Virus record (IMG/VR): IMGVR_UViG_3300038566_000030 | Span: 1-34,477 of that record | DNA: 34,477 nucleotides | Direction: 5' to 3' (one strand) | Source: a virus | In this document: in pieces, positions 1 through 34,477 of the stretch | How positions within the stretch are numbered: the first letter of the stretch is position 1 | Layout of the letters: each line of letters starts with the position of its first letter | Made by a program: the position numbers and the translations under genes | Notes under the pieces: generated by a model | Told to the model about the DNA's origin: nothing | The model's database searches: none | The model's input: only the letters and a program-made list of their open reading frames with translations

Positions 1-77
1 CAACCTGGTCGTTAGGAAGTAAGATTGTCAGACAACCTGGTCGTTAGGAAGTAAGATTGTCAGACAACCTGGTCGTT
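1..77. repeat. 32-bp tandem direct repeat, 2.4 copies
   Basis: Two identical 32-bp units lie at 1-32 and 33-64, and the first 13 bases of a third follow at 65-77 before the sequence diverges. The unit begins CAACCTGGTCGTTAGGAAGT. There are no spacers between copies, so it is not a CRISPR array. It sits at the very edge of the window, about 250 bp past the end of the large terminase gene. It could be an iteron block, part of a packaging or terminal-repeat region, or an assembly artefact at a contig end. The true copy number cannot be known because the array runs off the edge. Confidence 0.85.
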
Positions 78-133
78 CGACAAAAGGGTGGGCTAGGGCC
101 AGTCGGGCGGCTTAAGCATTTACGGGAAGTGTC

Positions 134-300
134 GGTAGAAATGTACCCCTACTTTATAGTATAATAAATTTATTAAGCCTACTTTGGGGTAGAAATGTAC
201 CCCTACTTTATAGTATAATAAATTTATTAACCCCACTGTACAGTATAATAAATTTATTAACCCTACTGCAGGAGGTGTGAGTAGAAATGTACCCCTACTG
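134..300. repeat. Repeated promoter-like AT-rich elements with a 14-bp palindrome
   Basis: The 19-mer GTAGAAATGTACCCCTACT occurs at 135-153, 189-207 and 281-299. The perfect palindrome TAATAAATTTATTA occurs at 162-175, 216-229 and 246-259. In each of the latter three copies it overlaps a perfect TATAAT hexamer on the plus strand (160-165, 214-219, 244-249). The second 19-mer copy also forms a GGGGTA/TACCCC hairpin at 186-203. A further palindrome copy lies upstream of the capsid gene at 3872-3885. These could be tandem promoters with an operator on the -10 box, or an origin or packaging region. If they are rightward promoters, the transcript would be antisense to the large terminase gene. The rest of 1-320 has no convincing gene. 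Confidence 0.7.
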
Positions 301-320
301 TAGAGTACGTGTTCTGTAGA

Positions 321-2003
321 CTATACATCATGTCCACTTGCCCTCCTGCGTCGTACAGGCCCCGCAAGGGATGAATCGTTCGTACCAGCACTCTCAGTCA
401 CCCCAACTGCTATGGACCGTAAGACATCTGCCCCGTGTGAATACTCATCGTGAAGGGGCGTCTTTTTCCACACCCTTAGCTTAGGGTCCCATTCTTTAGA
501 GTAGTTGTAGAAGCAGTCTATCAAGTATCCCGCTCTAGGGTCTATCCACAACGATGGTATCATCCGCCGGACAGCCTCAATGCCGTCTGCGATCGATGAC
601 TTAGCTAACACTCTAACACCTGACTGAATACCCTCGTTTCTAAAGTATTCCCGGCACATGTCCAGCCTGGTACGTGCTCGGCCTCCACCGCCATTACCAC
701 TGACTAGCTGTCTCACCTTAATGTCATGTGGGAACACATAGTTACGTATGTCGTATCCTCGGCTCTCCGCTTCTTCAATGTAGTGTTCTAGGTCATACCC
801 GTTGTTCCAGTAGTCGTCTACTATACGATAGCTACCACGGTACCATTGTACAAAGCCCATGACCATGTAGTCATCGACCCCTAGATCGAAGTATACATCA
901 AGTGGTAAGTTAGGGTCATACAAGTCCGAGGATACTCGGTTGCCACGGACAACCTCTTCAGTGAACAGACGTGAGTAGTAAGTACCATCTCGGGAGGCCA
1001 TGAAAGCTTCTTCAGGTGTTGCTGGATACTCCTGGTACACGTCACCCTCAAGCTCTCTATGCTGTTGTATCCAGAAGTTCCGCTGCTCGACACTTGCCGT
1101 GATGCCTGCGTCACTTAGCTTAGCAAAGTACTCGCGGGAGTCGCCGGTCTCGGCTTGTGGGAGTGACAGTGCGCAGTCAGGGTCGTCCAGCCAGGAGAGG
1201 AAGACAGGCTCAAAGTCCTTGGGACCTTGCTGGCCAGAGCATTTAGCTAAGACTGCGTTGTCCCACATAGTCTTGAAGTCGTTACGGCCTTCAGCTGTAG
1301 ACTCAATAACACCTGTGTTGCCTGCTGCCAGGGCTTGGAGAGTACCAGTCTTGGTTTCTTTAGCTCTCTGTGGGTTTGCATTAGCTATCTTCGCAAATTC
1401 CGAGATGTGCAACCTCTGGAGTGTCGTCGACCGGAACGAGGTACGTATAAAGATTGTACAGTTGTTCGAGAAGGCAAGCTCCTTTGTGTTGTCCTTAACT
1501 AACTTGACATTGACAAAGCCCTTGATATCATCGGGTAAGGTGTCCCACAGGAGCTTTGACCTCTCAAGTAGCGTCGCTGCTTCGTCAGCCCCTTGAGCCA
1601 TCAGGCCCACACTTAGGTAATGGCCAAAGACTGAGTCATCGAAGAACGAGACAAGCCACAAGGTTGAGATACCCTGTTGTCTAGACTTGAGGATGATCAC
1701 ACGTGGATGTCGTCGTGTGGCCGCGTAGACTTTAAGCTGTGCCTGGTTCATCCTGAAGATTCGAGGGTTACCATCTTTGTCTACGATCGTGTAGATATTG
1801 TTGAGCCGCCAGAGCTTATTAGACAAGTAACGGCGTTCAAACTCCTCAGTTGATATGTCCGATGGTACAGGGTCGTTGAAGAAAGAGTAATGACCCTGGA
1901 GATCAGGGAAGTACTCATTGAACACTGCTTCTGTGATGCGTAGCTTATTTGGCAGGGACGTCGGAGAGGAGGGCTGAGTATTTAGCTTCACTAGTTTCAC
2001 CAT
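321..2003 (-). CDS. terL: Terminase large subunit (DNA-packaging ATPase/nuclease)
   Basis: This is the motor that pumps phage DNA into the prohead and cuts it. The protein is about 560 residues from the ATG at 2003. It shows a variant Walker A (KSRQQGIST, about residues 106-114) of the kind usual in terminases, a Walker B-like LHISEFAKI, and the coupling segment IESTAEG. A C-terminal nuclease half follows, with an acidic DVYFDLG segment and HDEYSHGADVLR near the end. It lies directly downstream of the small terminase and overlaps it by about 60 bp. No strong ribosome binding site precedes 2003, and an in-frame ATG at 2045 is possible, so the start is uncertain. The function is secure from the motifs and the pairing with the small subunit. 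Confidence 0.93.
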   Translation of the reverse strand: MVKLVKLNTQPSSPTSLPNKLRITEAVFNEYFPDLQGHYSFFNDPVPSDISTEEFERRYLSNKLWRLNNIYTIVDKDGNPRIFRMNQAQLKVYAATRRHPRVIILKSRQQGISTLWLVSFFDDSVFGHYLSVGLMAQGADEAATLLERSKLLWDTLPDDIKGFVNVKLVKDNTKELAFSNNCTIFIRTSFRSTTLQRLHISEFAKIANANPQRAKETKTGTLQALAAGNTGVIESTAEGRNDFKTMWDNAVLAKCSGQQGPKDFEPVFLSWLDDPDCALSLPQAETGDSREYFAKLSDAGITASVEQRNFWIQQHRELEGDVYQEYPATPEEAFMASRDGTYYSRLFTEEVVRGNRVSSDLYDPNLPLDVYFDLGVDDYMVMGFVQWYRGSYRIVDDYWNNGYDLEHYIEEAESRGYDIRNYVFPHDIKVRQLVSGNGGGGRARTRLDMCREYFRNEGIQSGVRVLAKSSIADGIEAVRRMIPSLWIDPRAGYLIDCFYNYSKEWDPKLRVWKKTPLHDEYSHGADVLRSIAVGVTESAGTNDSSLAGPVRRRRASGHDV

Positions 2004-2436
2004 AGTTATTCTGTATGTTGACCTGTTGCTTGTTGAAGAAGGCATTCTGTAGTGCACACAAGGAGTCGGTTAGCGCCTCAAGTTCAGACACAGAGTCAAC
2101 ACCCATAACCAGGGACCTTATCTTGGTGTTGATCTGGGAAGCGGTACTCTGGAACTCTGTAGACAGTTTCTCAAGGCCGGTAAGCTTTTGGACTGTCTGC
2201 TTAGCTTCATCAATTAGCTCAGCTGGTAAGGTGTCTGCTACTGTCTCAGCTAACTCAGCCAGGACTACCTTGTCCATGTTGAGTAGTTTGTCAAGGGTTC
2301 CCTCTGTCTTAGCTGCCTCAAACTCACGGCGGTAGCGTAGGACCGTAGGGTACGACACTTCTAGCTCATTAGCTATCTCACGAGGTTCCTCACCTAGAGA
2401 GAGTCTCGATATTATACTATACTTTAGATCGCTCAT
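1945..2436 (-). CDS. terS: Terminase small subunit
   Basis: The gene encodes a 163-residue protein that should recognise the packaging site and load the large terminase. The N-terminus contains a clear helix-turn-helix: a segment reading EEPREIANELEVSYPTVLRY at about residues 16-35. A long helical, acidic central region follows that could form the oligomer. It sits immediately upstream of the large subunit on the same strand and overlaps it, which is the usual order. Its start overlaps the end of the ribbon-helix-helix gene by 20 bp. The call rests on the HTH, the length and the position; the sequence of small terminases is poorly conserved. Confidence 0.8.
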   Translation of the reverse strand: MSDLKYSIISRLSLGEEPREIANELEVSYPTVLRYRREFEAAKTEGTLDKLLNMDKVVLAELAETVADTLPAELIDEAKQTVQKLTGLEKLSTEFQSTASQINTKIRSLVMGVDSVSELEALTDSLCALQNAFFNKQQVNIQNNYGETSEAKYSALLSDVPAK

Positions 2437-2569
2437 AATTAGCTAGTGCCTCAAGTACGACAGATGAGAAGGTTCGGCCAGAGCGGTCACACTCAGCTTT
2501 GATTCTTTGTACTAGCGCTTCTTCAAGCGGCTTTTTGCGTTCGCGGGTAGAGAAGGTGTGGACAGACAT
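2417..2569 (-). CDS. Small ribbon-helix-helix DNA-binding protein
   Basis: This is a 50-residue gene that a longer minimum length would miss. It is preceded by GAGGAA seven bases before the ATG at 2569, a good ribosome binding site. After a basic N-terminus, the segment EEALVQRIKAECDRSGRTF followed by SSVVLEAL has the strand-helix-turn-helix pattern of MetJ/Arc-type repressors. It is the first gene of the leftward terminase operon and lies next to a divergent promoter containing a 7-bp inverted repeat. Proteins of this fold usually bind such repeats as dimers. I therefore infer that it autoregulates the divergent promoters; no operator binding is shown by sequence alone. Its 3' end overlaps the small terminase start. 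Confidence 0.75.
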   Translation of the reverse strand: MSVHTFSTRERKKPLEEALVQRIKAECDRSGRTFSSVVLEALANYERSKV

Positions 2570-2596
2570 ACTAGTTCCTCAGTAAATTTAATAAAA

Positions 2597-2640
2597 ATTA
2601 TATCTCATTTGTTTACGTGCGTAAACGAATATTATATAAT
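2597..2640. promoter_or_regulatory. Interlocked divergent promoters over an inverted repeat
   Basis: The rightward promoter has TTTACG at 2612-2617, a 17-bp spacer and TATAAT at 2635-2640. The leftward promoter has exactly the same hexamers and spacing: TTTACG at 2625-2620 and TATAAT at 2602-2597. The two -35 boxes are the arms of the inverted repeat GTTTACG-TG-CGTAAAC (2611-2626). Each -35 box lies inside or next to the other promoter's spacer, so polymerase cannot occupy both at once. The leftward promoter serves the ribbon-helix-helix and terminase genes, the rightward one the scaffold-like gene and onward. Confidence 0.72.
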
Positions 2641-2670
2641 ATATTTTTCAACCATAAAGTAGGAAATCAC

Positions 2671-3369
2671 ATGAGTGAGTCTTTCGAAGAGCAAGTGAAC
2701 AGTGTAGCCTCGGCAATGACCCAGGCTGAAGATGGCAACTGGGTTATACCTGAAGACCTTGAGGTAACTCCAGAAGTAAAATTTGCGGCTAACCTGGAGA
2801 AGCGTAGACGTGACACCCAGGCAGCATATGGTAAGACTAATCAGCGGCTAAAGGCCCTGGAGGTTGAGAACGCTGAGTTAGCTAAGGGCTGGGAGTCTGA
2901 CGTTAGCTTAGCTTTGACCGAAGAGCAAGAGGCTGAGCTAAATGAGCTTAAGCACAGTGACCCTGACGCTTGGAGAGTACGGCTAAATGAGGTCGAGGCT
3001 GAGAACAAGAGCAAGTTTGAAGAAACCAAGACAAACATCGTTAATAAAGCTAAGACTGAGAGTGAGCTTGAGCGTCGTACACGTGTCATGGCTGAATTCA
3101 GTGAAGCTAACCCCGACTTAGTTATTAATGACCAGGTTATCAACGACGATGTGCCACCAAAGTATACACGTCAGCTTAGTGCTGGTGAGATAACATTTGA
3201 TGAGTTCCTTGAGACTGTCAAGACTTATCTTACTAAGGGTCGTGTGCTAGAAGGTGGTGAGGGAGCTCCAAAGAGTCCTGATCTTAGTAAGTCTGGAGGA
3301 AGTAGCAAGCCTACAGAGCAAGCAGTTAACGCTAGTATCTCGGAGAGCTATAAAAATGAAACATACTGA
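2671..3369 (+). CDS. Probable capsid scaffolding protein
   Basis: The gene encodes a 232-residue, highly charged and mostly helical protein, rich in Glu and Lys, with coiled-coil-like stretches in the middle (about residues 45-135) and a polar Gly/Ser-rich tail. The ATG at 2671 is chosen because AGGA lies just upstream; a longer frame from 2617 starts inside the promoter. It is the first gene of the rightward virion operon and precedes the major capsid gene by two small accessory genes. Composition and place fit an internal scaffold that shapes the prohead and is later lost. No motif proves this, and a minor head protein is the alternative. Confidence 0.6.
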   Translation: MSESFEEQVNSVASAMTQAEDGNWVIPEDLEVTPEVKFAANLEKRRRDTQAAYGKTNQRLKALEVENAELAKGWESDVSLALTEEQEAELNELKHSDPDAWRVRLNEVEAENKSKFEETKTNIVNKAKTESELERRTRVMAEFSEANPDLVINDQVINDDVPPKYTRQLSAGEITFDEFLETVKTYLTKGRVLEGGEGAPKSPDLSKSGGSSKPTEQAVNASISESYKNETY

Positions 3370-3586
3370 TATAGGTGTGGCTATTTCTGCTTTACGTGGA
3401 GGCAAGCGTGTAGCAAGGGAAGGATGGAACGGTAAGGACATGTATCTAGAGCTACAAGTCCCAGACCAACATAGTAAAATGTCCCTGCCTTACATCTACA
3501 TGAAAACAGCCTGCGACAACAAAGTCCCATGGTTAGCGAGTCAGACCGACCTATTAGCTACTGACTGGTTAGTCTTAAATCATTAA
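3356..3586 (+). CDS. tad2: Tad2-like (DUF2829) anti-Thoeris protein
   Basis: The 76-residue protein matches the whole DUF2829 pattern. ISALRGGKRVAREGWNGKDM lies near the N-terminus, then LPYIYMKTA, then VPWLASQTDLLATDWLVL near the C-terminus. Proteins of this family, named Tad2, act as a sponge for the cyclic ADP-ribose signal made by the bacterial Thoeris defence, so the NADase effector is not switched on. The start at 3356 overlaps the end of the scaffold-like gene by 14 bp, with a purine-rich GGAGAG sequence upstream. Finding it inside the virion operon, not among early genes, is unusual. Family membership is strong; Thoeris inhibition is inferred from the family. Confidence 0.82.
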   Translation: MKHTDIGVAISALRGGKRVAREGWNGKDMYLELQVPDQHSKMSLPYIYMKTACDNKVPWLASQTDLLATDWLVLNH

Positions 3587-3604
3587 TATGGAGTAATAGC
3601 TAAG

Positions 3605-3874
3605 ATGATGGAAGACCTAGGCTGCATAGGCGACCACATAACAGTTTCAGGTATTAAAGAGCGTATTGAAGAGATAGACTTCCAGACCCTTACTTTAGCC
3701 GGTAAAAAGTTTATGTATTGCGGTATTAGACTCAAGGGAGGTTTTGTGGTAGTAGGAAAACCCGCGGCGTGTATAGACCCAGCTAACTGGAGAGACGAGA
3801 TTGGTCGTAAGGTTAGCTTTGATAATACGTTCAGCGAGATATGGCAACTGGAAGCGTACAGAAAGATGTCTTAA
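3605..3874 (+). CDS. N4 gp49 / Sf6 gp66 family protein, function unknown
   Basis: The gene encodes an 89-residue protein. Its order of conserved blocks fits the small phage family that includes N4 gp49 and Sf6 gp66: an N-terminal helix (GIKERIEEIDF), a beta segment (FMYCGIRLKGGFVVVGKPAA), NWRDEIGRKVSFDNTFSEIW, and a final LEAYRK. The biochemical function of this family is not known. Two ATGs stand side by side at 3605 and 3608. It lies between the Tad2-like gene and the capsid promoter, so the two small genes form a short accessory insert between scaffold and capsid. Its stop codon is the first part of the 14-bp palindrome at 3872-3885. Confidence 0.72.
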   Translation: MMEDLGCIGDHITVSGIKERIEEIDFQTLTLAGKKFMYCGIRLKGGFVVVGKPAACIDPANWRDEIGRKVSFDNTFSEIWQLEAYRKMS

Positions 3875-3885
3875 TAAATTTATTA
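3872..3885. repeat. Fourth copy of the TAATAAATTTATTA palindrome
   Basis: This perfect 14-bp palindrome is identical to the three copies at 162-259. It overlaps the stop codon of the gp49/gp66-family gene and lies 27 bp upstream of the TATAAT of the capsid promoter. The repetition of an exact palindrome next to promoter elements 3.6 kb apart makes a protein-binding site plausible. Confidence 0.7.
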
Positions 3886-3892
3886 CTGCATA

Positions 3893-3918
3893 CATTTATA
3901 TGCGTTTTGTGATATAAT
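3893..3918 (+). promoter_or_regulatory. Capsid operon promoter (extended -10)
   Basis: CATTT lies at 3893-3897 and GTGATATAAT at 3909-3918, which contains a perfect extended -10 element (TGATATAAT). The same two blocks at the same distance occur before the SSB and nuclease genes on the other strand. The sequence after the -10 (AATAAAAGTATTAAG) closely resembles that after the TATAAT boxes at 160-259. There is no good TTGACA box. The transcript would carry a leader of about 145 bases before the capsid gene. Confidence 0.7.
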
Positions 3919-3940
3919 AAAAGTATTAAGTTGGTCAGTA

Positions 3941-4005
3941 GCTGGTATCGGAGTAGACTCCATACAAGTGTGAAAACCAGCGTTGCACATGCCCTACTCA
4001 GTAGG
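3941..4005 (+). promoter_or_regulatory. Structured leader RNA before the capsid gene
   Basis: The 195 bp between the gp49/gp66-family gene and the capsid gene hold no gene, but they hold pairing segments. GCTGGT (3941-3946) pairs with ACCAGC (3976-3981). Inside it GGAG (3950-3953) pairs with CTCC (3958-3961) around the loop TAGA. Downstream CCTAC (3993-3997) pairs with GTAGG (4001-4005). A leader of this kind may stabilise the abundant capsid mRNA or hold a processing site. I do not recognise a known riboswitch or a tRNA. Confidence 0.5.
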
Positions 4006-4069
4006 TTCCTTTCGATGCGGCGTTCTTATATACTTATTCAAACTAAACTTTTTATTCTAGGAGACTCTT

Positions 4070-5218
4070 ATGTCTACCGGTATTGTAAGCTTGAGCTCTG
4101 ATCTCAAGCGTAAAAAGTGGATGCGAGAGGGTTTGATTCAGGCTGCATCACAGTCTTTTTGGGCACCGTTCACCGGTTCTACAAAAGACGCTGTTGTGTT
4201 TCAGTCTAACAATGAGAACTCTGGCGCAGGCCACACTGTTGTATTCGACTTTGATGGTAACCTATCTGGTAAAGCTGTTAAAGGTAAAGACACGGCATTT
4301 GGTAAAGGCGAGCAGAAGAAGAAATTCTCTGACAAGGTCACAGTTGAGCGGTATCGCTTAGTTGTAGACAACGGCGATAAGTTCGATGGCGTTGACATCG
4401 GTGATCTTCAGATCAACGAACACAGCGACAGCCGCGCAAAGTTAGGTGATTTGTTCGTACGCTTTAAAGACCAGTCAATCTTTGACTCAGCTCAAGGTCT
4501 GTTAAACACTAACGAAGACGGCGTGCAAGCACCTTCTCACGTTATTGACCTTAACACCACCTTCGACTTTGGTGCTCTACTTGACATCGAGAAGATTCTA
4601 CGTACCTCTAACGGTTTCACAACTGGTGGAGTTCGTCGTCCTCTTCAGCCTTATACCTTAGCTAATGGCGAGGCTGTTTGGTTGTTTGTCATCGATGCGG
4701 CTATGGCGAATCTACTTCGCTCTGACACTGCTGGGTACCAAACTATCGTACGGTCTGGTGATGTACGCGGTGAGCAAAACCGTAACATCAAGGGCGTGAT
4801 CGGTAAGCTTGGCTCTTTGATGATTGTCGAAGCTGATCACTTCTTCGGGTCCACCTCTGGTTCAACCGCTGGTTGGGGCTTAGACGACTCTGAGATTGAA
4901 ATGTGTGGTTTACGCCAGTATGATGGTGCTAACCCTGCAACAGCTCTTTGGACTGGTCAAGAAGGTTTTGACTATGGTTCAGCAGACCTACACTCACGTG
5001 GCCTTATCTTAGGTACAGGCGGTCTTCAGACAGCATTTGGTAAGCAGCCAGACTATAAGTATCAAGAGTCCCAGGACTTTGGTATCAAGTCTGAGTCAGC
5101 GCTAGAAGTTTGGATGGAGTCTCGTAAGACTCACCTGAAGGCTGAAAACTCTAACTACAAGCAAGCTAAAGTCGCTGATATCGACTACGGTGTTATTGCT
5201 GTTGATGTAGGAGTATAA
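4070..5218 (+). CDS. Major capsid protein (N4 gp56 family)
   Basis: The 382-residue protein builds the phage head. Its N-terminal part (residues about 1-45, with SLSSDLKRKKWMREGLIQAA and SFWAPFTG), a segment around GDLQINEHSDSRAKLGDLF, and the C-terminal ALEVWMESRKTHLKAENSNY fit the DUF4043 / N4 gp56 capsid family. A strong TAGGAG ribosome binding site precedes the ATG at 4070. The gene has its own promoter and structured leader, as expected for the most abundant virion protein. The base use is smoother than in its neighbours (many GGT, CGT and AAC codons), also typical of a highly expressed gene. Confidence 0.9.
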   Translation: MSTGIVSLSSDLKRKKWMREGLIQAASQSFWAPFTGSTKDAVVFQSNNENSGAGHTVVFDFDGNLSGKAVKGKDTAFGKGEQKKKFSDKVTVERYRLVVDNGDKFDGVDIGDLQINEHSDSRAKLGDLFVRFKDQSIFDSAQGLLNTNEDGVQAPSHVIDLNTTFDFGALLDIEKILRTSNGFTTGGVRRPLQPYTLANGEAVWLFVIDAAMANLLRSDTAGYQTIVRSGDVRGEQNRNIKGVIGKLGSLMIVEADHFFGSTSGSTAGWGLDDSEIEMCGLRQYDGANPATALWTGQEGFDYGSADLHSRGLILGTGGLQTAFGKQPDYKYQESQDFGIKSESALEVWMESRKTHLKAENSNYKQAKVADIDYGVIAVDVGV

Positions 5219-5222
5219 TAGC

Positions 5223-5639
5223 ATGGCTAACAAAAACAACACTCGCGTGGGTAATATCCACGAGAAGAAAGGCGTATGCCGTATGGTTGTTGAGGTTAAC
5301 GCAGACTCTTATAAAGAGTATGCAGATGCGTCTAACAACTACCTAGTAGGCCTACTGCCTGCTGATGCTATTATTGAGGACGCCTACGTCTTCACTAAGG
5401 TAGCGTCAGATGCTCTAGCTGTGACATTAGGTACAGCTGAAGCTGGTACTGAAATCATGTCCGCAGGTGACTCTGCTACCTTGGGTGCGACGGGTACTTT
5501 CACTGGTAAGTCTGATACAGGCTCCGGTGTAGAAGTCCACATGACCTTAGGTGCAGCAGCTACGACAGGTGATTTTATTGTCGTAATAGAGTATACTGAG
5601 TATACTTTAAACACAGGTGATCTTACTCGGATTATCTAA
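5223..5639 (+). CDS. Probable head decoration or minor capsid protein
   Basis: The gene encodes a 138-residue protein that starts 4 bp after the capsid stop. It is rich in Ala, Gly, Thr and Val, with predicted beta strands and no enzyme motif. Its central part (ADAIIEDAYVFTKVASDALAV, then repeated Gly-Thr-rich turns) looks like a small beta-sandwich. A small beta-rich gene directly after the capsid gene, and before a strong terminator-like hairpin, is the usual place for a head decoration or stabilising protein. The role is inferred from position and composition only. Confidence 0.55.
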   Translation: MANKNNTRVGNIHEKKGVCRMVVEVNADSYKEYADASNNYLVGLLPADAIIEDAYVFTKVASDALAVTLGTAEAGTEIMSAGDSATLGATGTFTGKSDTGSGVEVHMTLGAAATTGDFIVVIEYTEYTLNTGDLTRII

Positions 5640-5641
5640 CC

Positions 5642-5690
5642 TATAGCCCTCTTCGGAGGGCTATATCTTAATAGCTATTAAGATATAGCC
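5642..5690 (+). terminator. TTCG hairpin overlapping a perfect 32-bp palindrome
   Basis: The first hairpin has a perfect 10-bp stem (5642-5651 with 5656-5665) closed by a TTCG tetraloop. Its 3' arm is also the 5' arm of a perfect 32-bp palindrome at 5659-5690, whose RNA would form a 14-bp stem around an AGCT loop. The segment TATAGCC of hairpin 1 reappears at the 3' end of the palindrome, so the two structures compete. No run of T follows either one, so a simple intrinsic terminator is not certain. Its place after the two head genes fits partial termination or mRNA end protection. Confidence 0.7.
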
Positions 5691-5706
5691 TTCACTACAG
5701 GTACTA

Positions 5707-6636
5707 ATGCAAATGGCTACTAGAGCAGAAAAGATACTACTAAGAGCTAGAGACACATTAGCTGACCCGGACAAAGAACGTTGGACGGACGATAGACTCT
5801 TGCGCTTAGTTAACGAGGCTCAAGAAGACATAGCTAAGCAGTCCAGGATTCTTAAGGGTCGAGCTGATGTCTCTATGGAGATAGGCGTAGCTGAGTATCC
5901 TCTGCCTGATGACGTCTGGCTTATCACCCGAGCCACCTTTGATGACTGCCCTATTAAGTTTGTATCCTACGACCAGATGGACGAGTTAGCTCGTAAAGCT
6001 GTTGTAACTGATGATCGTTATAACTCTGGTGAGCGGTACAATAATGATTACTACGACTATCAAGCAGTCTGTTGGGACACAGAGACAGGCGATACTATCG
6101 ATGCTATTGTCTACGACCGTAGAGACCTCAGCAAACTCAGAGTGTATCCTATACCTAATGAAAGTTTATCGCAAAATGACTACACTTTTGAGAACGCTGG
6201 TCCTCCCACTTTTACTGGTGATGAGTACCTGGGCGTTGTCTCTGCTATTGATGATTACACTTTTGACTCAGTGTTCGGGGTCGTAACTAACCTGTATGAC
6301 CCCTTCATAGATAAAGAGACCTTCCAGTCTCCTTTCGGTGTTGTCACTAGCATCAACGAGTCTAAGGGCGTAGTAAGAGTCTGGTATATTAGAATGCCTA
6401 CTCCATTAGTTACCTTAGCTGATGAGCTTGATATACCCTCAATGTTCGATACAACAATAAAGCACTATGTTGTAGGTCATGCCTTTGACGACGATATGGA
6501 CACCAGGTTCCAGGAGAAGAGTGCCAAGGCCCTGGGTTACTACGAGCGTGATTTAGCTATAGCTAAGAAAACAGACCGTCAGGATGGTACCCGAGCCACC
6601 CAGCACAACACATCTTATAGAGGGCCATTCGAATGA
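5707..6636 (+). CDS. Probable head-tail adaptor protein
   Basis: The protein is 309 residues (307 if the ATG at 5713 is used). The N-terminus, with RAEKILLRARDTLADPDKER then RLLRLVNEAQEDIAKQ, is a helical start typical of the adaptors that sit below the portal in short-tailed phages. A beta-rich middle contains duplicated motifs (EYLGVVSAIDDYTFDSVFGV, then FQSPFGVVTSINES), and the C-terminus is helical again. It lies between the head genes and the first tailspike and overlaps the latter by the ATGA sequence at 6633. The role is inferred from family resemblance and context. Confidence 0.6.
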   Translation: MQMATRAEKILLRARDTLADPDKERWTDDRLLRLVNEAQEDIAKQSRILKGRADVSMEIGVAEYPLPDDVWLITRATFDDCPIKFVSYDQMDELARKAVVTDDRYNSGERYNNDYYDYQAVCWDTETGDTIDAIVYDRRDLSKLRVYPIPNESLSQNDYTFENAGPPTFTGDEYLGVVSAIDDYTFDSVFGVVTNLYDPFIDKETFQSPFGVVTSINESKGVVRVWYIRMPTPLVTLADELDIPSMFDTTIKHYVVGHAFDDDMDTRFQEKSAKALGYYERDLAIAKKTDRQDGTRATQHNTSYRGPFE

Positions 6637-8522
6637 CCAACACACGAGTAGTTAGTAAGAATCTTGCAGGTGAAGAAGACCTCCTGTACGGTGAGGGACA
6701 AGTAGTTCAGTCTCGTAATGGTGGTAACTTTAACATCACGCAGATTCGTACTATATACCCTGCTAACTCATTAGCTGAGCGTGATGCGCTAGACACTGAC
6801 CGGTTTAAGAAGTGCGCGGTCTACGATGGCTCAGGCAGTGTAGACTTTTATGAGTTTGACGGCGCCGACTGGGTGCTGTGTAAGATACCGACAGAATTAC
6901 ACTTCGCAACAGTCGCAGAACTAAAAGCAAGCACAACAGTTCAAGTAGGCGACTTCGTAACAATAGAGTCATATACAGTCACTAATAATTCCGGCACTAT
7001 GTTCGGTAAAATCGTAGCGGGTGGCACAGGTACTGATGACGGCGGTTTGTACATCGATTTAACCGCGAGTAGTCTGCAGTTTAAAAGAGTGTCTGCGGAA
7101 CCGATAACTCCGCAAGAATATGGAGCAGAAGCAGACGGTGTTACAGATGACACGGTAGCTGTAAATAAAGCAATGACCAACTCAAGTTATATGTTGAGAG
7201 GGTCTTATGCTGTATCAGCATCTGTTATTATTAACAGCGAAACTAACGGGTTATTTAATAATGCTGAGCTTGTTGCAGTAACAAATGACTTTGACGTGCT
7301 TGTTGCGAAAGAGAAAAGAGACTTCGAAACACAAGGTGTGTTAAGGGTAACGGGTCCAGATCAGTCTACTCCTGAGTCAGGAACTGGCGCCGGGCTGAGC
7401 TTCTTTGACTCTAATAGATACACTATGTCTACGGTTATAGTGACAGGCCTTAAAGACGGGATTGTATGTGATGGAACAACAGTACCAGCCGGTCTATTAG
7501 CGGGGTTTAGAGGCCGTCAAGGTCGTTGGGTCATGCCTACTGTTTATAAGTGCGGAACTGGTATTCAAGTTTTAAGAAGGTCTGAATACACTCTCTGGGA
7601 AGCTCCTCAAGTCACACAAAATACCGAAGTAGGTTTTGTTCAAGAAGCCGGTAATACAAATGTGGTTGGTGGTAATATTCAAGACAACCAAAACGGAGTA
7701 TTACTACAAGGCAGCGGCAGCGGTAACGCATGCCATGGTATGTTCACAAGCGTTAGCATAAATCACAACATAGGCTTTAATTTGAAAGCGCTGGATGTTG
7801 AGTTAGGTCATACAATAAATGGTTGTCATATATACGGTGACTCTGCGGCTGCGGGTACAATAGATATTATTGGAAGCACTGGTATAAATATATGCAATGG
7901 AATCATAGATGCACAGATAACACTAGATGATACTGGCTCTTCAGCTCTAGCAGGTTGGAATAATATATCAAACAACCACATAGAGCCTAACTATGCGGTA
8001 CTGATCGACGCTACGGGCACATCTAGAGAAAAGACGGTGGTAAAAGATAACTTTGAAATAGACGGCGATGCCTGGGGCTTTAATGATAGTGCATTTGTAT
8101 CTGTAAGAGCTGACCAATCAGGAGAGCCCTCGCAGGTTATACCCGATAGTGTACTAACAACCGTTATACTCGGAAGTGAGCGGGAAGACAATAGAAAGCA
8201 GTATGATGCTACAACTGGAGTATTTACTGCGCTATACTCCCAGCTTGTCACAGTATCAACGTCGATACAAGTTGCTTTTTCTGGAGGGACATTTACAGAT
8301 GGGTATATCGGCATATATAGAGGGTCTACGGTCGTTGCTTTCTTGCCGCTAGTAGCAACGGCAGCTTCAGGTACATTTGCTGTGTCTAACGGGTCTATAA
8401 CTTTGTCATTGCAAAGCAGCGATACTATAAGCGTAAGAGCGTATGTTAATGCAACTGCTGGTACTATTTCTATAACGAACGACGAGGCGACCAATATATC
8501 TATAACATCCGCTAATAGCTAG
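6633..8522 (+). CDS. Tailspike with beta-helix (depolymerase-like) domain
   Basis: The 629-residue protein has an N-terminal virion-attachment region (about 1-30, NLAGEEDLLYGEGQVVQSR) that closely resembles the N-terminus of the SGNH tailspike at 21054. A short beta domain follows. At about residue 158 begins the cap of a pectate-lyase-like right-handed beta-helix: PQEYGAEADGVTDDTVAVNK. The helix part runs to about residue 480 with short repeated strands rich in Gly and Asn. The C-terminal 130 residues form another beta domain. Such spikes bind and often cut a surface polysaccharide of the host. The enzyme activity and its sugar cannot be read from the sequence. It overlaps the adaptor gene by 4 bp. 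Confidence 0.82.
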   Translation: MTNTRVVSKNLAGEEDLLYGEGQVVQSRNGGNFNITQIRTIYPANSLAERDALDTDRFKKCAVYDGSGSVDFYEFDGADWVLCKIPTELHFATVAELKASTTVQVGDFVTIESYTVTNNSGTMFGKIVAGGTGTDDGGLYIDLTASSLQFKRVSAEPITPQEYGAEADGVTDDTVAVNKAMTNSSYMLRGSYAVSASVIINSETNGLFNNAELVAVTNDFDVLVAKEKRDFETQGVLRVTGPDQSTPESGTGAGLSFFDSNRYTMSTVIVTGLKDGIVCDGTTVPAGLLAGFRGRQGRWVMPTVYKCGTGIQVLRRSEYTLWEAPQVTQNTEVGFVQEAGNTNVVGGNIQDNQNGVLLQGSGSGNACHGMFTSVSINHNIGFNLKALDVELGHTINGCHIYGDSAAAGTIDIIGSTGINICNGIIDAQITLDDTGSSALAGWNNISNNHIEPNYAVLIDATGTSREKTVVKDNFEIDGDAWGFNDSAFVSVRADQSGEPSQVIPDSVLTTVILGSEREDNRKQYDATTGVFTALYSQLVTVSTSIQVAFSGGTFTDGYIGIYRGSTVVAFLPLVATAASGTFAVSNGSITLSLQSSDTISVRAYVNATAGTISITNDEATNISITSANS

Positions 8523-8538
8523 TCGATACTATGGACTG

Positions 8539-8868
8539 TTGGGAGATTTACTAAGGGAGCTGTTTAACTTCGCAGCTCCTAGCAAATACTTTAGTTACAG
8601 CACTCAGCTACAAGGAGTGTCACTAATAGGTAGCATGAATATGCCAGGTCAGCAGCTTGACGCGATAGCGACAAAGACAACAGTAGCAATAGCTACAGCT
8701 AGCACAGGTTTAGTTACACACCTGCAGGTCGTCCAGAGCACCTTAGGTATTATCGCGTCACTTGTGGGCATCGCCCTTACCTCTATCTTAGTGTACAAAG
8801 AGGTTAAGACACTAATAAATAAGGCTAAGGAGCATAAAAGGAGGCACGACGATGACAGAGAACTTTAG
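8539..8868 (+). CDS. Small membrane protein with a charged tail
   Basis: The frame gives 109 residues if the TTG at 8539 starts it, or 77 from the ATG at 8635; neither has a well-placed ribosome binding site, so the start is open. One clear membrane segment spans LGIIASLVGIALTSILVY, preceded by an Ala/Thr-rich helix (TTVAIATASTGLV) and followed by a strongly charged tail (KEVKTLINKAKEHKRRHDDD). This could be a holin or spanin-type protein, or a virion membrane component. A separate 3TM holin candidate lies at 22846, which argues against this being the main holin. It overlaps the next gene. Confidence 0.5.
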   Translation: MGDLLRELFNFAAPSKYFSYSTQLQGVSLIGSMNMPGQQLDAIATKTTVAIATASTGLVTHLQVVQSTLGIIASLVGIALTSILVYKEVKTLINKAKEHKRRHDDDREL

Positions 8869-9595
8869 AGGTGCTAGAGCAAACCAGGACTATATACTAG
8901 CTGCAGGCTTGGATAATGTACCCGGCTCTACTGTACATGCCATACAAGGCTCAAATGGGAGCCTAGCTACTTCACGCCAGACTCTTGCTCCTTTTCTGTC
9001 TGGCCGGTACGTGTATCCTTCGGATGCTGGAGAGGTTATGTCTATAGCCTCAGATAACGCTGCCGATGTGGGTGTACTCATCCGGGTTAGAGGCTTAGAC
9101 ACAGACTTCTTAGAGAAAACCGAGGTTGTTGAGCTAGCAGGTACAACGCCCGTAGCACTGACTGGGCTGTGGTCTCGGATAAACGAACTACGGAACGTAG
9201 GAGGCTCTGAACACTTAGGGCAAGTTACGGTGAGTAATGGTGGAAACACTTATTCTGCGGCAGGCCCAGAAGAGCAACGGTCTTTGTTAGGAGTCTATAC
9301 GGTACCTGCGGACAAGGTCGCGCAAGTACTGAGTGTTATAGGCACCATGGTGAGATCAGGAGGTACTGATGCTAATGTGGTACTCTACCTTTCCCTTCGC
9401 GCACGTCCCGTAGGTGCTGCTATCACCGACTTTGCTTTTGGGGTCCAGCGTCAAGGTGATAACAGTATAGAGTTTATAAACACTGCACCCTCACAGATTC
9501 CTGGGCGTACTGACATTGAAATATCCGGAGAAGCCTCAGCTACTAATAATAGTGTACTAGCTCGAGTAGGCTTACTACTCACAGAGGTTAGATAA
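8852..9595 (+). CDS. Virion structural protein, unknown role
   Basis: The 247-residue protein has an excellent AGGAGG ribosome binding site inside the end of the preceding gene. It is rich in Val, Gly, Ser and Thr, with alternating strand patterns throughout and no enzyme motif. The segment LLGVYTVPADKVAQVLSVIG and the final beta region resemble subunits that decorate virions. It lies between the membrane-protein gene and the large tail protein, and its TAA overlaps the next ATG (TAATG). I do not recognise its family, so a neck, fibre-base or decoration role is a guess. Confidence 0.5.
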   Translation: MTENFRGARANQDYILAAGLDNVPGSTVHAIQGSNGSLATSRQTLAPFLSGRYVYPSDAGEVMSIASDNAADVGVLIRVRGLDTDFLEKTEVVELAGTTPVALTGLWSRINELRNVGGSEHLGQVTVSNGGNTYSAAGPEEQRSLLGVYTVPADKVAQVLSVIGTMVRSGGTDANVVLYLSLRARPVGAAITDFAFGVQRQGDNSIEFINTAPSQIPGRTDIEISGEASATNNSVLARVGLLLTEVR

Positions 9596-11466
9596 TGAAG
9601 CTCCAGGCTTTTGACGGTGGTTTAGCCACCAGGAAAAGACCCCAGTTTATCGGGGCAAACCAGGGCGTGGTCTATACTAATATAGATAACGAGAAGGGTA
9701 CTCTTACGCCAGTTAAAGGTAAGAGGGCAACTACTATACCTAATGCTAAGTACTCCGCATACTATGATGCTAAAGACCAGTGGGTTAGCGCGGATATAGA
9801 GACTGAGTGGGTAGAGTATAACAAGATTATGTACTCTACCGACGGTGTAGCACCTAAGAAGTTTGATGGGACTACGACTTCTAACCTAGGTATAACGCCT
9901 CCTACACACTCAGGCACACTAAGTAAAGTAAATGACTTTGACCAGCCTAATGAGATCACCCTAACTTCTAATACTGCAGGCGGGGACCTACCGGTACAAA
10001 ATGAGTACTATGCTATTGTCAATGCTACAGCAGCGGCGCAGTCTAACGCGCTGTACGCCGCAATAGACGAGGCAGGTTCCCCTTTCTTCTTCGCTGCAGG
10101 AGTAATCCCAAGGTTCACAGGTACCCCCGCTACGCGCTCAATAACTATAGCTAACCCTACAGGTATTGCGATACAAAGTGGAGGAGTCCAGGTTTATCGT
10201 CTATACGAGTCTAAGTACCGATATGTAGGTACATTAGCTACTTCGTCTAGTTCAATCACTGACTCTGTCTATGATATCAGCGGGAATGCTGAGTTAGACG
10301 AGTCAAAGTTTGGACCTTTACAGGGTACTTATACTTACCAGCTTACCTACGTAAATAGCTCTGATGGCTCAGAGTCTGCACCGAGTCCAGTGAGCGCAGA
10401 GGTAGAGGTAGAGGGAGAAATTAACCTTACTAGCCTGCCCGTATCGAGTGACCCTCAGGTGGACAAGAAAAGGTTGTATCGGATAGGTGGGAATAGCACA
10501 GCGTACACTAGAGTTGTAGAGCTACCTAACTCTACCTCGTCATATCTGGACAGCCTCAAAGACACAGAACTAGAGGGGTCGGGGCTAGAGACCGCAGGGT
10601 CAGGCGCACCACCCCCAGGTCTACGGTACCTTACCGAAGCCTACGCGATGCTCTTTGCAGCAGACGGTAACAAGCTAAGGTTTACGCCAATAGACCAGCC
10701 AGACTCCTGGCCTCCTTTGTTCTTCCTAACTTATGCTAGCCCTATAACGGGCATAGCCTCAGTAGCTAATGGGGTATTGGTCTTTACAAAGTTCACGGCT
10801 CATTTAGTTACGGGGACAGGTCCTAACTCGTTAGCTACGCAGCCTCTTAGGGGCGACCAGGGTTGTATAGCTAATAGCTCTATCCAAGACTTAGGAGACG
10901 CGGCTATATGGGCTTCTACTGATGGGCTATGCATATCCAACGGTAATGACGCAAAGGTTATAACTAAGGATGCGCTAGGTAAGATTAGCCTCTCCCCTGT
11001 TAGTTCTGCGTTACACGATGAAGTATACTACGTAGTTAACGCAGACAAGTCGATACTTGCGTTAGACTTTAGGTACGGCTTGGTCATTAAACAACTAGCT
11101 CTTGGAGTAGAGACCCTTAGCGTAGGGTTAGATACCCTCTATGGTTGGGCAGAGGACGTGACTTATGAGATGTTTGCAGGTACAATTTCAGAGTCTCTAA
11201 CCTTTAAGAGTGCACGCTTTGTAGAAGGTAGAGCAAGCGAGTTAAAAACATATAAAAAGGTGTACATTTATTCTAAAGGCGATATAATATTAAATATATT
11301 AATTGATGATGTGCAGGTGGCAAGTAGGTCATTAACTGACGAGGGGATTACTACGGTGCAGGTTCCTCAGGAGCTACAACGTGGGGCCTTTATACAGTTT
11401 GAGCTATCTGGCACAGGTGAAGTCTATGAGCTTGAGTACGAAGTAGGTAGAAGACAAAATGGCTAA
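9595..11466 (+). CDS. Large tail protein, possibly tail nozzle / tubular
   Basis: The 623-residue beta-rich protein starts with a region (MKLQAFDGGLATRKRPQFIG, then GVVYTNIDNEKGTLTPVKGK) of the type seen in nozzle proteins that close the tail of short-tailed phages such as P22 gp10 and T7 gp12. A repeated domain follows: about residues 190-225 (VQVYRLYESKYRYVGTLATS) is echoed at about 290-320 (KKRLYRIGGNSTAYTRV), suggesting an internal duplication. After about residue 340 come segments with a propeller-like pattern (ALDFRYGLVIKQ, ISNGNDAKVI). The family placement is inferred from length, order and pattern. Confidence 0.55.
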   Translation: MKLQAFDGGLATRKRPQFIGANQGVVYTNIDNEKGTLTPVKGKRATTIPNAKYSAYYDAKDQWVSADIETEWVEYNKIMYSTDGVAPKKFDGTTTSNLGITPPTHSGTLSKVNDFDQPNEITLTSNTAGGDLPVQNEYYAIVNATAAAQSNALYAAIDEAGSPFFFAAGVIPRFTGTPATRSITIANPTGIAIQSGGVQVYRLYESKYRYVGTLATSSSSITDSVYDISGNAELDESKFGPLQGTYTYQLTYVNSSDGSESAPSPVSAEVEVEGEINLTSLPVSSDPQVDKKRLYRIGGNSTAYTRVVELPNSTSSYLDSLKDTELEGSGLETAGSGAPPPGLRYLTEAYAMLFAADGNKLRFTPIDQPDSWPPLFFLTYASPITGIASVANGVLVFTKFTAHLVTGTGPNSLATQPLRGDQGCIANSSIQDLGDAAIWASTDGLCISNGNDAKVITKDALGKISLSPVSSALHDEVYYVVNADKSILALDFRYGLVIKQLALGVETLSVGLDTLYGWAEDVTYEMFAGTISESLTFKSARFVEGRASELKTYKKVYIYSKGDIILNILIDDVQVASRSLTDEGITTVQVPQELQRGAFIQFELSGTGEVYELEYEVGRRQNG

Positions 11467-12040
11467 CGAAAGTATTGTAGCTGTCCCATTGAACCTTGAG
11501 AACCCTGAGGTTCTCAAGCGCTTTTTACGTACCTTAGTAGAACGCTTGGACATTGTTCTAGGTTACAGAGGTACAGGTAATGACGCGGCTCTTACTCGTA
11601 ATCAGCTTCGGAGCACCGAAGATACTCTGACTAGTGTAGCTAACGATGTCATAGGGCTTACTAGCGGGGTAGAAGAAAACACTGAAAGTATTAGGAATAA
11701 TACTACAGCTATTGAAGTTAATGCTAAAGATATTAAAGAAGTAGAAAAGTACTGGGCACCGCAAGAACTTGGAGCAGACTACTATGACTATGAGTTTACC
11801 GATTGGGCAGACCTTGTTGGTAACTTTGAGTTTAATGTAAATGGGGCTGCGGTGACCAATCCTCCTTATGTCGCATTAGGTGGCACGATGTACCGGAACT
11901 TTGTACACAGTGTACCCACAATTAACGGCGGCATTGTTCAGCGCTTGGTGGTTATAGACTCAGGTACAAACATCCAGGCGTTCCAGCGAGCAGGTAACAC
12001 GTTCGCAGAAGCCGTAGCAATAGGTTGGTTAACACTATGA
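11459..12040 (+). CDS. Coiled-coil short fibre-like protein
   Basis: The 193-residue protein starts within the last codons of the preceding gene. Residues about 45-100 have a heptad-like helical pattern (VANDVIGLTSGVEENTESIR and onward) that suggests a trimeric coiled coil. A small C-terminal beta domain follows, ending in IQAFQRAGNTFAEAVAIGWL, a pattern seen in knob-type tips of phage fibres. It may be an auxiliary fibre or spike-attachment protein. The stop overlaps the next start as ATGA. No sequence feature settles the role. Confidence 0.5.
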   Translation: MANESIVAVPLNLENPEVLKRFLRTLVERLDIVLGYRGTGNDAALTRNQLRSTEDTLTSVANDVIGLTSGVEENTESIRNNTTAIEVNAKDIKEVEKYWAPQELGADYYDYEFTDWADLVGNFEFNVNGAAVTNPPYVALGGTMYRNFVHSVPTINGGIVQRLVVIDSGTNIQAFQRAGNTFAEAVAIGWLTL

Positions 12041-12870
12041 GTAGCGTACAAGTTATCTCTGACATCTGCGTAGGTAACAAGCAGGACAACCGAGAGGCTA
12101 TCTTAGCTTATGAAGAAGTGGCTAAGGAGTTTCCACAGGTCGATATACCTGTGACCCACCATATCCATGGCGGTATGTACGGCAGAGAGATAACTATTCC
12201 TGCAGGTACTATTATAACAGGGCAGCTTTACAAGTTTGACCACTTCGATGTTATGATAAGCGGGGATATCACAGTGTCTACTGACACGGGTGAGACCAAG
12301 AGGCTTACAGGGTATAATTGCTTCAAAGGTCTGTCAGGTAAGAAGCGCGCGGGTTACGCTCATGCAGACACAACGTGGATAACCTTCCACGCTGTAAAGG
12401 GTACTGACGGTGAGGAGATTCAACGGTTCTTAACTGTAGATAGCTTTGAAGACCTACGGAAGTTTGAAGCATTAGTTAACCGTGAAGACTACAAGCAGAT
12501 GATCGCAGCAACTCAGATGACTGAGGAGCAAGTAAGGCAGCAGGTGGAGAATACTGAAGACCTGGTACAGATGCCTGAAGGGCACGATCATTTTTACGTG
12601 TCCGACTCTCTACTACAAGGTCAGGGCTTCTTTAGCTCTACTAAACTTTTAGCAGGCTCGCTAGTCTGCCCTGCCCGCTTAGAGGGCTTACGTACTCCTG
12701 CGGGTCGCTACATAAACCATGCGGTAAACGCGAACTCTAGGATGCGAATCACTGCTGAGGGTGTCTATGTAGAAGCACTGCGAGACATCGAAGCACATGA
12801 AGAGATAACAATCAACTACCGACGTTTACTTAGTGATAGACGCGCAAAGGGGGATTTATGTCAGGAATAG
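12037..12870 (+). CDS. Cupin-SET fusion protein, candidate lysine methyltransferase
   Basis: The true start is the ATG at 12037 (ATGA overlap with the preceding stop), giving 277 residues. Residues 41-120 have the layout of a phage cupin: HHIHGGMYGREITIPAGTII, then HFDVMISGDITV, then GKKRAGYAHADTTWITFHAV. Residues 186-262 have the signature of a SET domain: GQGFF (195-199), RYINHAVNANS with the NH-x2-N pattern (227-231), then RDIEAHEEITINY with the terminal Tyr261. SET domains transfer methyl groups to protein lysines using S-adenosylmethionine. The linker region is helical. Its place between fibre and ejection genes suggests action on virion or host proteins, but the target is unknown. Confidence 0.72.
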   Translation: MSSVQVISDICVGNKQDNREAILAYEEVAKEFPQVDIPVTHHIHGGMYGREITIPAGTIITGQLYKFDHFDVMISGDITVSTDTGETKRLTGYNCFKGLSGKKRAGYAHADTTWITFHAVKGTDGEEIQRFLTVDSFEDLRKFEALVNREDYKQMIAATQMTEEQVRQQVENTEDLVQMPEGHDHFYVSDSLLQGQGFFSSTKLLAGSLVCPARLEGLRTPAGRYINHAVNANSRMRITAEGVYVEALRDIEAHEEITINYRRLLSDRRAKGDLCQE

Positions 12871-13508
12871 CCACAGCTATAGTAGGTTCGGCTGTAATAG
12901 GTGGGGCGGTTGCGTCTAACTCTGCCTCTAAAGCTGCTAAGTCGGCCAAGCAATCGTCAGACGCACAGATGCAGTTTGAGTACGATAAACTAGCTGAGTG
13001 GGAAGAAGCCTATGGACCGATTGAAGACAACCTATCACAGTACTACCAGAACCTTACACCTGAGTACTATGAGGTCCAGGGTCTAGAAGCTTTTGAGCAA
13101 GAGCAACAACAGTCGCTACAAACGGTTAGAGAAAACCTAGCTCAACGAGGCATTGGTGACAGTGGTATAGCCGCGCAAGCTGAGATACAGTTTGGTCAGC
13201 AAGAAGCCTTAGGTCGAGCTAAGATAAGAACAGAAGCGCCGCGTAAAGTGGCGGAAGAACAAGCGAGGTTCTTACAGGTGGGCTTAGGTCAGGACCCTCA
13301 GGGTTCTGTGTCTCAAACCTTAGCTCAAAATACTCAGTACGCCCAGAACGTTGCAAGAACTGCAGAGCAACAAGCGGGCCAAGCTGTGGGTTCAGCGGTC
13401 AAAACAATTGGTACAGGTATAGCAGATTACTTACGTACTCCTACTCCTCCTGTAGACGCTGGGGCCACCTCAGCTAATTACTATACAGATTACTCAACTA
13501 CAGCGTAG
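12858..13508 (+). CDS. Internal virion / ejection protein, small
   Basis: The 216-residue protein starts with a Gly/Ala-rich hydrophobic stretch (GIATAIVGSAVIGGAVASNS, about residues 3-22) that could insert into a membrane. A long helical region rich in Gln and Glu follows (QQQQSLQTVRENLAQRG and further). This composition, and the place just before two larger helical proteins and the portal, fits the small ejection protein of the channel through which short-tailed phages inject DNA. It overlaps the end of the SET gene. No family was recognised with confidence. Confidence 0.55.
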   Translation: MSGIATAIVGSAVIGGAVASNSASKAAKSAKQSSDAQMQFEYDKLAEWEEAYGPIEDNLSQYYQNLTPEYYEVQGLEAFEQEQQQSLQTVRENLAQRGIGDSGIAAQAEIQFGQQEALGRAKIRTEAPRKVAEEQARFLQVGLGQDPQGSVSQTLAQNTQYAQNVARTAEQQAGQAVGSAVKTIGTGIADYLRTPTPPVDAGATSANYYTDYSTTA

Positions 13509-13517
13509 GGGACAGAG

Positions 13518-15170
13518 ATGAGTACACTAGGAGCAAGCATAGGAGCAGGTTTAGCTCAAGGTGCTGAGGCCGTCCAGGCGTATGAGCGTGCAAGGCCTGA
13601 GCGAGAGCTAAGATTAGCTGAGGCTAAGAATAGACAAAGACAGTCACAGCTTGCACTTGATGAGTTCCAGAGCCAAGCGGGTAACCGTATGGAGACCGCG
13701 GACCTCGAGCTACAACAACTACAGTATCAAGTAGGTAAACAGCAAACTGAGAACCTTAAGAATGATACCTACCAGGCCTTTAGACTATTCAATGCTGATG
13801 GTGATACCCGGCATATGAATAACTTCTTAGCTAGCGCTAAGAAAAACCCTAAGGGACAGAAGATGTGGGGAGGTTATGCTAGGTTTGACCCTGTCACTGA
13901 AGAGAACCGTGACCTACTGAACGCCGCAAACATTGAAGACCCTATCGAAGACCTCAAGGGTAACTTTGTTATAGCTACTGGTACTAATGGAGAGCAACAG
14001 TTAGTTCGTATGGACAAGCTCCAGGCCAGTACAGGTTATACTTCTATGATGACCCAGCAAGAGCTTAAGGATGCACAGCAACGTGCAACTATAGCTAACC
14101 TCATAACAGGTCCTCGTTCAGCCGACACAACTTTGATTCGTGATATAGCTAAAGAGAACAAGATTAGCTTAGCTGAGGCTACTAAGATTTTCAACGAGTC
14201 TAAGCGTCGCCAGGGTGGTTCAGCGCTAGAACGTATAGCGGCTAACATCCGGTCTAATAACCCTCAGATGTCTGAAGAAGAATCTTTGGTACAGGCTAAG
14301 CAAGTTATGTCATCAGGGTCTGCATCAGAGCGTGAGGCTCGTGAGTTAGCTACGGAAGAGAACATCCCTTACAAGGAAGCATTAGACCGGGTGAACCGTC
14401 GTAAAGAACGTACAAGCCCTCGTAAGCAGTTAGATGAGGCTAGTGACACTAGAGCTCGCCTAGACAAGCTAGGTGACAAGTCTTTCTTCGACGTTGACCT
14501 AACTGATGATGCGGCTCGACGTAAGGCTGGACCTCTTATCGTAGAGCTTGAGAAGCTTACAGGCCGTGAGCCTACCACTGAAGACAAGCGTGTAGCTCGA
14601 CAGATACGCGATCTGACTGCTTTAGGTAACACTGCGGGTACGGATATAACAGCTGAAGAGACTGGTATAATTGACCGTATCTTCAAGAACGTTAAGAAGT
14701 ATGTCTCTGATGATGTAACGGGTGGTGACAAAGCTGCTGCAGCTTATGAAGCTTTCCGTAACGTGTTTAGACATGACCTATACGGTGCGTCATTAACAGC
14801 TACAGAGAATAAGAAGTTTGAAGCTGCTATGGGTAACCTGGGACAGCAAGCCGGCCCTGTCTTAGCTCAGCTCAATGAAGCTATGGGTTCTCTTAAGAAC
14901 CAGCTCCAGGCAGTCTACGACACTAACGACGAACACATAGCTTACTACTACTTTGGTAGAAGCTTAGATGACTTGGACAGAGCTATTGAGCGTATCGATG
15001 AGCGTATCGAGACGGTTGCAACAGTTGAGCCTGAGGAAGTCGTTATTAAAGGTCAGACTGAAGAAGAACAGAAAGCTGCAGAGATAAAAGCTAAGCAAGC
15101 TGAGTGGGCTAAGAAGACTCCTGAAGAGAAGCAAGCTGAGCTTAGTAGAATATTCGGAGGGGCTAAATAA
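13518..15170 (+). CDS. Internal virion / DNA-ejection protein, medium
   Basis: The 550-residue protein is almost wholly helical. It begins with a small Gly/Ala-rich segment (TLGASIGAGLAQGAEAVQAY) like the gene before it, and continues with long charged coiled-coil stretches (about 30-80 and 480-545). The end is rich in Lys, Glu and Ala (QKAAEIKAKQAEWAKK). A GGGGACAGAG ribosome binding site precedes the start. Its stop overlaps the portal start as TAATG. Composition, size and the neighbourhood of two other such genes argue for a protein packed in the head and ejected with the DNA. Confidence 0.55.
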   Translation: MSTLGASIGAGLAQGAEAVQAYERARPERELRLAEAKNRQRQSQLALDEFQSQAGNRMETADLELQQLQYQVGKQQTENLKNDTYQAFRLFNADGDTRHMNNFLASAKKNPKGQKMWGGYARFDPVTEENRDLLNAANIEDPIEDLKGNFVIATGTNGEQQLVRMDKLQASTGYTSMMTQQELKDAQQRATIANLITGPRSADTTLIRDIAKENKISLAEATKIFNESKRRQGGSALERIAANIRSNNPQMSEEESLVQAKQVMSSGSASEREARELATEENIPYKEALDRVNRRKERTSPRKQLDEASDTRARLDKLGDKSFFDVDLTDDAARRKAGPLIVELEKLTGREPTTEDKRVARQIRDLTALGNTAGTDITAEETGIIDRIFKNVKKYVSDDVTGGDKAAAAYEAFRNVFRHDLYGASLTATENKKFEAAMGNLGQQAGPVLAQLNEAMGSLKNQLQAVYDTNDEHIAYYYFGRSLDDLDRAIERIDERIETVATVEPEEVVIKGQTEEEQKAAEIKAKQAEWAKKTPEEKQAELSRIFGGAK

Positions 15171-17005
15171 TGGAAGCTAACGTTAAGGACCTTCGAGAAA
15201 CTTTCAAAGTAGGCTATGAGGCTTTTGAAGCTTCTCGTATAGAAGCTAATACTGTGTGGGACCTGTACCATAACCGTCACTACACGGCTGACCAGCTTGC
15301 AGTGTTAGAGAGCCGTGGACAACCCGCTGAGACTTTCAATGTAGTCAAGATGTTTGCTCGTATGCTTGTAGGTTACTACTCAACTATAGTTAACACAATA
15401 ATAGTTAACCCGACTAATCCTCGGGATATTGACACAGCAGCTGTGCTCAACGATACTATTAACTATATCTTTGAGGACAGCCGCTTTGATATTGAGGGTG
15501 ACCAGATTAAGCTAGGTGGAATGATCTCAGGTCTACTGTGTAGCTATACTAATGTGGAGTACACAGGTGAGCGAGACCAGTTTAACAGGCCTATCAATAA
15601 GGTTGTCATCCATCATGTAGCAGACTCAGAGTTAGTTCTGGACCCTAACAGTGTTATGGACGACTACTCTGATGCAGCTTACTTACACCGGTTTAGATGG
15701 ATGTCAGCTGACCAGGTGTCTAAGACTTTTGGTAAGGGTGTGATGGATAAGATCACATCTTACTATAACTTCTTAAACATCAATGAGGCAGACTTTGAGT
15801 TTAACTACGGTCAAGAGTGGACAGGTTACTACAGAGTATTTGATAACTACCTTATTGTACACTCTGTGATAGAAGACTCTGCAGGTAAGCGCTGGTCTTG
15901 CTTCTGGCATGACGAGGTGATGATTCTTAAGGAAGAGATCACGTACAAAGAAGCTAGATGGCCCTACCGTGTGCAGAAGTTACATAGTTCAAACAAGACT
16001 GAGTACTACGGAGTATTCCGAGAAGTCATAGAGGCTCAGCGTGCTATCAACCAGGCGTTGTTGAAGATTCAGCTAATGGCTAACTCAGAGAAGGCTTATG
16101 TGCAAGATGGAGCTGTTGAGAACATTGACGAGTTTACCTCAGTCTTTAATAGAGTTAACGCTGTCATACCTGTACTGGACCTTAGCGGTATAAGAATAGA
16201 GAAGTTAGCTAAAGAGATTCAGGACCAGTATGTCATTGTTGATAAGGCTCTTGATCGTATCCAGCGGGTCCTGGGTATCAACGATAGCTTCCTAGGCATG
16301 GCTTATGCCTCTGACTCAGGCCGCAAGGTTAAGCTACAACAGAGCGCTACGATTATGTCACTTAGATACGTGACTGCTCGTATTGAAGCGTTCTATCGTT
16401 CTCTTGGTGAGGATATTGCTGCATTAGTTAAGCAGTACTATACTGCTAACCAGATTATGATGGTTGCTGATGAAGTGGCAGGTCCTCGTTGGATAGAGGT
16501 TAATAAGCCAATGATGCAGTTTACTGGTAAGTTTACACCTGAGGGTGAGCCTGAGTATACTCCTATACTTCTACCTCAACTTGACCCAGCTTCAGGGGAC
16601 TTTCTTGAGGATGACGAGGGCAATGTTATATTAGCTCCGGTATCAGAAGAAGGTACAGAGTTTGGCTTTACTAAGTTCCAGATTAAGATAGAATCTACAG
16701 CGTATAATGATGAGGATGAGAAAGCTCAGTTACTACTTGAGACTATGATGTCAGGCCAGATTGGTCAGATGGTATCTCAGGTTAATCCTGCTGGATTCTT
16801 CAAGATGGCTGCTTTGTCTGTCAAGTCTACTAAGACTAAGTTTAGCCCTAACATAGCTGAGGTGTTAGATAGAACTGCAGCTATGTTAAGCCAAGACCCT
16901 GCAGCTAATGAACAAGCAGCACAGAATGCTGGAGGTGGCCAACAAGCTTCATCACCGCAGAGTAAAGCACTAAAGCTTCCAGCTAATACAAATGAAGGAG
17001 TCTAG
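15170..17005 (+). CDS. Portal protein (P22-like)
   Basis: The 611-residue protein should form the dodecameric channel at one head vertex, through which DNA enters and leaves and to which the terminase docks. The N-terminus reads like P22-type portals (TVWDLYHNRHYTADQLAVLE, then GQPAETFNVVKMFARMLVGY). A middle region follows (AYLHRFRWMSADQVSKTFGK), then the helical stem (VFREVIEAQRAINQALLKIQ) and a Gln/Ala-rich tail (QQASSPQSKALKLP). The length fits. It lies far from the terminase genes, which is unusual compared with lambdoid layouts but seen in other short-tailed phages. Confidence 0.85.
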   Translation: MEANVKDLRETFKVGYEAFEASRIEANTVWDLYHNRHYTADQLAVLESRGQPAETFNVVKMFARMLVGYYSTIVNTIIVNPTNPRDIDTAAVLNDTINYIFEDSRFDIEGDQIKLGGMISGLLCSYTNVEYTGERDQFNRPINKVVIHHVADSELVLDPNSVMDDYSDAAYLHRFRWMSADQVSKTFGKGVMDKITSYYNFLNINEADFEFNYGQEWTGYYRVFDNYLIVHSVIEDSAGKRWSCFWHDEVMILKEEITYKEARWPYRVQKLHSSNKTEYYGVFREVIEAQRAINQALLKIQLMANSEKAYVQDGAVENIDEFTSVFNRVNAVIPVLDLSGIRIEKLAKEIQDQYVIVDKALDRIQRVLGINDSFLGMAYASDSGRKVKLQQSATIMSLRYVTARIEAFYRSLGEDIAALVKQYYTANQIMMVADEVAGPRWIEVNKPMMQFTGKFTPEGEPEYTPILLPQLDPASGDFLEDDEGNVILAPVSEEGTEFGFTKFQIKIESTAYNDEDEKAQLLLETMMSGQIGQMVSQVNPAGFFKMAALSVKSTKTKFSPNIAEVLDRTAAMLSQDPAANEQAAQNAGGGQQASSPQSKALKLPANTNEGV

Positions 17006-17007
17006 TA

Positions 17008-20000
17008 ATGCCTTTAGGACAGTTTATAAAGTCAGGCCTTAAAGAGGGTATAGAGAACTTGCCGGAGCAAGCAATCAAGGCTGAGTCGGTACCTAATGTC
17101 TTAGCTAAGAAAGGCATTAAAGCTGAAGAGCTTGAGTTCTCTAAGATGGGCTTACCTACTGAAGGTAAGGTAACGAAAGCTGACTTAGCTGAAGCAGAGT
17201 CCAAGCGCCAGGACGTCTTTGATGTTGTTGAGACTGACTCTGGCTACCAGTCTTATAGTTTAAAAGCTGGTAAAGCTAACCCTACGTACAAAGAGAAAGT
17301 GTATACGTTTAGGCAGGAAGAGCCTAGCGCTGACGACGGCTACTTAGGTATAGAAGAGTTGAGAGACCTTGCACAACGCGGAGACCTACCAGGCTTAAGA
17401 GGCTCGTCTAGGTACACTTCTTCACACTTCCCTGAGGTGCAAGACTACTTGTTCCATACCCGCACGTTTGATGATACCTGGGGCACAAATAAAGTACGAG
17501 TACTCCAGGAGCTCCAGTCTGACTTACACCAACAAGGTAGGCAATTTGGTTACGACGACGGTACTACCCTAGCGGAGGCGGATAAAGCGCAGCTACGTCA
17601 CTGGCTTGATGCAGCAGGTTCGGATGAGCATGCTAAGGCTGCAGGTTATAAAGACTTTGCGGAGCTAGACAACACCGTAGTTAACCTAGTTAATAAGAGC
17701 AAGGCAGGTGAGGTAGACGACTATGACCAAGCTGCTCGAGAGCTTCTTGAAGACAACACAGACAAGCCCCCAGTGTCACCTTTAGAGAAGTCCTGGACTC
17801 GTAAGGCTATAGAACGTGAGGTTGCTTCAGCGGTAGAAGAAGGACGTGAGCAGTTAGCTATACCAATAGCTGGTCCAGACATCAAGAACTTAGTTAGAGG
17901 CGAGGGTGTACAGAAGGTCTACGAGACTACAGTCCTTAACACAGCTAAGAAAGTAGCTAAGTCTCAAGGTATGAAGTTTGAGGTTGTAGCTAAGGGCGGT
18001 AAAGCTATTGAAGACCTAACAGAGATTAAGAGGCTGCTTGACGCAGGCGATGAAGCAGGCGCTAAGGCTTTGTCACAGAAGAAGTTTAGACGTAGCGTTG
18101 TCTTACTCCAAGATATAAAGAATGGTGTACCACTGCATGAGATCATGGAAGTTAGGGGTTTTGACCCTGGTCGCACAGCTCCTAATATCTCAGACCCCAG
18201 CTTAGCTACTATGCTGAGTAAAAACCTAGACAAGATGGCTGACCCTACTACACGGGATTTTCATGGTCCTGACCTTGCAGAGAACTTAGTGCAAGACACT
18301 GCGCTTGCGATGGAGAAAAAGTGGATACCAAAAGCAGAGGGTATGGAGCTACTGAGACTCTTTAACGAGGTAGAGCAGGGTACTAAGACTGTTGAAGAAG
18401 CCAAGGCTTTTATTCATGGCACTAAGGTAATGCAAGATGACTATGCCGTCATTAGCTTTGGCGAGCGTACTCCGCAGTTTGCACTATACTCATCCGGACC
18501 TACTGGAGCCTTTGCAGTCTACGAGGCCCTTAAACTAGGAGCAAGTGAAGATGAAGTTAAACAAGGTATGCTCGATGCTGGCTATGATGAAGCAGACTAT
18601 GCAGAGTTTTATAATCAAGCTACTAAGATTGCCCAGGGAGTTGCAGCAGGTATACCTGAGGAAGAGATCAGAGCTACTCTTGAGAAAGCGGAACCTACTG
18701 TAGTTGGTGAGGAGTCTACACCTCTTACCCCTGTAGATAATTACTGGACTGAGTCTGAGGTACTTAAGTTACAGCCTGCTTATAAGAGTTTGCAAGATAT
18801 GCAGAAGTCTCAGGAGCGCCAGCGTGCATTTGCGCGTATAACAAGTGAGGACGAGCTGTCAGCTCAAGACTTATTAAAGCATGCCCAGGTTATAAGCCCT
18901 GCAATGGCCTCTATGAGCACACAGGTTAGTGGGTTCTTTGGTAATGAAGCTAACAAGCAGATAGCAGCTGAAGCTAACCAGGCTATGATACAACGTATAG
19001 TTAACTTGCTACAGAAGAAGATTAACAAGCCTGTGGAGTTTAAGAACGGTGGGTACGTTGTACAGACTGAGCAAGGCGAAGTTCCTGTAGATACTACCTT
19101 CTGGCAGTCTATGGAGGGTGTCGGTGGTGAGACTGTTGGTAACTTAGCTGGGGCAATTGCTGGAGCCAAGGCTGGAGCTAAAGTACCGACTGTAAACCCT
19201 TACGCTAAAGGTTTAGCTATAATTGGTGGGTCTGTTCTAGGTGCGGCAGGCGGCGGTATCATAGGTACAGAGCTAGACTACTTACAGAGCTCTATAGCAT
19301 TGAGCGAAGACCTAGATGCCCAGGTCGCAGGTATGAAAGCCCTGCAGGCTGCAGAGATAAGTGTCCTTGCAGACCTAGGAATTATAGGTGGTGCTCAGGT
19401 AGCTAAGGGTGCGTGGACCACAGCGATAAGAGCTAAAGACTTCGTGGCGGCTGGTAACCCTGAAGGTGCTGTTAAAGCTCTACACGACTCTCTGTATGTT
19501 ACAGAAGATGAAGCCCGCGAGGCTGTTGAGAGGTTAGGTAGACTATCTGATGTACCTGGCAAGCTCCCAGCGGAACAACAGATAGCAGCTGTTGCATTGA
19601 CCCAGCCTGGTATGGAGGGTCTTGTAGGTGCCGCAACTAAGTTGGACGTTGCTACGTCTATGGCACTGTCTAAGTCTATTGACGCAAGAGCTAAGGACCT
19701 ACTCAAGACTACAGCGGAGTTTGCACCGGATAGAATACCTCGGTTGATTAAAGAAGACTTAGCTAATTATACTGCAGACGTTAAGCAGTTCTATCATGGA
19801 GTTAAAGAGCAGGCTGCGAAGTCTTCTAAGGCAGGTAACTTTGAATTCGACTATGATAAGCTAGTGCTTGACCCTGTGCTTGAACGGATAGAGAAAGACT
19901 TGGTACCTGGTCCAGTCCTGGAGAAGTTTAGCTTCCAGGCTAGAAAGATCAGAGCCATGTCAGATAGCCGGACATTCACTGACCTACTGGATATGCGACA

Positions 20001-21054
20001 GTTAGTTAATGAGTTCATGTACAACAAGAACCTTCGTAATGCTAAGGGCTATGGTGAGTTAGCTACAGTGAAGTCTAATATAGACAAGGCAATAGCTGAT
20101 GGAGCTAAGGTTGCGGTAGAGAATCCTACTCAGTGGCTCAAGGATTATAGCTTAGCTAACTCTCAATATTCGGCTATGAAAGGCCTTGAGAAGAACGTTA
20201 TAGTTAAGTTAATGAATAGACCTGGGATTAATCCTAGCCTCGTCACAAAGAGCCTGGCCAAGTATATAACGGCTTTGGATGGGACATTTAACGAAGTAAT
20301 GACAAAACTACCTAAGAACCTCCGACCTGGTATTGAGGGCTCGGTGATGAATACATTAGCTGAGAAGTACACAGCTGGTGTAACAGACGGGGTTAGAGCT
20401 ACGCACTTTCCTAAGCTCGCAGATGACTTGAGTAAGATCACCTTCACTACTCCTGAGATGCGTAAGCTAAAGGTAGCCGTTATGGAGATGGCTGAGGTGT
20501 TTAGGAATGACATACCATTATCTCAGGCAGCTGGGCAGATAACTATACCAGGCTTCCAGAGCTTCTTGACTACTGACCCAGTCGTACGGGCACAGTTTGA
20601 GGTGGCCTCATCTGTCTTCAACGCTGTACGGAAGTTCAAGCCTACAACTAAGGGTAGAGAGACTGCGTTAGTTCTTAAGACTGCTGAGGTTCTTGAGAAG
20701 CCTTTAAACTCTAAAGCTGTAAGAGAGCTAATGGAAGAAGCAGGTGACAGAGTTAACATAACGGCTGAAGTACAAAAGTTAGCTAATGAGGCAGCTAAGG
20801 CTCAAGCTAAGGGTTTAGATAAAGACACAACTAAGGTTGTGTTATTTGGTGATGGCCCTGTACTTAGTTTCAAAGGCACAGGTAAGCGTACGTCAGTTCC
20901 ACAGCATCGTATAGCCACACACGAGATCGTTGAAACTGTAGCAGAAGCTGAGGGAATTAACTTAGCTAACAAGAAAGCATTAGATCAAGCACTTAAAGCT
21001 CGAGGCTACTCAGTAGTCCAGATAGGCACAGGCAAAGTTAGGAGAATCAAATAA
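17008..21054 (+). CDS. Giant internal virion protein, 1348 residues
   Basis: Residues about 140-190 hold a block found in many large phage proteins: YLFHTRTFDD, then VRVLQELQSDLHQQGRQFGY. A partner block at about 290-330 (VRGEGVQKVYETTVLNTAKK) belongs to the same domain. The function of this domain is unknown; related domains occur in large multidomain phage proteins delivered with DNA. Around residues 710-755 lies a Gly/Ala-rich region (GNLAGAIAGAKAGAKV, then GLAIIGGSVLGAAGGGIIG) that may span a membrane. The rest is helical. Its size and place after the portal fit the largest ejection protein. It has no lytic transglycosylase motif that I can see. Confidence 0.6.
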   Translation: MPLGQFIKSGLKEGIENLPEQAIKAESVPNVLAKKGIKAEELEFSKMGLPTEGKVTKADLAEAESKRQDVFDVVETDSGYQSYSLKAGKANPTYKEKVYTFRQEEPSADDGYLGIEELRDLAQRGDLPGLRGSSRYTSSHFPEVQDYLFHTRTFDDTWGTNKVRVLQELQSDLHQQGRQFGYDDGTTLAEADKAQLRHWLDAAGSDEHAKAAGYKDFAELDNTVVNLVNKSKAGEVDDYDQAARELLEDNTDKPPVSPLEKSWTRKAIEREVASAVEEGREQLAIPIAGPDIKNLVRGEGVQKVYETTVLNTAKKVAKSQGMKFEVVAKGGKAIEDLTEIKRLLDAGDEAGAKALSQKKFRRSVVLLQDIKNGVPLHEIMEVRGFDPGRTAPNISDPSLATMLSKNLDKMADPTTRDFHGPDLAENLVQDTALAMEKKWIPKAEGMELLRLFNEVEQGTKTVEEAKAFIHGTKVMQDDYAVISFGERTPQFALYSSGPTGAFAVYEALKLGASEDEVKQGMLDAGYDEADYAEFYNQATKIAQGVAAGIPEEEIRATLEKAEPTVVGEESTPLTPVDNYWTESEVLKLQPAYKSLQDMQKSQERQRAFARITSEDELSAQDLLKHAQVISPAMASMSTQVSGFFGNEANKQIAAEANQAMIQRIVNLLQKKINKPVEFKNGGYVVQTEQGEVPVDTTFWQSMEGVGGETVGNLAGAIAGAKAGAKVPTVNPYAKGLAIIGGSVLGAAGGGIIGTELDYLQSSIALSEDLDAQVAGMKALQAAEISVLADLGIIGGAQVAKGAWTTAIRAKDFVAAGNPEGAVKALHDSLYVTEDEAREAVERLGRLSDVPGKLPAEQQIAAVALTQPGMEGLVGAATKLDVATSMALSKSIDARAKDLLKTTAEFAPDRIPRLIKEDLANYTADVKQFYHGVKEQAAKSSKAGNFEFDYDKLVLDPVLERIEKDLVPGPVLEKFSFQARKIRAMSDSRTFTDLLDMRQLVNEFMYNKNLRNAKGYGELATVKSNIDKAIADGAKVAVENPTQWLKDYSLANSQYSAMKGLEKNVIVKLMNRPGINPSLVTKSLAKYITALDGTFNEVMTKLPKNLRPGIEGSVMNTLAEKYTAGVTDGVRATHFPKLADDLSKITFTTPEMRKLKVAVMEMAEVFRNDIPLSQAAGQITIPGFQSFLTTDPVVRAQFEVASSVFNAVRKFKPTTKGRETALVLKTAEVLEKPLNSKAVRELMEEAGDRVNITAEVQKLANEAAKAQAKGLDKDTTKVVLFGDGPVLSFKGTGKRTSVPQHRIATHEIVETVAEAEGINLANKKALDQALKARGYSVVQIGTGKVRRIK

Positions 21055-22844
21055 TGACTGTACGTAATATAAAGAAGAGCCTTGCAGGAATGGAAGACAT
21101 AGCACAAGGTGTAGGACCAGTAACCCAGACCCGTGCTGATACTTCAGTAGTCATGAACCGCATGGACGTACCGTTTGCTGTACTAACAGTAGCGGAGATG
21201 TCAGCGCTTGATCCATTAGTTTATACCCGAGCCCGCGTCTACTTGAATACTACACAGTTCGCTGACTATGTGTATGATGAAGCAAACTTGACTGGCGTCC
21301 CGTCAGACGTAGCAGCAGGTACATGGATAGCGGTCAGCCCGCGGTACACCTTTGGACACCGGACTATAGAGTCCAGGCTACAAGACCGGTTAAGCCTTAA
21401 AGACTTTGGGGCCAACCTAGATGGTACCGACGATTTAACTTCAGTGCAAGCAGCTATAAACTATGTAGATGAGACCAGGGCAGTCTTAGGCTTAGCCGGA
21501 CTAACAACAACGCTAAGCGCCAGCCCAGTAAATACATTCGGTGTCCCTTTTGAAGAAGGTAAAGTATTGGTACCCTCTGAAATTCCTGGGTACAAAACAC
21601 AGTTAAATACCTATGCCGATGATATTAATGGTCTAATGATTGCAAGGGAGAATCTTGCAACTTGGTGGCTAGAGACAGGTGGTAGCACACTACAGAACAT
21701 GTACTTGTTTGGAGACAGTACAGTAGAAACAGCCCCACACTTCCCGGATAAACCTGAGAAGCTAGTTCGACAAGCTCTAGTTGCATCAGGGATCAACGAT
21801 ATTATAGTACACAACCAGGGTCTCTCGGGTACTTCGTGGAGTGACCTAGACGCAATACCATACTTAGGTGCTGCTACTAAATTGATAGTTATAAAATACG
21901 GTATTAACGATGCAGTTAAGCCAGATGCGTTAGCTACACTTGCTACAGATGCAAGGACGAAGCTAGCAGAGATAAGGGGAAATGCTAATGGAGGGTTTAA
22001 GACACTGTCAATCCTCCTAATGGGCCCAAATAGTACTTATAGGCCTTCTACAGATCAAGATGCTAAATGGTATGAAGATTTAAGGAATCTATACGTACAA
22101 TTATGTAAAGAGTTTGACTGCGCCTACTTCGATACCTATGCCTATTTACAACAAACAAAAGAAGCCCCTGGTTGGTGGATGGACGATACAGGTACTGGGG
22201 AGGGGCTGCACCCTAATCCAGTGGCAGTAAGGTGGATTTGGCGAAACGCTTTTGTAGACTTTATATTCACTAGAGGAGAGTGGAGCTTAGTTAAAGCTAA
22301 TAACTACAGTAATATGACCTTGACGATGGACGCACCAACCCCTTCGAGAGAACCTCAGCTGTATGATTTAGGTACGTCTTTACATTCGGCGTTGACTGCA
22401 AATGGTTGGTTGATGAACGGAATATTAATTACCCATAGACAGGCTGGAGGGGTCGTCGTACAGACTTTGTACTCCCAGGATATAGTGCCTAGGACAATAA
22501 CTAGACGAGGTGGCGGTCTTACCTGGACCCAATGGACCGGGCAACTCCTACTCGTTACAGCGTTCTTAAACACTTGGGCAAATAAACTGGGCGGTCACCA
22601 AGAGGCGGGATGGCAAGTAGGGGCAGACGGATTTATTGAGCTCTTTGGAGTTTTGACTGCTGGGGTGAACGGTTCGTCGGCCTTTACATTACCGGCCGAA
22701 GCTCGCCCAGCAAGGGCACACGTCCATTCTGACGGCCTGGCAGGGAAGATAACAGTCTTTAGTGATGGTAATGTGGTACCCCAATCTACAGATAATACTA
22801 CTGTTAGCTTGTGTGGGATTCGGTTCCCAGCTGTGGCGGTGTAA
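21054..22844 (+). CDS. Tailspike with SGNH/GDSL esterase domain
   Basis: The 596-residue protein shares its N-terminal attachment segment (KSLAGMEDIAQGVGPVTQTR) with the tailspike at 6633. A beta-helix cap follows (SLKDFGANLDGTDDLTSVQA, about 121-140). Next is an SGNH hydrolase: FGDST with Ser222, KYGIND with Asn285, and EGLHPN with His386. These supply the nucleophile, oxyanion and base residues; the usual Asp before the His is replaced by Glu383. A C-terminal knob-like domain contains GGGLTWTQWTG. Such enzymes remove acetyl groups from host surface sugars. The start overlaps the preceding stop (TAATG). Confidence 0.85.
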   Translation: MTVRNIKKSLAGMEDIAQGVGPVTQTRADTSVVMNRMDVPFAVLTVAEMSALDPLVYTRARVYLNTTQFADYVYDEANLTGVPSDVAAGTWIAVSPRYTFGHRTIESRLQDRLSLKDFGANLDGTDDLTSVQAAINYVDETRAVLGLAGLTTTLSASPVNTFGVPFEEGKVLVPSEIPGYKTQLNTYADDINGLMIARENLATWWLETGGSTLQNMYLFGDSTVETAPHFPDKPEKLVRQALVASGINDIIVHNQGLSGTSWSDLDAIPYLGAATKLIVIKYGINDAVKPDALATLATDARTKLAEIRGNANGGFKTLSILLMGPNSTYRPSTDQDAKWYEDLRNLYVQLCKEFDCAYFDTYAYLQQTKEAPGWWMDDTGTGEGLHPNPVAVRWIWRNAFVDFIFTRGEWSLVKANNYSNMTLTMDAPTPSREPQLYDLGTSLHSALTANGWLMNGILITHRQAGGVVVQTLYSQDIVPRTITRRGGGLTWTQWTGQLLLVTAFLNTWANKLGGHQEAGWQVGADGFIELFGVLTAGVNGSSAFTLPAEARPARAHVHSDGLAGKITVFSDGNVVPQSTDNTTVSLCGIRFPAVAV

Positions 22845-22845
22845 C

Positions 22846-23232
22846 TTGGGTATTCTAGGTTCACTCTTTGGGAGTGACAACTTTGTAAACAGGGCGATGA
22901 ATGGAGTGGACTCAGTAGTGTTCACTCCACAGGAGAAGGCCGAACACTTCTTGAAGTCGTTAGAGCATTATGAACCATTTAAGATAGCTCAGCGTATGAC
23001 CGCGGCTATAGTAGGTATACCTTATGTGTTTATCTATGTAGTGTCAGCGCTGATGCTGGGGTCTAGTGTATTCTTTGAGGACCCGGAGGTGGTGAAGAGG
23101 ATTGTCGGGGTGTCTAGTGAGTTAGCTACGCGAAACACAGATACCTTAGGATTACCGTTCGCCCTTATCGTGGGCTTTTACTTTGCCGGTGGTATGGCGA
23201 ACGGTGTAGTAGCTAAACTTAAGGGTAAGTAA
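22846..23232 (+). CDS. 3TM-type holin
   Basis: The likely start is the TTG at 22846, one base after the tailspike stop, giving 128 residues beginning MGILGSLFGSD. The longer frame from 22762 lies inside the tailspike gene. The sequence EHYEPFKIAQRMTAAIVGIP at about residues 42-61 matches the conserved core of the holin family also found in gene transfer agents. Membrane segments follow: VFIYVVSALMLGSSVFF and LPFALIVGFYFAGGMANGVV. The protein should make the pores that end infection and let the lytic enzyme reach the wall. It lies back to back with the DUF5675 gene. Confidence 0.7.
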   Translation: MGILGSLFGSDNFVNRAMNGVDSVVFTPQEKAEHFLKSLEHYEPFKIAQRMTAAIVGIPYVFIYVVSALMLGSSVFFEDPEVVKRIVGVSSELATRNTDTLGLPFALIVGFYFAGGMANGVVAKLKGK

Positions 23233-23629
23233 CCATTGGTCGGTACTGAGTAATTTCTAACTGGAATTCCTCAGTACCTTCTAATATTACATTGAACCCT
23301 GCCATAGCCTGCCTACTCTTAGCTACGCCGTAGGTGGTCTCCATGATCTCTGTACCGAGACCTATGCAGCCTTCTACATCTGTAGCATAATTAGCTACGT
23401 GTATAAGTATATGAGTACGGCCGGGGACATCTAGGACTTCCCAGGCGTTAGGGTACTTAGTTGAGCTGTACCGACGCACCGTGTAAGTACCTTCAGGTAT
23501 GCAACTAATGTTCTTAGCATTGCGCACCCAGGGTCTCTCTATTGTATGTAATAACTCACCTCTGACACTTAAGGTTCCTAGGGTAGCTATAGGGCTATAT
23601 GTATGTCTAGCTAAACTAACTTTAAGCAT
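23219..23629 (-). CDS. DUF5675 protein, candidate lysis enzyme
   Basis: The ATG at 23629 is chosen because GGAGGAG stands eight bases upstream; it gives 136 residues. The conserved features of DUF5675 are visible: IERPWVRNAKNISCIPEGTY (about 30-49), then ILIHVANYATDVEGCIGLG (74-92) with His77, Asn80 and Cys88. A His followed by a GCI motif recalls the active site of L,D-transpeptidase-like folds, but this is only a resemblance. It lies next to the holin gene, and no other lysozyme, amidase or peptidase is seen in the window. It is therefore my candidate for the lytic enzyme. It overlaps the VRR-NUC gene by 19 bp. Confidence 0.65.
   Translation of the reverse strand: MLKVSLARHTYSPIATLGTLSVRGELLHTIERPWVRNAKNISCIPEGTYTVRRYSSTKYPNAWEVLDVPGRTHILIHVANYATDVEGCIGLGTEIMETTYGVAKSRQAMAGFNVILEGTEEFQLEITQYRPMVTYP
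23242..23278. terminator. Inverted repeat at the convergent junction
   Basis: GGTACTGAG (23242-23250) pairs with CTCAGTACC (23270-23278), giving a 9-bp stem and a 19-base loop. It lies where the rightward virion operon (ending at 23232) meets the leftward early operon (ending at 23219). It is inside the last codons of the DUF5675 gene, so it could stop rightward transcription before it runs far into the opposing operon. No T-run is present. Confidence 0.45.
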
Positions 23630-23883
23630 TCTTGCAACTCCTCCATTGACCATACTACGAAGGCTAAGCCTCCACGTTTATTTACTTCACTTATATTGTA
23701 CTCTTGCAGCTTTGAAGCTTTGTTCTTACCGAACTTAACCTCTATACCTACAAACCTACCACCAGGTGCACAAGCTATAATGTCCATAATGCCACTACGA
23801 TTACACACTATAGTCTTGACAGTCCAGTAGCCCTGTTGTTTAAGATAGCTAAGTATCTTCGTCTGTAACTTTTGTTCACTCAT
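23611..23883 (-). CDS. VRR-NUC domain nuclease
   Basis: The gene encodes a 90-residue protein starting at 23883 (MSEQKLQTKI); the longer upstream frame overlaps the ligase gene and lacks domain sequence. It is a stand-alone VRR-NUC nuclease: SGIMDIIACAPGG carries Asp34, and FVGIEVKFG carries Glu48 and Lys50 of the PD-(D/E)xK active site; KLQEYNI follows. Members cut branched DNA such as flaps or junctions. Its start overlaps the ligase stop as ATGAGTGA, so translation is probably coupled. In this operon it could process recombination or replication intermediates before packaging. Confidence 0.85.
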   Translation of the reverse strand: MSEQKLQTKILSYLKQQGYWTVKTIVCNRSGIMDIIACAPGGRFVGIEVKFGKNKASKLQEYNISEVNKRGGLAFVVWSMEELQECLKLV

Positions 23884-24700
23884 CTCTAAATGCCTTGAAG
23901 GTAGGGAAGCGCGGGATGCCGTACTTAGAAAGTTCTTGATACTTAAAGGTAACGAGTCTACCCATATAAGCTTCGGGGTTAGCCCAGATTTCTCTTCGCA
24001 AGGCGTGGTCAAAGCCTGAGCCGATGTTGAACTCTTTACCTTGCCACTTAACTTGTAGCGCGCCCAACATATTTCCAGGAACAAGATTCTCTTTCTTACG
24101 CGTTGAAGTGTCTTCATTATGCATTAGCTCCTCGAGGCCTACAACCTCAGCTTCATCATCCATGAATAACTTAATCTTTAGCATCCAACCTTGTTTCAAC
24201 GTACTACGGCCATACTTATACCTACCATCTAGACTTCTAACTATTAGTCCTTCAAAGCCTTCAGCTAAACATACGTCAAGGTAGCTCTGTAAGTCCTTAG
24301 CATTATAGATAAGTTTCTGTGGCACTAACCTAACACGATTATCATTGAGGTCTTCTACCTTAGCCTGGGCTTGGCGTAGGCGATAGTCAAAAGCTTTGTT
24401 AGTTTGGTCAAAGCAATCAAAGACGTTGAAGTAGAAGTCAGGGCAGCCGTGGACAGACATGACCTCAGACTGTACAGAGTTAAAGTCACCGTCTACCATT
24501 AGCTCACCATCTAAGCCGTCAAGGCCTAACCGGTTAAACTCACCTTGAATGAACTCATTAGGTATTAGCTTGTCATGTCGACTCATAGCTAGTCCTTCTT
24601 TAGCTAAACATCTAATGCCGTCGAGCTTAGGTGAGGCGTATACGGGGTATTTGATATGTTCAAGGTCTGGTATGGTACTACATGCTAGCATAGGTTTCAT
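23876..24700 (-). CDS. ATP-dependent DNA ligase
   Basis: The 274-residue protein has the nucleotidyltransferase motifs in order: KLDGIR with Lys25 as the AMP-accepting residue, then DGLDGELMVDG (motif III), EGLIVRS (motif IV) and LKIKLF (motif V). A short OB-fold domain follows, ending with a LVTFKYQEL segment and a polar tail. It is short, about the size of small phage ligases. It seals nicks in replicated phage DNA using ATP. Its stop overlaps the VRR-NUC start, and its start overlaps the helicase stop (ATGA), so the three genes form one coupled block. Confidence 0.93.
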   Translation of the reverse strand: MKPMLACSTIPDLEHIKYPVYASPKLDGIRCLAKEGLAMSRHDKLIPNEFIQGEFNRLGLDGLDGELMVDGDFNSVQSEVMSVHGCPDFYFNVFDCFDQTNKAFDYRLRQAQAKVEDLNDNRVRLVPQKLIYNAKDLQSYLDVCLAEGFEGLIVRSLDGRYKYGRSTLKQGWMLKIKLFMDDEAEVVGLEELMHNEDTSTRKKENLVPGNMLGALQVKWQGKEFNIGSGFDHALRREIWANPEAYMGRLVTFKYQELSKYGIPRFPTFKAFRDE

Positions 24701-25881
24701 AGCTTGGTCCTCTTAAATACACTGTCGATAAAGTTCTTTTTGTTTACTGATACAGTCTTATACACTTGCTCGCTTAATCCTTTCTTAACTAGGAGAAAGT
24801 GAACAGTTATAGGAGTGTCTCGTTTCTTATTTGCTTGACGTGCACGACGTTGAGCATGCCGGGCAGTTGAGAAGTCCTGGCTATAGATTACAAGGTCAGA
24901 GAACTTATGTAAGTCTACGCCTTCAGCATAGCTAGTAGCCTGAAGTACCGTAGCTTTCTTAAACACTGACTCTAGCTTAGCCTTCTCAGCTATGTATTGG
25001 TACATAATAACCAGACCCTCATGGTCACCCCAGTGTTCCAGGATATAGTCGATCTTCTCACGGTTAGCTAAGATAATGCGGTCCTCTTCAATCTTAGCAA
25101 CTCCTCCTTCTAGCATATGGAGACTTGCACGCAGCTTAGCTGTGGTATCACAAACTAGCATACCTGCCTTAAGCTCAACTATATTATGTTCCATTAGCTC
25201 ATTGTATACAGCTTTAGTGGGCTCAGATAGTTCTATATAATGTAGCTTATCCGTAGGCTCATAGTCAAAGCCTAACTCTTGTCTAGTCTTAGTTATGAAC
25301 AAGTGTTCCACACATCCTAGGATTAGTGGGGTATCACAACGGTCGTACTGTGGTATCTGTATACCATTGATCTCACGAGTATAGGGTTTACCGAATTGCT
25401 TGAACCAGTTGTAGAATGAGGTGTACTTACGAAAGGGTGACCAGGTTGATAGGGCAAGCTGGTGGTACAGTAGCTGAGGGCCCTGGGCGTAAGGGGTAGC
25501 CGAGAGGTATATCAGAGGTTTCTTAGCACAGACTACCCTCATCTCTTTCCATATCTTACCAGGCTTAGGGTATGAGCTAATATAGTTATGTGCTTCATCA
25601 ACTATAACTAAGTCATGTGGCGGTTGTTTATAAGCCTGGTGGTAATTAGTTACCGTGTACTTCTTGTTATGTGGGAAAGCCTTGAGGGTGTCGTTCCATC
25701 CATCCAGGGCTTTCTTTTTAGTCACTACAAGCACTGTTTGTACTTGGGTCGCTTCAGCAGTCAGAATAGCAGTCAGGGTCTTACCTGTTCTCTCCTCTGC
25801 TGCTAGGTATACTATGGCGTGTTGCCGAAGAATGCTTAGAGCACTCTCCGACATAGCTACCTGGTAGTCATAAGGGGTCAT
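24697..25881 (-). CDS. SF2 helicase, SNF2/DEAD-like
   Basis: The 394-residue protein contains the Walker A variant ERTGKT (residues 30-35), the motif II box VDEAH (94-98), and LIYLSATP (motif III). In the second half it has VIMYQYIAEK, then QATSYAEGVDLHKFSDLVIY (motif V) and QRRARQANKK (motif VI). This arrangement is that of a small superfamily 2 helicase of the SNF2 type, used by many phages for replication fork or recombination work. Its TAA overlaps nothing unusual, and its start overlaps the nuclease stop as TAATG. Whether it unwinds duplex DNA or only moves along it is not shown. Confidence 0.85.
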   Translation of the reverse strand: MTPYDYQVAMSESALSILRQHAIVYLAAEERTGKTLTAILTAEATQVQTVLVVTKKKALDGWNDTLKAFPHNKKYTVTNYHQAYKQPPHDLVIVDEAHNYISSYPKPGKIWKEMRVVCAKKPLIYLSATPYAQGPQLLYHQLALSTWSPFRKYTSFYNWFKQFGKPYTREINGIQIPQYDRCDTPLILGCVEHLFITKTRQELGFDYEPTDKLHYIELSEPTKAVYNELMEHNIVELKAGMLVCDTTAKLRASLHMLEGGVAKIEEDRIILANREKIDYILEHWGDHEGLVIMYQYIAEKAKLESVFKKATVLQATSYAEGVDLHKFSDLVIYSQDFSTARHAQRRARQANKKRDTPITVHFLLVKKGLSEQVYKTVSVNKKNFIDSVFKRTKL

Positions 25882-26708
25882 TAAAGCTTTACAACCTTCT
25901 TAGCCTCAGGGTTATGCGACTTAGTAGCTGGACAGCTGCCGTACAGTGAGCAGTACTTATTGCTACATAGGTAGTACTTTGGATTAGGTCTTAAGATAGT
26001 CTCGATCGGTGCAACGTCCTTAGCTATAAGATCAAGAGTGTCTAAGACAGTGTTAATCAGTGCCTTAGCCTGAGGTACGTTAGACTCCATAGGTAATATC
26101 ATACCTTCAGGCCCAGACTTCTTAAGTACTACACCTTGGATTAGATTGGTCTTGACATCTACACCATTAGCTTGAGCTAACAGCTTATAGATAGACTGCT
26201 GTGTTGTATAGTTAGCTGGTGAAGGCTTACGCTTAGAAGTCTTAAGGTCGGCTATGGTGTTTTCAGTGATGTAATCAACAGTACCACCAATCTCTGATAC
26301 CATACAATGGTCAATGTCAATCTTATAGAACTCTTCAACAGCTACAGGAATCTTAGCAAACGGTACAATGTCGTCAACAAAAGCTTCAGTCCCTGCTAGT
26401 ATCTCAGAGATTGCCGTACCTTCAGTCTCATCCTTGTCATAGCTAACACCATCATGAGTCTGTTCTTTCCAGACAGCCATAGACGCGTCAGTTAGCTTAC
26501 TAAGGTTTACATCTTTACTACCTGTGATAATAGCCTCAGACCAAAGAGTCTCAGCTGCTGCATGGATAGACGTACCGATAGCGGCTCTAGAGTTCGGAAT
26601 AGTATTGATACCCTCAAGGAATACTTTACCCCATTGAAAGGCGCATTGAAAGAACCCATCAACTGAGGAAGGGCGGATACGAATGTCGGTATTATTGATT
26701 TTAATCAT
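25881..26708 (-). CDS. Cas4/RecB-like PD-(D/E)xK exonuclease with Fe-S cysteines
   Basis: The ATG at 26708 has AGAGG upstream and gives 275 residues. The nuclease motifs are His49 (IGTSIHA), Asp145 (GGTVDY), Asp154-x-Lys156 (IADLKTSK) and the QxxxY box (Gln170, Tyr174). Four cysteines are placed as in Cas4 and AddB: one near the N-terminus (Cys22) and three near the C-terminus (Cys248, Cys253, Cys259), so an iron-sulfur cluster is likely. Such phage enzymes process DNA ends for recombination. It is the first gene after an internal promoter at 26773-26801, so it starts a separate leftward transcript for helicase, ligase and the rest. Confidence 0.85.
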   Translation of the reverse strand: MIKINNTDIRIRPSSVDGFFQCAFQWGKVFLEGINTIPNSRAAIGTSIHAAAETLWSEAIITGSKDVNLSKLTDASMAVWKEQTHDGVSYDKDETEGTAISEILAGTEAFVDDIVPFAKIPVAVEEFYKIDIDHCMVSEIGGTVDYITENTIADLKTSKRKPSPANYTTQQSIYKLLAQANGVDVKTNLIQGVVLKKSGPEGMILPMESNVPQAKALINTVLDTLDLIAKDVAPIETILRPNPKYYLCSNKYCSLYGSCPATKSHNPEAKKVVKL

Positions 26709-26772
26709 GCTTGTTTGCCTCTGTTTGCTTGTGAATACGGAGCTCCGTATCACGTTTTAAATTTGAATATAG

Positions 26773-26801
26773 ATTATATCACGTCTGATTTTAAAATGGA
26801 A
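26773..26801 (-). promoter_or_regulatory. Leftward promoter for the nuclease-helicase-ligase genes
   Basis: On the minus strand TTCCATTTT (26801-26793), exactly 10 bases, then GTGATATAAT (26782-26773) are found. The same two blocks with the same 10-base gap occur before the SSB gene. TGATATAAT is a perfect extended -10 element. The first block overlaps the stop of the dCMP deaminase gene. Confidence 0.75.
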
Positions 26802-27216
26802 CACAGTGGACGACAGGAGATTCTATGAGCAGTTCTACGGCTCTCATCTGGTCGTCTTTCCATGAACTATCTTCAGCTAAACCCGGCGTGACCACTCGCC
26901 CTATACCTGCTTGTATAATAGCTAATGCACACTTAGTGCAAGGAGACTTAGTTGTGTACATTGTCCACCCTCTAACGCTTACCGGTGTGTTAAGTATAGC
27001 ATTTAGCTCAGCGTGTATAGTCAGTGAGTTCTTTAGTTCTTTATTCTTCAAGTCTCTGGCATCATCGTCTAGACCTTGAGGAAGTCCATTGTAACCTACC
27101 GAGAACTGCCTACGGTCAGGAGAGACCAGGACCGCGCCAACGCGACAGTCCGGGTCCTTACTCCAGCAGGCTATTTCTCTAGCTAGGTTAAAAAACCTCG
27201 CATCCCACTTGTGCAT
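26791..27216 (-). CDS. dCMP deaminase
   Basis: The 141-residue protein has the zinc-binding and catalytic motifs of cytidine/deoxycytidylate deaminases: HAE (His68, Glu70) and PCTKC (Cys93, Cys96). It begins with a helix like other members (FFNLAREIACWSKDPDCRVG). The reaction turns dCMP into dUMP, the substrate for dTMP synthesis. The start has GAGG nine bases upstream and overlaps the preceding gene by 29 bp. It lies three genes after the thymidylate synthase-family gene, so the two act in one nucleotide pathway, as in T4. The 3' end lies under the promoter of the nuclease operon. Confidence 0.92.
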   Translation of the reverse strand: MHKWDARFFNLAREIACWSKDPDCRVGAVLVSPDRRQFSVGYNGLPQGLDDDARDLKNKELKNSLTIHAELNAILNTPVSVRGWTMYTTKSPCTKCALAIIQAGIGRVVTPGLAEDSSWKDDQMRAVELLIESPVVHCVPF

Positions 27217-27475
27217 TTATCTCATCCTCTACAAGCTTAGCATAACCACAGATGTCATGCCAGTTATCGTTATACTCAGGGTCACCGTTAAGTATTCTAG
27301 ATATTTTATGCTGTATCATATCCAAGGCTTCCTGCTTGTCAGCAGTCAGGTTACACCAGCCTGGTGCCTTACGCATAGTATTCTTAAGGTTCTGACTGGT
27401 CACACCGTTGGCTGCGAGTGTACCATACTTAGCCCCACGGGCCGCTAGTGTCTTATTAATGTTTGACTCTTGCAT
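27188..27475 (-). CDS. DUF6378-like phage protein
   Basis: The ATG at 27475, with AGGAG seven bases upstream, gives 95 residues. The pattern NKTLAARGAKYGTLAANG, then KQEALDMIQHKISRILNGDP and NDNWHDICGYAKL, is widespread in phage proteins of this family. The invariant His, Lys, Asp and Tyr residues suggest binding of a small ligand or metal, but the function is unknown. It lies between the MazG-like and dCMP deaminase genes, which suggests a link to nucleotide metabolism. Confidence 0.65.
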   Translation of the reverse strand: MQESNINKTLAARGAKYGTLAANGVTSQNLKNTMRKAPGWCNLTADKQEALDMIQHKISRILNGDPEYNDNWHDICGYAKLVEDEINAQVGCEVF

Positions 27476-28016
27476 CGAGTATCTCCTGTAATCTAGGTTC
27501 TGGGTCTTTGAAGTATGGGCCTTTGTCACCATCGTTAGCTTTGACATTGGACGCCGTTTTCTTTACCGACTTAGAGTCGTTGCTATCACAGACAACTAAT
27601 AACGCACGTTCCTGCTGCTCCTGGCTTAGTCCCATATAGCTCATCTGAGTTAAGCAAGAAGTAATAACAAAGTTCATAGACTCAGCAACATTTAAGTAGT
27701 CATTGCGTAAACCTAGGATGTACGAAGCTATATAGTAAGCAGGAGGGAATACCTCAAGGTCTAGGTGTCTAGACACTACATTGACCGCAACTTCTTGGGC
27801 ATGTTGTAACTCGTCTACCTCAACGTCTGCTTTCCATATAGCCCCAAGTGCTACATAGACAAGGTCACATAAAGCATCAAGCTGGTCAACCTCAGTCTTA
27901 GCAGTCCAGTACTCATTTAGCTCTTCAGCTAAGAGCGTGCAAGTCAACAGGGTATTGTGCTCTTGTTCGTATCGTGCAGCATTCCAGTTTTTAACTCTCT
28001 CAAATACTTTAATCAT
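27456..28016 (-). CDS. MazG-like nucleotide pyrophosphohydrolase
   Basis: The 186-residue protein has the core of the all-alpha NTP pyrophosphohydrolase fold: LLAEELNEYWTAK (Glu31, Glu32, Glu35) followed by DQLDALCDLVYVALGA (Asp47, Asp51). These acidic residues hold the magnesium ions that cut a nucleoside triphosphate to the monophosphate. The C-terminus, with DSNDSKSVKKTA and YFKDPEPRLQEIL, is shared with related phage proteins. It sits directly after the thymidylate synthase-family gene with a 4-bp ATGA overlap. A dCTP pyrophosphatase role, feeding dCMP to its neighbours, would fit but is inferred. Confidence 0.78.
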   Translation of the reverse strand: MIKVFERVKNWNAARYEQEHNTLLTCTLLAEELNEYWTAKTEVDQLDALCDLVYVALGAIWKADVEVDELQHAQEVAVNVVSRHLDLEVFPPAYYIASYILGLRNDYLNVAESMNFVITSCLTQMSYMGLSQEQQERALLVVCDSNDSKSVKKTASNVKANDGDKGPYFKDPEPRLQEILDARVKH

Positions 28017-28816
28017 GCGTGTAGCTCCAATGGAAGTTTACCTAAGTCTCTAGCACTTGATAGCTCAATATGCGTAGGCTCATAGGATAAGAAGTTAGTA
28101 CCAGGTGGTACGGTTAATGTGTAGTTATAAGGAGGCAGTACAGGGCTATTCTCTACTCTGTCTAAGTAAGCCTCAGCTGCTTGGATATGAGAGTGGTAAA
28201 CATGAGTATCACCTAAGTCCATCTTAATACGACCAGGTAATAACCCAAACTCATTACCTAACATTATAAGCCAAGTAGCAGCTAAGACTATATCTGACGG
28301 TAGTCCAACCATGACATCAACAGACCGCTGACTCCATAACATATCTAGGTACTTACCCTCACGGACATAGAACTGATAGCTATAGTGACAGCACGGCAAG
28401 TCCAGTTTATTGAGTCTCTCTGGTCGCCAAGCATTGATCAACATCCGACGGTCTGTTGGGTTGTTAGCTAAGCAGTCTTTAAGCCTAGCAATCTGTCCAC
28501 CAGCAAACCAGGCATTACCATAGTCTACTTCAATGGACCCGTTAGGCTTTGCCCAGGACTTCCAGTAGTTACAACCCCAACGCTCAAAGTCCGCAACACT
28601 CTTAGGCTCTCTGATCATCGCAGCGAACTCACCAAACACTCCTGCAGGGTACATCTTACGACCCTGGATAAGCGGGAAAGTACCGTCACCATTCATCTCA
28701 ACAACTAAGGACTCGCCAAAGATTGCAACTGTGTCTGCATTCCTGGTGCTACGTCGTTCACCTTCTTTAAGCACCTTAGCTACTAGTGCAGCGTAGTCTC
28801 GTTCAAACTTTTGCAT
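28013..28816 (-). CDS. Thymidylate synthase family; dCMP-hydroxymethylase-like
   Basis: The 267-residue enzyme has the catalytic LPCCHY (Cys143), RRMLINAWRPERL, the phosphate-binding QRSVD (163-167) and the GDTHVYHSH block (His205, Tyr207). In thymidylate synthases the segment after QRSxD reads GLPFNI, and its Asn selects dUMP. Here it reads GLPSDI, with Asp175 at that place. T4 dCMP hydroxymethylase has Asp at the aligned place. This suggests that the enzyme acts on dCMP and makes hydroxymethyl-dCMP, although plain thymidylate synthesis is not excluded. The first 13 bp overlap the polymerase gene's 3' end. It lies with a MazG-like gene and a dCMP deaminase gene. Confidence 0.85.
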   Translation of the reverse strand: MQKFERDYAALVAKVLKEGERRSTRNADTVAIFGESLVVEMNGDGTFPLIQGRKMYPAGVFGEFAAMIREPKSVADFERWGCNYWKSWAKPNGSIEVDYGNAWFAGGQIARLKDCLANNPTDRRMLINAWRPERLNKLDLPCCHYSYQFYVREGKYLDMLWSQRSVDVMVGLPSDIVLAATWLIMLGNEFGLLPGRIKMDLGDTHVYHSHIQAAEAYLDRVENSPVLPPYNYTLTVPPGTNFLSYEPTHIELSSARDLGKLPLELHA

Positions 28817-30500
28817 GTGCCCACATCCCGTCTAGCTCATAGTCCCAAATATTAGCAACATCTTCATCTTCGATGTCACCCCAGTTATAACCCACCATGA
28901 CATTAACAGGCATAGGCAAGTCTTTGATAGCGAATAGTCCGCTCATTTCTGCCCAGGCTGTTGCCATATCTTCAGCTAGTGCTGTAGCCACTCGCTTGTA
29001 CACTTCAGGGTCATCATCACACTCAATGATGAAGGAGTCATGGATAAAGTTACATACCTTAGCTTCTTCCATATCTCGCTTCATAAAGTAATGGAAAGCT
29101 AGCTTAGATACTTCAGCACCTGCACCTTGGTTCTCGATGTTGAGCTGATCTGTCATCATCTTAGCTTTGTACTTACGACCCATAGGAGTAGAGCCTAGTC
29201 GACCTTTACGCCATGAGCTAATACCGGACTCTTGCCAAGCATATATCTCACGCCAGGTTCTACGCCACTTCTTTCTATCCTGGTTAACCTGATGTTCAGG
29301 TAGTAGTAGCATTGCAGTCTTTATCATATAGCTAATAACCATACTAATCCCACCACCATATAGCAGTGTAAAGTTATAGGACTTTGATATTTGACGATGC
29401 TGCTTCGTGAAGTCTTTGCCGTATATTAGCTCAGCAGTATAGTTGTGTAGGTCTCCACCCTCTCTAAATATCTTGGCCATTGCAAGACAGTTAGTGATAG
29501 CACAGATTGTGCGTAACTCAAGCTGAGCATAGTCAGCGTAGACTAGTACCTTACCCTCACCAGGTTGGAATCCAAAGACTCCTTTAAGAGCACGAGGTAA
29601 TTGCTGAAGGTTCTGGTCATCAGAGGTTAGACGACCGGAGCGAGCAGACGGCTTAAACTTACCAAAGATTCGCTCTTGTCTAAACTTGTCAAGGAAGCTC
29701 TGTTGTTTCCTTAGCTTACGAACTTTACGGATGTTACCAGCTCTCTCGTTACCCTGGATTTCCATCGTAGCTAAAGCTAAGTCATCAGACTCAGTACAGT
29801 CTAACCACTTCCGTACTTGCTGCCAGGAGTTAGCATTGATAGGCATGTCGATAGCGGCTATAGCCTGCTCATTCTCAGCGTACCGAGCATTAAGTCTAGA
29901 GTGGTCTACTGGCATACCATTCCACTGTATCTTCCAACAGTTTTGGAGGGTAAACTTATCTAGCTTATAGCTAGTATCATCCAACATATGCTTGCATGCA
30001 TCGTACACAGCAGGCATGTAATAAACATCAGTTGCCGCATATAACAGTTGTTCCTGAGTTAACTCGCGTTTGCTCCAGTCAGACTTCTGGAGAGCTTTCT
30101 TATTTAAGTGCTGGCGTTCGTAAGGGTCGTAGCCCAGGACGTAGCCCATGACATCATCAAGACTGTACTTCTCTTTATCAGGGATAGCTAACCTGGATAA
30201 CAAGAAAGTATCCTCAAAGCTCTTGGGTCTGAACGAGTGAATACCAGAGTGTTCTTGCATGACAGTTACATCATAGTGGGCGTTATGATAGACCTGGGTA
30301 TAAGCATCCATCATAGCTAACATCTCAATCTCTTGAGGCCACTCAACTAACAATACATGCTCGAGGTGTTCCTGGTATAGCTGGAGCAATCGGACTTTAC
30401 CGTACAGCCCGACTGTCTCAGTATCTGCAAACAATGGTAAGGACTTGTCTAACTGCTTAGCCGCTTCAGCTAAGGTTAGAATAACGAAGGGAGTCTTCAT
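28803..30500 (-). CDS. DNA polymerase, family A
   Basis: The 565-residue enzyme replicates the phage genome. The N-terminal proofreading exonuclease shows FADTET (Asp26, Glu28), YHNAHYDVTVM and YAATDVY (Asp158). The polymerase part shows motif A YADYAQLELR (Asp323), motif B RQISKSYNFTLLYGG (Arg369, Lys373, Phe377) and motif C NFIHDSF (His487, Asp488). The residue matching E. coli Phe762 is Phe. Motif C has Ser489 where HDE is usual. There is no 5' nuclease domain, as in most phage enzymes of this size. It is preceded by an ATGA overlap with the upstream gene. Confidence 0.95.
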   Translation of the reverse strand: MKTPFVILTLAEAAKQLDKSLPLFADTETVGLYGKVRLLQLYQEHLEHVLLVEWPQEIEMLAMMDAYTQVYHNAHYDVTVMQEHSGIHSFRPKSFEDTFLLSRLAIPDKEKYSLDDVMGYVLGYDPYERQHLNKKALQKSDWSKRELTQEQLLYAATDVYYMPAVYDACKHMLDDTSYKLDKFTLQNCWKIQWNGMPVDHSRLNARYAENEQAIAAIDMPINANSWQQVRKWLDCTESDDLALATMEIQGNERAGNIRKVRKLRKQQSFLDKFRQERIFGKFKPSARSGRLTSDDQNLQQLPRALKGVFGFQPGEGKVLVYADYAQLELRTICAITNCLAMAKIFREGGDLHNYTAELIYGKDFTKQHRQISKSYNFTLLYGGGISMVISYMIKTAMLLLPEHQVNQDRKKWRRTWREIYAWQESGISSWRKGRLGSTPMGRKYKAKMMTDQLNIENQGAGAEVSKLAFHYFMKRDMEEAKVCNFIHDSFIIECDDDPEVYKRVATALAEDMATAWAEMSGLFAIKDLPMPVNVMVGYNWGDIEDEDVANIWDYELDGMWAHAKV

Positions 30501-30898
30501 AGTCTGACCAACCCTTTGATAGCTTTAACCTCGTCTTCTCCGATAGTCTCAGCTAAGCGTTCATTAAGCTCTTTAACTCGCTGCTTCACTTTAGCTTTGT
30601 TAACAGCTTGTAGAAGTGTAGACTCAAGCTCTTCAGCTTTCTCATAAGCCTTAGTATCTACTTTCTGTACTATCCACTTGAATCGGAAGCTGACGTCATG
30701 GTCTACTTCAAAGATAGATTTTACGTCTATAACTGTTACAACGACAAGGCCGTTGAAAGGACTATCGACAATGACTCTGTCATCGACTTCAACATCAAAA
30801 GTAGTTTTGTAGGTGTATTGCTTATCGCTGTTAGGGAAAGTTACTACAACAAACTTGAAACCTTCAACTTCAGCTAGGAGGGCGTTTACTTCATTCAT
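30497..30898 (-). CDS. Conserved phage protein of unknown function, SSB-polymerase link
   Basis: The 133-residue protein has an N-terminal beta-rich part (FKFVVVTFPNSDKQYTYKTT, then VEVDDRVIVDSPFNGLVVVT) that resembles a small barrel domain found in many phage proteins. The C-terminal half is a charged helix (EKAEELESTLLQAVNKAKVK and beyond). The gene lies between SSB and DNA polymerase and overlaps the latter by ATGA, so a replication accessory role is plausible. No motif identifies it. Confidence 0.55.
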   Translation of the reverse strand: MNEVNALLAEVEGFKFVVVTFPNSDKQYTYKTTFDVEVDDRVIVDSPFNGLVVVTVIDVKSIFEVDHDVSFRFKWIVQKVDTKAYEKAEELESTLLQAVNKAKVKQRVKELNERLAETIGEDEVKAIKGLVRL

Positions 30899-30919
30899 GA
30901 TCTTATACCTTTAGTTTAA

Positions 30920-30941
30920 AGAGCCCGGGTATCCAGGCTCT
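30920..30941 (-). terminator. Weak hairpin after the SSB gene
   Basis: On the minus strand AGAGCC (30941-30936) pairs with GGCTCT (30925-30920) around a 10-base loop, and TTTAAACT follows. It lies in the 53-bp gap between the SSB gene and the next gene. It could cause partial termination, so SSB would be made in excess over the polymerase. The stem is short. Confidence 0.4.
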
Positions 30942-30951
30942 ATGGGTTAGT

Positions 30952-31611
30952 TTATAGACGTGGTTGAGTCTTAGTTGCTTCTGGTGCTTCACCTTCGAAG
31001 GTGTCGTCTTCACCGGTCCAGGCATCAGCCTCATCATCAACGTCAAAGCCCGCATCGTCACCAGAGTACTCTTCAAGCTTGCTGATCTGGATAGCATCAA
31101 GATACAGAGTAACACCTGCATCAAGCACTGTGCCCGTCTTAGACTTGTTCATGTACAAGCCGATCATGCCCTGGACTCGACCAACAGAACCATTGCCGAT
31201 CTTGGTATCACCTAAGGTGACTAACTTGTTCTTAGCATTGTAGACTTTAACAACTTTCTGTGACCCATCAGGGAAGCTGGTACCTGTCTTGAACGCAAGG
31301 TACATCTTACCTTCTTTGTCATAAGTCTTGTTACCGTCTTCGTCAAGAACAGGGTTACCTTCAGAGTCCTTAACCAGGTCATGGTAGTACATGCCGTTAG
31401 ACTTAGCTTTCTTCTTGAAGCCCTTAGGCTTGTTAGCTTCCCAGAACGCATTAATCTGAGCAACAACTTTCTGACCTTCTTCAGTCTGAGGGTCGAATAC
31501 AGCGTTAGCTACATACTGCATCTTGCCGCTCAAGTTCTCTTTACCCTCACCGTCAATAGTAACCCACTCAAGTACACACTTTGGGGTGATAATCTTTTCT
31601 AAGTTTGCCAT
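30952..31611 (-). CDS. ssb: Single-stranded DNA-binding protein (DUF2815 / gp2.5-like)
   Basis: The start at 31611 (MANLEKIITPKCVLEWVTID) gives 219 residues and follows its own promoter. The sequence has the OB-fold pattern of T7 gp2.5-like proteins: KMQYVANAVFDPQTEEGQ, then GMYYHDLVKD, and LVTLGDTKIGNGSVGRVQGM near the end of the fold. The C-terminal tail is strongly acidic (about the last 30 residues, DDAGFDVDDEADAWTGEDDT) as in SSBs that recruit polymerase and helicase through their tails. It coats single-stranded DNA during replication and recombination. The tail ends with neutral residues, not the usual aromatic. Confidence 0.82.
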   Translation of the reverse strand: MANLEKIITPKCVLEWVTIDGEGKENLSGKMQYVANAVFDPQTEEGQKVVAQINAFWEANKPKGFKKKAKSNGMYYHDLVKDSEGNPVLDEDGNKTYDKEGKMYLAFKTGTSFPDGSQKVVKVYNAKNKLVTLGDTKIGNGSVGRVQGMIGLYMNKSKTGTVLDAGVTLYLDAIQISKLEEYSGDDAGFDVDDEADAWTGEDDTFEGEAPEATKTQPRL

Positions 31612-31675
31612 GTTTGCTTTCCTACTATTAAGTTTGCATTTAATCAACTAGTCTTGTTGCACTGGTTGAAATATA

Positions 31676-31704
31676 ATTATATCACAACTAAAATCAAAAT
31701 GGAA
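31676..31704 (-). promoter_or_regulatory. Leftward promoter for the SSB-polymerase-TS genes
   Basis: On the minus strand TTCCATTTT (31704-31696), 10 bases, then GTGATATAAT (31685-31676) occur. This is the same arrangement as the nuclease promoter at 26773-26801. The -10 box is perfect with the extended TGn. The block begins directly after the stop of the 71-residue gene at 31705. The leader before SSB is about 60 bases and has no gene. Confidence 0.78.
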
Positions 31705-31920
31705 TTATTTTTTTATTATTACTTGCAGCTGATGAAGAGGGAGTTCTAACATCACTCCATTAGCTAACATCACAACAGCCAAAGTATAGAGTTCCTCCTG
31801 ATGGTTGGCCTGGTAGCTGCTTAGCGCTACGACTTTACCTTTATACAGGGGCTTCTGCTTTTGTTCAAGGGCTTGCGCTGCGCCTATTTTGTATACATTT
31901 ACTTCTTTACCGATTAGCAT
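31705..31920 (-). CDS. Small hypothetical protein, beta-rich
   Basis: The gene encodes a 71-residue protein (MLIGKEVNVYKIGAAQALEQ and onward) with alternating hydrophobic strands, for example TLAVVMLANGVMLELPLHQL near the end. It could be a small barrel. It lies in the early operon between the zinc-finger-like gene and the SSB promoter, and overlaps the former by a few bases. I do not recognise its family. Confidence 0.55.
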   Translation of the reverse strand: MLIGKEVNVYKIGAAQALEQKQKPLYKGKVVALSSYQANHQEELYTLAVVMLANGVMLELPLHQLQVIIKK

Positions 31921-32171
31921 AGTTTCTTTCCTAATATAAAAGCTTGAGCCATCTCACCGTCCCAGGATAGGTCAGTGTTAACTACAAGCGGGTTAACTGT
32001 GTTGTGCTTGTACACTATGGGTTTACCGGAGCCCATACAGTCTTTGCACCTTGGCGATCTGCCATTGACCCCATGCTTTAGGCGTCTGAAGTCTTCCCAG
32101 GCTTTATACTCACCACATTTCTTGCATTCACGGCCCTGTTCATCGACCCTGCAAATACTAGGCTTCCCCAT
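31914..32171 (-). CDS. Zinc-finger protein resembling an HNH endonuclease N-terminus
   Basis: The 85-residue protein contains CKKCGEYKAWEDFRRLKHG and PRCKDCMGSG, two CxxC pairs as in the zinc-binding start of phage HNH endonucleases. The expected His-Asn-His catalytic part is missing: after the second CxxC the sequence goes to an unrelated tail (WDGEMAQAFILGKKLC). It may be a truncated HNH gene or a small zinc-binding protein in its own right. It overlaps the ends of both neighbours, so it is not obviously decaying. Confidence 0.6.
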   Translation of the reverse strand: MGKPSICRVDEQGRECKKCGEYKAWEDFRRLKHGVNGRSPRCKDCMGSGKPIVYKHNTVNPLVVNTDLSWDGEMAQAFILGKKLC

Positions 32172-32289
32172 CAGTCTCGCACTCGCAGTCTATAGCAGCT
32201 TGATGACACTCTTCACAGATAGGCTCGACATAGTCAGGTGACCTGGGGTCATTACTGTAGTTACCTATATCATCTGGATAATTTGACAT
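32158..32289 (-). CDS. 43-residue Cys-rich mini-protein
   Basis: The ATG at 32289 overlaps the helicase stop as TAATG, and the stop lies 14 bp inside the next gene. The product is acidic and has a Cys cluster (CEECHQAAIDCEC) near the C-terminus, which could bind one zinc ion. It fills what would otherwise be the only gap in this part of the operon, so it is probably translated by coupling. Its function is unknown. Confidence 0.6.
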   Translation of the reverse strand: MSNYPDDIGNYSNDPRSPDYVEPICEECHQAAIDCECETDGEA

Positions 32290-33605
32290 TAGTTAGTTAC
32301 CACCTTTGTTGATGCACGTGATATGGCCACGTACATGAGCTTCAGATAGACCTGGAAGTCAATATTAGCTGCGACCCCTAAGTCTTGTATGTCTAGATAA
32401 ACTTCTTCATACGTGGAGCCCTGGGACTTGTGGACGGTCATGGCATGCGCAAAGTCTAGACATATCACGCAGTCATTGAATGTCAGGAAGTCTCTCCAGG
32501 CTTTAGCACGTCGTCTAGCTAAGGCTGTTCTAGGATTAGCTTTGGCCCAGCCTGCTGCTTTAAAGCCTCTATGTGCTTCTTCAATAGCTCGGTTACTTGC
32601 AACTGCTTCAGCTTTAAGACTATCGGATATTTTCTTGTACTCGTAATGACCAAAGACTACTGCAAACTGTTCATACTCTTCATCCTCATTCAACAGTCTC
32701 GCATAGCTAATGTGTTCCATAGTCAGCAAGTGCTCTAGAGTCTTGAACTTTGTATTCATGCCTAGCTTATCACCAAAGGCTCGGTCAATATGCGAGACCT
32801 CTCTAGGGTCTATCCAGTGTTCAAAGCTGTATCTGCCCTTAGTTGTAGGACTAAACAGTACATCCTGGGTCTCTGGTGAGGTGTAACCCTGGACCAGGGC
32901 ATTGAGCTCTTCAACTCTACGGTTTGTATAAGCTAACATTACTTTGTCAGCCTCGCTAGCCTGGTATAAGCTAACAATATCCTGGTCTCGGATAAACGCA
33001 CCATTAGGTACAAGAGCCGCAGGTTCTGCAGTACCCTCTATATAGTTAACTAAGACATCCAGGGTTCCTAACAATGGATTACCTGCAGCTTGTCGGTGTA
33101 CCTTAGTTAAGGTTACAGCGTAGTTACCATAAGGCTTAACAGACTGGAAGTCTCCTACAGGGGGAAGCTGATTAGGATCACCTAACCATACAACCTTAAC
33201 CTCAGGCATAGCATCGTAGTCAGCATCTTGCATAGCTCTGATGTCCATCAGGTCTTGCTCACCGACCATAGAGTACTCGTCGATGAATACAACCTTAACT
33301 CTGTCACTCTCACCTTGTTTCAGATTATTCTGTATGTGCTGCACGTTAGTAGCCCGCTGGTTTATCGTCGGTCTTTTCTTTAGCCAGGAGTGTAGCGTTG
33401 ACACCTTAGCATTCTGAGGTAGCGCTGTACGTAGGATGTCACAAGCTTTATGAGTGAACGCGCACACAATATAGCTAATCTCCTGGTCGATGCAGTACTC
33501 TACAGATTTAGCCAGGCCTGTAGTCTTACCAGTACCCGCTCGCCCAGTGACAAACATGTCCCAGGCTCTATCGTCTTGCTCAAATTCTTTAAACTTAGTT
33601 AGCAT
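32289..33605 (-). CDS. Dda/RecD-like SF1 helicase
   Basis: The ATG at 33605 overlaps the preceding stop as TAATG with GGAAGAG upstream; the protein has 438 residues. Motif I is GRAGTGKT (residues 21-28), motif II VVFIDEYSM, motif III VWLGDPNQLPPVG, and near the end AMTVHKSQGSTYEEVYLD and YVAISRAST (motifs V and VI). The layout is that of superfamily 1 helicases of the Dda/RecD2 type, which move 5' to 3' and in T4 help start replication and clear proteins from DNA. No primase or replicative hexameric helicase gene is in the window, so it may be the main replication helicase here. Confidence 0.9.
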   Translation of the reverse strand: MLTKFKEFEQDDRAWDMFVTGRAGTGKTTGLAKSVEYCIDQEISYIVCAFTHKACDILRTALPQNAKVSTLHSWLKKRPTINQRATNVQHIQNNLKQGESDRVKVVFIDEYSMVGEQDLMDIRAMQDADYDAMPEVKVVWLGDPNQLPPVGDFQSVKPYGNYAVTLTKVHRQAAGNPLLGTLDVLVNYIEGTAEPAALVPNGAFIRDQDIVSLYQASEADKVMLAYTNRRVEELNALVQGYTSPETQDVLFSPTTKGRYSFEHWIDPREVSHIDRAFGDKLGMNTKFKTLEHLLTMEHISYARLLNEDEEYEQFAVVFGHYEYKKISDSLKAEAVASNRAIEEAHRGFKAAGWAKANPRTALARRRAKAWRDFLTFNDCVICLDFAHAMTVHKSQGSTYEEVYLDIQDLGVAANIDFQVYLKLMYVAISRASTKVVTN

Positions 33606-34460
33606 TATCTCTTCCACCCTTTAGACTGTTCTATCAATTGGTTAAAATGCTTTACAGCTTTACTACGCATGTGCTTTTTGTTAGCCTCGAGGAACTCTAC
33701 AAGCTCACGGTATGGTGTGCCCTTCTCCTCATACGGATTAGCTACCTTAATCTTGCCGGACTTCTTCATCGTACTGTACAGGCTACCGCCTACACTCATG
33801 CCATAGCCCAGAGAACTACCCATGGACTTTATTGTAACGTTACCGTAACGTTCACTAAAAGCTTTGGTTATACGTGTAGCTTGTGCTTTTGAGATATGAT
33901 AGTGTATATCCTGGACATCAAGCTGGCCATCAGTCATCATTTGTAGTACTTCGCCAGGGTCATTAAACTTCTCTGCCCATACTTTACTTGTCTCCCAGGC
34001 TAGGCCTAGTGAGTTAGCTATACTGCGGTCACACCCTAGCTCGATAAGATGAGCAGGGAAGTTATAACCATACTTAAACTTGTCTTCTTTACATACAAAT
34101 AGACCATCTACAAAGACCTCGCCAGGTCGGTCAGGCAATATGTCTACCTCGAACATTGGTCGCTTCATAGGCTCATCGCTGAACACGTCAACCTTCTGTT
34201 TAAGCTCTTCAACCAAGTCTACAGGTAAATCTAGGGTGAACTGAGTAGACTCAGTTACAGGGGTGTCGAAGGTGTCTATCCGTATAGCGAACAGCTCTCG
34301 CTCCAGGTCAGGGTCTTTAATGAACGTAGGGTATGCTGCCCGATTACCGAACTCAATCTGTGGCTCGCACCCGTCTCGCTCCAGGATCATCATAGCTAAC
34401 TTAAAGCCTTCACCAAAGCCACCGATTGTCCGGCCACTCTTGTTCTGGCTCTCACCCCTG
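33605..34460 (-). CDS. GHKL-type ATPase domain protein, 5' end missing
   Basis: An internal ATG at 34393 would give 262 residues, but the frame stays open to the end of genomic sequence. It there reads NKSGRTIGGFGEGFKLAMMI, a strong match to the ATP-lid and G-box of GHKL ATPases (gyrase, Hsp90, histidine kinase, MutL). The real protein is therefore longer and its N-terminal part, with the metal-binding Asn helix, is outside the window. The rest is mixed, with a helical C-terminus (HMRSKAVKHFNQLIEQSKGW). T4 rIIA belongs to this broad class, but no closer relation can be claimed. It heads the helicase and replication genes. Confidence 0.7.
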
Positions 34461-34477
34461 GATCGTGACTGGGAAAC
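34461..34477. other. Amplification primer sequence (not phage DNA)
   Basis: The last 17 bases are the exact reverse complement of GTTTCCCAGTCACGATC, the constant part of the widely used random-priming (SISPA) primer. They should be removed. The frame of the GHKL gene runs through them only by chance. Confidence 0.9.

Follow-up and report, generated by a model that had tools for sequence, protein, structure and literature searches.

What does a phage gain from a thymidylate synthase (TS) homologue whose base-selecting residue is Asp in place of Asn, and which group does such an enzyme add to its substrate? The gene in question lies on a linear IMG/VR record of 34,477 bases, the whole of which is referred to below as the window, and a preliminary description had suggested that its product is a dCMP hydroxymethylase and that the phage may carry hydroxymethylated or further modified cytosine. 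We consider it probable that the gene instead encodes a dCMP 5-methylase evolved from TS and that the phage DNA carries 5-methylcytosine. The relevant features of the window are as follows.

25881..26753, minus strand: PD-(D/E)XK nuclease, immediately downstream of the cassette
26791..27216, minus strand: dCMP deaminase (PF00383), a family found in 37/40 clade records
27188..27547, minus strand: small DUF6378-like ORF inside the cassette (library match)
27456..28016, minus strand: MazG-like pyrophosphohydrolase (PF01503), overlapping the TS gene by 4 bases; would convert dCTP to dCMP
28013..28816, minus strand: TS-fold enzyme of 267 aa, predicted dCMP 5-methylase, with selector Asp175 and nucleophile Cys143 (PF00303, alignment, AF2 model)
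28292..28294, minus strand: codon of Asp175, equivalent to E. coli Asn177 and T4 Asp179; cytosine selector
28388..28393, minus strand: codons of Cys142-Cys143, the latter being the nucleophile; the CC pair is a clade mark
28397..28399, minus strand: codon of Leu140, equivalent to E. coli Leu143 and T4 Asp145, and thus without the acid of hydroxymethylases
28523..28525, minus strand: codon of Asp98, adjoining catalytic Tyr99; found in 98/98 clade and sister-group members and in none of the other groups tested
28803..30500, minus strand: family A DNA polymerase, immediately upstream of the cassette; source of the polymerase tree

The ORF at 28013-28816 (minus strand) is complete, starts with ATG, and encodes 267 amino acids matching PF00303 in Pfam (E=3.9e-47); it is a real, complete TS-fold enzyme. 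When superposed on E. coli TS complexes, its AF2 model (mean pLDDT, 95.6) matches their residues 1 to 264 over its own positions 5 to 267 (Z, 33.6; rmsd, 1.5). The alignment extends to the last residue of the E. coli protein, and the window enzyme has a C-terminal tail of TS length. The superfamily features are present (the PF00303 fold, the catalytic Cys, Glu58, the Arg residues, and His207/Tyr209 in E. coli numbering), and the alignment showed Cys143, Glu63, Arg123/124/164, Ser165, Asp167, His205, and Tyr207 to be retained, so that the catalytic Cys, the Arg residues, and the His/Tyr block are in place, as had been described. The active-site segment reads QRSVDVMVGLPSDI in the window enzyme and QRSCDVFLGLPFNI in E. 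coli ThyA.

The selector residue sets the base that is bound, Asn specifying uracil and Asp cytosine (PMC5175136; PMC6841964; PMC6400193). According to the part of PMC8670742 that cites Liu and Santi 1992 and others, the Asn-to-Asp exchange converts TS to the use of dCMP, the product being 5-methyl-dCMP, and the metagenome association study reported there found Asp177 TS homologues, PF01503, and PF00383 together on modified-cytosine contigs. We collected the clade of the window enzyme from 80 viral and 3 genome loci, one of the retrieval patterns containing DYGN, and aligned 89 clade sequences. The selector Asp was present in 88 of the 89 and in all nine sequences of the Kolga-like sister group, so Asp175, which occupies the place of the Asn found at E. 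coli position 177 in dUMP-specific TS, is neither a chance substitution nor a sequencing error; the ORF, its coordinates, and the selector Asp noted earlier are thus confirmed. Judged from the sequence, a preference for dCMP over dUMP as substrate is well supported, and the selector literature together with the near-invariance of Asp makes dCMP specificity a firm prediction. Two clade members sharing 51% identity, L290 and L064, have an Asn selector; they differ in their palindrome counts (observed/expected ratio [O/E], described below), which show avoidance in L290 (0.36 over 4.7 kb) and no strong avoidance in L064 (about 0.8).

The selector tells which base is bound and says nothing on whether a methyl or a hydroxymethyl group is added. 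Hydroxymethylases carry a signature of their own, namely, Asp or Glu three residues before the catalytic Cys (position -3) and Ser or Thr two residues before the catalytic Tyr, and the T4 enzyme in addition lacks the C-terminal tail and the Trp83 of TS (PMC6400193). Position -3 was Asp in 23/23 hydroxymethylase-type sequences (16 T4-like dCMP enzymes and 7 dUMP enzymes of the SP8, YuA-like, and Kuttervirus types), Leu in the clade (89/89), the Kolga-like group (9/9), TS (4/4), and the BX1-like group (10/10), and Asn in 9/9 Bosavirus sequences. This rule, drawn from the dCMP and dUMP enzymes of these sequence groups, sets hydroxymethylases apart, and its natural methylase reference, the Bosavirus enzyme, is of the Asn and not the Leu type. 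Both TS Trp residues are retained by the clade (E. coli numbering: W80 in 89/89, W83 in 88/89); Trp88 of the window enzyme stands at E. coli position 83, where hydroxymethylase-type sequences have no Trp. Ser or Thr two residues before the catalytic Tyr is likewise absent, the window enzyme reading Val97-Asp98-Tyr99. All the features of the second half-reaction that we tested turned out to be TS-like. Given Leu at -3, both Trp residues, the TS tail, and the fit of the model, the window enzyme resembles TS throughout, the selector and a small number of clade marks excepted, and in this it is built like the dCMP methylase engineered from L. casei TS (N229D). The clade marks in the active site are Asp98, which is invariant, Cys142, and Ser/Ala174; the Asp98 count of 98/98 is biased upward by the DYGN in the retrieval pattern. 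Asp98 may help to handle the 4-amino group.

A quick tree of 57 TS-family sequences, in which the two long branches of SP8 and Pikmin are unsure, recovered the clade as a single group (SH-aLRT, 100). A branch supported at 99 joins it with the N177 TS sequences and includes neither of the hydroxymethylase types nor the Bosavirus enzymes, so that the window enzyme groups neither with T4 gp42 nor on a common branch with the Bosavirus enzyme; it may act like the latter without being of that branch. These positions indicate that the selector Asp was gained separately in the T4-like, Bosavirus, and window-type lineages. A place well inside the dUMP-specific enzymes had been named beforehand as grounds for abandoning the hydroxymethylase reading, and the tree goes halfway toward it: the clade lies next to dUMP-specific TS yet is long-stemmed and distinct. 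Of the proposal of a dCMP hydroxymethylase, the dCMP specificity therefore stands by virtue of the selector Asp, while hydroxymethylation is not supported, in view of the missing signature, the TS-like features of the second half-reaction, and the tree. As a T4-type hydroxymethylase the enzyme does not hold up in the alignment with T4 gp42 and cellular ThyA, having Leu140 and not Asp at -3 and keeping both the Trp and the tail.

The genes for the MazG-like protein and the dCMP deaminase follow the TS-like gene in one operon, which supports the earlier suggestion that they control the dCTP and dCMP pools. The named phages closest to the window are podoviruses of about 42 kb, namely, Edwardsiella phage KF-1 (Kafunavirus; 57%), Vibrio phage VPMS1, Dickeya phage Amaethon, and Pseudoalteromonas phage PH1. 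The window shares with them the gene order polymerase, TS-like enzyme, MazG-like protein, (deaminase), PD-(D/E)XK nuclease, helicase, and ligase. Full-length relatives measure 40 to 43 kb, so the window, a 34.5-kb linear fragment, is without some of the genes. Among the ORFs scanned in this fragment there was no glucosyltransferase or kinase, in agreement with the preliminary description, and none of 40 records had a second PF00303 enzyme. Only 4 of the 40 contained a phage dihydrofolate reductase (DHFR) above the cut-off, which would in most cases leave folate regeneration to the host enzyme. A small ORF at window positions 31914-32171 showed a weak match to a Lar-like restriction alleviation protein (phrog_5558, E 2.4e-5) and also to endonuclease VII families.

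We then counted all C-containing 6-mer palindromes and related the counts to a maximal-order Markov expectation. The window showed no avoidance of palindromes (O/E, 0.97); the cassette-bearing relatives VPMS1 and KF-1 gave 0.99 and 0.92, respectively, 79 pooled clade loci gave 0.88, and T4 gave 0.94, which again is no avoidance. Avoidance was strong in T7 (0.54), SP6 (0.59), N4 (0.52), and the vibriophages VP4 (0.52) and VP93 (0.51), all of which we take to be unmodified lytic podoviruses. V. parahaemolyticus is the host of VPMS1 as well as of VP93, so host identity by itself does not account for the difference. A polymerase search for cassette-less relatives yielded four polymerase-bearing contigs with enough flank (L304, L296, L297, and L321), in which the TS-family gene and the deaminase were absent from the whole record. 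All four avoided palindromes, with O/E values of 0.60, 0.43, 0.47, and 0.42, respectively, the lowest value among 61 TS-bearing loci being 0.68; against matched nonpalindromes the z values were -10, -14, -13, and -15, versus -0.7 for the window. Base composition as the source of the signal was rejected, as matched nonpalindromic 6-mers had an O/E of about 1 in all the genomes. In the polymerase tree L304 is nested beside the relatives of the window, L296 and L297 form one lineage, and L321 sits on a long branch. How far a genome avoids restriction-like sites thus appears to follow the cassette, in a comparison that comprises two or three independent contrasts only, too few for a sign test to reach significance, and cassette-less contigs that may infect other hosts. 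Absence of site avoidance points to protected DNA and not to the kind of protection. It is supported that the phage DNA carries modified cytosine, as had been proposed; hydroxymethylation, the other part of that proposal, gives way to 5-methylcytosine as the better prediction.

The slot of the cassette varies among relatives. In the cassette-less relative L304/L267 the PD-(D/E)XK nuclease comes after the polymerase with just an 84-aa ORF between them. The slot of L288 (L288:11043-14570) contains a T4-type enzyme with the segments EDFVC (Asp at -3) and GADLAWQ, accompanied by genes for a carbamoyltransferase (PF02543/PF16861), a deaminase acting on dCMP, and a MazG-like protein, and L318 (L318:7575-10041), which is placed elsewhere in the polymerase tree, among relatives with the Leu-type enzyme, likewise has a T4-type enzyme plus a carbamoyltransferase. 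Both are likely 5-carbamoyloxymethylcytosine cassettes in podoviruses. PF02543 occurred in these two only among 40 whole records, and in 0/34 of the Leu-type records searched; a tailoring enzyme thus accompanies the hydroxymethylase and none accompanies the window type, as expected if the latter leaves no hydroxyl. In L317 (10757-14312) and L314 (5469-8941) a T4-type enzyme adjoins an uncharacterized radical SAM protein of 312 to 336 aa, a pairing that is a candidate for a new cytosine hypermodification.

L308 (7634-15597) has no TS of the window fold; it encodes ThyX, QueD, and a QueE-like radical SAM protein, and its palindrome O/E of 0.97 shows no avoidance. We considered it as an exception, having neither TS nor avoidance, and set it aside because of its QueD/QueE-type genes: lack of avoidance is what a 7-deazaguanine-type modification would predict, and the locus is likely a 7-deazaguanine DNA modification cassette, in which a gene without a library match is, at a guess, transglycosylase-like. 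Two further cassette-less relatives (L282:10616-11260 and L287:6890-7447) have in the slot a kinase-like P-loop ORF for which Pfam gave no match. Outside this group, the TS homologue of Vibrio phage BX-1 (Ackermannviridae; L106:2935-3837) has Asp177 in combination with Leu at -3 and a Pro at 147, unlike its N177 relatives; it is a candidate for another dCMP methylase. An IMG/VR copy (L130) showed no palindrome avoidance in its 8.9-kb flank (O/E, 1.06). The TS homologue of Microbacterium phage Pikmin (L016:3778-4587) combines Asp177 with Asp at -3, the T4-type hydroxymethylase signature; its group comprises many Microbacterium phages, and the gene is annotated as thymidylate synthase.

The most serious competitor of the methylase is a dCMP hydroxymethylase without the known signature, in which Asp98 would replace T4 Asp145 and activate a water on the exocyclic methylene to give 5-hydroxymethyl-dCMP. 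Asp98 is found throughout the clade and its sister group (98/98) and in no other group tested, the aligned residue, Val93 in E. coli TS, corresponds to T4 Ser94 at the critical water (PMC6400193), and hydroxymethylase cassettes can take the slot of this gene. Yet the count of Asp98 is inflated by the DYGN retrieval pattern, and the elements by which TS shuts out water and permits hydride transfer (Leu140, Trp88, and the C-terminal tail) are kept nearly always, whereas hydroxymethylase-type sequences have the acid at -3 and no Trp at 83. Moreover, the carbamoyltransferase is present in 2/2 swapped records and in none of the Leu-type ones. We therefore regard this chemistry as unlikely, though not negligible, and hold the same doubtful view of its corollary, that the clade represents a second, independent dCMP hydroxymethylation in which the acid moved from -3 to Asp98 within a TS-like pocket.

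Far less probable still is that the enzyme methylates dCMP to feed thymidine synthesis, the 5-methyl-dCMP being deaminated to dTMP so that dUMP is bypassed and no modified base enters DNA. The deaminase family, present in 37/40 records and adjoining the gene, and the lack of a second PF00303 enzyme in the 40 records would fit such a route, which leaves unexplained, however, the indifference to palindromes with the cassette and their avoidance without it, the hydroxymethylase and carbamoyltransferase in the slot of relatives, and the pyrophosphohydrolase. We give equally little credence to an ordinary TS that tolerates the selector Asp and converts dUMP to dTMP: dUMP-specific TS is the closest kin in the tree and, among the matches listed, in fold, and His144 is TS-like, but the Asn-to-Asp exchange switches TS to dCMP in the work cited in that part of PMC8670742, Asp is kept in 88/89 sequences, and the clade-specific Asp98, Cys142, and Ser/Ala174 mark an altered active site. 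Against the methylase itself we count Asp98, the Asn of Bosavirus enzymes at -3, the DHFR in only 4/40 records, and L064, which has Asn177 and no strong avoidance.

From the fold, selector, missing signature, place in the tree, operon, and avoidance contrast observed here, we infer the product of the methylase, the logic of the nucleotide pools, and the degree of replacement. The MazG-like enzyme would empty the dCTP pool into dCMP, which would be bound through Asp175 and attacked at C6 by Cys143. A methylene group from 5,10-methylene-tetrahydrofolate followed by a TS-like hydride transfer would then yield 5-methyl-dCMP and dihydrofolate, and the dCMP deaminase would supply dUMP/dTMP, balancing cytosine against thymine. 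Kinases of the host, or encoded in the missing part, would phosphorylate 5-methyl-dCMP to its triphosphate for incorporation by the polymerase of the phage, so that much or all of the cytosine would be replaced by 5-methylcytosine, conferring resistance to many restriction enzymes.

Few phages are known in which 5-methylcytosine wholly replaces cytosine. The clade is a separate, widespread lineage (more than 100 contigs matched) with the same selector switch as the textbook TS mutant, and cultured small podoviruses carry its enzyme (KF-1, VPMS1, PH1, and Amaethon). Across relatives, one and the same position in the genome appears to accept various modification cassettes or to stay without any, a natural experiment on what phages gain from DNA modification. 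Many genes carry no annotation beyond thymidylate synthase, and the residue at -3 offers a rule by which the methylases among them may be separated from the hydroxymethylases.

Among known systems, T4 gp42 shares with the window enzyme the TS fold, the selector Asp, and the catalytic Cys, Glu, Arg, and His/Tyr residues; it differs in Asp145 at -3, Val85 in place of Trp, the lack of a TS tail, and the accompanying glucosyltransferases. The MetaGPA 5-carbamoyloxymethylcytosine module (PMC8670742) likewise unites PF00303, PF01503, and PF00383 on modified-cytosine contigs, while the window is without the carbamoyltransferase and has a Leu-type enzyme with His at 147. Kafunavirus KF-1 together with VPMS1, Amaethon, and PH1 agrees in the gene order around the enzyme and in a TS-family protein 50 to 57% identical, annotated in all four only as thymidylate synthase; the literature searched reported no DNA modification or restriction-digest data for them. 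Two engineered enzymes, N229D of L. casei TS and N177D of E. coli TS, which according to the studies cited in PMC8670742 make 5-methyl-dCMP from dCMP, also combine a TS framework with an Asn-to-Asp selector, to which the natural clade adds the invariant Asp98, Cys142, and Ser/Ala174. Finally, Xp12 DNA has 5-methylcytosine for cytosine, and AXL1 DNA is resistant to the majority of enzymes with G/C sites (PMC9206674). In the comparison Xp12 (MT664984) was represented by its Bosavirus relatives DLP4 and AXL1. These resemble the window type in the selector Asp (Asp177), the lack of an acid at -3, and a tail of TS length or longer, and also in context, where the TS homologue adjoins genes for a dCMP deaminase and an NTP pyrophosphohydrolase and a family A polymerase is near. 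Their enzyme differs in Asn at -3, Phe at 83, Pro at 147, Tyr at 176, and no Asp at 93, and the phages differ in being of siphovirus type, about 64 kb long, and equipped with an adjacent DHFR. Two marks of the Xp12 type are found in the window, namely, a dCMP-selecting Asp without the hydroxymethylase acid and an operon with a deaminase and an NTP pyrophosphohydrolase.
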